Shown: positions 1 through 64,000 of the stretch, one piece after another
How the letters are laid out: every line of letters starts with the position of its first letter
Numbering within the stretch: the stretch's first letter is position 1
NCBI RefSeq assembly: GCF_016592595.1
Contig: NZ_AP012977.1
Location: 1,465,912 to 1,529,911, forward strand
Direction: 5' to 3'
DNA: 64,000 bases
Source of the DNA: Abyssogena phaseoliformis symbiont OG214
Lineage (GTDB): Bacteria; Pseudomonadota; Gammaproteobacteria; PS1; Pseudothioglobaceae
The notes under the pieces: generated by a model
Databases searched by the model: none
What the model was told of the DNA's origin: nothing
The model's input: only the letters and a program-made list of their open reading frames with translations
Translations under genes and position numbers: made by a program

Positions 1-1
1 T

Positions 2-67
2 AAAAAAGCCTCAAAAGGTAATTATGATGACGATCAGATACGCATACCTAATGCTAATTTCTACTAA
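2..67 (+). CDS. Possible 3' end of a gene entering from the left edge
   Basis: The first 21 codons of this frame are open and end in TAA at 65-67. They encode an acidic, polar tail (one stretch reads NYDDDQIRIPNANFY). This looks like a protein C-terminus rather than random sequence, but it is too short to assign a family. The gene would converge with the minus-strand LuxR relic that follows. Without sequence to the left this remains tentative. Confidence 0.3.
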   Translation, partial: KKASKGNYDDDQIRIPNANFY

Positions 68-111
68 AATACGATATAATGATTAGAGCAGTTTGCATCT
101 ACGCCATTTCT

Positions 112-602
112 TTAAAACAAATCTTCAAGAAAATAGGCTGCTAGTTCATGCCGACCTTTTGAGTTAGATTTTTGATAAATAGTTGGGGCTTGCTGCCGTA
201 TCATTTTTTCCTTAGTGCCTCTTATTTAGCTGATTTCTTCAAAACTCAAGCCTTTTAATAACAGCAATGCCACTTCTTGTTCAGATTTACTTAAAGACCG
301 TTCTTTAAATTGAATTTTTAGAACTTTAAATAACTCATTCTTAAAAATTTTAACTTGTTTGGAATAGGTTTTTATATCCTTGTTTGCTTGTTGCAAATCC
401 TACATGTAATGGCTATTAATCACAATTTCACGCCAAACAAAATATAGATTGCAATAACACCTTCGTGTAGCAAGTGCATGAGACTATCACCCTCTATAAT
501 ATCCTTAACAAATGGCATGGTATTTGAAAAAAAGATATAAATTAATGCCGCCAAAACAATCTGCTTAGAGGGTGTATTCTGAGTTTTTTGAGTCCTATTC
601 AT
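112..602 (-). pseudogene. Broken membrane-anchored LuxR-type transcriptional regulator
   Basis: The N-terminal piece (420-602) encodes about 60 residues with two hydrophobic stretches. Its stop is out of frame with the rest. The downstream frame reads into a GerE/LuxR helix-turn-helix: LSKSEQEVALLLLKGLSFEEIS, then after an in-frame TAA (226-228) IRGTKEKMIRQQ, ending GRHELAAYFLEDLF before the stop at 112-114. A second in-frame stop (TAG, 400-402) lies before the HTH. Two N-terminal membrane segments plus a C-terminal HTH match a known small group of membrane-bound LuxR-like proteins. The presumed ATG (600-602) overlaps the trpB stop, so it was probably the last gene of the trp operon. One frameshift and two nonsense codons make it non-functional. 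Confidence 0.75.
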
Positions 603-1807
603 TAAAACTCAATACCTTCAATTTGTGCAATGGTATGGATATCTTTATCACCACGACCTGAAAGGTTAATAATAATATTTTTATCCTTACCCAATTCTTT
701 TGCAAGTTTAATGCCATAAGCCACCGCATGAGAAGACTCTAACGCTGGCAAAATACCTTCAACTTTGGTAAGTGTATGAAACGCCTTTAATGCCTCTTCA
801 TCAGTGATTGCCACGTACTGTGCACGACCACTGTCTTTTAAATATGCATGTTCTGGACCAACACCAGGATAGTCCAAACCTGCTGAGATCGAATGTCCTT
901 CAATAATTTGCCCATTCTCATCTTCCATTAAATAAGTGCGATTGCCATGCAACACACCCACACTGCCTGCACAAAGTGGAGCGGCATGTGCAGTTGGGCC
1001 TTTTTCTAAGCCATATCCTGCCGCCTCAACACCATAGATTTCAACTGAGGCGTCATCAATAAATGTATGGAACAAACCAATCGCATTTGAACCGCCACCC
1101 ACACAAGCCACTAAAGCATCGGGCAAGCCACCCACTTGTGCAGCAAATTGCGCCTTTGCTTCTTTGCCAATAATACTTTGAAAATCTCGCACCATCATTG
1201 GGTAAGGGTGCGGACCTGCGACTGTACCAATAATATAAAACGTATCATCAATATTCGTCACCCAGTCGCGCATCGCTTCATTAAGTGAGTCTTTGAGTGT
1301 TTTTGAACCTGAAGTAACTGGAATAACCCTGGCACCTAACAACTTCATACGAAACACATTGAGTGCTTGGCGAGCCATATCCACCTCGCCCATATAAACC
1401 ACGCATTCTAGCCCCAAACGTGCTGCAACCGTTGCCGTTGCCACGCCATGCTGACCTGCGCCTGTTTCAGCAATGATGCGTATTTTACCCATACGCTTAG
1501 CAAGTAGCGCTTGGCCGATGGTGTTATTAATTTTATGCGCACCCGTATGATTTAAATCTTCACGTTTAAGGTAAATTTGGGCACCATCCAACTTCTTACT
1601 TAAATTTTGTGCATGGTAAAGTGGTGTTTCACGACCTACATAATGCTTTAAATCCTGTTCAAACTCATGAATAAAATCCTTATCGTCTTTATATTTAGCA
1701 TAAGCATCTTTGAGCTCAGTAACAGCTATCATGAGTGTTTCTGCAATGAAAACACCGCCATATTGCTCAAAATGTCCTTTATCATCTGGTAAATTGTAAT
1801 TACTCAT
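602..1807 (-). CDS. trpB: Tryptophan synthase beta subunit
   Basis: TrpB condenses indole with serine to give tryptophan, using PLP. The 401-residue product is typical length. The PLP lysine sits in HTGAHKINN (K92), and the glycine-rich phosphate loop GGGSNA lies near residue 235. It ends SGRGDKD with a short tail, as in the family. The start overlaps the trpF stop as ATGA (1804-1807), implying translational coupling. trpA, the usual next gene, is absent here; a dead LuxR gene follows instead. TrpB needs TrpA for channelled indole, so trpA is presumably elsewhere on the chromosome. Confidence 0.97.
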
Positions 1808-2412
1808 AGATTTGCTTTTTGAATAAATTTCTTAATCTTATTAATGTCTTTAATACCATTTTCACTTTCAACACCACTTGACACATCAACTGCATAAGGG
1901 TGTACTTGGTTAATAGCATCAGCTACCGTATTAGAGTTAAGCCCGCCCGCTAAAATAATAGGCAGGTTAATATCAACCTTAGCCAGGTGCCAATCAAAAT
2001 ACTCACCTGTACCACCATAAATATCTTTGTTAAACGCATCTAATAACAAACCACTAGCCTGATGATACTCATCTGACATTTTGGTGATATTAGTCTGCGC
2101 ATTCACACGCAGCGCCTTAATAAACGGCATGGCATATTGAGCGCACTGATGTGCTGGCTCATCGCCATGAAATTGCAAAGTATCCAGTGGTACTTCGCAC
2201 AATACTTCATTAATAAAGTGAGCGTCCGCATTCACAAACAAGCCCACACGACTTACAAAGGGTGGCAATCCACTTACAATATCAATCGCAGTCCCTATAT
2301 CAACACAGCGCGGGGATTTGTCATAAAATACCAAACCAATTGCATCAATACCAAGCATAGCAGCTTGATTGGCATTATCTGCATTGGTAAATCCACAAAC
2401 CTTAATCTTCAT
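1804..2412 (-). CDS. trpF: Phosphoribosylanthranilate isomerase
   Basis: TrpF catalyses the Amadori rearrangement of phosphoribosylanthranilate to CdRP in tryptophan synthesis. The 202-residue TIM barrel has the catalytic Cys in MKIKVCGFT (C6) and the catalytic Asp in GLLLDAF (D125). It also has the phosphate-binding C-terminal segments ILAGGLN and VDVSSGVES. It overlaps trpB by four bases downstream, and its ATG overlaps the stop of the upstream hypothetical gene by one base, so all sit in one operon. It appears intact. Confidence 0.96.
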
Positions 2413-3119
2413 TACTTGCCCTCAGCGTCTAATTTTGCTTTAATCTTATCTCTATCAACCCACCAATCATCCGCCACTAATTGGTCAACAGCGCCTGAAA
2501 GTTTTTTCAAAAACACTTCTGGTTTGTCTAGTTGTAAGGTTTTACGCCATAAATCAAAAGTTGACTGATCAGTCACATGCGAATGCTCATCCGCAACAGA
2601 TGCCATCATTTGTGAAGCAAAAAAAGTTAAATCATCATCCACGCCACAACGCATAGAGGTAATATAATACGCCGTTGCAGCAGCGATAGCACGGGTATCT
2701 GCCTCTTTTGGCGACTCCTCAACCAAATGTTGTAGCATTGCAACAGTCAATTCTGGGTCAATTGGAAAAGTCACACCTAACCACAACGCATGACCTAACG
2801 CCTTCAAAGCATCCGGTCCTTCGGATAAAAACATCACATCACAGGCCTCAACTGCCAGCTCCCAAAGCTCATTATCCCTTGCAATATCAAAGGCACTAAA
2901 TGCCTTTTCCCAAGCATCTGAACCCTTATAACGCTCAACTTGAATTCTGCCAATCTCTAATAAATTCTTAATTTGCTCCTCAACAGGCGTATCCACAGTT
3001 TGTGCTTGGATTTGTTTTTCAAAAAAATCCAGCCTGGACTGGAGCTGCTCTTCATTGGCATATAAATCTTCACCGCCTTCAGCATCAAAAATCTGCTCTT
3101 TATTTAAGTATTTTCCCAT
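2412..3119 (-). CDS. Conserved-looking hypothetical protein upstream of trpF
   Basis: This is an intact 235-residue acidic, probably soluble protein without signal peptide or membrane segment. It is mostly helical in appearance. A hydrophobic central part (ALGHALWLGVTFPIDPELTV, about residues 106-125) is followed by helices rich in Ala and Glu. I do not recognise a characterised family. It lies 10 bases after the 60-residue gene and overlaps the trpF ATG by one base, so it is co-transcribed with trpF-trpB. Position alone does not show a role in tryptophan synthesis. Confidence 0.8.
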   Translation of the reverse strand: MGKYLNKEQIFDAEGGEDLYANEEQLQSRLDFFEKQIQAQTVDTPVEEQIKNLLEIGRIQVERYKGSDAWEKAFSAFDIARDNELWELAVEACDVMFLSEGPDALKALGHALWLGVTFPIDPELTVAMLQHLVEESPKEADTRAIAAATAYYITSMRCGVDDDLTFFASQMMASVADEHSHVTDQSTFDLWRKTLQLDKPEVFLKKLSGAVDQLVADDWWVDRDKIKAKLDAEGK

Positions 3120-3129
3120 CAGCTATTTC

Positions 3130-3312
3130 CTAATAAAAGGCTGCCTCTAAGCGGTCCTCCCAATTATCAGGCACATCCGTATAATCAGGCTTCACATCCA
3201 TCCTAAAAAACCGCTCATCAGATCCCTTAGATACCTGTTTCAAAACCGCAACCAACGCCTCAAAATTTTCCACTTGCGGATTGGCAATAATCACTTCGCT
3301 TAACAATAACAT
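3130..3312 (-). CDS. Small hypothetical protein, 60 residues, first gene of trpFB operon
   Basis: This is a short intact reading frame that begins with ATG and ends 10 bases before the 235-residue gene. The product is acidic near its C-terminus (DYTDVPDNWEDRLEAAFY) and soluble. No family is recognised. Support comes from tight spacing to the next gene, an open frame in a densely coding operon, and plausible composition. Being short, it could be over-called. Confidence 0.6.
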   Translation of the reverse strand: MLLLSEVIIANPQVENFEALVAVLKQVSKGSDERFFRMDVKPDYTDVPDNWEDRLEAAFY

Positions 3313-3423
3313 AATCTTTTAGTTGCAAAAATCTAGCATTTTACCGCACATTCACATCAACATCTTTATGCTCAACCTTGATCAAAATACGTAAAAACTT
3401 TAATTGTATAGTGTTTTTTTAAT

Positions 3424-3663
3424 TCAGCATGTCATAGGCTCTAATTGATCAGTATATGTATCACTAAAGAATGTCCAATTTTCTTCTAATACATAAATTA
3501 AATTTCTCAATAAACCTTCGCCAAACGCAACACCGCCTAAACACACTATACTATTTTCTTGGCAAAATTTCTCAATAAAAACTTCACACGCCTTGCTTAT
3601 TGGGTGAATTACTGTTGCATCTGTGATTTCTTCATCTGTCGTTCTACAGCACCATTCAAACAA
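3424..3663 (-). pseudogene. Unrecognised fragment at the edge of the restriction-modification relic
   Basis: An open stretch of about 79 codons contains TTDEEITDATVIHPISKA and an acidic C-terminus (FFSDTYTDQLEPMTC). The only in-frame start is a TTG. An ATG just upstream (near 3677-3683) begins a short matching lead-in, MYDYQIVCL, in another frame, so a frameshift near 3660 is likely. It lies 50 bases downstream of the broken methylase on the same strand and may be a relic of the same island. No function can be assigned. Confidence 0.4.
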
Positions 3664-3715
3664 ACAATTTGATAATCATACATAATACGCTCCTTTTAAT
3701 TATTTTTCAAAACCA

Positions 3716-4465
3716 TTATACTTTCTTAAATACAAACAAATGTTCATGCTTAATTAACAAAAAATTATAATCTTTACTTTTATTAACCCAAAAGCCAGTT
3801 ACCTTGCAATTATGCTGATGTTTAATAAAATCTTCTTTTAATTCAAACCCAGTATTAAAAAATCTTTGCATGACCTTAAACGCCAAAGGCTGATACATCT
3901 TATTACGCCTAGTATCGCCAATTAAAATAGCGCAATATTTGCCACGCTTCAATACCCGATAAAATTCTTTTGAAACTTTTTTCATCTCACAACAAAACAC
4001 ATCTAAATCATGAATATTAGACAAATCTTGTTCTATTTTCTTATCAGAATATTTGATAATATCTACATAGGGTGGGTGGTTAAGGATAAGGTCGATACTA
4101 CCGTCCTTCAACATAGACAAATCCCTACTATCGTTAATTTTTGTTCTTATAGTTGGATTAAATTCACTCTCAAAATCAAGTGCAGTTTCTGTAATTTGGA
4201 TTTATATCAAGTGCTAACAAATTCCTATTTAATAGTTTGCACTCTACAGTAATTGTACCGCCACCAATCATAGGGTCAAGTAAATAATCACCTTGTTTTG
4301 AATACCTTAAAATTAAATTCCTAACAACTTCTGGTGCCCAATCCCCCTATATGTGCTTTTATGGGTTGCCCAATTCCCACGCTGAGGAAAACTCCATACT
4401 GTGGCACATTCCTGTTCAAAATTTGAAGGATTAAGTTTTTTTATTTTTTGGTGTAGTTCAGGCAA
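3716..4465 (-). pseudogene. Broken DNA methyltransferase (N4/N6 class)
   Basis: Three frames together reconstruct a site-specific DNA methylase. The N-terminal part has WSFPQRGNWATHKSTYRG. After a one-base deletion near 4345 come the SAM-binding region (DYLLDPMIGGGTITVE) and LALDINP. After another frameshift near 4195 come DLILNHPPY (catalytic motif IV, normally xPPY) and CAILIGDTRRNK, ending LLIKHEHLFVFKK. The final 134 codons are open. At least two frameshifts inactivate it. A TTG at 4463-4465 is the best visible start. A small HTH relic lies immediately upstream and overlaps it, as in controller/methylase pairs. No matching nuclease was recognised next to it; the neighbouring DpnII-like relic belongs more naturally with the Dam-like gene. 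Confidence 0.85.
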
Positions 4466-4658
4466 TCTTTATGTTTCAAAGTAACAAATATTTCCAGCTC
4501 TAAATAATCCAAAATCTTTTTTAAAGTCTTGTTATTTAGATTATAGCTTTTGATTGCTTGATAAAAATGCGCCCTTTCAAGTCCTAATGCCTTATAAACT
4601 TCACTAGGGTTTCATGTCTCTTTTTTATCAATTCAATCTTAATATCTTTTTCAAACAT
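4441..4658 (-). pseudogene. Broken small HTH regulator next to the methylase
   Basis: From the ATG at 4656-4658 the frame reads MFEKDIKIELIKKRHE. It then shifts by one base into SEVYKALGLERAHFYQAIKSY and KTLKKILDYLELEIFV, ending at TAA 4441-4443. The shape, a basic N-terminus, a two-helix HTH and a C-terminal LELE tail, is that of Xre/Fis-like controller proteins that accompany methylases. One frameshift (near 4612) inactivates it. The link to the downstream methylase is inferred from adjacency. Confidence 0.6.
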
Positions 4659-4713
4659 GATTGAAACCTAATTTTTATTATTATAAATAAAATAATATAC
4701 AAAAGATATAAAA

Positions 4714-5605
4714 TTAAACACAAATACCTTTTAAAGCATTGTTTTTTAGCATATTTAAATTAGTAACACGATCATTGTGATTAAAAGTTTCTTCCAAAGG
4801 GTTGAACGCTGTCAACCATCCCTTGCCATCAGTAATACAAATAAAATTTACACCTTGTGATTTAACAAAATCATTCAATGCTTGATATTCACCCACAGTT
4901 GCTTTTAATTTAAATCCGCCGCCACCGCCATAATAATTGACTTCAATTAGATGTAATTTTCTATTCTATTCGTCATATAAGGCAAAATCAAATCGACGAT
5001 TATTTTTATCAATTCTAATTTCATAATCAAACATTGCTTTAATGCTTGTTTGTGTTGCTTACTCTATGTAACTAAAGTTGTTATTTTCACTACAAAAATC
5101 TTGCAAATATTAAGATACAATGCCCTCCATTAATTTGCCCGTTCTATTCTTCCTTGCATTGGCATCAAAACTAACCTCTACGCTAAAACAATAACCTACT
5201 AAGTTTTTAACGTGTTTATTTATAAAAATTTCTTTTAAACCGCTTTCGTTAAAAATGATCAACAACTCTTTTTTTAATTTTTTCATCAATAGTGTTATAG
5301 AAAATATACGACTTATTCTCAGAGAATAATCCACCCACATCTGAAACAATCGGTGTATCTTGAAGTTTATTTTTTCTAGTAGCGATTAAAAGCGGTAATG
5401 CCTTCCTGATGTTTGGATATTGTTTTATCAGTAATATAAACTCATTTTCTATATCGTCTTTCCCAATCAAACTATTTAAAATATTAAGCTCCACATCGAC
5501 TTTTGCAACATTTAATTTGACCTTGCTAAAGTCTGTGAAATAACTCCATGTAAATATTGAGTCTTGGAATGTAGTTTTTAAATCATCAAAATCGTACGTT
5601 TTCAT
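4714..5605 (-). pseudogene. Broken DpnII-like type II restriction endonuclease
   Basis: R.DpnII-type enzymes cleave GATC. The N-terminal piece (5249-5605) includes DVELNILNSLIGKDDIENEF, a hallmark of the family. After a frameshift near 5270 comes GLKEIFINKHVKNLVGY with DANARKNRTGKLMEG. The catalytic region follows: RRFDFALYDE, an in-frame TAG, then KLHLIEVNYYGGGGGFKLKA, and the end, CITDGKGWLTAF. The presumed catalytic Asp and Glu therefore survive but are separated by a stop. Pairing with the Dam-like methylase upstream matches known DpnII-type cassettes. It overlaps the unknown companion gene (5586-5605). Confidence 0.8.
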
Positions 5606-6205
5606 CTATCTTATTTTTAAACATCGCCCTTCCAGAAAAACTCCAATAAGTTATGTCTTGCTCTATAAATAGCCATTTTATGGCCTTTAATAATGTTTCA
5701 TATTCAACGCTGCCAATGTAGCAATTTTTTAATAGTGCAAACTTTCCATCTTTTAAAATTTCACCAGGATCTTCACAATTGTAAATTTTCTCTACAGCCT
5801 CACCCATTATAAAACAGAGTGTTCTTTATTTTACTAATTAATGGCTTGTAATTCTAAATACACGCTGTCTCATGTCTTGGGGTTGTTGTTTCTCTTTTAG
5901 GGTTCTTTTCTATTGGTACTTTGAATTTGTATTTTTTGACATTAACAGTAAAATCAAAACCTTTGTTTAAGTAGGCAGATCATTGTAAATATACAATTTC
6001 ATTATTATGTGTTTTCTCTACGTAATATTTAACTCTTACAGATTTTTCTTTTGTGCCTACCCCTGTCTCTTCAGATTTAAATAACTCAATAACTTCATCT
6101 CTAATGTTTCTTCTGTCTTTCTCCCAATCTCCAGTATTTATTTGGACAAAAAAAATCTACTTTATTAACTAATTTAAAATCGTTTTTTAAGCCGTCACAA
6201 TTCAT
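5586..6205 (-). pseudogene. Broken unknown gene between Dam-like methylase and DpnII-like nuclease
   Basis: From the ATG at 6203-6205 the sequence reads MNCDGLKNDFKLVNKVDFF, shifts frame to VQINTGDWEKDRRNIRDEV, and continues through an in-frame TGA and TAG. After another shift near 5812 it reaches EAVEKIYNCEDPGEILKDGK and YWSFSGRAMFKNKIDE, stopping at 5586. About 205 residues originally. I do not recognise the family. Its ATG lies two bases after the methylase stop and its end overlaps the nuclease start, so it was a co-translated member of the cassette. It may have been a specificity or accessory subunit, which is inference only. Confidence 0.6.
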
Positions 6206-6206
6206 A

Positions 6207-7040
6207 TTAGCACCTTATTAAAATTTCATTAATTTTGTTGCAACCGCTGCTCTTGCTGTTTATAAAACGATTTTATTGTACAAAGTCAATCACGTATTCT
6301 TGATATAAATTTTTAATAAAACTTGTATCAGAATTGCTTTTCATAACTGTATATTTTTTTTGATGTAGTTTTTTAAACGTGTCAAATAACTGTTTTTGTT
6401 TTTCATCTAAAAAAGCATTTTTATCGTAAGCAGTAAAATTGGCAGTTTCTGTCAGTGGATAATAAGGCGGATCAAAGTAAATAAAATCATTTGAGTTCGC
6501 ATTGTCTATTGTCTTATCAAACGATTGGTTAGTAATGACGGCATTTAAAATTGCTTCTTTGTCAGCAATATTTGGATTTTTATAACTGCCTATTGGTGTA
6601 TTTAAAATAACCTTTTGAGTTGACACGGTAAAGTCCGTTAAAACAAGTCTTATTAAGGTAAATAAATCGTGCAGCTCTCACTAATTCTGTCAGTGTTTGA
6701 AAAATATCCCGCCTGTCTAGTCCTCTAGTTTGATAAAAAAACTCTTTATTGTGGCTGTTTTTATAATATTCTAGTTCAGTTATTAGATTTTTAGGGTTAT
6801 TTTTTAACCACATTATAAGCATTAATAAGTTCTGAATTTATATCAGAAAGGTGTACCTTTTAACGTTCCCCTTGAATAAAGTTCAAAAAATACCGCACCA
6901 CCACCTAAAAATAGCTCATGATAGTTATTAAAATCAATGGGAAATTTGGCAAATAATTGTGTTATTAACCCTCTTTTCCAGCCTGCCCATTTTAAAAATA
7001 GCTTGGCTTGGGGTTGAAAGGTATTTTTAGAGGTTGGCAT
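6207..7040 (-). pseudogene. Broken Dam-like (D12 class) DNA adenine methylase
   Basis: The N-terminus has FLKWAGWK, motif X with the usual GGK changed to GWK, and motif I as YHELFLGGGAVFFEL. A frameshift near 6845 leads to LSDINSELINAYN. Next come FIYLNKTCFNGLYRVNSKG, another frameshift near 6625, then FIYFDPPYYPL (catalytic DPPY). An in-frame TAA near 6276 precedes the natural C-terminus (NRFINSKSSGCNKINEIL) and stop at 6207-6209. Family members methylate N6-adenine, typically GATC, which fits the DpnII-like nuclease downstream. Two frameshifts, one nonsense codon and a substituted motif residue make it dead. It starts 46 bases after topA on the same strand. Confidence 0.88.
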
Positions 7041-7086
7041 AATTCATAGTTAAAAACTAAAAGACGCAAAGTATTTTTAATTTTAA

Positions 7087-9450
7087 TTAAATACTTGGCA
7101 CTGGATCTACCTTTATAGTAACTTTTTTCTTAACTATCTTCTTTTTGGGCTTGACTTTGGCTTTTATTTTACCAGCAACCGCTTTTTTGCATTCTTCAAG
7201 AGTTAGGTCGGCGGGGGCTTTATCGCCGAAGACTTTTTTGATGGTGATATTTTTTTGGCCTTTTCCTTTTTTCTTGCCGTTCCAGATGTAGGGGCCAAAA
7301 CGACCGTTGAGGACTTGGATGTCGGAGTCATCAAAGGTTTTGATGATGCGTTCGGCGTCGAATTTTTCTTTAGCTTTAATGAGTTCTAGTGCTTTTTCTA
7401 GACTGACTTCTTCTGGGGTATCTTCTTTGAGTGAGGCGTATTTCTTGCCATATTGGATATAGGGACCAAAGCGACCATAGTTAGCTTTGATGGTGCCAAA
7501 ATTATCAGTTTCGCCAACGGTGCGGGGCATATTGAATAATTCTAAAGCCTCATCAAGAGCGATGCTCTCAATGTCTAATGAACCCCTGAGTGAGGCAAAG
7601 GCTGGTTTGTCTTCGTCGTCTTTATGGCCGATTTGGGCGAAAGCACCGTATCTGCCAAAGCGCACACTGACGGGTTTACCACTTTTTGGATCGGTGCCAA
7701 GTTCGCGCATGCCATGGGTTTCTTCTCTGGAAATGTCAGCAGCATCTTCTATTTTTTGATGAAAAGGGGTGTAAAAGTTTTTAACCACGCCTTGCCATGG
7801 AACATTTTGTGTGGCAATGGTGTCAAAATCACTTTCAAGTTTAGCAGTGAATTTATAATCAATAATGTTGTCAAAATATTTGACTAAAAAATCAGTAAGT
7901 AAATAGGCAACATTGGTTGGGAACAGTTTGTTTTTTTCAGCGCCTGTTACCTCGTTTGGTTGTGATTGAATGACTTGATTATCTTTGATTTCAACTAATT
8001 GATACGCACGTTCAACACCCTCTCTGGTCTCTTTTGTAACGTAATTTCTGTCTTGCACTGTCGATACCATAGTGGCGAATGTTGAAGGTCTACCGATGCC
8101 CATTTCTTCAATTTTTTTCACCAGTGAGGCTTCGGTATAGCGAGGCTTGGCTCTTGAAAAACTCTCTCTAGCTTTAAAACTAGCTAAACCCAGCGCATCA
8201 CCTTTGTTTAAATCAGGTAGTAATTTATTCTCTGATGACAGATAATCATAAACTCTTAGAAACCCTGGAAATGTCAATATTTCGCCATTGGCTATGAATT
8301 TTTCATCAAGTCCTGAAATATTGATTTTTATTTGGGTTTTTTGTAGTTGGGCATCGCTCATTTGGCAAGCCAATGTGCGTTTGTAAATCAGGCTATATAA
8401 TTTGGCGGCTTGATCTTCAATACCAAAAATACTGGGCTTGGTTAAATCGGTTGGGCGAATTGCCTCGTGCGCTTCTTGTGCGCCCGTATCTTTGGTTTTA
8501 TATCGTCTTATGTGGTGATAGTCACTGCCAAATCCTTTTGCAATGACTTGACCGGCTGCCTCAATTGTTGTTTCTGACAGCGTAAATGAATCAGTTCGCA
8601 TATAAGTAATAGAGCCTTCACGGTACAAATTTTGTGCCAAAGTCATGGTTTGCTTAACTGAAAAGCCTAATTTTTGAGAGGCTTCTTGTTGCAAGGTTGA
8701 GGTGATAAAGGGGGGCTTAGATGAGCGTTTAGAGGACTTTTTATCAGTTGATGCAACGGTTAAATTAGCCGATAAAAGTGCATTAGCAAAGGCCAATGCT
8801 TGCTCTTTAGATTCAAACTCCTTGCTCAGTTTAACCTCAAATACTTTGCCGCCTCCACTCACTAACTCTGCTTTGACTTTGTAAGTAGAATTGGTAATAT
8901 GTTGGCTAATTTCTCGCTCTCTTTCGACCACGAGGCGCATCACCGGGGATTGCACCCTGCCAGCGGAACGCGCGCCTGAAATCTTGCGCCATAGAACAGG
9001 CGATATTTCAAAACCTACTAATCTGTCAATAACGCGACGCGCTTGTTGAGCATCTACCAACTGATAATCAACCGTTCTAGGCTTAACAATGGCGTTAGTA
9101 ATGGCACTTTTGGTAATCTCATGAAAGACAATTCTTGGGGTGTCTTTGGGCAAATTGAGTGCTTCTAGTAAATGCCAAGCAATAGCTTCACCTTCGCGAT
9201 CCTCGTCCGTTGCAAGGTAGACTTTTTCTGCGACTTTTACGGCCTTGCACAAATCAGCGACTACTTTTTTCTTATCTGTGGTAATTTCATAGGTGGGGGT
9301 AAAATTGTTTTCAATGTCAATACCCATGTTTTTCTTAGGCATATCACGGATGTGACCGATACTAGATTTAACGCTAAAGTCCTTACCTAAAAACTTTTCA
9401 ATGGTTTTGGCTTTGGCAGGGGACTCAACAATAACAAGATTTTTTGCCAT
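7087..9450 (-). CDS. topA: DNA topoisomerase I
   Basis: This type IA topoisomerase relaxes negative supercoils by single-strand passage. The Toprim domain is at residues 4-115 (VIVESPAKAK, then TDEDREGEA 81-89). The catalytic tyrosine is Y283 in SITYMRTDS. The C-terminus carries glycine-rich repeats (RFGRYGAFAQIG, NYGRFGPYIQYG, NGRFGPYIWNG) and a lysine-rich tail instead of the Cys4 zinc ribbons of the E. coli enzyme. Length is 787 versus 865 residues. The start overlaps the smg stop by one base, keeping the common dprA-smg-topA order even though the two upstream genes are broken. topA itself is intact. Confidence 0.98.
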   Translation of the reverse strand: MAKNLVIVESPAKAKTIEKFLGKDFSVKSSIGHIRDMPKKNMGIDIENNFTPTYEITTDKKKVVADLCKAVKVAEKVYLATDEDREGEAIAWHLLEALNLPKDTPRIVFHEITKSAITNAIVKPRTVDYQLVDAQQARRVIDRLVGFEISPVLWRKISGARSAGRVQSPVMRLVVEREREISQHITNSTYKVKAELVSGGGKVFEVKLSKEFESKEQALAFANALLSANLTVASTDKKSSKRSSKPPFITSTLQQEASQKLGFSVKQTMTLAQNLYREGSITYMRTDSFTLSETTIEAAGQVIAKGFGSDYHHIRRYKTKDTGAQEAHEAIRPTDLTKPSIFGIEDQAAKLYSLIYKRTLACQMSDAQLQKTQIKINISGLDEKFIANGEILTFPGFLRVYDYLSSENKLLPDLNKGDALGLASFKARESFSRAKPRYTEASLVKKIEEMGIGRPSTFATMVSTVQDRNYVTKETREGVERAYQLVEIKDNQVIQSQPNEVTGAEKNKLFPTNVAYLLTDFLVKYFDNIIDYKFTAKLESDFDTIATQNVPWQGVVKNFYTPFHQKIEDAADISREETHGMRELGTDPKSGKPVSVRFGRYGAFAQIGHKDDEDKPAFASLRGSLDIESIALDEALELFNMPRTVGETDNFGTIKANYGRFGPYIQYGKKYASLKEDTPEEVSLEKALELIKAKEKFDAERIIKTFDDSDIQVLNGRFGPYIWNGKKKGKGQKNITIKKVFGDKAPADLTLEECKKAVAGKIKAKVKPKKKIVKKKVTIKVDPVPSI

Positions 9451-9918
9451 TATTGAATGGTGTGATTGTCATCAAGAAACACGATAGATTCTAGCCATTG
9501 CGCTGACGTTTCACCATCGACACTATTGCCTAATACCATCATTACCACCCATTTAAGACCTTCTAAAGAAATACTGGTATCACCTAATGACATGATTTGA
9601 TCAATAATCATCTCGCGTTGATTGGCATCCAATTGGCCAATGTTTTCCATAAACAATAAAAACCCTCTGGATTTGGCACTAAGTTTTATTTTTTCAGCCT
9701 CAGTATAAATGCGCATACTGCCTTGATAAGTCGTCTTGAATGGTGGCGATGTTTCCTAGCCAACTAAGCACCTTATCAAGGCGCATTGTATCAAATCCGA
9801 TATCTGAAAGGGGTGCTTTTAACTCGGTATCATCAATTTCATAGGTAGAGTCTTGCCCTGCCTCTTCAAAAAGATAATCAAACATATAGGTTAGAACGTC
9901 AAGAATATTATTTGTCAT
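9450..9918 (-). pseudogene. smg: Frameshifted Smg (DUF494) protein gene
   Basis: The N-terminal part (9700-9918) has ILDVLTYMFDYLFEEAG and LDKVLSWLGNIATIQDD. The C-terminal part is in another frame: MRIYTEAEKIKLSAKSRGF, LEGLKWVVMMVLGN. The two overlap at 9700-9716, where a single-base shift separates them; the local sequence is not a homopolymer. Together they give full Smg length (about 155 residues). Smg is a small conserved protein encoded between dprA and topA; its function is poorly defined. Lying beside a badly decayed dprA, this is probably real decay rather than a sequencing error. Confidence 0.85.
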
Positions 9919-9925
9919 AAAAATC

Positions 9926-10968
9926 TCACTTAGTTAGTACGTAGCCTGGCCCTGCAATTTTAGCAACTTTATTTTCAAGCTCAAGCAGCAAAAGCGCTTG
10001 GATAATTATCTGTGGGCTAAGGTTGGTTTTTTCAACCAGCTTATCAACCGTCACCACATTATAACTCAGATATTTTAATAGCATAGCGTCTGTTTTATCT
10101 ACATTTTTTATATCAACAGACTTTTTTTAAATGGAACTGACAAACCCAAACCCTTGGGTAGCTCAGATAATATGTCTTCAATATTGTCAGTTAATTTAGC
10201 GCCTTGCTTAATAAGTTGATGACAGCCCTTTGATAATGGGTTATGAATTAAACTGGGTTTTGCAAACACTTCCTTGCCTTGTTCAGCGGCTAATTTTGCA
10301 GTAATCATGGTGTGCCGATTGCCTCCACCACTAAAGTGCCAATGGGAAACTCTGAAATAAGTGCACCGCACATTGAAATTTGATGCGCCAAAGATTTATG
10401 CTTTACTGGATAAATTCTATCAAGCCCATACCACAAACTGCAATCGTTTGCGCATCTGCATCTAAAGCACCAATATGTGCCTTGGCATCAATACCACTTG
10501 CCATGCCCAACTTGGATAATTCAAACGCAAAGGTATGGGCACCACCTGATGTTAGATTTCTGCTACCAACAATGGCCAGTTGTGGTTTTGACAAGCATCC
10601 AACATCACCTCTGACATAAAGCAGTGGTGGTAGATCTGAAATGGTTTTTAATTGTTCAGGATATTTTTCATCAATTAAGGTTAGAACGTGGCAGTTTTCA
10701 TTTTTTGTCCAATCAGTATCTGCCTGTACCAGTGCTTTATCCGCTTGTTGTAAAAATGTTAACATTTCTTTTCTAAATAAGCCCGATTGCTTGCGCTGCT
10801 CATCAGATGCTTCAAATACTTGCTGTGGCGATTCAAAACGTTTTTACCCCAAGATAGGGCACCTTTAACAACATTAACCAATAAACAATATCCACTTAAA
10901 GCTCTTACTTTAATCCACAAATTGGCTATTGTAGTATTTTTTAAACATGTGTATAAAAAACGATACAA
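9926..10968 (-). pseudogene. dprA: Decayed DNA-processing protein DprA
   Basis: DprA loads RecA on incoming single-stranded DNA during transformation. Recognisable parts in order: an N-terminal SAM-like region (VRALSGYCLLVNVVKG), then after a frameshift RFESPQQVFEASDEQRKQ. The Rossmann core follows: QLAIVGSRNLTSGGAHTFAF, a short deletion, then MASGIDAKAHIGALD. Next are GALISEFPIGT, a deletion of about 20 residues, LVVEA, another shift, MITAKLAAEQGKEVFA and IHNPLSKGCHQLIKQGAKL. A C-terminal winged helix ends AGPGYVLTK at 9926-9928. At least three frameshifts and two deletions. The N-terminal limit is approximate. Loss implies no DprA-dependent transformation. Confidence 0.9.
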
Positions 10969-11063
10969 TATTAAAACACTAAAGCCTTAACAAGACAACA
11001 AACATAAGACTGTAAAATTAAATTATGGTAAAATTGCAAGATTTTATCTTAAGGTATTTCTTT

Positions 11064-11204
11064 ATGAAGCAAAAAAGAACCTTTCAACCGAGTGTTATCA
11101 AACGTAAACGTACACACGGTTTCAGATCAAGAATGAGCACCAAATTAGGTCGTGCTATTATTAATGCGCGTAGAAAAAAAGGGCGTAAGCGTTTAGCAGC
11201 TTAG
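11064..11204 (+). CDS. rpmH: 50S ribosomal protein L34
   Basis: This gene encodes a 46-residue basic protein, [16 protein letters not shown] at the start and GRKRLAA at the end, the classic L34 pattern. It is the first gene of the rpmH-rnpA-yidD-yidC cluster that in many bacteria lies near the chromosome origin. dnaA is not adjacent here; the decayed dprA is upstream on the other strand. A Shine-Dalgarno-like AAGG lies about ten bases before the ATG. Intact. Confidence 0.98.
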
Positions 11205-11213
11205 CTAATTTAA

Positions 11214-11555
11214 GTGTCCCTTAGGCTAACACGCAACTTAAGAGTTTTAAAACCCTTTGAGTATAAAGCTATTTTTAACCATGGAAAAATGGCCAAAGGG
11301 CGGTACTGGCAAATCATTGCACGAAAGATTGACACGCCCACACCACGCCTCGGGCTTGCCATTGCAAAAAAAGTTCATAAATTAGCTGTTAATAGAAATA
11401 GAGCCAAAAGAATTGCACGCGAAACCTTTAGAACACATCAAAATGACTTAAATCATTGGGAATTTGTGGTGATGGCAAGGCATTCAAAACCCGCTAAAAA
11501 CTCTATAATGATCGATGACTTGCTACATTTATTCAAAATAATAACCACCCATTAA
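11214..11555 (+). CDS. rnpA: Ribonuclease P protein component
   Basis: RnpA is the protein cofactor of RNase P, which trims tRNA 5' ends. The 113-residue product has the RNR-type signature ([16 protein letters not shown], about residues 61-76) and conserved [10 protein letters not shown]. The start codon is GTG at 11214, nine bases after the rpmH stop. The stop overlaps the yidD ATG (TAATG), so the genes are translationally coupled. Intact. Confidence 0.97.
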
Positions 11556-11770
11556 TGCGTTACTTACTTTTAATGCCCATTAAATTTTATCAACTATTTA
11601 TTAGCCCCTTATTGGGTTCTAATTGTCGTTTTCAGCCGACTTGCTCACAGTATTCCTATGACGCAATCCAAGTGCATGGCTTTTTTAAGGGGCTTGGTCT
11701 TAGTTTAAAACGTATTGGTAAGTGCCATCCATGGCATGATGGTGGGTTTGACCCCGTACCAAAAAAATAA
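11555..11770 (+). CDS. yidD: Membrane protein insertion efficiency factor YidD
   Basis: This gene encodes a 71-residue protein with the family signature [20 protein letters not shown] and a later [18 protein letters not shown]. YidD is a small amphipathic membrane-associated protein that helps YidC-dependent insertion. It starts within the rnpA stop and is followed 28 bases later by yidC. Intact and of usual length. Confidence 0.97.
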
Positions 11771-11798
11771 TACTACTCTTTAATTAATAAATAATCTT

Positions 11799-13424
11799 AT
11801 GAACAATCAAAAATTCTTTCTCATTATTGCTATTTTTTTAAGCGTTTTTCTCTTGTGGGACAAGTGGGAGGTAACACATGCAGTAGATGCAAACGGTAAT
11901 TTAATCAGTCAAACCAAAATTACAGGTGCTGGCACGATAAATGACTCCTTAGCAAATCAGAACCTAGACGTGCCCAGTGCTACAAATCGTAATGCTGAAT
12001 TAGACCTTCCTAATGCTGTTGCAAAAAATAAAGGCCCATTTACAACGGTCACAACAGATTTACTAACCTTAGAAATTAGTCACAAAGGTGGCACTATCCA
12101 AAATGCATGGCTTAATGATTATCCAATAGAGATTAATTCTGAGCAAAAGTTTCAACTGCTCAGTAATAAAACTGGTGAAATATTCCAAGCACAAAGTGGT
12201 TTATTGCCGCAAGGACAAATGCCTACTCACCACTCAATATTTAGTTCAAAAAATAGCCACTATCAAATGGATGGTAATAGTTTGGTCGTGCCCTTTACTT
12301 GGCAAAGTGAGAATGGCATCAAAGTCACTAAGCGATATCACTTTAACAAAAACAGCTACGTGGTTGGTATCGATTACCAAGTAACCAACACCACTAACAA
12401 CACATTAAACATAACTGGTTACACACAATTGGTTCGCAATGCACTTGACCAGCCCAACATGGTGATGCCAACCTATACAGGTGGTGCAAGATTTGATGAC
12501 CAAGATGTGTATGAAAAAATAGAGTTTGAAGACTTTGGCGACCAGCCAAAAGCCACCTCCAAAGGCGGCTGGATAGCAATGATTGAGCATTACTTTTTTG
12601 TGGCTGCAATCCCAGATACAAACCAAACACATACTTATTCATCAAAGATTATCAATGGTGAGTATTTACTAACCGTTGTCAACCCAGAACTAGCAATAGC
12701 GCCTGGTGCAACAGCCACGCTACCAAGCAGTAGCCTTTATATTGGACCTAAGGAGCAAGAGCAAATTAACAATGTTGCACCGGGTTTAGACAAAACTGTT
12801 GACTATGGCGTGTTGTTTATTATTGCCAAGCCATTGTCTGAGTTGCTTAACTGGATTTATTCAGTGATTCACTCTTGGGGTTATTCTATTATCATCCTTA
12901 CTTTGTTAATCAAATTGGCATTTTACAAGCTCAGCGAAAAATCATACCGCTCAATGGCAGGTATGCGACAGCTCGCCCCTAGATTAACAAAACTTAAAGA
13001 AACCTATGGTGATGACAAACAAAAACTGGGTCAAAAAACCATGGAATTATATAAAAAGGAAAAAATCAACCCTGCCTCTGGTTGTTTACCCATCTTGGTA
13101 CAAATTCCTGTATTTATCTCACTTTACTGGGTGCTATTAGAAATGGTTGAATTACGCCAAGCACCATTTTGGTATTTAACCGATTTATCAGCCCAAGACC
13201 CTTACTACATATTGCCACTCATCATGGGTGTTTCAATGTTTGTTCAACAAAAACTAAACCCGCCACCACCTGACCCAATGCAGGCAAAAATTATGATGGC
13301 ATTGCCTTTTGTATTTACCATTTTCTTCCTATGGTTCCCGTCTGGATTAGTGCTTTATTGGGTGGTTAACAACATCTTATCAATCACCCAACAATGGGTG
13401 ATTGATAAACGCATTAATGGCTAA
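11799..13424 (+). CDS. yidC: Membrane protein insertase YidC
   Basis: YidC inserts and folds inner-membrane proteins, alone or with SecYEG; the ATP synthase subunits encoded nearby are classic substrates. The 541-residue product has an N-terminal membrane anchor (about residues 4-20). A large periplasmic domain follows (about 55-320). The conserved C-terminal 60KD_IMP core has SYRSMAGMRQLAPRLTKLKE, NPASGCLPILVQIPVFISLY and WFPSGLVLYWVVNNILSI. Length and domains match gammaproteobacterial YidC. Intact. Confidence 0.98.
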   Translation: MNNQKFFLIIAIFLSVFLLWDKWEVTHAVDANGNLISQTKITGAGTINDSLANQNLDVPSATNRNAELDLPNAVAKNKGPFTTVTTDLLTLEISHKGGTIQNAWLNDYPIEINSEQKFQLLSNKTGEIFQAQSGLLPQGQMPTHHSIFSSKNSHYQMDGNSLVVPFTWQSENGIKVTKRYHFNKNSYVVGIDYQVTNTTNNTLNITGYTQLVRNALDQPNMVMPTYTGGARFDDQDVYEKIEFEDFGDQPKATSKGGWIAMIEHYFFVAAIPDTNQTHTYSSKIINGEYLLTVVNPELAIAPGATATLPSSSLYIGPKEQEQINNVAPGLDKTVDYGVLFIIAKPLSELLNWIYSVIHSWGYSIIILTLLIKLAFYKLSEKSYRSMAGMRQLAPRLTKLKETYGDDKQKLGQKTMELYKKEKINPASGCLPILVQIPVFISLYWVLLEMVELRQAPFWYLTDLSAQDPYYILPLIMGVSMFVQQKLNPPPPDPMQAKIMMALPFVFTIFFLWFPSGLVLYWVVNNILSITQQWVIDKRING

Positions 13425-13431
13425 AATTATT

Positions 13432-14292
13432 ATGTCCATTCTCAGCAATTTAGATGAATACAAACGTTGGCGAGATAACAAACTAGCAAATGCAAATACT
13501 AAGATTGAAACCTGTCTGATTGAAATCAGTAATCCCTTTGAGCTCACACGCTCAGAAAAAGACAGGGTTAGGCTTTTGTGCCAGCAAAACAATTTTGCCT
13601 TGTTTAACATTGAGCAACAAGACAACTACCCGCAAGCCATTTTTGCCATTAATAAACAGCTTGGATTGGTAGGTTATGACCCACATTTATACGTCCAAGA
13701 CCAGGGCTTAGCGCATATTACCCAAAGCGTTAAAAAAGACCAGGCGGAATTTATTCCCTACACTGATAAAGCCATCGGCTGGCATACAGACGGTTATTAC
13801 AATACAATAGAGCAGCGCATACGTGCCTTTTCTTTGTTTTGTGTCACACCTGCAAATCGTGGTGGAGAAAACCAATGGATTGATCAGCAAATGGTATATT
13901 TACAACTAAGGGAGTCTAATCCAGATATTGCTAAGGCGCTTACTCACACCCAAGCTATGAGTATACCCGAGCACGTTGTGAACGGTGTTGTCAGGCGTAA
14001 AACCTCCATAGGGGCCATTTTTTTTATCGATGAACCCAGCTCACAACTTTATATGCGCTACACGCAAAGAAAAAAAAACATCGAATTTTTAGATGCCCAA
14101 GAAGTTAAGCAAGCCATTACCATTTTAGATGTGCATTTAAGTACAACCACTGAATATCACTTTAGCCATATTATGACTGCTAATCAGGGCATATTGTGCA
14201 ACAACATCCTGCACAAGCGTTCTGAATTTATTGACAATCCGCTCAATCCAAGGTTGCTACTCAGAGGTCGTTACTTTAACCGGTTAAATTAG
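13432..14292 (+). CDS. TauD/TfdA-like Fe(II)/2-oxoglutarate dioxygenase
   Basis: A predicted non-haem iron oxygenase of 286 residues when started at ATG 13432. The facial triad is visible: H118 and D120 in GWHTDGYYN, and the distal H261 in NNILHKRSEF. Arginines in LLLRGRYF (R278/R280) can bind 2-oxoglutarate. Related genes occur in thiotrophic gammaproteobacteria without a known substrate. An upstream ATG (13417) and a TTG (13402) are in frame and would overlap the yidC end; no clear ribosome site separates them, so the start is uncertain. It probably continues the yidC transcript into ampD. The substrate cannot be inferred. Confidence 0.85.
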   Translation: MSILSNLDEYKRWRDNKLANANTKIETCLIEISNPFELTRSEKDRVRLLCQQNNFALFNIEQQDNYPQAIFAINKQLGLVGYDPHLYVQDQGLAHITQSVKKDQAEFIPYTDKAIGWHTDGYYNTIEQRIRAFSLFCVTPANRGGENQWIDQQMVYLQLRESNPDIAKALTHTQAMSIPEHVVNGVVRRKTSIGAIFFIDEPSSQLYMRYTQRKKNIEFLDAQEVKQAITILDVHLSTTTEYHFSHIMTANQGILCNNILHKRSEFIDNPLNPRLLLRGRYFNRLN

Positions 14293-14307
14293 GGTTATAA
14301 TTGAGCG

Positions 14308-14832
14308 ATGATTAACAACCACCGACTTGAAAACGCCAAGCAAGTCAGCTCACCAAACTTTAATAAAAGGCCCAACCAAGCCATATCTTTGGTTGTTATT
14401 CATAATATTTCACTACCGCCTGGCAAATTCAACAATCACTATATTGAAGATTTTTTTACCAATCAACTTGATACCAGTCAGCACCCTTATTTCAAAACCA
14501 TTAAAGACCTGAAAGTATCCACGCACCTGTTGATTAAACGTAACGGCATGATAATTCAATTCGTACCTTTTAATCAGCGTGCTTGGCATGCAGGTGAGTC
14601 AAGCTATAAAGGCAAGCATGTCTGTAATGATTTTTCTATTGGCATCGAGTTGCAAGGAGATGACAATACACCGTATGAATCGGTACAATATGAAGCCTTA
14701 AATAAAGTGATAGATTTATTAAAATCTCATTATCCAATAAGCGCTATCAAGGGTCATAGTGACATTTCTCCGATAAGAAAAACAGATCCTGGGCCTTATT
14801 TTAAGTGGAGTAAACTACGTGCAATTACTTGA
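14308..14832 (+). CDS. ampD: 1,6-anhydro-N-acetylmuramyl-L-alanine amidase AmpD
   Basis: AmpD cleaves the peptide from anhydromuropeptides during cytoplasmic cell-wall recycling. The 174-residue amidase_2 domain has zinc ligands in place: H32 (VVIHNIS), H150 (IKGHSD) and D160 (KTDPGP). These correspond to H34, H154 and D164 of E. coli AmpD. The strand GKHVCNDFSIGIELQG is also typical. The start lies 15 bases after the dioxygenase gene, and the end overlaps the GTG start of kdsC by 14 bases. Intact; it implies the symbiont still makes and recycles peptidoglycan. Confidence 0.95.
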   Translation: MINNHRLENAKQVSSPNFNKRPNQAISLVVIHNISLPPGKFNNHYIEDFFTNQLDTSQHPYFKTIKDLKVSTHLLIKRNGMIIQFVPFNQRAWHAGESSYKGKHVCNDFSIGIELQGDDNTPYESVQYEALNKVIDLLKSHYPISAIKGHSDISPIRKTDPGPYFKWSKLRAIT

Positions 14833-15352
14833 TAAATTTTACTTGCAAGCTGAAAACATCAAACTAATTATTTTTGATGCAGATGGTGTATTAACAGACG
14901 GTGGCTTATATTTTTCTGACGAAGGCACAGAACTTAAACGCTTTAATTCACTTGATGGGCTAGGGATTAAACTACTCAAACAAAACGGTATTGAAGTGGC
15001 TGTTATTAGTGCCAGAAACTCTAAAAATGTAGCACACCGAATGAGGAATTTAGGTATTGAACATTTTTACCAAGGACAAGATGACAAGGTTATTGCTTTT
15101 AATAATCTTATCAAAAAACTATCACTTCAAGCTGAACAAGTTGCTTACATGGGCGATGACATCATTGATTTACCCGTTATGATAAAAGTTGGCCTACCAA
15201 TTGCCGTTGCTAATGCCCATGAGCTGGTTAAAGAAAATGCTTATTTTGTGACTGAAAAAATAGGCGGCCATGGCGCAGTAAGAGAGGTTTGTGATTTATT
15301 ACTAAAAGCTCAAAATACCTTTAACAAAGCCATGGAAAAGTATCTAACATGA
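14819..15352 (+). CDS. kdsC: KdsC-like 3-deoxy-D-manno-octulosonate 8-phosphate phosphatase
   Basis: KdsC dephosphorylates KDO-8-phosphate in lipopolysaccharide core synthesis. The 177-residue HAD phosphatase has motif I FDADGVLTDG (nucleophile D20, D22). Motif II lies around AVISARNS. Motif III/IV is AYMGDDIIDLPVM. There is no cap domain, as in tetrameric KdsC. The start is GTG 14819, inside the ampD end; the stop overlaps the next ATG by four bases. Intact; suggests KDO-containing LPS is retained although the surface polysaccharide genes elsewhere in the window are dead. Confidence 0.93.
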   Translation: MQLLDKFYLQAENIKLIIFDADGVLTDGGLYFSDEGTELKRFNSLDGLGIKLLKQNGIEVAVISARNSKNVAHRMRNLGIEHFYQGQDDKVIAFNNLIKKLSLQAEQVAYMGDDIIDLPVMIKVGLPIAVANAHELVKENAYFVTEKIGGHGAVREVCDLLLKAQNTFNKAMEKYLT

Positions 15353-15651
15353 CTCCATTTCAACAAAAATGTTACCAAACTCTTAAAGATAAAGTTCCTG
15401 CTGGTAGGGTTATTACCTACGCTGGCCTTGCCAAACTCATCAACCATCCCAACGCCTATAGAGCAGTTGGTTCTGCAATGAACAAAAACCCTTTTGCACC
15501 CGAAGTGCCTTGTCATCGTGTGGTTAAGTCAAATGGAGATTTAGGCGATTTTGCAGAAGACATTAAAGTCAAAATAAAACGCCTCCAAAAAGAGGGTATT
15601 GAAGTAGTTAACAACAGAATTGTTAACTTTAAAAAAATTAATTACTTATAG
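15349..15651 (+). CDS. Minimal O6-alkylguanine-DNA alkyltransferase-domain protein
   Basis: Only the C-terminal DNA-binding/catalytic domain of methylguanine methyltransferases is present, 100 residues. Hallmarks are GRVITYAGLAKLI and PCHRVV, with the acceptor cysteine at C55. Alkyltransferase-like proteins have Trp instead of Cys, so this one could still repair alkylated bases. The usual C-terminal glycine motif is altered to DLGDFAED. It overlaps kdsC by four bases and is the last gene of this run, converging with the ATP synthase operon. Confidence 0.85.
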   Translation: MTPFQQKCYQTLKDKVPAGRVITYAGLAKLINHPNAYRAVGSAMNKNPFAPEVPCHRVVKSNGDLGDFAEDIKVKIKRLQKEGIEVVNNRIVNFKKINYL

Positions 15652-15681
15652 CTAAAAAATTTGATTAGTGGTATTTTTTAA

Positions 15682-15701
15682 TTAAGAATTATGGTTCTTA
15701 A
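15682..15701. terminator. Weak hairpin between converging transcripts
   Basis: TTAAGAA (15682-15688) pairs with TTCTTAA (15695-15701) around a six-base loop. On the plus strand it is followed by ATTTTCTT, so it could end the yidC-to-alkyltransferase transcript; on the minus strand an A-rich run follows. The stem is short and AT-only and overlaps the end of atpC, so its effect is uncertain. Confidence 0.3.
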
Positions 15702-16114
15702 ATTTTCTTACCACGCATTTTGTTAATCATTTGCAATTGTGCTATTGACTCAGCAAGTGCTGCCTGTGTTGCTGAAATATCTTGACTCTCAGTTGCATTT
15801 TCCATTGCCTCTTGCGCACGCTGTTTAGCTTCTAGTGCCTTAGATTCGTCTAAATCGCTTGCTCTAATTGCAGTGTCAGAAAAAATAGTCACGACATCTG
15901 GTTGAACCTCTATGATGCCTCCAGAAACATAAATGGATTCTATGCCTTTATCGGTTTCTACTCGAACTTCACCTGGTTTTAAGGTTGACAAAAGTGCTGT
16001 ATGTTTTGGATAAATACCTAATTCGCCTGTGGATGTAGGCGCAAACACACGCAATGCCTCGCCTGAATAGAGAGACTCTGTTGCGCTAACGACATCAACA
16101 TGAATGGTTGGCAT
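15698..16114 (-). CDS. atpC: ATP synthase F1 epsilon subunit
   Basis: The epsilon subunit is in the central stalk and inhibits ATP hydrolysis. The 138-residue product has the N-terminal beta sandwich (VVSATESLYSGEALRV, GELGIYPKHTALLSTLKPGEV) and a C-terminal helical hairpin rich in Ala, Glu and Gln. It starts at the base following the atpD stop, so coupling is tight. It is the last gene of the nine-gene atp operon. Intact. Confidence 0.96.
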   Translation of the reverse strand: MPTIHVDVVSATESLYSGEALRVFAPTSTGELGIYPKHTALLSTLKPGEVRVETDKGIESIYVSGGIIEVQPDVVTIFSDTAIRASDLDESKALEAKQRAQEAMENATESQDISATQAALAESIAQLQMINKMRGKKI

Positions 16115-18381
<2,267 letters not shown>

Positions 18382-18394
18382 TATCTACCCCATT

Positions 18395-19936
18395 CTACCA
18401 AGTATGGTTTGCCTTGAAGTCATCAATTGCTGCTTGTAGTTCGTTTGAAATTTCATCATTGTAATCACCTGTTTCATTAATTTTATCCATCAATGATGCT
18501 TGGTTTGCATTCATATAAGTGATTAGTGCCGATTCAAAATCAACCACTTTATTTGTCTCAATATCATCTAACGAGCCTGAATTGGCAGCAAACAATGAGG
18601 TTGCCATTTCGGCAATTGATAAGGGCGAGTATTGCTTTTGCTTCATTAGTTCTGTCACGCGCTGACCACGATCAATTTGCGCTTTAGTTTCTGCATCAAG
18701 ATCTGATGCAAATTGTGCAAAAGCCGCCAACTCACGATATTGAGCCAAATCAAGACGAATACCGCCACCTAGTTTTTTAATAATATTAGTCTGCGCTGCA
18801 CCACCCACACGTGATACTGACAAGCCTGCGTTAATCGCTGGGCGGATACCTGCATTAAATAAATCTGTTTCTAAGAAAATTTGACCATCCGTAATTGAAA
18901 TAACGTTGGTAGGAACGAATGCTGACACATCGCCGCCTTGCGTTTCAATAATTGGCAATGCTGTTAAAGAGCCTGTTTTACCCTTAACTTCACCATTAGT
19001 CATCTTCTCTACATAGTCTGCATTGACACGTGAGGCACGCTCAAGCAAGCGTGAATGTAGATAGAATACATCACCTGGATAAGCCTCACGCCCTGGTGGG
19101 CGTTTAAGCAATAAAGAAACCTCACGATAAGCCCAAGCTTGCTTGGTTAAATCGTCATAAACAATCAGTGCATCTTCACCTCGATCGCGGAAGTATTCAG
19201 CCATAGCACATCCTGCATAAGGTGCAATGTATTGTAGCGCTGGCGCTGATGCAGCACCTGCAGTCACAATAATGGTATTTGCCAATGCGCCGTGTTCTTC
19301 TAATTTACGCACAACTGCCGCCACTGATGAATCTTTTTGACCAATAGCTACATATACACAACGAATACCGCTGTCTTTTTGATTGATAATCGCATCAATC
19401 GTGATAGCTGTTTTACCTGTTTGACGATCGCCAATGATGAGTTCACGCTGACCACGACCTACTGGCACCATCGCATCAATCGCTTTAATGCCTGTTTGAA
19501 TAGGCTGATCTACCGATTTACGATCAATCACGCCAGGTGCCATTATTTCTAATGGTCGCACACCTTGAGCATCAATGTCACCTTTACCATCAATGGCTTT
19601 GCCCAATGGATTAACTACTCGACCTAGCATAGCCTCACCAACAGGTACTTCAACCAGACGATTGGTACATTTAACAACATCGCCTTCTGAAATATGCAAA
19701 TAATCACCCAGAACAACCGCACCAACACTGTCTTGCTCTAAGTTAAGTGCCATGCCAAAGGTGTTATTTGGGAATTCGAGCATCTCACCAAATTGTACAT
19801 CAGCCAAACCATGAATACGGACAATGCCATCACTCACACTAACCACACTACCTTCTGTACGCGCCTCAGCGGCAAAGTCAAATCCTTCTATCTGCTTTTT
19901 AATTAAATCACTAATTTCATGAGCGTTTAATTGCAT
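18395..19936 (-). CDS. atpA: ATP synthase F1 alpha subunit
   Basis: This is the non-catalytic nucleotide-binding subunit, 513 residues. Walker A is GDRQTGKTA (near 169-177); [11 protein letters not shown] and [20 protein letters not shown] are typical. The conserved arginine lies in the [16 protein letters not shown] block. The N-terminus begins [19 protein letters not shown]. Intact and in standard order between atpH and atpG. Confidence 0.99.
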
Positions 19937-19963
19937 AGTCTTTCCTCTTTAAATTTTAATAAT

Positions 19964-20515
19964 TTAGTGTGTTATTGATAAACACAACCTTAACTCATCC
20001 ACTTGAGCTTTGATTGACATATCAATAACTTTATCACCGTCTTTAACGATAATGCCGCCTACCAAGTCTTTATCTATAGTGGTATCAATGCTTACTACTT
20101 TGTTGTATTGATTTGCCAAATCACTCACAATTTGCTTTTTTTCAGACTCACTTAATTGATAAGCGCTAATGACATTAAACATTTTGGCATCACTTGTTGT
20201 ATTCATCAAACTTTCAAACAAGGTGGAGATACTTGGCAAAGCGTTGGTGCGATTATTGTCTAATAGCACACCAATAAATGTCGCTTCATGCTCGCTTAAC
20301 CCTCTTGCCAATATTGACTTGAGCAATGCCTTAATAGTGCTTAATTTATCTTGTTTTAAAACATTGGGAGAAGCAATAAATCTATGCATCTGCTGATCAA
20401 CAAGCAATTGTGCACCTGCATCTAAAACCATTTTCCACTGCAAATACGATTTGTCTTGCTGTGCCAATTCAAAAATTGCATTGGCATAAGGTTTGGCGAT
20501 GACGGCTAATTCCAT
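19964..20515 (-). CDS. atpH: ATP synthase F1 delta subunit
   Basis: Delta joins F1 to the peripheral stalk. The 183-residue product starts MELAVIAKPYANAIFELAQQ and has the C-terminal signature DLVGGIIVKDGDKVIDMSI. It starts six bases after the atpF stop. Diverged in sequence as is usual for this subunit, but open and full length. Confidence 0.96.
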   Translation of the reverse strand: MELAVIAKPYANAIFELAQQDKSYLQWKMVLDAGAQLLVDQQMHRFIASPNVLKQDKLSTIKALLKSILARGLSEHEATFIGVLLDNNRTNALPSISTLFESLMNTTSDAKMFNVISAYQLSESEKKQIVSDLANQYNKVVSIDTTIDKDLVGGIIVKDGDKVIDMSIKAQVDELRLCLSITH

Positions 20516-20521
20516 AACTAA

Positions 20522-20995
20522 TTACGACAGCGATTGTGACAATTTACCCAACATTTGTTGGTGTACTTTTGCATCAACTTCCTTAGCAAGCACCGCACTA
20601 ATACCTTGCATAACCAAATCAGACACTTGATTTTTTAACTCATTACGCGTTTGAATTGTATCTTGTTCAAGCTGTGCTTGTGCTTTTTCTTTTACTTTAC
20701 CCGCTTCTTTTAAAGCAACGTCTTTCGCATCTTCAACCATATTTGATGCTTGACGAGTGGCATTTGCAATAATCTCAGCCGCCTGATCTTTAGATTGATT
20801 AATCATCTCTTGAACTTTGGCTTGTGCCTCTTCTTGCTCAGAGCGACCACGTTCCGCCGCTAATAAACCGCTTTCGATACGTTTTTTACGTTCTTCCATG
20901 GCCATCACAATAGGCGGCCAAATAAATTTCATGCAAAACCAAGTAAACATGGCAAACATGATTAATTGCCCAAACATCGTCAAATTAATATTCAT
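20522..20995 (-). CDS. atpF: ATP synthase Fo b subunit
   Basis: Subunit b forms the peripheral stalk. The 157-residue product has one N-terminal membrane helix (about residues 4-22, IMFAMFTWFCMKFIWPPI). A long charged coiled coil follows. Usual length is 156 residues. Intact, between atpE and atpH. Confidence 0.97.
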   Translation of the reverse strand: MNINLTMFGQLIMFAMFTWFCMKFIWPPIVMAMEERKKRIESGLLAAERGRSEQEEAQAKVQEMINQSKDQAAEIIANATRQASNMVEDAKDVALKEAGKVKEKAQAQLEQDTIQTRNELKNQVSDLVMQGISAVLAKEVDAKVHQQMLGKLSQSLS

Positions 20996-21029
20996 AGCTT
21001 AACCCTTGCGTTTTAAATCATTTTTTATT

Positions 21030-21266
<237 letters not shown>

Positions 21267-21288
21267 TTACTCCTATTTTATAAAAAAA

Positions 21289-22514
<1,226 letters not shown>

Positions 22515-22523
22515 AAAATTAAG

Positions 22524-22529
22524 ATTATA
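22524..22529 (-). promoter_or_regulatory. Candidate -10 element for the atp operon
   Basis: On the minus strand a perfect TATAAT lies ten bases before the atpI ATG. No convincing -35 is seen at 16-18 bases (a T-run lies there). If it is used, the transcript would be almost leaderless. The distal promoter may instead lie further upstream in the shared interval. Confidence 0.3.
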
Positions 22530-22623
22530 CTAGTCTGACTTATAAAAAAATCGTTTTTTTGTGGCTTTAATCAATTAAATCACGCCTTGTTATAATTAAC
22601 AATATAAGCACATTGTGATATAT

Positions 22624-22652
22624 TTGACAAGTGTGCGCATTATCAGGATAAT
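22624..22652 (+). promoter_or_regulatory. Near-consensus sigma-70 promoter of sqr
   Basis: TTGACA at 22624-22629 is a perfect -35. It is followed after exactly 17 bases by GATAAT at 22647-22652, five of six matches to the -10 consensus. Transcription should start about 22659, giving a leader of some 17 bases with AAGGAGA as ribosome site before ATG 22676. It is the best promoter visible in the window and predicts strong, possibly constitutive, expression. Confidence 0.75.
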
Positions 22653-22675
22653 TGACTCATTTTAAGGAGAGAAAT

Positions 22676-23962
22676 ATGGTCCATGTTGTTGTTATTGGCG
22701 CAAGCACAGGCGGACTGCCTTTTGCCTATGATATTAAAAAAACATTAGGAAAAGATCACAAGGTAACGGTTATTTCCAATAATCCAAACTTTAACTTTAT
22801 TCCTTCAAACCCTTGGCTAGCAGTTGGTTGGCGTAGCAAAGAAGACATTAGTTTTTTACTTGAACCTCATTTGAAACACAAAGATATTGAGTTGATTATC
22901 GGCGAGGCCAGTGAAATCAAACCTAATGATAATCAAGTTATAGTTGGCGACCAAGTTGTAGATTATGACTATCTAGTGCTAGCCACAGGTCCTAAATTAG
23001 CCTTTGATGAGGTTGAAGGTTTAGGTCCTGAAGGTTATAGCGTTTCAATTTGCACCACTGCCCATGCCGAATCAGCACGTCAAAAGTGGACAGAGTTTTG
23101 TGCCAATGGCGGTGGTCCAATTGTTGTGGGTGCTGTACAAGGTGCTTCCTGTTTTGGTCCAGCTTATGAATTTGCATGCATCATGGATACTGATCTTAAA
23201 AAACGAGGCATTCGTGATAAATGTCCCATCACCTTTGTGACCGCAGAACCCTACATTGGCCATCTAGGTTTGGGCGGTGTGGGTGATTCAAAAGGTTTAT
23301 TAGAATCAGAATTCAGACAACGCCATATCAAGTGGATTACCAATGCTAAAGTGGCTAATATCACTGCTGATACTGTCACGGTAGACCAAGTTAATGACGA
23401 AGGAGAAATGATTAAAACCATTGAAGTTGCCACCCGGTATACCATGCTGTTGCCAGCCTTTAAAGGTGTTGATACAGTTGCAAAATTAGCCAATGTAGAT
23501 GCAGGTTTTGTCAATCCACGTGGCTTTGTCATGGTGAATGATTATCAACAATCCCCTGTTAAAAATAATATTTTTTCAATTGGTGTGAATATCGCCATTC
23601 CGCCTGTTGAAGCAACCCCTGTTATGTGTGGCACACCAAAAACAGGCTATATGATTGAATCCATGGTCACCGCTGTTGTACATAATATTGAAGAAATGAT
23701 TGCCGATAAAGCGCCTTCTCATATTCCAACCTGGAATGCCGTTTGTATTGCTGACATGGGCGATACAGGCATAGCCTTTGTTGCCATGCCACAAATCCCA
23801 CCTAGAAACGTCACTTGGGCTAAAAAAGGCAAAATAATACACCTTGCTAAAATCGCCTTTGAAAAATTCTTCATTCGCAACATGAAAACAGGCAACTCAG
23901 AGCCTGCCTATCAAAAATACATTTTTAAAATGTTAGGCATTGAACGCTTAAAGAAAAAATAG
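22676..23962 (+). CDS. sqr: Sulfide:quinone oxidoreductase family flavoprotein
   Basis: SQR oxidises sulfide to sulfur or polysulfide and passes electrons to quinone. The 428-residue product has an FAD-binding glycine motif GASTGGLPFA (8-17) and the second dinucleotide-type segment LVLATGP (100-106). Three conserved-position cysteines are C126 (SICTTAH), C159 (GASCFGPA) and C318 (PVMCGTPKTGYM), as expected for redox-active SQR cysteines. The C-terminus is basic and amphipathic, fitting membrane association. ATG 22676 is preferred over the in-frame upstream start because AAGGAGA precedes it. Flavocytochrome c sulfide dehydrogenase is an alternative family member; no cytochrome partner is adjacent. 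Confidence 0.88.
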   Translation: MVHVVVIGASTGGLPFAYDIKKTLGKDHKVTVISNNPNFNFIPSNPWLAVGWRSKEDISFLLEPHLKHKDIELIIGEASEIKPNDNQVIVGDQVVDYDYLVLATGPKLAFDEVEGLGPEGYSVSICTTAHAESARQKWTEFCANGGGPIVVGAVQGASCFGPAYEFACIMDTDLKKRGIRDKCPITFVTAEPYIGHLGLGGVGDSKGLLESEFRQRHIKWITNAKVANITADTVTVDQVNDEGEMIKTIEVATRYTMLLPAFKGVDTVAKLANVDAGFVNPRGFVMVNDYQQSPVKNNIFSIGVNIAIPPVEATPVMCGTPKTGYMIESMVTAVVHNIEEMIADKAPSHIPTWNAVCIADMGDTGIAFVAMPQIPPRNVTWAKKGKIIHLAKIAFEKFFIRNMKTGNSEPAYQKYIFKMLGIERLKKK

Positions 23963-24017
23963 ACCTCTCTAATTCTGTTTGCGACTCTAAAGAGAGTCGC
24001 TATGAAATCTACAAGCA

Positions 24018-24339
24018 CCTACTAGAATCCCCTTGATTCTTAAAGCCTTGGAAAATGGAAAGGAGGTTAACGGCTCAAATAGAAATATTCTAGAGCTTTC
24101 CTTTTCTAAAGATCTAGTCTCTGGTGGTTACACTTAGCTATCTAAATTCAAAGATGGCTATTGTGCAAATTGTTTTGACGCTAAAAGCCATAATCATCCT
24201 GAAGATGATTTATTGTATCTAGCAGGGTTTTTATGGCAAAGATTTTGAACAATGGCTTGAAACTGGTACATATGCGAGCAGACCTCCAGGTGAAGTTCTG
24301 ATTATGGAGATGTCATATTCCAGCCAATACATCGCCTGA
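24018..24339 (+). pseudogene. Relic of an unrecognised gene
   Basis: Between sqr and recN about 100 codons read sensibly across one in-frame TAG and one frameshift. Segments are ALENGKEVNGSNRNILELSF, then after the stop KFKDGYCANCFDAKSHNHPE. After the shift near 24230 come YGKDFEQWLETGTYASRPPG and VLIMEMSYSSQYIA. The Cys-x2-Cys and the hydrophilic composition look protein-like. No family recognised. The reconstruction is mine and could be chance over part of its length. Confidence 0.4.
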
Positions 24340-24348
24340 ATTCAGGCG
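24333..24348. terminator. GC-rich palindrome directly after recN
   Basis: CGCCTGAATTCAGGCG is a perfect 16-base palindrome that abuts the recN stop (minus strand, 24349-24351). It can form a six-pair stem with an AATT loop. No T-run follows on either strand, so it would be an imperfect terminator or an mRNA 3'-end stabiliser. It also lies at the end of the preceding plus-strand relic. Confidence 0.4.
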
Positions 24349-25659
24349 TTAAACACTCATTCCAATCATTTCTGCAGCAGCATTTCGAGCTTTCTCGGTG
24401 ATGGTTGCACCCCCTAAAATACGCGCAATCTCATCCACACGTTCATTGCTAGATAGCTGCGTTACTGTGGTTTGTACGCCGTCTTTATCTTGTGATTTTT
24501 GCACACGTAAATGCTGATGACCAAAAGCAGCAACCTGTGCTAAATGAGTAATGCAAATGACTTGATAATACTCGCTTAATTGTTTGAGTTTTTTCCCAAC
24601 AACTTCGGCCACTGCACCACTAATACCAATATCCACCTCATTAAAAATCAAAGTAGGGGTGTATTCACTGTCACTATCAATCACTGAAATGGCTAATGAA
24701 ATTCGTGATAATTCACCGCCTGAGGCGACTTTTTTTAAAGGCTTAAAATCTTGCCCCATATTGGTTTTGACTAAAAAATCAACCGACTCTGTACCATTTA
24801 AATGCACGCCATCAGACTTGGAGGGTAAGGCAGATGAAAACTCACTACCAGGCATGCCCAGTACTTGCATGGTTTGTGTGACTAAATTTGATAACTCATG
24901 CGCCTTGCTGGTTCTAATTTTACTTAAGTGCGCTGCTTTTTCTTGGTAATCTGCTTGCAGTTGCCTTTTTTGATGGGCAAGCTCATCAAGCGAGTGCGTA
25001 CCATTTGCATTGGTCTTAAATTCAGCCTCAATCGTGTTTAACTCCTGTTCACTTAATACGGCATCATTTAACTCTTTGAGTTGGTGAGTGAGCAGCTCTT
25101 ATTTTTGCAACTTCATTTGATGGTTATTATTCAGATCCTTAATTTGCTCGCTCACCTGTTTGTGTGCATTCACGACCAAATTAAGCGAAATACAAAGTGC
25201 CTGCGTATCAGCGTACATATCTAATAATTGCCGTTGTTGATTGGGGCGCAATAAAAGTTGATGCTCGTTTTGACCATGCATATCAACCAACAATTCACCG
25301 ACACCGCGCATCACTGACAAAGGTACATTAATGCCATTAACAAACGCCCTTGAACGACCATCAGCATTCAATACTCTACGCAAAATGCACTCGCCCTCAT
25401 CTTCTAGTAATTGCGCCTGAAGATGGTTTTGAATTTTTGGATAATGAGCCACATCAAAACTAGCACTGATTTCAGCCTTATCTGCGCAAAAACGCACCAA
25501 AGTAGCATCACTACAACCACCCAATGCCAAATTAAGAGCTTGTAAAAGAATGGATTTCCCTGTGCCTGTTTCACCCGTAACAACACTCATGCCTTGCTTA
25601 AAAGATAAATCTAGAACTTCAACAACAGCCAAATTTTTAACACTTAATTGAGACAGCAT
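24349..25659 (-). pseudogene. recN: Broken DNA repair ATPase RecN
   Basis: RecN is an SMC-like protein for double-strand-break repair. The N-terminal part is good: LSVKNLAVVEVLDLSF, Walker A GETGTGKS, and VDMHGQNEHQLLL. An in-frame TAA at 25099-25101 follows KLQK; the same frame then resumes at ELLTHQLKEL. The total is only about 436 codons against about 550 in the family, so roughly 100 residues of the coiled-coil middle are deleted. The C-terminal ATPase half has GGELSRISLAI but Walker B reads LIFNEVDIG instead of FDEVD, replacing the conserved Asp with Asn. Three independent defects make function implausible. nadK lies five bases upstream on the same strand. Confidence 0.92.
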
Positions 25660-25664
25660 TTTGA

Positions 25665-26483
25665 TTAAAACTTGCGACCCCAGTGTAATTTAGAGCGAAT
25701 AATCTCAAAGTAGTCATAATCCTTAGGGTGTAATAAATGAATAAAACTACTGTGCTGTCGCACATGAATATTCTGCCCTGCTTTAATAGCAACCGAAGTT
25801 TGCCCATCAAAACTAACAATCGCCCCATCATCTGAATCTTTCACTTGAATCACCACTTCACTATCACCTGGCACCAACAAAGGACGATGGCTCATAGTAT
25901 GCGGACAAATTGATACCAAGCCAATAGCGTTCACGCCTGGATGCATAATAGGACCACCACTGGATAGTGCATAAGCAGTTGATCCTGTTGGTGTGGTAAT
26001 AATCAAACCATCAGCGCGTTGATTATTGACAAATTTGTCATCAATATAAACATCAAATTCAACCATTTTTAAATGCTCTTTTCGGTGAATAACCACATCA
26101 TTCAATGCTAAAAAATTGTCTAATGCTTCGTTATTTTGCTCTATTTGGCAAGACAGCAGACAGCGCTCTTCTTTGGTGTATTCACCATTTAAAACCTCAG
26201 AGACGATATCAAACATGCCTGTTAATGGCACATCTGCCAAAAAGCCCAGCCGCCCAAGATTAATACCCAAAATTGGGATATTGTTATCAACAAAACTACG
26301 TGCCGTATTAAGTAGTGAGCCATCACCGCCTAAAACAATAATCAAGTCAGCCTGTTGAGCAATGCTTTTATCGTCAAACACCGCACCTACGCCCTGAATT
26401 GATAAAAATTCACGCAACTCAATAGCTGTATCTTCACTCACAGAATCGTTAGGTTTGGTAATAATGCCAATTGTGTTAAACAT
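25665..26483 (-). CDS. nadK: NAD kinase
   Basis: NadK phosphorylates NAD to NADP. The 272-residue product has the catalytic GGDGS (52-56) and the NE/D-type motif NDVVIHR. The TPTGSTAYALSSGGPI segment binds substrate. Full length and intact. It sits in the common nadK-recN arrangement, with recN now dead; grpE is divergent upstream, another frequent arrangement. Confidence 0.97.
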   Translation of the reverse strand: MFNTIGIITKPNDSVSEDTAIELREFLSIQGVGAVFDDKSIAQQADLIIVLGGDGSLLNTARSFVDNNIPILGINLGRLGFLADVPLTGMFDIVSEVLNGEYTKEERCLLSCQIEQNNEALDNFLALNDVVIHRKEHLKMVEFDVYIDDKFVNNQRADGLIITTPTGSTAYALSSGGPIMHPGVNAIGLVSICPHTMSHRPLLVPGDSEVVIQVKDSDDGAIVSFDGQTSVAIKAGQNIHVRQHSSFIHLLHPKDYDYFEIIRSKLHWGRKF

Positions 26484-26607
26484 ATTTGTTAATCATTAAG
26501 ATTGAATTCTTTAAAAGAGTCACCATTATAATCAAGCACTTTGTGGGTAGTTTTGATCTTATCCATAATCAATACTTTTAACAAATATACATGAATTGAG
26601 CAACAAA

Positions 26608-27171
26608 ATGACAAAAAAGAAACCAGAAAATAAGAACCAAAAAAACCCCTCAACAGAAAAAGAGGATATTGAAGCCGCCGTTAAAGCTGCCTCGCAAACA
26701 CCTAAAGATGATGATTTGCAGGAACAACTAGCCCAAGCGCAACAATCTGCCAAAGATAATTGGGACAAACTTTTAAGGTCTCAAGCAGAAATGGAGAACC
26801 TCAAACGCCGCAACGCTAAAGATGTTGAAAATGCATACAAGTTTGCACTGGATGCTTTTGTCAAAGCATTACTCGAAGTCAAAGACTCGTTAAGCATGGG
26901 CATTAAAACTGCACAAGAAGAAAAGGCCACCGTTAAGCATATTGTTGAAGGGTTAGAAATGACCGATAAAGTTTTTCTATCAACCTTAGAAAAATTTGGC
27001 GTAGAAATGATTAACCCAAAAGGTGAAGCCTTTAACCCAGAATTACACGAAGCCGTGACCATGATACCCATGCCAGACAAAAACTCAAATTCTGTTTTAG
27101 AAGTCGTACAATTTGGTTTTACTTTAAATGGTCGCTTAGTTCGCCCAGCAATGGTGGTGGTAGTCCAATAG
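26608..27171 (+). CDS. grpE: Nucleotide exchange factor GrpE
   Basis: GrpE releases ADP from DnaK. The 187-residue product has a lysine/glutamate-rich N-terminal coiled coil and the family stretch [20 protein letters not shown]. The C-terminal beta domain ends [19 protein letters not shown] 26608 is chosen; an in-frame TTG four codons earlier is less likely. dnaK does not follow; a 450-base non-coding interval does. Intact. Confidence 0.96.
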
Positions 27172-27621
27172 GTAATAAGTTTCCACAATTCAAGCAAGTC
27201 TCTAATAACAGAGTGAGTAATAAGATGGCTTACTACTCAAATCAAGTTTATAACGTAGATTGGTTGAGCGGGATAAAACTCCATTTTAGAAAATAGTTTT
27301 AAACTTGTCACAAGTTTTTGTTAGGTGCCGTCTATCTTGGTTTTACTCCACGCTCAAATAAAGCACCCAACCATACTTAGAATTTTAATTTATTCAAATA
27401 AAATATTGTGATTTAAGGTGCGTTGTTTTACTTTTTATTGCGTTGCCCATCCCCTATAACAACGATTATCTGTAGCAATACCGTATATATAACACCTTTA
27501 TTTATTATTATTTTATCAAACACGCCTTTCTAATAAATCTAAAAAGGCGGTATTAATATGAAATTTACAAGAGGAAAAAACTTACCCGTTAGATTTAGAT
27601 AAGCAGTATAGAATAATAAAA
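27172..27621. other. Non-coding interval with inverted-repeat structures
   Basis: No gene is supported in these 450 bases. An imperfect inverted repeat pairs 27264-27282 (TTGAGCGGGATAAAACTCC) with 27339-27357 (GGTTTTACTCCACGCTCAA), two gaps. Near its centre is a perfect seven-base inverted repeat, AAACTTG/CAAGTTT (27301-27317). A separate hairpin pairs CGCCTTT (27523-27529) with AAAGGCG (27543-27549), loop 13 bases. The first structure resembles a miniature mobile element or structured RNA; there is no proof of either. A 14-codon frame at 27558-27602 follows the second hairpin. Confidence 0.4.
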
Positions 27622-29270
27622 CTAACCAATCATTACAATACGAAAACCAATTTCATCTGATTTTTCAGACTTGGGTATATATTGATAGTTTAAATCAACA
27701 AATTTTGCACTAATAGATTTCCAACTACCGCCTTTGGCAACTCTCTTTCGAGTGCTTTCATCAATAACCCACTCCCAAACATTACCAAGCATATCGTACA
27801 ACTCCCATAGGTTAGGGCTTAGAGATTTAACAGACATTATAGACTCTGGTTGATTGTTGCAATAATAAACATTTACCTGGCTGCAGGTATTCCTCTTAAC
27901 GCTCAGAGCGTTAGCATTAGCTGTGTATTTCCAATGGATGGACTTTGGTAGCATGTAGTATTTTTGGTGTTCTTTTGACATCCACTTAGCAAAGTCAACC
28001 GCCTCTTGCCAGCTAACATTAACAACAGGATTTTGTGCATTTTCAGCAATCACCTCATCTGACTTTCCTGTATTTAATAGAAATTTATTGTACTGGGCGT
28101 TAGTAATTTCGCCATCACTAATATAAAAATCATCAACACACTCTTCATTTGCAGACAAGGCACTCTCGGATGAATTTTCACTTACAATACACCCACCAAA
28201 AATAGTTCTTACTGCTTTCAATCATATGACACACCTAACTCTCTATCAACAGTTACCTAAAATTTTCTAAAATACTGTTTATTGCCTTCAATTATTTGAT
28301 CAACTTTTAGAGAATCAATTTTGTTAATCTTAATATCGTTTAGACCAATCTCTGTAATACCAACACTTCTTTGTCTAGTTAGCGAATCTGCATCTTTTGA
28401 GTCTAGCAAATATACCGTATAAGTTTTCTCAGGATTTTTAATTTTAAAATTAACTGGCTTAATTTTTCCATCCAGGTTCATCTTAATTAGAATTTTTGAC
28501 TTACGTGCATCATTCTTAAAATTCTGCGTCTCACTAATGGCAACAGGAACAGCCACATCATAATAAACTGCATCATCCGAATGCAACAATTCTAGCAGTA
28601 AAAACTTCTTTATCTGCATAATATTTAACATTGATCAATCTTAGTGTGCCTAATATTTCATTAATAGCGGTATTTAAAAGTCTAGAACGCATAGAGGAGG
28701 TAACTTGTTCTTGTCGTCTTTTCTGTTCCCAGTATATCTCATTGTTATAAGACTTGATTGCCGTATTATAAACACCAACCTTATTAATATAACTCTGTTT
28801 AATTGCATTTAATTTTTCTTGATAAATATTTTTCCTTTGTGCTAGCCTAATACGAAATTGCTTTGTTGTTTCAAATTCACCTTTAGCAATAATTGCAGGC
28901 GAAGGAATAGCTAGGTGGCTTGGTTTTCTTAGCTGAATAGGTGTCAACTTCAGTTGGTCTAAGTAACCAGTCTTGAATGCAGTCTTCCACAGACTTAAGT
29001 GCTAGATTAAAAGGCGCTTCTAAACGTTTTAGTAGTTTATTAGAGGGTTGATGATAATTGGATATTTTTTGTAAGATATCCTCCGCCTTTTAAACCTCTC
29101 CAGAGGTAACAAACCGCTTCGCTTTATTGTGCATTCCAGCCAATTCTTTACTACTATATCTAGTATGATCCAACTTGGATATAACAAAAGTTTTAACGAT
29201 GCCGCTTTTAGATTGACAACCACTTGCTAATAAAACCAGTAAAGCACAAAAAAATAGCCATTTTAAACAT
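27622..29270 (-). pseudogene. Broken lipoprotein with formylglycine-generating-enzyme (SUMF1-like) domain
   Basis: From the ATG at 29268-29270 a signal peptide leads, across a frameshift in a T-run, to LVLLASGCQSKSG, a lipobox. Then KTFVISKLDHTRYSSKELAG, an in-frame TAA, KAEDILQKISNYHQ, a frameshift near 28945, AKGEFETTKQFRIRLAQRKN, another shift near 28600, and VYYDVAVPVAISETQ. The last 199 codons are open: CVDDFYISDGEITNAQYNKF, VNVSWQEAVDFAKWMSKE, MLGNVWEWV, GFRIVMIG, the FGE-sulfatase fold. The domain order (coiled stretch plus FGE domain) is known in gammaproteobacterial lipoproteins. The FGE catalytic Cys pair is not evident, so it was perhaps a binding rather than oxidase domain. It was the distal gene of the decayed operon. 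Confidence 0.85.
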
Positions 29271-29355
29271 TTCTCTATCCTTATTTTTTTAAAAATTATT
29301 TAATCACAAATTTCATCTGCGATTCTAAAAAAAATTTACACTAAAAAAGCTCTAA

Positions 29356-29775
29356 TTAAGACAAACAATACAAATTGGAACAAACCCCAAAAGCATGATA
29401 TTTATCGTTTATTTTGTCATCCCCACTGACTGGCGCCAAAATCTTACCCATTTTCTTATCAAATGTATATTTTAAAAAATATTTCTCTAAGCTGGCGTTA
29501 TTTTTACCGTTATTGTCAATAGCAATATCAAGATTGCCGTTTTTATTTAACAAAGAATAGCCATGAGGTGTGCTTTTTAAATAATTCATACCCACTAAAT
29601 GTTCGATTGAATTTAGCTAATGCCCAATATCATTAAAAAAATTCTGACTTGCTATTGTAATATTTACAATATGATCAAATGTAGTTTCTGTAAAACTTCT
29701 TTGAAAAAAATCAACCTTAGAAAAGCCAACATCAGGAAAACTAAAAAGAAAAACTAAGCCCAATAAACGCAACAA
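29356..29775 (-). pseudogene. Broken unknown exported protein of the pilus-like operon
   Basis: The frame starts without an ATG at about 29775 with a hydrophobic stretch LRLLGLVFLFSFPDVGF, which looks like a signal peptide. It continues to FFNDIGH, an in-frame TAG, then LNSIEHLVGMNYLKSTPHGY and a C-terminus with two cysteines (FGVCSNLYCLS). About 138 codons. No family recognised. It lies between the coiled-coil gene and the FGE lipoprotein gene on the same strand. The length of the open sequence on either side of the TAG supports it as a former gene. Confidence 0.5.
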
Positions 29776-29776
29776 A

Positions 29777-30193
29777 TCAATGCCTCGTAGGGTTTAAATA
29801 ATGACTAAGCTGACTGATCTTTTTGTTTTTTTGAATTATCTTTTTACTACTCATTAGTTTAATTCTATCAATTTCATCATTTTTCTCCTCTAATTGAGAC
29901 TCCAATGATTTATTTTTGTCTAGAATTAAACTTAGTCGTTTTAGCTTTTTAGCTAAATCCCTTAACGCATTTTCATTGTTAATATTACTATTTTGTTGTG
30001 AGCATTGCAAACCGCTACCTAATTTAACCATACAACCGTCAATTACATCGCCCTCTGAAACTAAAATCAATACATCGTTTATTTTGTAAACATAACACTG
30101 CCCGATTTACCCAACGCCAACAACAATTGCATTAAAAAATGCAATTGGCAATAATATCGCCAAAATTAAGAGTTTTTTATTATTATTTAACAT
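29777..30193 (-). pseudogene. Broken exported coiled-coil protein of the pilus-like operon
   Basis: ATG 30191-30193 begins MLNNNKKLLILAILLPIAFF, a signal or anchor segment. An in-frame TAA after VVGVG interrupts the frame, which resumes IGQCYVYKINDVLILVSEGD. A helical charged segment follows (LRDLAKKLKRLSLILDKNKS, ESQLEEKNDEIDRIKL). The start overlaps the end of the PilP-like gene by about ten bases, typical of an operon. The only lesion seen is the nonsense codon. No family recognised. Confidence 0.55.
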
Positions 30194-30813
30194 CTTTGCT
30201 ATCCTTTTTTTCTTGATATAATTTATTACTTAAATAGTTAAGCCCCAGTACTTCATTATCACCGTCTTCCCTGCCTACAATAACAGAGTCTGGGTTAATC
30301 TTACGAACAATAAAACCTTTAATATTACTTCCCTCTTTAACGCTGACTACATTACTATCAACACGAATAACAGCAGTACCACTGCTTGAATTTATTATTA
30401 TTTCAAAAACCTTTGAGGCAATGTTTGCCTGATAGAGACTATGATAAATATCAACATTACTAATAATGTTATCTCTGGCAATTTTCTAATTTTATTACTT
30501 CACCTTCTAAACGTCGTTTAACAATTTGTTTTTTTTAAAACAGTAATCTTTTGTAAAAAAACATCGTCATCGCCAAATTCTACGACTAAATTTGGATCAA
30601 GCCTATCTTTTAATTTAACCTTGCCAGCATTTGATTTAACTATTTGCTCTATATCAGAAATCTTTTCATTCAAAACTTTTAAATTAAACAAGATAACTTC
30701 ACTATCCTTGCTAGCAGATTTTTCAAAATCTGCATTAAGCATAAAAGAAGTGACTGAACTTACTAAAATAAATGAAATAAAGATAAATAAGTAATGTTTT
30801 GGTATTAGTTTGC
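30183..30813 (-). pseudogene. Broken PilP-like pilus assembly protein
   Basis: A hydrophobic leader, HYLFIFISFILVSSVTSF, precedes MLNADFEKSASKDSEV and VLNEKISDIEQIVKSNAGKV. After a frameshift near 30520 the frame reads ARDNIISNVDIYHSLYQANI, VIRVDSNVVSVKEGS, KGFIVRKINPDSVIVG, stopping at 30183-30185. The C-terminal small beta domain, with a 'generate motif, scale-sensitive Val/Ile strands, I-x-P-x-S-V' pattern, resembles PilP of type IVb pili. The assignment rests on neighbourhood (secretin and PilO-like gene upstream) and fold-like pattern, so it is moderate. No ATG is in frame with the leader. Confidence 0.5.
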
Positions 30814-31265
30814 ACGTCCATAAATCCTTGTATTGAATAATGCCTGGGCATTACTTCCGATTAATTGATTAATCACAACAAAATCGCGCATGTTTTTGTT
30901 GACTTGTTGTAAGAAATAAACCTGTTGCCAGAAGTCACCTTAACAGTAATTTCAATATCCTTAAACTGTCCAATTCTATTGATACCCTCTACAGCTATAG
31001 TATTTTCGTTAATATTAGAGATATTAAATTTATCAAGTAATATTTGAAGTAAATTTCTCAAAATTTGCATACTTTTATCAATTGAATTAAGTTTCAAATT
31101 GCCTTCAATATTTAACAGTTCTTGCATTAATTTCGTATCACTTTGACTAATTTTACTGATTTTTTTACTAAAGTTATAACCATCAACAAATTGAAAATAA
31201 CTTAAATATAGTAAAGCAATTGACAAAAGTGGTAATATAAATTTTAATTTATCCTTAAGTTTCAT
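30805..31265 (-). pseudogene. Broken PilO/PilN-like inner-membrane pilus protein
   Basis: ATG 31263-31265 starts a protein with a short cytoplasmic tail, one membrane helix (LKFILPLLSIALLYLSYFQF) and a periplasmic coiled coil. A small domain follows (NTIAVEGINRIGQFKDIEIT). A frameshift near 30905 separates VKVTSGNR from YFLQQVNKNMRDFVVINQLI, ending IYGRAN at 30805. This topology is that of PilN/PilO-type alignment proteins linking the inner-membrane platform to the secretin. It overlaps both neighbours by a few bases. Family assignment is by topology and context. Confidence 0.5.
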
Positions 31266-31440
31266 CAATCTAAATAAATGGTGTATTTATTATTATCTTT
31301 ACTAACATACACGTAATGAATAATACTCTTAAAAGAGCGGCTGGCATAATTGGATCAAAGTTATTATTTTTTACCGCCAAACCAGCCTTATTATGCAACT
31401 CTTTGGAAAGTTTAATAGCAAAACCCCTATTGTTTTGCAT
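31265..31440 (-). pseudogene. Broken small gene between secretin and PilO-like gene
   Basis: ATG 31438-31440 reads MQNNRGFAIKLSKELHNKAG and DPIMPAAL. A frameshift then leads to YVYVSKDNNKYTIYLD and TGA at 31265-31267. The start overlaps the secretin stop, and the TGA overlaps the next ATG. About 58 residues. No family recognised; its retention within overlapping genes suggests a real former operon member. Confidence 0.4.
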
Positions 31441-33182
31441 TACTTGTTTTTATAATAACTTGAGCTGATATAAACCACCAAACTCACAAAAAATATTACA
31501 ACAATTTTAGGTGAGAACTCAATTAAATTGTTATTAGCCATTAGTGAAAACTCACTAACGCCTGATGACTCATTCTTGGTTTGAAACAAGTTACCAAGGA
31601 AAGATACGCTACCTAAACCTGGCGTTGTAGAATTTTTCTTTTTACTGCTTTCTACCGCCAAGCCACCAATAACCAAACTCTCGTCGTTACGTATTGGCAC
31701 AACGGTTTGAGTTTAACGCATACTGATGGTTGGCGCTTCTATATTTGGTACGCCTTCACTGCTAACTAAACGCATCTCCTCCAATAAAGTTAATTCTGGA
31801 GAGATATACAGAATTACCTCTGTATCAGAAATAATATGTGGCAAGAGGTAAAAATTAAGCCCTGTTTGTAAAGATTTAAGATTTGATGTATACCGAGTAA
31901 TATCAGATGAAGAGGTGCTAGAGTCACCCCTGCCGCATAGAAAATAGTTTTACCCACAGTTAGTGAACCGATTGTATTGTTAGCTACGCGAATAGAAGGA
32001 CGAGACATAACTGCAACATCACCAAATTTCTTTAAAGCATTGGTATAAGACCTTGTTGTATTGCCGCCTTTTGTCCAGGCCAATGTAAAGTTAGCACCGT
32101 TTGACCCCGCCAAATGTAGAGGCTCTTGAAGCGCCAACACGAGTTAAATCACCAGCAACTACAGTCTAATCAACACCAAATTTCTCTTCTTCAGTTAAGT
32201 CAACTTCGGTAATAACACCACTGATTGAAACTGATCTAGACATAGATTTATTCACACTTACTAGAAAATTGCCAATTCTATCAACAACATCGGCTCTATC
32301 TTTTACCCAAATCATACCCAGTTCTTTATGAATAACAACTCGGCCACTATCGGTTAGAAACTTTTCAATGGTTGCTGTTAGATTACTCAAAGTAGCAGTG
32401 CCTCCACTAGAAATGGCCTTACCGGCAGAAAAATCGATTGCTTTGTCGTTTTTGTCCTTAGAAGTCTTAGTACTCGTTTCTTCCCTTGAAGAACTGACAT
32501 TAAATGATTGTTCAATCAGTGGAAAACTAACCGTAAATAATTGTTCTTTGTCACGGAAAATAATATAACTTTTTGCTTCTTTTTTCCAAACAATATTAAG
32601 TTGTGCTAGCAATCTATCTAGTGCCATCTCAATTGGCAAGTCTTTGAATTCAACACTCACCAACGCTTTCAAACTCTCTTCAGCGCCCCGTCTCTAACAA
32701 TATAGGAAATATCGCCTAGTATGGTATTTAAAACAACATCTAGCGGTTGATTAAATGCACGAAAAGTAATACGTTTTTGTTTAATGACTAAAATACCGCC
32801 AGTCGTTCGAGTATAAGAAAGCCCAACAGGTTTTAGTATTTGATGCAAAGCCTGGTTTACAGCAAGGTTTATTACCTCCAAAGAAACCAGCACGTTCGCA
32901 TTGATGCCTTCGCTATAATTAACCTCATCAACCAAAGTTGGCAATACTGTTTTTAACAGCCTGATTAAAAATCGTCAGGGTGACCTTTCTATTAAACAAC
33001 TCAACTTCTTGTTCAATAACCGGGTAATTTTTAACTTTGGGTGCGGCATCTTGATAATTACTACTGACAACAGCAACTTTCTCTCTATGATTTTTAATAT
33101 TCTCTGCTGAATAATCACTACAGCCACTAACTAAGATACTGGTTGATATAAAACCAATGCCAACTGTTTTTAAAACTTTCAT
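31440..33182 (-). pseudogene. Broken type IV pilus/type II-like secretin lipoprotein
   Basis: Secretins are outer-membrane channels for pili or secreted proteins. ATG 33182 opens with a lipoprotein signal (ISTSILVSGCSDYS). After a frameshift near 32940, N-domains follow: LEVINLAVNQALHQILKPVG, FNQPLDVVLNTILGDIS. A shift near 32675 leads to FKDLPIEMALDRLLAQLNIV and RVVIHKELGMIWVKDRADVV. An in-frame TAG and two more shifts interrupt the gate region: MSRPSIRVANNTIGSLTVGK, NFYLLPHIISDTEVILYIS. A TAA precedes the C-terminal VVPIRNDESLVIGGL. A lipid-anchored secretin with PilO/PilP-like genes downstream resembles type IVb pilus loci (PilN/BfpB-like). At least four frameshifts and two stops make it dead. 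Confidence 0.85.
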
Positions 33183-33269
33183 TACAATACACTTCCTTTT
33201 TTTGTTGTAAACATCTTCTATGCTATACTATGAAAATATTGGAAATTCCATGGCAATTTTTACTGCCAA

Positions 33270-33496
33270 TTAGGCAAGAAATTCTTGATAAGACACAATC
33301 TTAAAAACCAGTGCCTTAATACTAATATCTTTTTTCTTAAAATTTAAATCAAGAACAGCAATATTATTGCCTATTCTAATAGTTTTTGGATAAATGATAC
33401 TGATTATCAATCACAACTGCATCAGTTGGTTTTCCAAAAAAAATTAACTGCAACGCCAAGCACAATGGCGATAATAATTTTAATACCTAAATTCAT
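33270..33496 (-). pseudogene. Broken small protein between S74 protein and secretin
   Basis: ATG 33494-33496 overlaps the TGA of the giant gene (ATGA). The product reads LGIKIIIAIVLGVAVNFF, a membrane or signal segment. After a shift come GKPTDAVVIDNQYHL and, after another, KTIRIGNNIAVLDLNFKKKD, ending SYQEFLA at 33270-33272. About 75 residues originally. No family recognised. Operon overlap suggests a function with the two large neighbours. Confidence 0.45.
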
Positions 33497-36400
33497 TCTA
33501 GACGTCCTCCATCTCTATGCCAACCTTTTGCACCTGTACAAATATAGAACTTTTCACTATTTACTAAAACACCAATATTACCAGTGTCTGATCTTTTATT
33601 ACACTTGCTAATATTTGACTCTACTTCAAACACATCAAACTTAGACGCCATATTGCTTGCCCAAACATTACCATCCGACAAATAAACGCCCTTAACCGAT
33701 AAATAACCCTGTGCACCGCTGCCAGCTGTTTTATCAGTTTTAATACTGATTAAATTACCTATTTCACTTGAACACTTAATATTGAATTCATTGCCACTGA
33801 TATTAATATCAGTACTCAACTCTAGGCTATTGGCATATAAGTTATTATCCTTATCGATCACTATTTTATTATTGATGCTAAGTGCTTGGTTTAGATTAAT
33901 TGATTCATTGCTAATGGTAGATGCTTTAGACAACTCATCGACTTTGTTTTGTTGCAACTGGAAGCCTTTAACTAAGACAGGAATCAACCTGGCTTCACTA
34001 ACACCTAACAAACTTGGGCTAAGATTTGACACCATTGGGGCATAAACTGCTTGGACTTCTTGAGCAATAAAACCAGTGACTAACTCACCATTAGGATTGC
34101 TCTTTCTGTGGAAATCTACAATTCTAAGATTAGATAAAATGTGTATGGCATCAATGTTGGTATTTTGAATGTCTTGTTTAGTTCTTCTGTCAGACAGGTT
34201 GACTAATGAGAAGTTGGAGCCGTTATACCTGTAATGAACCTACTTAAGGGTTTGGCGTATCATAAAAAGAAACCATAGCAGTAGGACTCCATTAACTGAG
34301 GTGATAATTTTAAGTACAGTGCCAGTATCGCCATTAATCGTTACTGCGCCGACTACATCTAGGTCTCCAGCAATGCTAACACCTGTAGAGTTATTAACTA
34401 CCAGGGTATCCGTATTAACCTTAAAACTACCGCTATTAATGTTGATGTTAATATCAGCACCATCAGCAGTGATTGAATTAAGTGAAGTGTCGCCAACATT
34501 AGTAACATCATTGTTGTTTAAATTAAATCCTGTTGCGCTGATTGTGCCGATGTTGGTTAGGTTGTTAGCATTAAAATTAATGCCTGTACTAGCACCAGAT
34601 ACAGCATTGCTGATCACGTTGCCAGTGATGATGCAGTTTGAACCGCTGATAGCACTGCCATCTAGCTCTACGGCTTTGTTGATAATGAGTTTTTGATTGT
34701 CGGTGTCAAAGGTTAGATACTCGTTGCCAGTTGTACCAATCACTAGCGCTATACTTTGTCCAGAGGTTAAATTAAAGGCCATGGTACTACCATTGACACT
34801 TAAAGTGTTTAATACAATGCCATCAACGTTGGTAATATCACCACTGTTTAAATCAAGTGCTATTGTGCCGATTGTGCCAATATTAGTCAAATTGTCTCCA
34901 GAAAAATCAATGTCTGTAGCAATTGCATTGCTAATCACATTGCCAGTGATGTTAATATCGCCAATTCGGGCACTGCTGATTAGAGTTATGCCATCAATAC
35001 CACTGATACTACCGCCGGTGATGAGTTTTTCATTACCATCAGTGGTGTCAAAGGTTAGATAATTATTAGTATCTTCACCAATAACCAAGGCTTTAGGCTA
35101 GTTATCAGTCAGCTTAAAAGTCATGGTGTTGCCATTAGCACTTAAAGTTTTCAGTTGGATATCATCAGCATTGCCAATATTTCCTGAATCGCCAGTAAAT
35201 ACCAGCCCTTCTGCGGTTGTAGTTCCAGTGGTTATAAGGTTGCTACTACCGAAATCAATATCACCGGTAGAGTTGATACTACTGCCACTTAACGTTAAGC
35301 TACCGACCCTGATTGACTCAATTGGATTGTTACTGCCAATGGTGAGTTTTGATATCAATTGTGCCTGATGACATTTTAAAATTGTTTAAATTATTACCAT
35401 TTTGGCTTAAGAATAACTTGCATGTGTCAGTATCAAACACTAAATAATCATCCGTACTACCCCCAATGGCTAATGCCTGGTTTTGATTGTCCTTAAGCGT
35501 AATAGCCCAAACATTAGTATTGGCTGATATGTCATTAAGGCCCATATTATTAATATCAACAATTTTGCCAGTGCTTAGATATAAATCTGCTTTAAAAGTG
35601 CTGTCAGTTCTTAGATTATTATTGCCAAAACTAATATCAGTTATCGAAGTAATGTTATTGCCACTCAAAGTTAAACTACCAACTCTAATGTTAGTAATAG
35701 GGGTATTCGTGCCAAGCTCTACCCCCATCAATGCTACCAGCATTAATATTATTTAAAATCAGATGCGCCGACTTGGGAATCAAAAGACAAGTTGGTGAAA
35801 TTTACAGAAACTGCTGTGTTTGCGCCAATAATGGTGTTGTCAATATTGCCACCAGTAATAGTAAAATTTAAACCACTAATGTTGGCATCTAATTCTAAGT
35901 TCTGTGAAACAACTATCTTGCTATTTACTGTATCAAACCTTAGATATTCGTTAACGCCTTGCCTAACAACAAGCGCGCTGGCTTGATTGTTTTTAAGATT
36001 AATATCTATGCCTGACCCTGTTTGAGCATTAATACTATCAAGCTTAACATCGCCTGCATCAATCAAATTACCGGCTGTAAAATCAAGATTGCTAGCAGTC
36101 GAAAAAGTAAATGACCCTGCAATAATATCATTATTCGAGAAATTAATACCATTTACATTCGTAGCCCTAATGGTATTTTTACTAAAGGTTAAACTGCCCA
36201 CTTTAAAAAAAGATGCTGGCGTGTCAACTCCGATGCTAACACCATCAATAGAACCGCCACTAATGTTAAAGCAATTACCCTGAATTATATTCTCGCCTAA
36301 CGTTGTGGTTTTGCTAGACAATATTTCTTTATTTAAGGTATTAAATTTTAAATACTCAATCGCGCCACTTTCAATAATTAAAGCATCTTCCTCGCCATCA

Positions 36401-38226
36401 TTTAATTCTAAAACCGTGGCATCTGCTTTGATGGTATTGACTGATAAACTATTAACATTAACTATGTCATTACCCCCAAGGTAACAGTACCACTAAAAGT
36501 GGCATTACCATCTTTATCCAAAACCATTGCAACTTTTTCATTGGTAATAAGCTCAAAAGAATATGAATCCTTTGTTCCAATAGACATTGTAGAAGCTTTT
36601 GTATCACAACCCAAGTGTACCAATTTCTCATCTGATGGAAATATTTGCCACCCAATCCTATCCTTAATGTACATCTCACCTTCACTAGAATTAAAAGCTA
36701 AGGAGCCATTACCAATATCATCAGGGTCAGGCAACGAACTTAAATCATTAATACTATAACCAATTCATATTATTTGCATCAGTATGTAAAGAAAAAAGCC
36801 CTCCTTGTGCTGAAACCTTGGTTTGGATTTCTTTCTCAGCTTCAATTGACTTGGCTGTCGCCGTTCCACTAACATCCAAGGTGTAACCACTACTAGGATT
36901 TTTTCCAATACCTGCGCTAGAATTAACTGTATCTAAAATTAAAGTGTTGTTATTGCCAAATGAATAAGCAGCAGTACTAGTCATATCGGTTTGAAAGTTA
37001 ATACCTTCTGCCTTTAAAAACCAAATTAGCAGCATCAAGAGTGGACATTTTCAATGTCATTAGCGACTACACCAATCGTTAAGTCCTGAATTTTTATATT
37101 ATCTTTATAAGAAACTTCTCCTCCGCCAACACTTGAAAGGTTTATATCTCCAATGCTGAGTGCGTCACTACTGTAAATATTGCCAGCAACAGCAACATCA
37201 TCTTTTACTGATATAGAATTGTTATTCTTAACTAAAATATTATCCGGTTTGCCAATTTTAATATTTCTAGTATTTAAATCTTTTAAGGTTGTCAAGGTTG
37301 CGTAATTTTGATTATCGCTAGTAGCAATAGCTATCGTGCCCTTATTGCGCTCAATGCCATCGATTTTAATTTTATTATCGCTACCAATCTTGCTATACAC
37401 AACAGCAATTTCTGGCAATATATCTAATGTAACAATATCATTATCGTTGATTTTTTTTGCAACAATATTTTCTAAATTAGCGTCGCTAACATCCTTAAGT
37501 GAATCAGTTTTAAGAGGGTTAAATTCTGATACTTTGTCCATATCCAGTATCAATTCAGCACTTTGAATATTGGCAATATTTAAACTCTTAATTGTGCTGT
37601 TTTCACTGAAACCTAATAGATACTTATCGCCAGAATAATAAATACTGGCACTCACTTCTTTTTCAACTTTGGCACCTTTGTCAAAAGATATTCGATGACA
37701 ATCTAAACTAAACTGATTAGTTTCAATAAGTAGTCCTTGACAATCATATTGTCCAGCCCTTATGCGATCACGCTTACTAGACCTGCCAATTTCTTCATCA
37801 GATTCTAGTAACTTTTCACTGCTTTTTACCTCTTCTCCAAAGCCAGAATTAGCATAAGGGTTACTTTTAATATTACCGGTCTTTAGTGCTTGCTCTTCTC
37901 GGTATTTTTTATAATTAACACTGTCAACAAAAAATTTTCCATTTTTAGTACCAAATGTCCACGGAAGCCCCCAAGGGTCTTTTTTCTCAAAATAAAAATC
38001 ATGCTTAATGGCGGTGGTTTATGCGTATTCACAAATTTGAAGAATACTGGTTGCACTTTCGTTGTTATTTTTGACGTTTAGAGCTTTTAGAAATTTTCTA
38101 AAAATAGCCGATTGCTTCAATGGCTTTAGCTATTTTAGCCTCCTCAATTAGCTGTTTTTTGGCGGCAAGAGTGGTGCTTGTTGCTAATAGCAACAATAAG
38201 CATAAAAAAATATTTTTTAAAGCCAT
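33493..38226 (-). pseudogene. Giant exported repeat protein ending in a Peptidase S74 chaperone domain, broken
   Basis: ATG 38224-38226 starts a Sec signal peptide (NIFLCLLLLLATSTTLAA). An in-frame TAG (38098-38100) and a frameshift near 38010 lead to a long open part (HDFYFEKKDPWGLPWTFGTK onward to 37035). A tail-fibre-like segment follows (AGIGKNPSSGYTLDVSG), then about five imperfect repeats (34.2-36.4 kb). The C-terminus has SDRRTKQDI, LRIVDFHRKSNPNGELVTGF and IAQEVQAVY. This is the intramolecular chaperone (S74) domain of phage tailspikes, with its Ser/Lys self-cleavage elements. The last piece ends ICTGAKGWHRDGGRLE. At least eight frameshifts or stops. About 1,570 codons originally. It starts nine bases after the Wzz-like gene and overlaps the next gene. 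Probably a trimeric surface fibre; function is inferred from the domain. Confidence 0.82.
34250..36420 (-). repeat. About five imperfect tandem repeats inside the S74 protein gene
   Basis: Each unit contains, in the coding direction, an IGxxTPI-like turn, VGSLTLSGNNI, a DIxFGNNNL step, a loop, NxMxFxLxDNQ, ALVIG and EYLTFDT. The YLxFDT codons occur near 34708, 35053, 35440, 35935 and 36345, so spacing is 345 to about 495 bases. The Gly/Asn-rich, alternating hydrophobic pattern suggests stacked beta turns (beta-solenoid or triple-helical fibre). The copies have diverged, so they are old duplications rather than a recent expansion. Confidence 0.7.
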
Positions 38227-38235
38227 TTTTTGCAC

Positions 38236-39319
38236 TTACTTTATTTTCTTGCGCCTAAATGGACGGGATATAATCATGCCTAACATCAATCCTATAAAAC
38301 CACCAACAACATCCCAAACCGCTTGCTTGTCTTTTGTTAGGTTTAAATCTTCTATTTTTAAAGCTCGCTCTAGCGAAAATACTTTAATGTCATCAGAACT
38401 AGGAGGTACGTCTTTTAAGTCTTTCTAATTCCTGTTGTTCAAAATCCGCATCAACCTCTTGCTTGTCAATAGCAAATCTTATTCTGTCAACTTCAGAATC
38501 AAGCTGCCAATAACCTTGAAGGTACAATAAATCACCAGAACGGCTTTCTTTTGACAGGCTATCAACCCCAATAGAAGTGGCAATCCCTTTATTTTTAGCT
38601 ATTTTTAATGCCTGCTCATATCTATTTATTTTTCTGCCTAACTCTTTATCCCCTCCTTGTGCCTCAACATACCTAGTATCAATTTCGAATTTAATATCCT
38701 GTTTTTTATCATTGATTTTTTTTGCAGAATTTCTAATCAACAAAGCAACTGTTTAACTAGCAGAAAATGACAAGAAGCCATCTAACCGTTGTTTGGTAAT
38801 TTCTGGTTTTTTAATATCTATTGAAACCATGACACTATCAGTGTCCTCACCAATCCGAGCCCTTCGTTTAATCTTTAACTTTGGGTAAAACTGATTATCA
38901 TTTGAAAACCGTTTGGCCATCCTTTCTGATTTAATATTCTTAATAAAATCTTCAAAAATAACTCGTTTATCAACGAAACTACCGACCAAGGGTAATTACA
39001 AAGCTTTGATATCAAAAACATTAGGAGGGGCATGACAACACCCACTCTAAAAATTTCTGACTTTGGACTGCTGTTAATTTGAGATGAAAAAAGTACCGAG
39101 CTAATAATGATACACATTATAATGGTAATCTGTTCTAATATTGAACAGCGGCTTCAGTGACCAATGAAATTTTTCGTGCTGCTTATCTTGCTCTTGATAA
39201 GAGATATCTTTTTCACTATATCGTGCCTCTGAGTCTGAGTATATATCGCTTAAATAGGTAGATAGGTAGAATAATAAAATTTATCATCGCCTTCAAACTT
39301 TTCTTGCTTTTTGCATCAT
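38236..39319 (-). pseudogene. Broken Wzz-like polysaccharide chain-length regulator
   Basis: ATG ATG at 39314-39319 starts KARKFEGDDKFYYSTYLPI, shifts, and continues SEARYSEKDISYQEQDKQHE. It shifts again into the first membrane segment (ITIIMCIIISSVLFSSQIN). After a shift near 38990 come SFVDKRVIFEDFIKNIKSER and DSVMVSIDIKKPEITKQRLD; after a stop, coiled coil (KINRYEQALKIAKNKGIATS). After a shift near 38415, VPPSSDDIKVFSLERAL and the second membrane segment GGFIGLMLGMIISRP, stopping at 38236-38238. Two-helix topology with a Pro-rich approach to the second helix matches Wzz. It ends nine bases before the S74 gene and starts about 30 bases after the pglL relic. At least four lesions. Confidence 0.75.
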
Positions 39320-39349
39320 AATTGAAAATCAAAAAAAATCTCCGTAATT

Positions 39350-40857
39350 TTACCTTAAAATTTTCATCTTCATATTACTAACAAGCTTAGGATTTGGACA
39401 ATTTGCACTCTTATTCTTCATTACCAAATCAAAATGTACACTAGCATTTTCATTATTCCTTCTTGTAATATAAAATATAATCATATTATTTTCAACTGAA
39501 CATTGATAGCCCTGGTACTTTATATATTTTTGGTATAAGTCCAATGTGTGTTTTTGCAGACCACTATAAGAAACACTAAAAGCAAGCAAAAAACGGTAAC
39601 TAGGCTCATCTAACGCCAAAAAACTTTCCTTTTGAAAATAAAGCTCTTCAAATGCTTGTTGAAACTTTTGAGTATCTTGTTTTTGTTGATAAATTTTTAG
39701 CTCAATAACGTTTGCCCTATATGAACCTATAGGCGCTTGTTTCTTTTAATTTTGTTACTATTTTTAACGCTTGGTCATATTTTTTTTGCTTAAACAGCGC
39801 ATAAGCATATCGATACAGTGAATCGTTTGCATCAAGCCAGTACATTAGTATTTTTTCTTCAAGCTTAATAACGTTTTGATAATTTTGACGCTTAAAATGA
39901 AGTTGCGGCAAAAAGCCTAATATATTTTGAGTTTCTAAGTGGTAAACAAGTGGATTTATGTTGTTCAAGCGGCTAAATTTTAAAGTTTGATTCATGTTGT
40001 TCAAAGTAGAATAAAGCCCAACCCACTGGTAATAATAAAAACAAACACCCAAAATCCAAATATAATTTGGCATAGAGTTTGACTGAAATTTAGCTCAGTT
40101 AGTCTTATTTTTTGGCAAAAACTGCTCTGATTTCTTAGCAAGAAATCCAGCATAGAAACCAAACAAAACTGCTGGCATTGCCAACTGGTGAGGAAAGCTA
40201 AATTGCATATTTACAAATAAGGCGCTTAAACATACAAATAGTAAATAATAAAACCATGCATTGGCATTGTCTTCTAGTTTAACTATCTTCCAAAGTGCGG
40301 ACAAAAGTGCCACAACAACAATAAAAAATAAACCCAGCCCAACAAACCCAAGATCAACGCCGATCTCTAACGTGTCGTTGTGCACTCTTTTGGTAGGACA
40401 ATACATTCCACGAACCATAACCACCTTGAATTTCATTGTCAAACCAAGTACCGAGGCCCGTGCCAAACCATGGAGAATCCTTAATCATGTGCCAAGCCAC
40501 TTGCCAAATTTGATAACGAGAATATTCACTATTGATTGCGTCTTCACCAATTGTAGAAACGGCGGAAGAAAGCTCATGCCAGAATGGTGTCCAACCATCA
40601 CTGGAGAAGTTAATCAGTAAAAAGACATAGTGCAACAACAAATATACTGGCATTTCTTTTACTTTTATTCCAAAAAACCAGTATGCTAGTCGTCTTCGTT
40701 GAGCGATTAAGAAGACTAAAATTAAAACAAACTCTATAAAAATACTAAGCCATGCGCCTCTGGTTTTGGTGTAAAAAATAAACGCCATTATTAATGCCGC
40801 CATAATGGCCAAAAGCCAAGTTCCTTTGTTGTTGATTTTGTATGCATAACAATACAA
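39350..40857 (-). pseudogene. Truncated PglL/Wzy-type O-oligosaccharyltransferase, broken
   Basis: PglL-type membrane enzymes transfer lipid-linked oligosaccharide to proteins, often pilins. The Wzy_C core is visible: FYTKTRGAWLSIFIEFVLIL, SEYSRYQIWQVAWHMIKDS, PWFGTGLGTWF. After a frameshift near 40400 comes RVHNDTLEIGVDLGFVGLGL. An in-frame TGA at 40095 is followed by the C-terminal part (YIWILGVCFYYYQWVGLYST, then LFKQKKYDQALKIVTKLKE, TPR-like). One more shift near 39720 precedes the end at 39350. The N-terminal third is missing: the frame begins at 40857, where the divergent copy begins. So it is both 5'-truncated and internally broken. Confidence 0.8.
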
Positions 40858-42138
40858 AGCATGCGTTATTGGTCTTTTCTATATTGATTATCGCCACGCT
40901 GTCCGCTCCTTGGTTTGACACAAGTTTTTATAATTATTTCTTTGTTAAAGCGTACGTCACTTCATTTGCTGTGTTTGTTGCAATTTTATAGCTGATTGTA
41001 TTTTTTGCTTTTATGTTAATAAGAATGATTAACAACCAACCAAAAAGCCTTAATCTTGTCACCTTGTCATTAGTGACTTCTGCTGTGCTCATTGTATTAA
41101 TAGGCATATCGCAACATTTATTTTCCTACCCTATGTTGCAAGGCTCAATTAATCCCGCAGCAACATTTGGCAATAAAAATATGTCCGCACAACCATTCGT
41201 GTTTATTTTGCCATTGGGTTTATATCTTTTGCATAATACTCAAAAGATCTTATCAACACTATTTGGCAACTTTTGCAATATCCTTAGTGCTGATTTTTGT
41301 GCTTTATACTCAAACACATGCAGTATGGCTTGCGGTGTCATTTGGACTCTTGGTAATTTTTATATTACTATTTTCTGGTAGATTTAAACTTAATTGGGAT
41401 CCAGAAAAAACTTATGACAGCCTTGTGGCATTGCTGTTTCTACTGATTATGATTAATTTTTCATCCAGTGGTTTTGAACCATTTTGGCACCACATTAATC
41501 AAGCCACAATCACCGCATTGGGTGATTACAGCAACGCCAATTATTCACGTTTTAACATTTGGGCGATTGCGCTTGATATGTTCAATAGCTCGCTTTTTTT
41601 GGCGTAGATCTGGTAGTTTTATGCATAACGAAATGGTGAAAGGGTTCCATACCATAGGTACAATAGATTATCAGCGAGTACATAATGATTTATTAGAGTT
41701 GTTGGTTGAGTTGGGGCTATTTGGCGTTGTGTTGTTTATTTTGGTTGTATTTTTTTTAATTCAAGCGGTCATTAGATGTGCCAAAAATCAACAAAAAAAT
41801 GCTTTATTTTACATATTATCATTGATTGGTATTTTGGCTTCGTTCGTTGACACCAAAAAAATTAGATATTTGAACATGGCTGATAGCATTATTTATCATC
41901 AAGATTTACAAACCGTGCTAAAAAATCTAGCCTATAGTTATGATAAAATAGGCACGCCTATTTTAAATATACGGGTTGAGAATAAAAATTTGACTTATTG
42001 GGAGAATAATTTTTCATTAGAAAAGCTCGCAACTTATATAAAGTTGGTCGGTATGAATTAGCGTTAAAGACATTGCGAAAAGCCAAACATAATCAGCCAA
42101 AAGGTAATTATAATCTTGATAAACACCAAGCAAAATAA
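40842..42138 (+). pseudogene. Second PglL/Wzy-type relic, divergent from the first
   Basis: ATG 40842 gives MHNNTKHALLVFSILIIATL and SAPWFDTSFYNYFFVKAYV. An in-frame TAG (near 40989) precedes AFMLIRMINNQPKSLNLVTL and GNKNMSAQPFVFILPLGLYL. After a shift near 41260 come FAISLVLIFVLYTQTHAVWL and NANYSRFNIWAIALDMFNSS. After another near 41600, FHTIGTIDYQRVHNDLLELL and VELGLFGVVLFILVVFFLIQ. Its end, YKVGRYELALKTLRKA, needs one more shift and stops at 42136-42138. It parallels the minus-strand copy (for example NFSSSGFEPFWH versus NFSSDGWTPFWH), so the two are paralogues. The TPR-like C-terminus appears shortened. Confidence 0.78.
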
Positions 42139-42306
42139 AACACTAGCTAGACAAGAATGAGCACTTGTTCAAAACAAACCCTCACTTTGAAAAAATTATT
42201 GCCAACTTTTTACCAGTACATTAATCAATATTCAGATATTAAATCAAAGAGCAGCAGTTTACAGAAATAAACATAATAGGCTTTAAGAAATCGTAATGAG
42301 GTATTT

Positions 42307-43229
42307 ATGAAAGTTTTTAATCTAAAGTTTGCTATCCTTGCTTTATCAATGCTTGTTGATATTGTCAATGCACAACCGCCAATAAAATCAGGCGTAGTTA
42401 CTGGTGGTGTGTCTCATGCAATGCTGCCTTGATTTAAAGACAGTTTTTTAGAAATTGCTGACGATGCTGATGAGGCAAAGCAGAGTAATAAACATGTGTT
42501 GTTATTCTTTCATTTAGATGAATGTCCTTATTGTGATCAAATGGTGAAAGATTTTAATCAACCGTCGCTTAAAAAATTTATTCAACAACATTTTGATGTG
42601 ATTGCTATTAATATTCGAGGCGAGAAAGAAGTGGCGATTAATGAAAATCAACCGTTGAGTGAGAAAGAACTGGCAGCACAAGTCGAAGTGCAATATACAC
42701 CGACTGTGCTTTTTTTAAATCAAAAAAATGAGGTGGTAGCACGAACAAATAGCTATCGCAAGCCTAAAAAATTGAAAAAAGTTTTAGACTATGTATATAG
42801 CAAAGCATATACAGAATTAACCTTAGCACAATATATTGAAACGACTAAAAAAACGAGCGATCGCCAACCACAAAGCCACGAAATGTTTCAAAAAATTAAG
42901 GGTTTTTCCGCCCTTAAAACACCATTAGCCATAATTTTTGAAGATAAAGGTTGCGACGCTTGTGCTTATTTTTATAACACAACGCTCAAAGACAGCGCTG
43001 TCGTCAATAGAGTTTAACGCTTTTAGTGTGGTTCGTTTTAATGTTGATGCCACACAAGCTATTATTGGTAATAAAGGCAATCAAACCACACCTAAAGACT
43101 AGGCCGCAACAACTCAAGCTTAACTACTGATCTGGCATTGTCTTATTCAATGAGGACAATGAAATTACTCGTATTGATGGAGGTTTTATACAATTTTCAT
43201 TTGTTGCAACTAAGCGTATAACATACTAA
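42307..43229 (+). pseudogene. Broken two-domain thioredoxin-fold periplasmic protein
   Basis: ATG 42307, with TGAGG before it, starts a signal peptide (FAILALSMLVDIVNA). A TGA at 42430-42432, probably replacing a Trp codon, interrupts MLP-FKDSFLEIADDADEAK. Then comes the first thioredoxin fold with HLDECPYCDQMVKDF, and QVEVQYTPTVLFLNQKNEVV. A second domain has FEDKGCDACAYFYNTTL. After a shift near 43010 the frame reads EFNAFSVVRFNVDATQA and, after another, SGIVLFNEDNEITRIDGGF. Such proteins accompany DsbD in sulfur oxidisers (SoxW-like). It lies 30 bases before dsbD on the same strand and was probably a DsbD client. One nonsense codon and at least two frameshifts. Confidence 0.8.
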
Positions 43230-43258
43230 GGCACAATTGATACATTGAGGAAAGAGGC

Positions 43259-45490
43259 ATGAAACGTTTATTACTACCCTTATTTTTATTATTATCCGCA
43301 TTTTCATTAGTGCAGGTAGAAGATGATTTATTACCAGTAGATAAGGCGTTTGTCTTTAAGGCTAGCGTGGTTAATAACGAGATACTGCTTAATTGGGATA
43401 TTGCTAAAGGTTACTATCTTTATAAAGAAAAAATTAAGATTTCTGCTGATTTTTCAGCCCAGTTAGGCAATGCTAAGTTCCCAACAGCAAAGATTAGAAA
43501 TGATGAATTTTTTGGCAAAATTGGGGTTTATCGTGATAATGCCGTGGTGGTGGTTCCTGTGCTTAAAGGCGATACCGAGTCTATTTTATTAACTGTTAGT
43601 TATCAAGGTTGTGCCGATTTGGGCGTTTGTTACCCACCTATTACTAAATCAGTTGCGCTTAGCATCGGCTCAATGCGCTCGACCTCCTTGACTGATAATG
43701 TATTTAATCTATTTTCACGAGTCACTAATAAGGCGCAATCAATTGTTGAAAAAATCATTCCAATCTCTGATGAGCCTCTACCTGCAGATGATGCATTTAA
43801 ATTTTCAGTGGTGGCAATTGATGCCAATACGCTACTAGTAAAATGGACTATTCATCAAGAATATTATTTATATCATGATAAGTTTTTCTTTGATATCAAA
43901 GGGGCAAAATTTGGCGATATTGTTTTTCCAAAAGGAAAAATTAAAGACGATGAGTTTTTTGGCAAAATTGAGGTTCATAAAGGCGTATTAGAAGTTAAGA
44001 TTCCGCTTATTAATGTCAGTAATCAACCAATTACTTTTATCGTTAAATATCAAGGCTGCTGGGAGGGCGGTGTTTGCTATCCACCACAAGAAAAAACCAA
44101 AGACATTACGTTGCTTTCTCAGGTTGACGACTCTAATATCAATACCGCACCTGAAAAGCCACAAGCGCCTAGTATCGAGCAAGTTGAATTAAACGAAACC
44201 GACCAAATTACTGCGCTACTTCAACAAGACAACATATTGCTAGTATTAGCAAGTTTCTTTGGCTTTGGCTTATTACTGTCATTAACCCCTTGTGTGTTTC
44301 CAATGATTCCAATTCTGTCAGGTATTATTGTGGGTCAAAAAGGCGAAGTTAGCACTAAAAAAGCGCTAATTATGTCCATTGTATTTGTATTGTCCATGAG
44401 CATAACCTATTCAATTGCGGGTGTATTGGCAGGCTATTTTGGTGAAAATTTACAAGTGTTGTTCCAAACCCCTTGGATACTGGCTATTTTTAGTTTGATT
44501 TTTGTCGCCTTGGCATTTTCTATGTTTGGTTATTATGAAATCCAACTGCCTGCCAATTTACAAGGAAAAATTACAAAAATAAGCAATGGCCAAGAAGGTG
44601 GGCACTTAATTGGTGTGGCTATTATGGGATTTTTATCAGCGCTCATTGTGGGGCCTTGCGTTGCGCCACCGCTAGCAGGTGCGTTGATTTATATTGGGCA
44701 AACTGGCGATACATTATTAGGTGGGTTGTCGCTGTTTGTAATGAGTTTAGGTATGGGCGCGCCACTTGTTGCGATTGGCGCAGGCATAAGCAAACTGCCT
44801 AAAGCAGGCGGCTGGATGGATAATATTAAATACGTCTTTGGTATTTTAATGCTAGCCGTAGCAATTTATCTACTTGATAGAATCATCTCACCCCTTACGT
44901 CACTTGTATTATGGGCGATGCTCACTACCATATCACCAATTGCTATGGGTGCATTGAGCACACAAACAAGCACTTCAAGCCCTTGGCAACGTATCTTTAA
45001 AGCATTAGGCTTAATCATACTGGGCTATGGTATCTTGCTTTGGATATTGGTGGCACGTGGTGGTGGCGATATGTTCCAACCGCTATCAGGTTGGGGGGCG
45101 TCAAGTATAACAACTGAATCAGTCCATATAAAATTTGAACGCGTCAAATCGGTGAATGAGCTAGACCAAATTCTAGCAAAAGCGAAGAGTAACAACCAAA
45201 TTGTTATGCTAGACTTTTATGCTGACTGGTGTATCTCTTGTAAAGAGCTTGAGCGCTTTGTGTTTTCTAATGCCAGTGTGGTTAACGAAATGGCTATGGC
45301 TAATGTCATTGCACTTCAAGCCGACGTGACTGAAAACAATGCCAACGATAAAGCATTAATGAAACGATTTGGTCTTGTTGGCCCGCCTGCTATTTTGTTT
45401 TTCAACAATGATATTGAAAATCGCTCGCAAAGAATTATTGGCGAGATTAACGCACAAGACTTTCTCAGCCACCTCAATAAAACCAAATAA
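43259..45490 (+). CDS. dsbD: Thiol:disulfide interchange protein DsbD with duplicated N-terminal domain
   Basis: DsbD carries electrons from cytoplasmic thioredoxin to periplasmic thiols. The 743-residue product is longer than the 565 of E. coli because the alpha domain is duplicated. Copy 1 (about 25-135) has QGCADLGVCYPP (C118, C124); copy 2 (about 172-285) has QGCWEGGVCYPP (C267, C273). Both contain a DEFFGKI turn. The membrane beta domain (325-600) has C345 in LTPCVFPM and C467 in GPCVAPPLAG. The gamma thioredoxin domain has DWCISCKEL (C658, C661). A signal peptide occupies 1-20. Intact, although its likely client gene immediately upstream is dead, so other clients such as cytochrome c maturation must remain. 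Confidence 0.96.
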   Translation: MKRLLLPLFLLLSAFSLVQVEDDLLPVDKAFVFKASVVNNEILLNWDIAKGYYLYKEKIKISADFSAQLGNAKFPTAKIRNDEFFGKIGVYRDNAVVVVPVLKGDTESILLTVSYQGCADLGVCYPPITKSVALSIGSMRSTSLTDNVFNLFSRVTNKAQSIVEKIIPISDEPLPADDAFKFSVVAIDANTLLVKWTIHQEYYLYHDKFFFDIKGAKFGDIVFPKGKIKDDEFFGKIEVHKGVLEVKIPLINVSNQPITFIVKYQGCWEGGVCYPPQEKTKDITLLSQVDDSNINTAPEKPQAPSIEQVELNETDQITALLQQDNILLVLASFFGFGLLLSLTPCVFPMIPILSGIIVGQKGEVSTKKALIMSIVFVLSMSITYSIAGVLAGYFGENLQVLFQTPWILAIFSLIFVALAFSMFGYYEIQLPANLQGKITKISNGQEGGHLIGVAIMGFLSALIVGPCVAPPLAGALIYIGQTGDTLLGGLSLFVMSLGMGAPLVAIGAGISKLPKAGGWMDNIKYVFGILMLAVAIYLLDRIISPLTSLVLWAMLTTISPIAMGALSTQTSTSSPWQRIFKALGLIILGYGILLWILVARGGGDMFQPLSGWGASSITTESVHIKFERVKSVNELDQILAKAKSNNQIVMLDFYADWCISCKELERFVFSNASVVNEMAMANVIALQADVTENNANDKALMKRFGLVGPPAILFFNNDIENRSQRIIGEINAQDFLSHLNKTK

Positions 45491-45576
45491 AATAAGCGAA
45501 AATGCGGATAAAACCAACTATCGTACACGGTATTGGTGGTAAAATCGTTTTTATTTAAATTTTTCTTGTTAACAAA

Positions 45577-46026
45577 ATGGATGTTCTTTTATTAAACGGT
45601 CCTAACCTTAATCTGCTTGGTACTCGCGAGCCTGATTATTACGGCGCACAAACACTGGATGACATTACCAGTAATCTTGCAAAAATAGCAAACGATGCTG
45701 GACTTATACTTGAACACCATCAAGACAATTCAGAAGCAGGATTGATTGAACATATTCACAACGCTACAAATAACGGCGTTCAATATATCATTATCAACCC
45801 TGCAGCTTTCACACACACGTCAGTCGCTTTGCGTGATGCCCTGCTCGCTGTAGGTATTGAGTTCACTGAAGTTCATTTGTCTAATGTGTATAAGCGTGAA
45901 GACTTCCGTAAACAATCTTATTTTTCAGACATTGCACAAGGCGTCATTTCAGGCTTTCGCGCCCAAGGCTATGAATTTGCACTACAAGCCGCAATTCAAC
46001 ATATTCAACAATTAAAGAGGTCATGA
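45577..46026 (+). CDS. aroQ: 3-dehydroquinate dehydratase, type II
   Basis: AroQ dehydrates 3-dehydroquinate in the shikimate pathway. The 149-residue product has the flexible-lid motif [18 protein letters not shown] (Arg18 and Tyr24 region). It also has the catalytic His segment [17 protein letters not shown] and [14 protein letters not shown]. Its stop lies directly before accB, and aroQ-accB-accC is a common gammaproteobacterial operon. Intact. Confidence 0.97.
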
Positions 46027-46461
46027 ATGGACATCCGTAAAGTAAAAAAATTAATGGAATTGCTAGAACAATCTGGCATGAGTGAAATTGAAATTGTTGA
46101 GGGTAAAGAGTCCGTGCGTATTTCGCGCTATGGCAACGCACCAGTAGCAATAGCAGCCCCTGTAGTAGCGCCAGCAGAAGTTCCTACAATGGCAGTACCA
46201 TCTGAAGATAGTGCGCCAACAGTAGATGGTCATCCGATTACTTCACCTATGGTTGGTACTTTTTATGGCGCAGCATCGCCCACGTCTGATGCTTTTATTA
46301 AAATTGGTCAACACGTCAACCAAGGTGATACAATTTGTATCGTTGAAGCCATGAAAATCATGAACCAAATTGAGGCAGACCAACCTGGAACAGTCACTGA
46401 AATCTTATGTACAGATGGCGATGCAGTTGAATTTGGTCAAACACTAGTCGTCATTCAATGA
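46027..46461 (+). CDS. accB: Biotin carboxyl carrier protein of acetyl-CoA carboxylase
   Basis: AccB carries the carboxybiotin of acetyl-CoA carboxylase for fatty-acid synthesis. The 144-residue product has an N-terminal helix, an Ala/Pro/Val-rich linker (36-65) and the biotinyl domain. The biotinylated lysine is K110 in [13 protein letters not shown], with Ile in place of the usual second Met. The SPMVGTFY strand is conserved. Its TGA overlaps the accC start (ATGA). Intact. Confidence 0.97.
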
Positions 46462-47816
46462 CGTCAATGAATAAAATTCGCAAAGTTCTCATTGCTAATC
46501 GTGGTGAAATTGCGCTTAGAATTTTAAGAGCTTGTAAGGAGCTAGGTATCAAAACCGTTGCTGTGTATTCAACAGCAGACAAAAACCTTAAGCATGTGCG
46601 CTTGTCTGACGAGGCTGTGTGCATTGGCCCACACCCATCAAAAGACAGTTATTTAAACATCCCTGCACTGATTGCTGCTGCAGAAGTTACTCACGCTGAT
46701 GCCATTCATCCTGGCTATGGTTTTTTATCTGAAAGTGCAGATTTTGCACAACGCGTTGAAGAAAGTGGTTTTATTTTTATTGGCCCACATGCAGATAATA
46801 TTCGCGTCATGGGCGATAAAGTTACCGCTATTAGAGCCATGCAAAAATATGGCGTACCTTGTGTACCTGGATCAGATGGTGGTTTGACTGAAGATGCTGC
46901 CCAAAACACCAAACTTGCTCGTGATATTGGCTTTCCAATTATCATCAAAGCCTCTGGCGGTGGCGGTGGTCGTGGCATGCGCGTGGTTGAAAAAGAAGCC
47001 GACCTACTTGATTCGATTGAGCTAACTAAAACAGAAGCGCTTAACTTTTTTGGCAACGGCGAAGTATATATGGAGAAATTTTTAACCACGCCTAGGCATG
47101 TTGAAATTCAAATATTAGCTGACGAGCATGGCAATGCTGTGCACTTAGGCGAACGCGACTGCTCGATGCAAAGACGCCATCAAAAAGTGGTAGAAGAAGC
47201 ACCAGCACCTGGCACCACACCGGAATTGCGCCAAAAAATCGGTAGTGCTTGTACGGATGCTTGTAAAGCCATTAACTATCGCGGCGCTGGCACGTTTGAA
47301 TTTTTATTTGAAAATGATGAATTCTATTTCATTGAAATGAATACTCGCGTTCAGGTGGAACACCCTGTCACCGAAATGATTACTGGTATTGATATTGTGC
47401 GTGAACAAATACGCATTGCTGATGGTCAAACACTTTCATTTACACAGGATGATGTGAAAATCAAAGGCCATGCGATTGAATGCCGTATTAATGCTGAAGA
47501 CCCTAATAATTTTATGCCTTCACCAGGAAAAATCACCCAATATCATGTCGCTGGCGGTTTAGGCGTACGTGTCGATTCACACATATATAATGGCTATACC
47601 GTACCACCCCATTACGATTCTATGATTGGAAAATTGATTACTTTTGCTGATACTCGACTAGGCGCCATTATCAAAATGCAAAATGCACTTGATGAAATGG
47701 TGATTGATGGTATTAAAACCAATATCGCCTTGCAAAGAAGAATTATGAATGACAAAACCTTCCAAAAAGGCGGTATGAATATCCACTATCTCGAAAAAAT
47801 GTTGGGAGCTCACTAG
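46458..47816 (+). CDS. accC: Biotin carboxylase subunit of acetyl-CoA carboxylase
   Basis: AccC carboxylates biotin with ATP and bicarbonate. The 452-residue ATP-grasp protein has [20 protein letters not shown] at the N-terminus and [11 protein letters not shown]. The glycine-rich loop is [12 protein letters not shown] and the active site [17 protein letters not shown] 46458 overlaps the accB stop; ATG 46467, three codons later, is an equally good start by family alignment. Intact. Confidence 0.97.
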
Positions 47817-47819
47817 TAT

Positions 47820-48842
47820 ATGATTAAAGTAGGCATTATTGGCGCTACTGGGTACACAGGGCTGGAGCTTATGCGTCTTTTACATAACCACCCAAGTGCA
47901 AAAATTATTGCCCTATGTTCAAGGGCAAATGCTGGTAAAGCCGTTGTTGAAGAATTTCCCAGCCTAATAGGCTATGTTGATCTTAAATTTATTGCGCCAA
48001 ATGATAAGACATTATTTAAGTGCGACGTCATTTTCTTTGCCACACCACATGGCGTAGCTATGAATAGCACTGGTCAATTCCTAGACAAAGGCATCAAAAT
48101 AATTGACTTAAGTGCTGATTTTCGTATTAAAGACAGTACTGAATGGAGCAAATGGTACGGCATGGCACACACACAAAGTGCTTTGTTAAAAAATGCCGTT
48201 TATGGCTTGCCTGAAGTTTACAGCTCACAAATCAAAAACGCCGCCTTGGTTGCCAACCCTGGATGCTACCCGACTGCAATCACGCTAGCACTTAAGCCTT
48301 TGCTTGAAGCAAATGTCATTGACACAAAAAGCATTATCGCTGATTGCAAATCAGGCGTTAGTGGCGCAGGCAGAGATGCGAATATTGCCACACTTTTTTG
48401 CGAAGTAAACGACTCCTTAAAGCCTTATAATGTTAATCAACACCGTCACAAACCTGAAACACAACAAGTGCTAACAGACATTGCAAATACAGATGTGGAT
48501 TTTATCTTTACCCCACACCTGGTACCTATGACTCGGGGCATGCTTGCCAGTGTTTACGTTGATTTAACAAAGGATATCGATGCACAAGAATTGTTTGAAA
48601 ATCACTACCAAGACAACAAATTTGTTCATATATTGCCAATTGGCATTTATCCACAAACCAAATCAGTTAAAGGCACGAATAATTGCCATATTGGTATTCA
48701 AAAATCAAACAACAAACTTATTATTATGACGGTTATTGATAACGTAGGTAAGGGCGCCTCAGGACAAGCCATACAAAACATGAACCTCATGTTTGGACTT
48801 GATGAAGGCTTAGGATTGGAACAAATTGGCTTATTGCCATAG
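47820..48842 (+). CDS. argC: N-acetyl-gamma-glutamyl-phosphate reductase
   Basis: ArgC performs the third step of arginine synthesis. The 340-residue product has the NADP-binding GATGYTG motif (8-14) and LSADFR. The catalytic cysteine is C149 in NPGCYPTA, and PHLVPMTRGML is in the C-terminal domain. It starts three bases after the accC stop. Intact. Confidence 0.97.
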   Translation: MIKVGIIGATGYTGLELMRLLHNHPSAKIIALCSRANAGKAVVEEFPSLIGYVDLKFIAPNDKTLFKCDVIFFATPHGVAMNSTGQFLDKGIKIIDLSADFRIKDSTEWSKWYGMAHTQSALLKNAVYGLPEVYSSQIKNAALVANPGCYPTAITLALKPLLEANVIDTKSIIADCKSGVSGAGRDANIATLFCEVNDSLKPYNVNQHRHKPETQQVLTDIANTDVDFIFTPHLVPMTRGMLASVYVDLTKDIDAQELFENHYQDNKFVHILPIGIYPQTKSVKGTNNCHIGIQKSNNKLIIMTVIDNVGKGASGQAIQNMNLMFGLDEGLGLEQIGLLP

Positions 48843-48851
48843 GGGAGTAAT

Positions 48852-49205
48852 ATGGAAACAGGACAAGTTTTAGAAAAAGCAGACATTACTTTTAGCAACA
48901 ATGCGGCTAAAAAAGTATCAATACTCATTGAAGAGGAAAAAAATAACAACTTGCATTTACGTGTTTATATTACAGGCGGTGGTTGTTCTGGCTTTTCCTA
49001 TGGTTTTACTTTTGACGAAACCTACAAAGAGGGTGACTCAAGCGTTGATAACAGTGGCGTACAATTAGTCGTTGACCCCATGAGTTATCAATACTTAATT
49101 GGTGCAACCGTTGATTATTTAGAAGACTTACAAGGCGCACGCTTTATTATCCACAACCCAAATGCTAAAACCACTTGTGGTTGCGGTTCATCTTTTTCGG
49201 TATAA
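48852..49205 (+). CDS. erpA: Iron-sulfur cluster insertion protein ErpA
   Basis: This A-type carrier delivers Fe-S clusters to apoproteins. The 117-residue product has the three conserved cysteines C45 (GGGCSGF), C109 and C111 (TTCGCGSSF). The length and the [18 protein letters not shown] segment favour ErpA over IscA. A GGGAG ribosome site precedes ATG 48852. Intact. Confidence 0.95.
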
Positions 49206-49208
49206 ATT

Positions 49209-50345
49209 ATGATTGAATATATCCCGGGCTTGGCAGGTGTTCCTGCAACAGAATCTTCTGTTTCTTCTATTGATGGAAAAAATGGTATTTTGGCTTATCG
49301 TGGCTACTCAATTGAGGACTTGGTTAAACACGCCTCTTTTGAAGAAGTGTCTATGCTACTTCGAGATGGAGAACTACCAGACAAAAACAAACTAGATAAC
49401 TTTAAACATGTTTTACACAAACGTTATGAAGTAAAGCGCAACATCCGTTCTATGATGTGGTCTTTGCCTACCAATGGACATCCGATGGATGTTTTACAAA
49501 CTGCCATTGCCGCTATGGCAACATTCTATCCTGGTGCAGACGCACAAAACCCAGACTCTATCTATACACAAAGTGCGTTGACTAAAATTATTTCTAACAT
49601 GAGCACTCTGGTGGCAATGTGGGCACGCATTAGTGCTGGTTATGACCCCATTCCTCCCAGCAGGGGAATGTCCTACGCTAAGAACTTTCTATATATGTCC
49701 TTTGGAGAAGAGCCTGATGATGATATTGTCAAGCTTTTTGATGCCTGTTTAATTCTGCATGCAGAACATACCATTAATGCCTCAACTTTTTCTGCCATGG
49801 TAACCGCTTCTACGCTTGCTAATCCATTTGCTTCGATTTCGGCTGCAGTTGGCACTTTAGCAGGCTCCTTACATGGTGGTGCAAATGAAGATGTGCTTAA
49901 AATGTTGGATGAAATTGGCGATGCTAAAAATGCTCGTGGTTATATTAAAAACCGCCTAGAAAACAAACAAGTCATTTGGGGTATGGGGCATAGAGAATAT
50001 AGCATTAAAGACCCTCGCGCAAGTATTTTACAAGCCATGATTGAGGCCTATATCAAAAAATCTAACATGCGTCTTTCTAAACGCTTTGAAACTGCACTAG
50101 AGGTAGAAAGAATTTGTGAAGAATTGCTATCAAGCAAAGGTGTTTATCCAAATGTAGATTTTTACTCAGGCATTTTATATGCTGAAATTTTCAAAATTCC
50201 ACAAACACACTTTACGCCTATTTTTGCCATGGCTCGTTCTGCTGGCTGGACAGCTCATTGGCACGAACAAGTTGGGCATAACCGCATTTTCAGGCCCACA
50301 CAAATCTACACAGGGGCTGATTTTAGAGATTATCCTAAAAAATAA
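49209..50345 (+). CDS. gltA: Citrate synthase
   Basis: Citrate synthase condenses oxaloacetate and acetyl-CoA. The 378-residue product is of the shorter 2-methylcitrate-synthase-like length. Catalytic residues are H222 (GSLHGGANE), H261 (WGMGHREY) and D317 (PNVDFYSG). It starts three bases after erpA. In chemoautotrophic symbionts this enzyme serves glutamate synthesis through a partial cycle; that role is inferred. PrpC is an alternative by sequence, but no prp genes are present. Intact. Confidence 0.92.
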
Positions 50346-50347
50346 TC

Positions 50348-51088
50348 ATGGAAAATACCACACATTTTGGATTCAAGCAGGTTGCCACAAACGACAAACA
50401 AAGTTTGGTTAGGGATGTTTTTAACTCTGTCGCAAGTAAATATGACTTAATGAACGATGTCTTATCCTTTGGTGCGCACCGCCTTTGGAAGCGTTATACG
50501 ATTGCTTCAAGTAATGTTAAGGCTGGCGACAAAGTACTAGACATTGCTGGTGGAACGGGTGATTTAGCCATTGAATTTAGGAAAAAAGTAGGTGATAATG
50601 GGCAGGTCATACTAAGCGATATTAACGCTGCTATGCTGAATGAAGGCCGTAAAAACTTAACCAATAAAGGTATTTTTGGGGTTGATTTTGTGCAACTCAA
50701 TGCGCAATACCTACCCTTTGATAGCAATACATTTGATTGTGTCAGCATTGCCTTTGGTCTTAGAAACGTGACTGATAAAGACCAAGCACTCAAAGAAATG
50801 TATCGTATCTTGAAGCCTGGTAGCTGTTTGTTGATTTTAGAATTTTCAACAACCGACTCTGCATTATTAAAAAAATTATACGACTTTTATTCGTTCAATA
50901 TTATGCCAAAACTCGGTGGTATTATTGCTGGTGACGAAGCCTCATATCAATATTTAGCTGAATCAATCCGCAAACATCCAGACCAAGAAACCCTTAAAAA
51001 CATGGTGCTGAACGCCGGATTCGACTTTTGTGAATATCATAATTTATCAGGCGGCATTGTTGCCTTGCATAAAGGTATCAAAGTATAA
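50348..51088 (+). CDS. ubiE: Ubiquinone/menaquinone C-methyltransferase UbiE
   Basis: UbiE C-methylates the quinone ring with SAM. The 246-residue product has [20 protein letters not shown] and SAM motif [12 protein letters not shown]. It also has [13 protein letters not shown] and [15 protein letters not shown]. It begins two bases after the citrate synthase stop and leads the ubiE-ubiJ-ubiB set. Quinone is needed here as acceptor for SQR. Intact. Confidence 0.97.
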
Positions 51089-51094
51089 AGCCCG

Positions 51095-51634
51095 ATGCAG
51101 CCCTTTGCAATTTTTTGGCATAAACAAGCCGTTATTCTTGAGCAAGCATTAAACCACTTAATCATTAACAGCAAAGTTGACATTGGCGTGCTTAATGGCA
51201 AAACGATTGGCTTTTCTTTGCAGGATTTACCATTGGACGTGCACTTTGTATGTGCCAATAATCGAATATTTGTTTTGTCTGCCACTGACAAACCCACAAA
51301 CGTTAATATTAAGCTCAAACCTATAGTATTTATATCCTTGTTCCAAGGTAAAGACCTAACTGAGCTGCTTAGACAAGATAAAATTAATATTCATGGTGAT
51401 GTTAAAACTGCTCAATTATTGGTTGGTTTACTAAAAGAAGTCGATATTGACCTTGAAGAAATAGCATCAAAATACACAGGTGATATAATTGCCAACCAAC
51501 TTGGAAAGCTAACAAAAAAATTCAACCATACCGGTGCACAATCAAACAACCTGCTTGAGATAATTAAAAACAGGCTGTCTACCTTGTTAATCAATCCAAT
51601 TAAATCTGAACGATACAAACATAAAAACAGTTAG
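51095..51634 (+). CDS. ubiJ: Ubiquinone biosynthesis accessory factor UbiJ (SCP2 domain)
   Basis: UbiJ is a lipid-binding SCP2-domain protein that with UbiK helps the soluble Ubi complex. The 179-residue product has a predicted beta-rich SCP2 region (27-110), with INIHGDVKTAQLLVGLLKEV typical of the family. An amphipathic C-terminal segment follows. The ubiE-ubiJ-ubiB order strongly supports the call; sequence conservation is weak as usual. Intact. Confidence 0.9.
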   Translation: MQPFAIFWHKQAVILEQALNHLIINSKVDIGVLNGKTIGFSLQDLPLDVHFVCANNRIFVLSATDKPTNVNIKLKPIVFISLFQGKDLTELLRQDKINIHGDVKTAQLLVGLLKEVDIDLEEIASKYTGDIIANQLGKLTKKFNHTGAQSNNLLEIIKNRLSTLLINPIKSERYKHKNS

Positions 51635-51636
51635 CC

Positions 51637-53241
51637 ATGCACAGCCTTCTAAGATTTATTAAAATTTCTCGTGTTTTGATGCGCTATCGTCTTGATTCTT
51701 TGGTGCTATCAACACCACTACTGAAAAGCTTCAAGCCTTTGGTGTATCTCATTCCTTGGCATTACTTCCCCATTAAAAAATACACACGAGGCCAACGTAT
51801 TCGCTTAGCACTAGAAGAGCTAGGGCCCATATTTATCAAATTTGGGCAAACGCTCTCTACTAGGCGTGATTTACTACCAGGGGATATTGGCGATGAATTA
51901 GAAAAATTGCAAGACAGTTGTCCCGCTTTTGACCCAATAAAGGCCAAGCAAATTATTGAACAATCATTAGGTGCACCCACTGAAAGTTTATTTAAACGCT
52001 TTGATATTAAGCCTCTAGCCTCAGCCTCAATTGCTCAAGTGCACACCGCACTAACAAATGATGATAATGAAGTGGTGGTTAAGGTTGTCAGACCTGATAT
52101 CGATAAAGCCATCAGGCGTGATATTAAACTAATGTACACCTTAGCAAGGCTATTTAATAAACATCCGATTAGTAAAAAACTACGTCCTATAGAAATTGTA
52201 GCAGAGTTCGAAGGCATTATTTTGAATGAACTAGACATGCGCATTGAAGCCAAAAACTGTTTAAGAATTGGCAAAAATTTTAAAAATTCCAGTTTGCTTT
52301 ACATTCCAAAAGTTTACCCAAGCTTGTGCCATAAGAACATTCTAACCACTGAGCGCATTCATGGTATTCCAGTAGGTGACATTAAACAACTAAAAGCCAA
52401 TCATATTGACATGAAACGATTGGCAGAAGAAGGTGTGATTATTTTCTTCACCCAGGTTTTTAAGCATAATTTTTTCCATGCTGATATGCACCCTGGTAAT
52501 ATTTTTGTCAGTACTAATGGACAATATATAGGGGTTGATTTTGGCATCATGGGCACGCTTACTGAAGCTGACAAAGACCTTCTAGCGGATATTTTTCTGG
52601 CTTTTTTCAACCAAGATTATAAAAAAGTAGCACAAACTTATATTGACTCTGGCTGGATAAGCCCAACAACAGACATATCTGCCTTTGAAGCTGCCGTTAA
52701 AAGAATTTGTGAACCGATGTTTGAGAAGCTTCTAGGTGAAATCTCTTTTGGTCAGGTATTACTTGAACTTATTCAAGAGGCTAAAAATTTTGACATCACT
52801 ATTCAGTCACAACTGTTATTATTAGACAAAACCTTATTAAATATTGAAGGGCTTGGCAGGCAGTTGTATCCACAGCTCGACTTATGGACAACTGCAAAAC
52901 CATTTTTAGAAGATTTAGTTAAAGAGAAATACAGTGTGAAAAATACCTTTGAAAAAATAAAAGACCAAGTGCCACAACTCCTGAAAGATATTCCAGAGTT
53001 GCCTGCCTTGACCATTAATGCGCTCAAGCAATTAAACAAAATAAAAGACATTGGACCTCTTCATGCTCAGCAAACCGATAGTATTGTTAACCAACTCAAA
53101 GACAATGCAAACAGGCAAATTTATGCTATTTTTGCTGGCGCTTTGGCTATTCTTAGTGGCATTTTAGCGGTTAATGAATTTTGGCTACCAAGTTTGCTCA
53201 GTAGTGTTATTGCTTTGATATTTTGGTTCAAGTCTAGATAG
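51637..53241 (+). CDS. ubiB: Ubiquinone biosynthesis kinase-like protein UbiB
   Basis: UbiB is an atypical (ABC1/ADCK) kinase-like ATPase needed for ubiquinone synthesis. The 534-residue product has the KxGQ motif in IFIKFGQTLSTRRDLLP, the Ala-rich loop LASASIAQVHTA, HADMHPGNIF and VDFGIMG. Two C-terminal membrane helices (about 493-532) follow. It begins three bases after ubiJ. Intact. Confidence 0.97.
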   Translation: MHSLLRFIKISRVLMRYRLDSLVLSTPLLKSFKPLVYLIPWHYFPIKKYTRGQRIRLALEELGPIFIKFGQTLSTRRDLLPGDIGDELEKLQDSCPAFDPIKAKQIIEQSLGAPTESLFKRFDIKPLASASIAQVHTALTNDDNEVVVKVVRPDIDKAIRRDIKLMYTLARLFNKHPISKKLRPIEIVAEFEGIILNELDMRIEAKNCLRIGKNFKNSSLLYIPKVYPSLCHKNILTTERIHGIPVGDIKQLKANHIDMKRLAEEGVIIFFTQVFKHNFFHADMHPGNIFVSTNGQYIGVDFGIMGTLTEADKDLLADIFLAFFNQDYKKVAQTYIDSGWISPTTDISAFEAAVKRICEPMFEKLLGEISFGQVLLELIQEAKNFDITIQSQLLLLDKTLLNIEGLGRQLYPQLDLWTTAKPFLEDLVKEKYSVKNTFEKIKDQVPQLLKDIPELPALTINALKQLNKIKDIGPLHAQQTDSIVNQLKDNANRQIYAIFAGALAILSGILAVNEFWLPSLLSSVIALIFWFKSR

Positions 53242-53277
53242 GTAGTTTTCTTAATCCCAACATAGAAAATTTGTTGT

Positions 53278-53307
53278 TTTACTTTTGATTAGGTTTTCGG
53301 GTAAAAT
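53278..53307 (+). promoter_or_regulatory. Candidate promoter of rplY
   Basis: TTTACT (53278-53283) and TAAAAT (53302-53307) are separated by 18 bases, each close to sigma-70 consensus. They lie between ubiB and the L25 gene and would give a leader of about 75 bases. The match is moderate, so this is a proposal only. Confidence 0.4.
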
Positions 53308-53390
53308 AGCCCTCTTGATATGTTTGGTCGCAAAATATATCTTTTGTGTGGCGCCCATTGCGGTGTTTTTTTATTTTTTGGAGTATCAAC

Positions 53391-54071
53391 ATGAGTTTAA
53401 CAATTAACGCTTTAACAAGAAATGATCAAGGTAAGGGTGCGAGCCGCCGCCTACGTCGCAATCATAAAGCCCCTGCCATTGTTTATGGCGCTGGCAAAGC
53501 CCCTAGCAATATCACCCTAGATGTTTTTGAAATTACCCACCTATTAGAAAACGAGGAATCTTACACTTCAGTGCTTGATCTAGTGGTTGATAAGAAAAAA
53601 GAGGCTGTGATTATTAAAGATCTACAACGCCATCCTGCTAAAAACATCGTCACTCATGTTGACTTTCTACGTATCAACTTAAAACAAGCTATTGTCACTA
53701 GCATCCCTCTACACTTTAATGGCGAGGAAGATAACGAAGCAATGCGTCTAGGTGCAATTCTTAACCAATTTGTTACTTCAGTTGGGGTTTCTTGCTTACC
53801 AACAGACTTGCCTCACGCTATTGATGTAGACATCAGCAACCTCGCAATGGGCGAACATATTAGTTTGACAGGTCTTAACATGCCAAAAGGCGTGGTTATT
53901 ACCGCACTAACACATGGCGATATTGAAGCACGCGATCAAAGCGTTGTTGCCGTTCAAGAGCCTAGAAAAATGGCCAAAATTGAAGAAGAAGCCTCTCCTG
54001 TTGTCGCTGAAGGTGCTGACGATGAAAATACCGAAAACAATGATACTGATAAAGACAAATCAGTTTCATAA
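53391..54071 (+). CDS. rplY: 50S ribosomal protein L25 (Ctc type)
   Basis: L25 binds 5S rRNA. The 226-residue product is the long, two-domain form: an N-terminal L25 domain (about 1-92: GASRRLRRNHKAPAIVYG) and a C-terminal beta domain. A disordered acidic tail follows (about 190-226). ATG 53391 is chosen because TTGGAG precedes it and MSLTINALTRNDQGKGASR is the usual start; an in-frame extension to 53346 has none of these. It is followed by pth, a common pairing. Intact. Confidence 0.96.
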   Translation: MSLTINALTRNDQGKGASRRLRRNHKAPAIVYGAGKAPSNITLDVFEITHLLENEESYTSVLDLVVDKKKEAVIIKDLQRHPAKNIVTHVDFLRINLKQAIVTSIPLHFNGEEDNEAMRLGAILNQFVTSVGVSCLPTDLPHAIDVDISNLAMGEHISLTGLNMPKGVVITALTHGDIEARDQSVVAVQEPRKMAKIEEEASPVVAEGADDENTENNDTDKDKSVS

Positions 54072-54087
54072 TTTAAACTGAACTAAC

Positions 54088-54663
54088 ATGACGATAAAAC
54101 TAGTTGTGGGCCTAGGTAACCCGGGCAAAGACTGTCAGTCTCATCGTCATAACGTAGGGTTTTGGTTTTGTGAGACTTTAGCACACCTGTACACTGGTAA
54201 TTTTAAAAAAGAAGCAAAGTTTTTCGGCGAAGTTGCCCAAATTAATATATCTGGCCACAACATTCGATTGCTCAAGCCTACTTCATTTATGAATTGCTCA
54301 GGACAATCTATTCAAGGCATTGCTAATTTTTATCAAATTAATACCAATGAAATATTGGTTGTGCATGATGAGCTAGACATCAACCCTGGTATTGCAAAAA
54401 TTAAATCTAATGGCGGGCATGGCGGGCATAATGGCTTAAGAGACACTATTAAAGCCCTTGGCACTAAAGCATTTCACCGACTGAGAGTTGGCATAGGCCA
54501 TCCTGGTGATAAATCACAGGTGGCTAGTTTTGTACTACATGCGCCCAGCAAGAACGAATTAGAAAAAATACAAACCGCTTTGAGTGATTCATTGCAAGTC
54601 ATTGAAGATATAATTAAAGGCAACTTTGATAAAGCTATGAAAACCTTACATACAAAAGAATAA
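54088..54663 (+). CDS. pth: Peptidyl-tRNA hydrolase
   Basis: Pth recycles peptidyl-tRNA. The 191-residue product has VVGLGNPGKDCQSHRHNVGF (catalytic His21 equivalent), LKPTSFMNCSGQS and VVHDELDINPG. The GGHGGHNGLRDT segment is also conserved. Located between rplY and ychF, the usual order. Intact. Confidence 0.97.
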   Translation: MTIKLVVGLGNPGKDCQSHRHNVGFWFCETLAHLYTGNFKKEAKFFGEVAQINISGHNIRLLKPTSFMNCSGQSIQGIANFYQINTNEILVVHDELDINPGIAKIKSNGGHGGHNGLRDTIKALGTKAFHRLRVGIGHPGDKSQVASFVLHAPSKNELEKIQTALSDSLQVIEDIIKGNFDKAMKTLHTKE

Positions 54664-54686
54664 ACAATTTAGAGGAATGATAAAAA

Positions 54687-55778
54687 ATGGGATTTAAATG
54701 CGGTATAGTTGGTCTGCCAAATGTTGGAAAGTCAACCTTATTTAATGCATTAACTCAAGCTGGCATTGAATCTGCCAACTACCCTTTTTGTACGATTGAG
54801 CCAAATGTTGGTATTGTGCCTATTAATGACTCGCGCTTAGAGGAGTTGGCAAAAATTGTTAGTCCTCAAAAAATTCTACCCACCACAATGGAGTTTGTTG
54901 ACATTGCTGGATTGGTCAAAGGCGCTTCAAAAGGCGAAGGATTAGGCAATCAATTTTTAACCAGCATCCGTGAAACAGACGCCATCATCCACGTCGTTCG
55001 TGCCTTTGATGATGATAATATTATTCACGTATCTGGCAAGGTTTCACCACTTGATGATATTGAAATCATCAACACTGAGCTTATTTTAGCTGACTTAGAT
55101 GTGGTTGAAAAACTGTATCAAAGAGCCCTTAAAAACACCAAGTCGGGTCAAAAAGATGGCATCCCTCTTAAAAATCTATTGGCAAAAATATTGCTTGTAC
55201 TTGAACAAGGAAACAGCGTCCACACACTCTCGTTTGATGAGGAAGAATTAAAACTACTAAAAGGCTTTCAACTGCTCACTATTAAGCCTGTCTTATACGT
55301 TGCCAATATAAGCGAAGACGGCTTTGTTGATAACTCTCACTTGGAAATAATAGAAAAATTCGCCCACAGCGAAAATGCGCAAACTGTCGCCATTTGTGCT
55401 GAAACTGAAACTGAAATTGCCGAATTAGACAAAGACGAAAAGCAAGAGTTTCTATCTGAAATGGGGCAAAGCGAATCAGGGCTGAACAGATTAATTAAAG
55501 CAGGATATCAATTATTAGGGCTACAAACGTATTTTACCGCTGGCGTACAAGAAGTACGTGCATGGACAATTAACACTGGTGATAGCGCCCCGCAAGCCGC
55601 TGGAAAAATTCACGGTGATTTTGAAAAAGGCTTTATTTGCGCCCAAACCGTTGCATTTTCTGATTTTATTGAGTTTGGTGGTGAAAAAGGTGCAAAAGAG
55701 GCTGGAAAATTACGCTCAGAAGGCAAAGAATATATTGTTCAAGATGGCGATGTGATACACTTTCTGTTTAATGTATAA
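54687..55778 (+). CDS. ychF: Redox-regulated ATPase YchF
   Basis: YchF is an OBG-like P-loop ATPase that binds ribosomes. The 363-residue product has the G1 motif [14 protein letters not shown] and [21 protein letters not shown]-type C-terminal domain (about 280-363) has [20 protein letters not shown]. The AGAGG-like site before ATG 54687 is suitable. Intact. Confidence 0.97.
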
Positions 55779-55809
55779 ACTTATTTAACCTTGGTACAGA
55801 TCATTACTA

Positions 55810-57348
55810 ATGCAATCTAAAAAACAAACAAAATTATTATTAATTCTAGACGGCTGGGGGCATTCTGAAACCACCCAAAATAATGCTATTGCACTAGCAA
55901 ATACCCCAGTTTGGGACAAATTAAACCAAACCTTCCCACACTCTTTAATCCACACCAGTGGCAAAGACGTTGGCCTGCCTGGCGAGCAAATGGGAAATTC
56001 AGAAGTGGGGCATCTTAATCTGGGCGCAGGACGCATTGTGAAACAAGACTTTACTCGCATTTATAACGAACTTCAAAATGGCGACTTCTTTAGAAACCCA
56101 ATCTTAAAAAACTCATTAGAATACGCAAATGACAATAACAAGGCAGTTCATATTATGGGGCTTTTATCTGATGGCGGGGTACACTCGCACGAAGAACAAA
56201 TCCACGCTATGTTAGAAATGACACACAAACAAGGCTGTAAAAACGTCTACTTACATCTATTTACAGACGGCAGAGATTGTGCGCCAAAAAGTGCTGAAAA
56301 ATACATTCAAAAACTTGAAGACAAAATGGCTGCCCTTGGTACAGGAGAAGTTGTTAGCATTATTGGTCGATACTTTTCAATGGATCGAGACAATCGCTGG
56401 TCACGCATTCGTTGTGCTTATGAGCTTATCGCCAAAGGCAAGGCGAAGTTTTTAGCCCAATCTGCCCTGCATGCTGTTGAATTGGCATACGCGCGCGGTG
56501 AAACCGATGAATTCATTCAATCAACCTCGGTTAAAGCACCAACTTCAATTAAAAAAGGCGACGTGTTAATTTTTATGAATTATCGCGCAGATCGTGCTAG
56601 GCAAATTACACGCGCTTTCACTGATGAAGATTTTCAAGGGTTTTCACGTGGAACATTCGTCCCAACACAATTTGTCTGCCTGACTGAATACAAAAAAGAC
56701 TTTAACCTACCGGTGGTTTATCCATCTTCTAAACTGAATAACGTTTTAGGTAAATATTTATCAAATTTAGGCATGACCCAACTTAGAATTGCTGAAACTG
56801 AAAAGTATGCACACGTCACTTTTTTCCTCAATGGTGGCGTCGAACAAGCTTTTAATGGCGAGGACCGCATACTAATTCCTTCACCTGATGTTGCCACTTA
56901 TGACTTACAGCCTGAAATGAGTGCTTTTGAACTCACTGATGCACTGGTTGAAAGCATTGAAAGTCAAAAATATGATTTAATTATTTGCAATTTTGCCAAC
57001 ACTGATATGGTAGGTCATTCTGGTAAATTAGACGCCACTATTAAAGCTGTTGAAACAGTTGATAGTTGCCTAGGTATTATTCATAAAGCTATGTTTGCCA
57101 TTGGTGGCGAAATGCTAATCACCGCTGATCATGGCAATGCAGAACAAATGGTTAACCCAGAAACACATGAGGTGCATACAGCACACACCAACAACCCGGT
57201 GCCATTAATCTTTGTTAGTAAGCGTAAAGCAGACGTTGCCAAGCCAGAAAAAGGCGCATTATCAGACATTGCACCAACCTTATTAGCAATGATGAATATT
57301 GAAAAACCAGATGAAATGACTGGTAATAGTTTATTAACATTTAAGTAA
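55810..57348 (+). CDS. gpmI: Phosphoglycerate mutase, 2,3-bisphosphoglycerate-independent
   Basis: GpmI interconverts 3- and 2-phosphoglycerate using two Mn ions. The 512-residue product has LILDGWG (metal ligand D14) and the phosphoserine S64 in QMGNSEVGHLN. DGRDCAPKSA and TADHGNAEQM are also visible. It works in the lower glycolytic/gluconeogenic path between Calvin-cycle triose phosphates and PEP. Intact, while the PEP synthase genes 1 kb downstream are dead. Confidence 0.97.
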   Translation: MQSKKQTKLLLILDGWGHSETTQNNAIALANTPVWDKLNQTFPHSLIHTSGKDVGLPGEQMGNSEVGHLNLGAGRIVKQDFTRIYNELQNGDFFRNPILKNSLEYANDNNKAVHIMGLLSDGGVHSHEEQIHAMLEMTHKQGCKNVYLHLFTDGRDCAPKSAEKYIQKLEDKMAALGTGEVVSIIGRYFSMDRDNRWSRIRCAYELIAKGKAKFLAQSALHAVELAYARGETDEFIQSTSVKAPTSIKKGDVLIFMNYRADRARQITRAFTDEDFQGFSRGTFVPTQFVCLTEYKKDFNLPVVYPSSKLNNVLGKYLSNLGMTQLRIAETEKYAHVTFFLNGGVEQAFNGEDRILIPSPDVATYDLQPEMSAFELTDALVESIESQKYDLIICNFANTDMVGHSGKLDATIKAVETVDSCLGIIHKAMFAIGGEMLITADHGNAEQMVNPETHEVHTAHTNNPVPLIFVSKRKADVAKPEKGALSDIAPTLLAMMNIEKPDEMTGNSLLTFK

Positions 57349-57384
57349 AATAATAACAAGATTAACACTCACAAGGAGAAACCT

Positions 57385-58056
57385 TTGAAACAAACTAATT
57401 TTATTGCCCCTTCGATTCTTGCGGCAGACTTTGTCAGACTGGGCGAAGAAGTTGACAATGTGCTTAAAGATGGCGCAGATATCGTCCACTTTGACGTCAT
57501 GGACAATCACTACGTGCCAAATTTAACAATTGGCCCTTTGGTGTGTGAAGCGCTTAGAAATCATGGCGTTAGTGCACCAATTGATGTCCACTTAATGGTG
57601 AAACCCGTTGATAGAATTATTCCTGATTTTATTAAAGCTGGCGCATCATATATCACTTTTCATCCAGAAGCATCAGAGCACATTGACAGAACATTAGGCC
57701 TAATTCAAGAGGGAGGGTGCAAAGCTGGCTTAGTATTTAACCCCGCAACGCCACTACACGTACTAGAAAATGTCATGGACAAACTAGACATGATTTTATT
57801 AATGTCAGTTAACCCTGGTTTTGGCGGGCAATCTTTCATTCCTCATACATTGGAAAAATGCCACAAAGTTAGAAAACTGATTGATGCAAGTGGCAGGGAC
57901 ATTCGTTTAGAGATTGATGGTGGTGTAAAAATTGACAACATTCGTGAAGTGGCTAAAGCTGGTGCAGATACATTTGTTGCTGGCTCTGCAATCTTCAATA
58001 CTGAAGATTACAAGGCAACCATTGATGCTATGCGCATAGAATTAGCAAAAGCCTAA
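57385..58056 (+). CDS. rpe: Ribulose-phosphate 3-epimerase
   Basis: Rpe interconverts ribulose- and xylulose-5-phosphate in the Calvin cycle and pentose phosphate pathway. The 223-residue TIM barrel has [32 protein letters not shown] and [19 protein letters not shown] and AGSAIF follow. The start codon is TTG at 57385, preceded by AAGGAG at a good distance. A strong hairpin follows the stop. Intact. Confidence 0.97.
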
Positions 58057-58057
58057 C

Positions 58058-58101
58058 TAATAATCTAGGCCTTAAACGACGTTATTAGGCCTAGATTATT
58101 A
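58058..58101. terminator. Strong 15-bp hairpin between rpe and the ppsR relic
   Basis: TAATAATCTAGGCCT (58058-58072) is perfectly complementary to AGGCCTAGATTATTA (58087-58101) with a 14-base loop. It begins two bases after the rpe stop and overlaps the ppsR relic's stop. There is no T-run on either side, but converging genes and perfect pairing suggest a bidirectional terminator or an mRNA-end stabiliser. Confidence 0.6.
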
Positions 58102-58858
58102 ACGATATTGGCGGCAATTTCTTCAATAGATATTTGGCTAATATCAACAAAGATAATCTGATTAGTACCAAACACATCTTGCGCGCAACGAACTTTTTTT
58201 GCATTGAGATAATGCCATGTAGTGGCTATTACGCTTACTGCGGATTTTATGTAAACGTGTAGAGTTAATCATTAACCCAAACAATTTTGTGTCTGCACGC
58301 CTGTAAAGATTCAGGCAAGCACTCGGTATGCAAATCTTGCTCAATTAGTGGATAATTTGTAGCGTAAATACCGTATTGTAATACCAGTAGCAAGCAAGCT
58401 GTGGTTTTTCCTGAGCGTGAAACACCTATCAATATAACATCAGTAGTAGCATAATTTTTATGCATTAATACCCTTATCACTATTAAGCACAAAGTTAACA
58501 CTATTAGTTTTATTAAAATAATTACTGTCGCCATGCACTACTGTATGTGCAAGCCCTGTTGTATGCAAGGATTTACTGTGCAAGGCTGCTTCCATTTTAG
58601 AGATGAAAATGTCAAACAAGTCAAACAATATGCCATTACTCTGAGCTAATAAGTCACAATGTTTTTGGTTTACTTGCGTGCTAAAATCAGCAATGGCTCA
58701 TCATTTACTTGGCAATTATGATTAATTTTATTGACCACTTTTTTGGTTTTTCCTAGCGTATCAATAAAAGCCAAGGTAGTGGTTTTAAATTCAATTTGAG
58801 CAAATTAACTACGCCCTAGCGTTTCTGATATAATGCCAATACGGTCAGAGATAAACAA
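58065..58858 (-). pseudogene. ppsR: Broken PEP synthase regulatory protein (kinase/pyrophosphorylase)
   Basis: PpsR (DUF299) switches PEP synthase on and off by ADP-dependent phosphorylation. The relic starts LFISDRIGIISETLGRS, has an in-frame TAA, then FAQIEFKTTTLAFIDTLGKT. A further stop and shifts lie between 58600 and 58680. The P-loop part has VILIGVSRSGKTTACLL and LQYGIYATNYPLIEQDL. After shifts near 58300 and 58190 come LFGLMINSTRLHKIRSKRN and ISIEEIAANIVNNLG. Best start is a TTG at 58856. At least five lesions. It lies directly after the ppsA relic on the same strand. Confidence 0.88.
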
Positions 58859-58880
58859 ACAACTCGCTTCGTGTTCAAAT

Positions 58881-61252
58881 TTAAAGATTCCCCAAACTGC
58901 GCCAAGTTTGCAACACTGTATCAGGGTTTAAAGAGATACTGGAGATTTTTTGCTGTAATAACCACGCTGAAAAATCAGAAGGACCTTGGCCACAAATGCC
59001 TACATATTTACCTTGTGCATGGGCAAAGCTTCAATTGCCATACTTAATATGGCTTTCACCGCAGGGTTGCGCTCATCAAACTCATGTGCTATCAGTGCTG
59101 AATCACGATCCATGCCAAGCGTAAGTTGCGTCATGTCGTTTGAGCCAATTGAAAAGCCGTCAAAATATTCTAAAAGTTGCTTAGCCAATATTGCATTGGC
59201 AGGCAACTCACACATCATGATAATACACAAACCCTCTTTGCCTCGCTCCAGGCCGTTTTCCTTTAGTGGTTCAATAACTGCAGATACTTCGCTAACAGTG
59301 CGTATAAACGGAATCATAATTTGTATGTTATTTAACCCCATATCATTACGAACTTTACGGATGGTCTAACACTCCAGCTCAAAACAACCACGAAACTCGG
59401 TTGAAATATAGCACGCTGTACCACGAAAAGTCCAAGCGTTGGGTTTTCTTCTTTAGACTCATACAAACCCACCCGCATAAAGATTAGCATACTCATTTGA
59501 CTTAAAATCAGACATGCGAATAATAACACAGGCCTGGCGCAAAAGCCGCTGCAATAGTAGCAATGCCTTCCACTAGTTTTTCTATATAAAAACCCACTGG
59601 GGTTGTATAGCCAGAGGTTCTGCGCTCAATCTCTAAACGCACTTGTTCAGACTGTTGTTCAAACTCTAATAATGCCTTTGGGTGAGTGCCAATCGTGTTG
59701 TTAATAATAAATTCTAGCCTTGCGAGTCCTACGCCAGCATTAAGAATATTGGAAAAATCAAATACCGTGCCTGGATTACCGATATTAAGCATAATTTTTA
59801 CTGGAATTTTTGCTAATATATCAATTTGAGTTTTGGTATGTTCAAAATCCAGTAACGCTTGATACACATAGCCCGTACCTCCCTCAGCACAAGAGGCAGT
59901 CACAGACTCGCCATTGGTGAGTATTGTGCTTGCATTTCCAGTGCCAACAACAGCAGGCACACCTAACTCACGAGCAATAATGGCTGCATAATAAGTTCGC
60001 CCCCCACGATTGGTAATAATGGATGAGGCTCTTTTCATTACAGGCTCCCAATCAGGGTCGGTCATATCTGTGACTAGCACATCACCATATTTTACCTTGT
60101 CCGTCCCTGAGATATCATTAATAATATTTACTGTACCTGAGCCGATACGCTATCCAATAACCCTACCTTCAACCAACACTGGGGCGTGTTGTTTTAGCTG
60201 ATAACGATCTACTTGGTGTATATTGTGTTCTTGGCTTTTAACCATCTCTGGACGTGCTTGTACAATATAAAGTTGTTTATCATTGCTATCTAACGCCCAT
60301 TCAATATCCATGGACCTGCCATAATGCTTTTCAAGCAATACCGCATAAGCAGCTAACTCTTGTACTTGTTGGTCATTCAAGCTAAATTCACGCTACTGTT
60401 TTTTGAGACACTGACTCAATGCTTAACCGTGTCTTTTAAGTTATTATAGGCATAGGTCATCTTAAATTGCTTTAGATCCAAGATTTGGACTAAGTATTGC
60501 CTATTTACCAGGCGCCAAAGCAGGCTTATAAACGTAAAGCTCATCCGGGTTTGACCGCCCCCCTTGCACAATAGCCCCCTAATCCATAAGCTGAGGTAAT
60601 AAACAACGCATCCTTAAAGCCTGATTTAGTATCTAGGGTAAACATAACGCCGCTAGAGGCAACATCACTACGCACCGTTTGCTGAAAAAAACACCTACAG
60701 ATAAAAAACCGCCTCATGTTCAAATTTTTGATGCACACGATAAGAAATTACCCTATCATTGTAAAGTAATGCAAATACTTTTTTAATTGATATTCATATC
60801 ATATCAATTGAGCCAACATTAAGGTAGATTTCTTACTGCCCAGCAAATGAAGCCTCTGGTAAATCTTCAGCTGTAGCAGAAGATCGCATTGTAAAAGTTG
60901 CTTGTTTGCCTAATTCACTTTCAAATTGTTGGTGTGCCTTGACAATAGCCTCATGCAATACTTTAGGAAAAGCGCCTTCCATCGCCCAGGTTCTAATTTG
61001 CTTACCCGTTGTGCTTAATGCATCAATATCATTAATATCCAGTGTTGCCAATACGGCATCAATTTTAAGTTTTAACTTATTGTGTTTTAAAAAATCTTGG
61101 AAGGCACCAACTGTCGTTGAAAATCCATTGGGAACACGCACACCTTGTTTTGACAAGCCAATAATCATCTCTCCTAATGAGGTGTTTTTACCACCCACCA
61201 AGTTAACATCTTTGATGCCTACTGACTTTAACCAAACAATATATTTATTCAC
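58881..61252 (-). pseudogene. ppsA: Broken phosphoenolpyruvate synthase
   Basis: PpsA makes PEP from pyruvate and ATP. A GTG at 61250-61252, preceded by a GGGAGAG site, starts IVWLKSVGIKDVNLVGGKNT, and FTMRSSATAEDLPEASFAGQ ends in TAA near 60833. Later pieces are FTLDTKSGFKDALFITSAYG, RSMDIEWALDSNDKQLYIVQ and the phosphohistidine region NRGGRTYYAAIIARELG. The catalytic TCHA is changed to TYYA there (codons 59988-59993). Next are GFYIEKLVEGIATIAAAF, NNIQIMIPFIRTVSEV and SIGSNDMTQLTLGMDRDS. The end is YVGICGQGPSDFSAWL with a stop at 58881-58883. Total length matches the family (about 790 codons), with many frameshifts and stops. Confidence 0.93.
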
Positions 61253-61631
61253 CTCTCCCTCCTCAAGGTTTGATTTGAATGAACCGCTACTAACAAGAAC
61301 TTAAATTATTATTTAATCCAAGACTTTTATGTATAACAACGGCAATTAACAAAATATCACCATTTGGTTTTAAAAGGTAAATCATGCCTATTTTAGAGAT
61401 AGGAAATATCATCGTATGCAACCTAGCCCTTAGGTATAATCTCTGCTTTTATGGTTTTTGCAAAAACCAAATTATTGAATTGCGCTTTTCTTGAAATGGC
61501 AAGTTCAGTTTTTATTAATGTATCACACAGCTCGACATATTAGTCAGGGTGCTCTTACAAAAGAGTTGGCTGGTAGAAGTTGTGGAAGAAGGTGTCAATA
61601 GGTGCTTTATTTAACCCTTGGAGAAAATATA
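61253..61631. other. Non-coding interval upstream of rpsB
   Basis: No gene is supported in these 379 bases. A TATAAT lies at 61435-61440 without a good -35, and a perfect palindrome follows at 61452-61469. A GA-rich tract precedes the TTGGAG ribosome site of rpsB. rpsB leaders are regulated by S2 in many gammaproteobacteria; I cannot identify that element with certainty here. Confidence 0.4.
61452..61469. promoter_or_regulatory. Perfect 18-base palindrome in the rpsB leader region
   Basis: TGGTTTTTGCAAAAACCA reads the same on both strands. It begins 12 bases after a TATAAT (61435-61440), so it would fall near the 5' end of a transcript started there. It could be an operator or an early hairpin. 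Only the symmetry is observed. Confidence 0.35.
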
Positions 61632-62579
61632 ATGGCAAAAACGTCAATGAAAAAAATGCTAGAAGCTGGTGTACATTTTGGTCACCGTTCTCGTTTCTGG
61701 CACCCAAAAATGGAACGCTTTATTTATGGCACTCGTAACGGTGTTCATATTATCAACCTAGAAAAAACACTGCCCCTGTTTAATGATGTGCTTAATTTTG
61801 CAAGCAAAACCACAGCAGACGGTGGATCAATTTTATTTGTAGGCACAAAAAGAGCGGCGAGCGATATCATCAAACAAGAAGCCATACGTTGTGGCATGCC
61901 ATATGTTAATCACCGCTGGTTAGGCGGCATGATGACAAACTACAAAACCATTAAAGCCTCTATTAAACGCTTAAAAGACCTTGAGTTTTTAGCTGAAGAG
62001 AATTTTAATCAATTTGGCAAAAAAGAAGCTCTGATGATGACGCGTGAAATGAAAAAACTAGAGCGTAGTCTTGGTGGTATTAAAAATTTAGGCGGCATTC
62101 CAGATGTTGTCTTTGTAATTGACATTGGTGTTGAAAAAAATGCAGTTGCAGAAGCTAAAAAACTACACTTACCCATTATTGGCATTGTAGACACCAATCA
62201 CAACCCTGAAGGTATTGATTATGTTATCCCTGGCAATGATGACTCCATTAGAGCAATTGGTTATTACGCAAGAGAAATTGCAAATGCTATTTTAGAAGCC
62301 AAGGCTGCTACTGGCACATCAATTGAGAAAAAGGTTTCGGTCAAAAAATCAGAAACTAAAAAACTGGCCGCCAAAAAAACGCCTGTTGAACAAACGCCAA
62401 TAAAAGAAGAGGCTACTAAAGCGCCTGTTAAGGATAAGGAAGACAACAAGCCTGAAACACTAAATAAAACAGTCCTTAATACAATGAAAAAAACTGACTT
62501 AGTTGCTTACGCTGAAACACAGGACGTAGCTATTAATAGTGCCGACACTAAGGCAAAAATTATCGAAAAGCTTGCATAA
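61632..62579 (+). CDS. rpsB: 30S ribosomal protein S2 with a C-terminal extension
   Basis: S2 is needed for translation initiation. The S2 domain covers about residues 1-228 ([60 protein letters not shown]). The product is 315 residues against about 241 in E. coli. The extra part is a lysine-rich linker (about 235-282) and a small helical end ([28 protein letters not shown]) that resembles SAP/HeH-type helix-extension-helix motifs. ATG 61632 is chosen over an in-frame upstream start because TTGGAG precedes it. Intact; the extension is the oddity. Confidence 0.96.
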
Positions 62580-62650
62580 TTCAACGCATTGATTAATACG
62601 CCTTTACTGCTTACGGGTGGTAAAGATGCAACACAAACAGGAGATTAATT

Positions 62651-63529
62651 ATGGCAATTACAGCCTCTTTAGTTAAAGAATTAAGGCAAAGAACGGGTGC
62701 AGGCATGATGGACTGCAAAAAGGCCTTAACTGAAACCCATGGCGACATAGAAGCAGCTATTGACTTAATGCGCACCTCTGGCACTGCTAAAGCTGCTAAA
62801 AAATCAGGTCGTGTTACAGCTGAAGGTTTGGTTAAAATTAACATTAGCACTGACAAGAAAACAGTCACCATTTTAGAAGTTAATTCTGAAACTGATTTTG
62901 TTACCAAGGGCGATGCCTTTATTGATTTTGTTGATATGCTTGGTGCGCTAGCACTTAAAACAACACCCGCTAATATCGAAGAATTTTTATCTCAAACGCT
63001 AGACAATGGCGACTCACTAGAAAAAGCGCGTGAGGACATCATTGCAAAAGTAGGTGAAAATATTGCAATCAGGCGCGTACAAACAATCACAACTGATAGT
63101 GGCGTCATTGGTGCGTACAAACATGGCGAGCGTATTGCTGTAGTAACAGTGCTAGAAGGTGGTGATGAAACGCTAGCAAAAGACATTGCAATGCATATTG
63201 CTGCCACCAAACCAGAATGTATTACTGAAGCAGAACTATCGACAGACCTTTTAGAAAGGGAAAAAGCAATCTTTATTGAGCAGGCCAAGGAATCAGGAAA
63301 ACCAGACAGTATCATTGAAAAAATGATTGTTGGTCGTATGAAAAAACTTGTGAGTGAAGTAACGTTATATGAACAATCTTTTGTTAAAGGCCCTGACACA
63401 ACAATAGGCAAACTTGCACAATCAAACAATGCACAAGTTAAGTCTTTTGTGCGATTTGAGGTTGGCGAAGGTATTGAAAAGAAAGAAGAAAACTTTGCCG
63501 ATGAAGTTATGGCACAAATTCAAGGTTAA
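62651..63529 (+). CDS. tsf: Elongation factor Ts
   Basis: EF-Ts regenerates EF-Tu-GTP. The 292-residue product has the N-terminal signature LRQRTGAGMMDCKKALTE and the core TDFVTKGDAFIDFVDML. The C-terminal half has MHIAATKPECIT and VTLYEQSFVKGPDTTIGKL. It follows rpsB as usual. The common next genes pyrH and frr are not in the window. Intact. Confidence 0.98.
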   Translation: MAITASLVKELRQRTGAGMMDCKKALTETHGDIEAAIDLMRTSGTAKAAKKSGRVTAEGLVKINISTDKKTVTILEVNSETDFVTKGDAFIDFVDMLGALALKTTPANIEEFLSQTLDNGDSLEKAREDIIAKVGENIAIRRVQTITTDSGVIGAYKHGERIAVVTVLEGGDETLAKDIAMHIAATKPECITEAELSTDLLEREKAIFIEQAKESGKPDSIIEKMIVGRMKKLVSEVTLYEQSFVKGPDTTIGKLAQSNNAQVKSFVRFEVGEGIEKKEENFADEVMAQIQG

Positions 63530-63539
63530 TACTGATTAA

Positions 63540-63557
63540 AAGGCGGTTATTCGCCTT
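63540..63557 (+). terminator. Short hairpin after tsf
   Basis: AAGGCG (63540-63545) pairs with CGCCTT (63552-63557) around a six-base loop, 10 bases after the tsf stop. There is no T-run, so termination would be partial. Its sequence matches the AAAGGCG/CGCCTTT arms of the hairpin at 27523-27549, perhaps by chance. Confidence 0.3.
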
Positions 63558-63742
63558 GCCGCCCAGAACATAGTTTCTACCCATGTCTTGGTTTGTTACG
63601 CACAAATACACAAATAACGCCAAAGACAGGAGACCGCCCAGTTTATCCGGTCAAAGATCTCTAAAAACAACCCTTTATCTGTTTGTTTCAAACAATGAAA
63701 CAAAGCAATTAGACTATCATTTTTCAAATAAAGGAGAATGAA

Positions 63743-64000
63743 ATGAAGAAAATAATACCTATATTGTTGTTCGGTTCAACATTATCCTATGCTACTAATA
63801 TTGAAGCAACCATTAACAATATCAAACCTATCATAGGTCGACTATCAATTGCGCTTGACACTGAAGATACCTATGATAAAAACGACAAGTCAAATAGCAT
63901 TTTTAGTGCTAGAAAAAAGTATCGGCCTTGAGTCATAAAATTATCATTAATGGCGTTGAACCTGACACTTATGCCCTTTCTATATTTCACGATGAAGATA
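63743..64000 (+). pseudogene. Frameshifted DUF2141-type exported protein, runs off the right edge
   Basis: ATG 63743 after AAGGAGA starts a signal peptide (KKIIPILLFGSTLSYA) and NIEATINNIKPIIGRLSIAL. The frame stops at 63931. Another frame, entered near an A6 run at about 63912, continues SHKIIINGVEPDTYALSIFH and DED at the edge. The combination is typical of DUF2141 beta proteins (a GT-YA-x-x-FHDE motif). The lesion lies in a homopolymer, so a sequencing error is possible here. Function unknown; secreted or periplasmic. Confidence 0.65.

Follow-up and report, generated by a model that had tools for sequence, protein, structure and literature searches.

A protein domain typical of phage tail fibers lies, in the Abyssogena phaseoliformis symbiont OG214, in a gene that begins with an apparent bacterial export signal, and the question is what this gene once encoded and which machinery it served. 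The window analyzed here is a stretch of 64,000 nucleotides of contig NZ_AP012977.1, in which the initial annotation had placed an S74 chaperone at the C-terminus of a Sec-exported giant protein (33493-38226) derived from a fiber-like ancestor. The domain is genuine: a PF13884 (Peptidase_S74) profile search matched the frame window:33496-34239(-) at a score of 46 bits, the cut-off being 22, both motifs singled out in the annotation (SDRRTKQDI and FIAQEVQAVY) are found in the translation, and a genome-wide search returned this match as the sole one in 1.54 Mb (the identical search gave a signal in 1 of 14 control genomes). Its Ser-x4-Lys dyad is intact (SDRRTK), is likewise present in intact relatives from two other genomes, here G028 (SDRRVK) and G039 (SLGALK in both of its giants), and has the spacing of the S587/K592 dyad described for MyRF (PMC8326128). 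The Sec signal peptide also stands, as judged by eye: translation from the start at 38226 gives a signal-peptide-like N-terminus, MALKNIFLCLLLLLATSTTLA. By the same kind of inspection, the leaders of the window gene and of giants A and B of G028 have AxA-like ends without a site of the Gly-Phe type, and no prepilin-peptidase leader was found among these three.

As a single open reading frame, however, the giant is nowhere intact in the window. Six changes of reading frame interrupt it from 38226 to 33496 (five of the changes lie between homologous alignments, and the first, between leader and head, was placed by eye), and three in-frame stops fall within homologous segments; the gene is dead, a state at which the initial annotation merely hinted by speaking of a “repaired translation.” Sequencing error is an unlikely cause of these breaks, because the long flanking genes are open, yet breaks affect the giant locus and, in other parts of the genome, T2SS- and pilus-like ATPase regions as well. 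The whole locus is decaying in this shrinking genome, and what is left of it is collected in Table 1.

Table 1. Remnants of the giant gene and of its neighbors in the window
Feature	Position	Strand	Basis
Sec/signal-peptidase-I-type leader	38164..38226	-	Translation, judged by eye
Pseudopilin-like head remnant (approximate limits)	37881..38163	-	Aligns with giant A of G028
Long repetitive stalk remnant, several frames	34240..37880	-	Sequence comparison
Peptidase_S74 domain with SDRRTK dyad	34036..34194	-	PF13884, E 6.4e-12
Conserved post-S74 module and Cys/Gly-Trp tip, gene end	33496..33915	-	Comparison with relatives
Remnant of 354-aa gene without family, 5' of giant A in G028	38245..39285	-	Homology; internal stops
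Remnant of 269/282-aa gene 3' of giant, family unassigned	33198..33496	-	Homology to L009
MshL-like secretin remnant, several pieces	31539..33182	-	tblastn with L009 and L014 secretins
Remnant of 139-aa gene of G039 operon	31324..31437	-	E 5e-5
Remnant of 176-aa gene of G039 operon	30817..30939	-	E 1e-4
Remnant of 209-aa gene of G039 operon	30503..30772	-	E 2e-10
Remnant of 202-aa gene of G039 operon	29999..30139	-	E 3e-7
Remnant of FGE-type gene closing G039 operon	27634..28110	-	E 2e-18

The view that the ancestor was fiber-like is supported by relatives with open frames of 1512, 1199, and 1581 aa from the two other genomes, each ended by a contig end or junction, and by matches of the stalk and S74 regions to tail-fiber PHROGs; in the stalk remnant itself, repeats spaced 342 bp apart are visible at about 34.7-35.2 kb. 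The proposed position of S74 as the C-terminus, on the other hand, is contradicted. Within an open frame of 248 residues, the Pfam match stops at position 68, and the modeled longer S74 unit is followed by 140 residues (139 in G028) comprising a conserved module and a Cys/Gly-Trp tip. In the module, 19 of 112 columns are invariant across five rows, two of which come from one genome, and the final stretch behind it varies among paralogs (C8 versus C12 in G039). A monomer structure model of the C-terminal part reached a pLDDT of 38, too low to use. The tips have no relevant Pfam match at E <= 1, their lone match (G028 B, E 0.17) being an irrelevant chance one, and the tip of G028 B drew no match in a single-sequence PDB search; a shufflon-like C-terminus, initially suspected, is not claimed.

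The neighbors had been described as envelope rather than phage genes. Their bacterial, non-phage character holds, and “envelope genes” can be made more exact: judged from sequence, these are the decayed remains of a secretin operon, an identity that had been missed. The remnants are colinear with an intact operon of G039, which belongs to a different gammaproteobacterial family, and the order from the giant to the FGE-type gene is the same in both; the order giant, 269/282-aa gene, secretin is common to G028 and G039, the pairing of giant and secretin genes being seen in three genomes only. The remnant directly 3' of the giant retains 57% identity to L009 14019-14825 across residues 194-265, stops included, and the FGE-type remnant is covered by a PF03781 match at 27625-28221 (E 6.5e-25). 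The secretin of G039 is recognized by PF00263 (E 2.3e-32), and in the window remnant the STN domain and Secretin matches are both below cut-off. The 209-aa gene of G039 bears a weak resemblance to GspC/PilP, with all scores below cut-off.

Behind the leader, the head looks pseudopilin-like in the intact relatives, a reading that is supported but not proven and to which the initial annotation had made no reference. The structure and profile evidence comes from these relatives rather than from the window remnant, which has one internal stop and a frame unlike that of the leader. The head is modeled as a long helix plus hairpin (pLDDT 64-82), and the top 16 rows of a VIA-align comparison are all pilins or pseudopilins (Z 6.7-4.1, with row 17 at Z 3.2; values of Z < 8 are common by the tool's own note), the greatest fold likeness being to PulG/EpsG. 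A Foldseek search with the head gave a best E of 0.36 and no match at E <= 0.001. Sequence support is weak and mixed: a head profile searched against all PDB chains returned just four matches at E <= 10, all of them GspG (E 0.15-0.64), and pilins account for six of the eight PDB matches of the G028 B head alone (E 0.1-0.86), for neither of the two of a single G039 head, and not for the one match of the G028 A head. A Pfam search of the heads yielded no pilin or pseudopilin match above cut-off.

Taking these findings together, we think it probable that the ancestor was a Sec-exported, S74-folded trimeric surface fiber served by a secretin of the pilus/T2SS type. The ancestral gene would have encoded a fiber built like that of a phage tail and belonging to a pilus-type operon, whose chain, a pseudopilin-like head followed by the long repetitive stalk, would cross the inner membrane via Sec. 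The S74 domain, with its Ser-Lys dyad, would trimerize the stalk and, once the trimer is correct, cut itself off before its serine, so that the C-terminal module and tip would separate from the stalk. The neighboring secretin would then pass the fiber across the outer membrane, and the head might hold it in the secretin machine for adhesion. We infer trimerization, self-cleavage, secretin passage, and adhesion of the fiber. Points against this reading are the weak evidence for the head, a leader resembling the signal peptidase I rather than the prepilin type, a locus in which no ATPase for assembly was seen, and a gene pairing limited to three genomes. If this is correct, phage-type fiber folding was incorporated in a pilus-type machine, and that machine is disappearing during genome shrinkage.

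More tentatively, these genes might represent an undescribed fiber system of Gammaproteobacteria, in which phage-type, S74-folded trimeric giants are threaded through an MSHA-like secretin and anchored in it by pseudopilin-like heads, paralogs carry different tips, and a ZorA/ZorB-like pair may power export or movement. The paralogous giants have the S74 region in common and differ in their tips. In one lineage the gene string includes a ZorA/ZorB-like proton-channel pair, and a proton gradient might drive fiber export or movement. For this pair, near the S74 giants of G028, the ZorA model NF033914 gave 119.5 bits against a cut-off of 190 (E 1.3e-34) and ZorB1 matched the partner at E 0.051; with the ZorA score below cut-off and S74 giants as neighbors, a Zorya identity is not supported.

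Sec-exported S74 fibers are already known: the S74 subgroup of the Bdellovibrio bacteriovorus MAT fibers consists of such proteins on the bacterial surface (PMC10769870). The best-surviving rival is that the window gene encoded an adhesin of this kind, exported and anchored by other means, and that the secretin operon is adjacent by chance; we consider this unlikely. MATs, as described, resemble the window gene in having a bacterial signal peptide, a long fiber-type large non-phage protein, and an SDxxxK-type S74 dyad, and the weak sequence backing of the pseudopilin head also suits this rival. However, the giant lies directly 5' of one and the same gene pair in G028, in G039, and in the window despite their different families, and MATs end in S74 according to that account, whereas the window gene continues with its conserved module and tip. 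MATs are also described as having a beta-rich domain of ~130 aa after the signal peptide; the head here is predicted as mainly helical and pseudopilin-like, and the gene has a secretin operon around it. What is new in our reading is this head, the internal S74, and the secretin operon; within the terms and collection searched, no literature title or abstract linked S74 proteins with secretins or pilins. The surface partner of the MAT first domain still awaits identification in the published description (PMC10769870), and a pseudopilin-like head encoded within a secretin operon offers a concrete, testable answer to how Sec-exported S74 fibers are anchored at the surface.

In a variant of the favored reading, the module would dock the chain to the export machine, and self-cleavage upon correct trimerization would free the fiber. 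A precedent is offered by MyRF, a eukaryotic membrane transcription factor otherwise unrelated to the giant, which has an internal S74 (ICA) domain with further domains behind it and whose self-cleavage is described as leaving the ICA part on the membrane (PMC8326128). The conservation of the module across families and its absence from the viral proteins examined are consistent with such a dock, but the variable final stretch better suits receptor binding than a fixed dock, and we regard this variant as distinctly improbable.

That the gene is a prophage remnant or a recently captured phage tail-fiber gene is very improbable: the S74 domain and stalk do match phage tail-fiber families, and the nearest viral S74 segments reach 40% identity, but the window genes scanned are of housekeeping, secretin, or Wzy_C type with no phage gene among them, none of 83 phage records covers 80% of the query, the module has no relative in IMG/VR, and the best 80 of 150 viral S74 loci have at most 22 residues after S74, against 140 in the window, with the module in none of them; we rejected a prophage origin on these grounds. 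Three IMG/VR matches (L080-L082), given as spanning residues 11-212, turned out to combine an S74 that ends one ORF with the ORF after it. Phage tail fibers and tailspikes of the endosialidase type have the S74 domain and the tail-fiber PHROG matches in common with the window gene, which differs in its Sec leader and bacterial operon.

The secretin-anchored fiber that we favor is akin to the MSHA pilus and type II secretion in the MshL-related secretin of G039 and in the PulG/EpsG-like fold of the head. It departs from them in that this secretin, at 186.1 bits (E 6.7e-55), is under the equivalog cut-off of 250.2 of the MshL model TIGR02519, and in that the head lacks, by eye, a prepilin-type leader. 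The giant/secretin locus showed no assembly ATPase, the sole above-cut-off T2SSE match in G039 sitting away from it beside GspC/GspD-like ORFs, and the locus carries, in contrast to those systems, a giant S74 cargo.

The initial annotation placed a Peptidase_S74 domain (S74; PF13884) at the C-terminus of the long fibre-type protein, here termed a giant, that is encoded by the gene under study. The profile search bears out the domain itself: one frame of the gene matches PF13884 with an E-value of 6.4e-12, the sole such match in the genome, and preserves the Ser-Lys dyad SDRRTK, whose spacing of five is the same as that of S587/K592 in MyRF and S911/K916 in endoNF, as given in PMC8326128. When searched against the PDB, a profile of the C-terminal part matched 8jov, a chain from a phage tail fibre, at E 2.6e-4 and MyRF (7dc3) at E 0.017. 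The domain is internal rather than terminal, with the open frame continuing for 140 residues past the 108-residue S74 unit. These residues comprise a module around the motif GYLS.K..Y, together with a tip that carries a Gly-Trp and a pair of cysteines, and in their alignment 19 of 112 columns are invariant across five rows, two of which come from one genome. Among 89 S74 ORFs from the best 80 of 150 related viral loci, a median of 4 and a maximum of 22 residues follow S74, and none of these ORFs carries the module; a separate scan of IMG/VR for the module gave 26 pattern matches, none of them a relative. The query was matched by 83 records in a phage collection, none covering more than 80% of it, and in part by one record in a plasmid collection. 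Tails of 217-473 residues after S74, all lacking this module, are found in one bacterium and four candidate-phyla genomes (loci L016, L017, L018, L020 and L022).

The window gene is dead. Between its leader and its stop, the homologous frame switches six times; five of these changes lie between alignments to giants of G028 (a genome of the same family, different genus) that fall in different frames, and the first, at the boundary of leader and head, was judged by eye. The aligned segments contain three internal stops, and a short segment directly upstream of S74 seems, by eye, out of register. The secretin gene and the gene downstream of the giant are likewise broken; the genes for ATP synthase, YidC, DsbD and iPGM that flank the locus are open and have family matches. 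As all 11 listed genomes of the same genus lack the C-terminal region, the window gene looks like a last remnant. Elsewhere in this genome, two regions hold T2SS-like or pilus-like genes fragmented around ATPase matches. Two remnants of Wzy_C (O-antigen-ligase type) adjoin the locus on opposite strands, with one match above the cut-off and the others below it.

Coordinates of the features discussed
Feature	Source	Coordinates	Strand
Window	G000 (own genome), 1.54 Mb single contig	1465912-1529911	
Broken giant gene (leader at 38226, stop after 33496)	window	38226-33496	-
Frame with S74	window	33496-34239	-
Wzy_C remnant	window	40098-40878	-
Wzy_C remnant	window	41453-42058	+
Fragmented T2SS-like/pilus-like genes	G000, L056	458-477 kb	
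Fragmented T2SS-like/pilus-like genes	G000, L057	1399-1417 kb	
191-aa protein	G039, L014	10919-11494	opposite to operon
ZorA-like and one-TM genes	G028, C37 (L010)	1755-2991	

An intact gene order is provided by G039, a genome of the same class from another family, in which the giant tip is followed by genes for a 282-aa protein, a secretin (MshL-like; E 6.7e-55, under the family cut-off), proteins of 139, 176, 209 and 202 aa and an FGE-type protein. The window retains fragments of these genes in identical order, the 282-aa gene being detected via its 269-aa relative in G028 and not directly. In G028 the order is giant, 269-aa gene and secretin, and on another contig a 354-aa gene lies upstream of the head of giant A, the same arrangement as in the window. 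The G028 secretin reads into an unrelated gene at what appears, by eye, to be an assembly junction. Its contig (L009; C164, JAAOIF010000003.1) looks chimeric, with several frames cut short; the secretin frame enters what we take to be a membrane pyrophosphatase, and the shortened frames are presumably SecA-like and RuBisCO-like. A gene beside the G039 operon encodes a free-standing 191-aa protein that has a pseudopilin-like segment of similar kind (T2SSG below the cut-off, E 0.072).

Both genomes appear to carry paralogous giants. In G039, contig C8 (L013) has exactly 127 identical bases in common with C17 (L073) on the S74 side and with C12 (L014) on the module side; beyond this latter stretch the tips diverge. 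Such 127-base shared ends are a typical assembler trace at a repeat; therefore at least two G039 giants probably share the S74-module stretch and differ in their tips, and the contig ends show signs of tandem giants with a common S74 region. Giant A of G028 shares 52% identity with the C164 giant over 163 aligned columns, so these are two genes, the pairing of heads with tails in this genome being based on a short protein overlap. The window head is closest to that of giant A (73/147 identical, against 33/128 for giant B), and its tip to that of the C164 giant (29/61, against 20/54 for the other G028 tip). This mix is perhaps a fusion by recombination, or perhaps an older single state.

In the intact relatives, the segment behind the leader resembles the pilin/pseudopilin region past the first helix (WPT..L, PWG), and the leaders themselves look, by eye, like signal peptidase I rather than prepilin substrates. 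The modeled fold is suggestive of a pseudopilin-like head: AlphaFold2, run on five aligned heads, gave a long first helix followed by a shorter one, then a hairpin and a final helix, with block-mean pLDDT of 64-82 over residues 1-120. With VIA-align, rows 1-16 are all pilins or pseudopilins, PulG at the top (Z 6.7 to 4.1; next 3.2), values below 8 being compatible, according to the tool, with a common arrangement. The first seven Foldseek rows are likewise pilins or pseudopilins, none at E <= 0.001. Sequence comparisons hint weakly at the same relationship. All four matches of the heads profile to PDB chains at E up to 10 are GspG (E 0.15-0.64); among matches of single heads, pilins make up six of eight for G028 B (E 0.1-0.86), none of two for G039 and none of one for G028 A, and no head has a Pfam pilin match.

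Few genomes carry the locus. With the window's own genome included in every count, the C-terminal profile (A1) is found in 2/83 family and 7/369 class genomes, the 269/282-aa gene in 2/83 and 2/369, and the module profile (A7) in 1/398 genomes of a phylum sample; of 185 relatives of G039, G039 alone is positive. As to the five A1-positive class genomes besides G039 and the window's own, reading of the ORFs indicates a prophage in G174, an S74 protein in a contractile-injection-type locus (by eye) in G105 (C85, L075), a lone gene in G212 and a short contig in G266, and the PF13884 search of G273 gave no matches.

The sole G039 T2SSE match above the cut-off lies elsewhere, adjoining GspC/GspD-like ORFs, and the one G028 match lies at a contig edge. 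Between a giant tip and the next giant's head, G028 has a ZorA-like gene (291 aa; NF033914, E 1.3e-34, 119.5 bits against a cut-off of 190) and a one-TM gene (123 aa; ZorB1, E 0.051) with overlapping reading-frame ends; the window has no trace of this pair. According to PMC8326128 and PMC10769870, S74 trimerises the stalk and cleaves before its own serine. We propose that the fibre might exit via the adjacent secretin, be retained there by its head and function in adhesion. In the literature searched, no account was found that combines a secretin operon with a pseudopilin-like head and an S74 placed internally along with a conserved module. A Sec-exported S74 fibre is not new in kind, since such bacterial fibres are known from the Bdellovibrio MATs; S74 is terminal in 13 of the 21 MATs (PMC10769870), whereas in the window giant S74 is internal.
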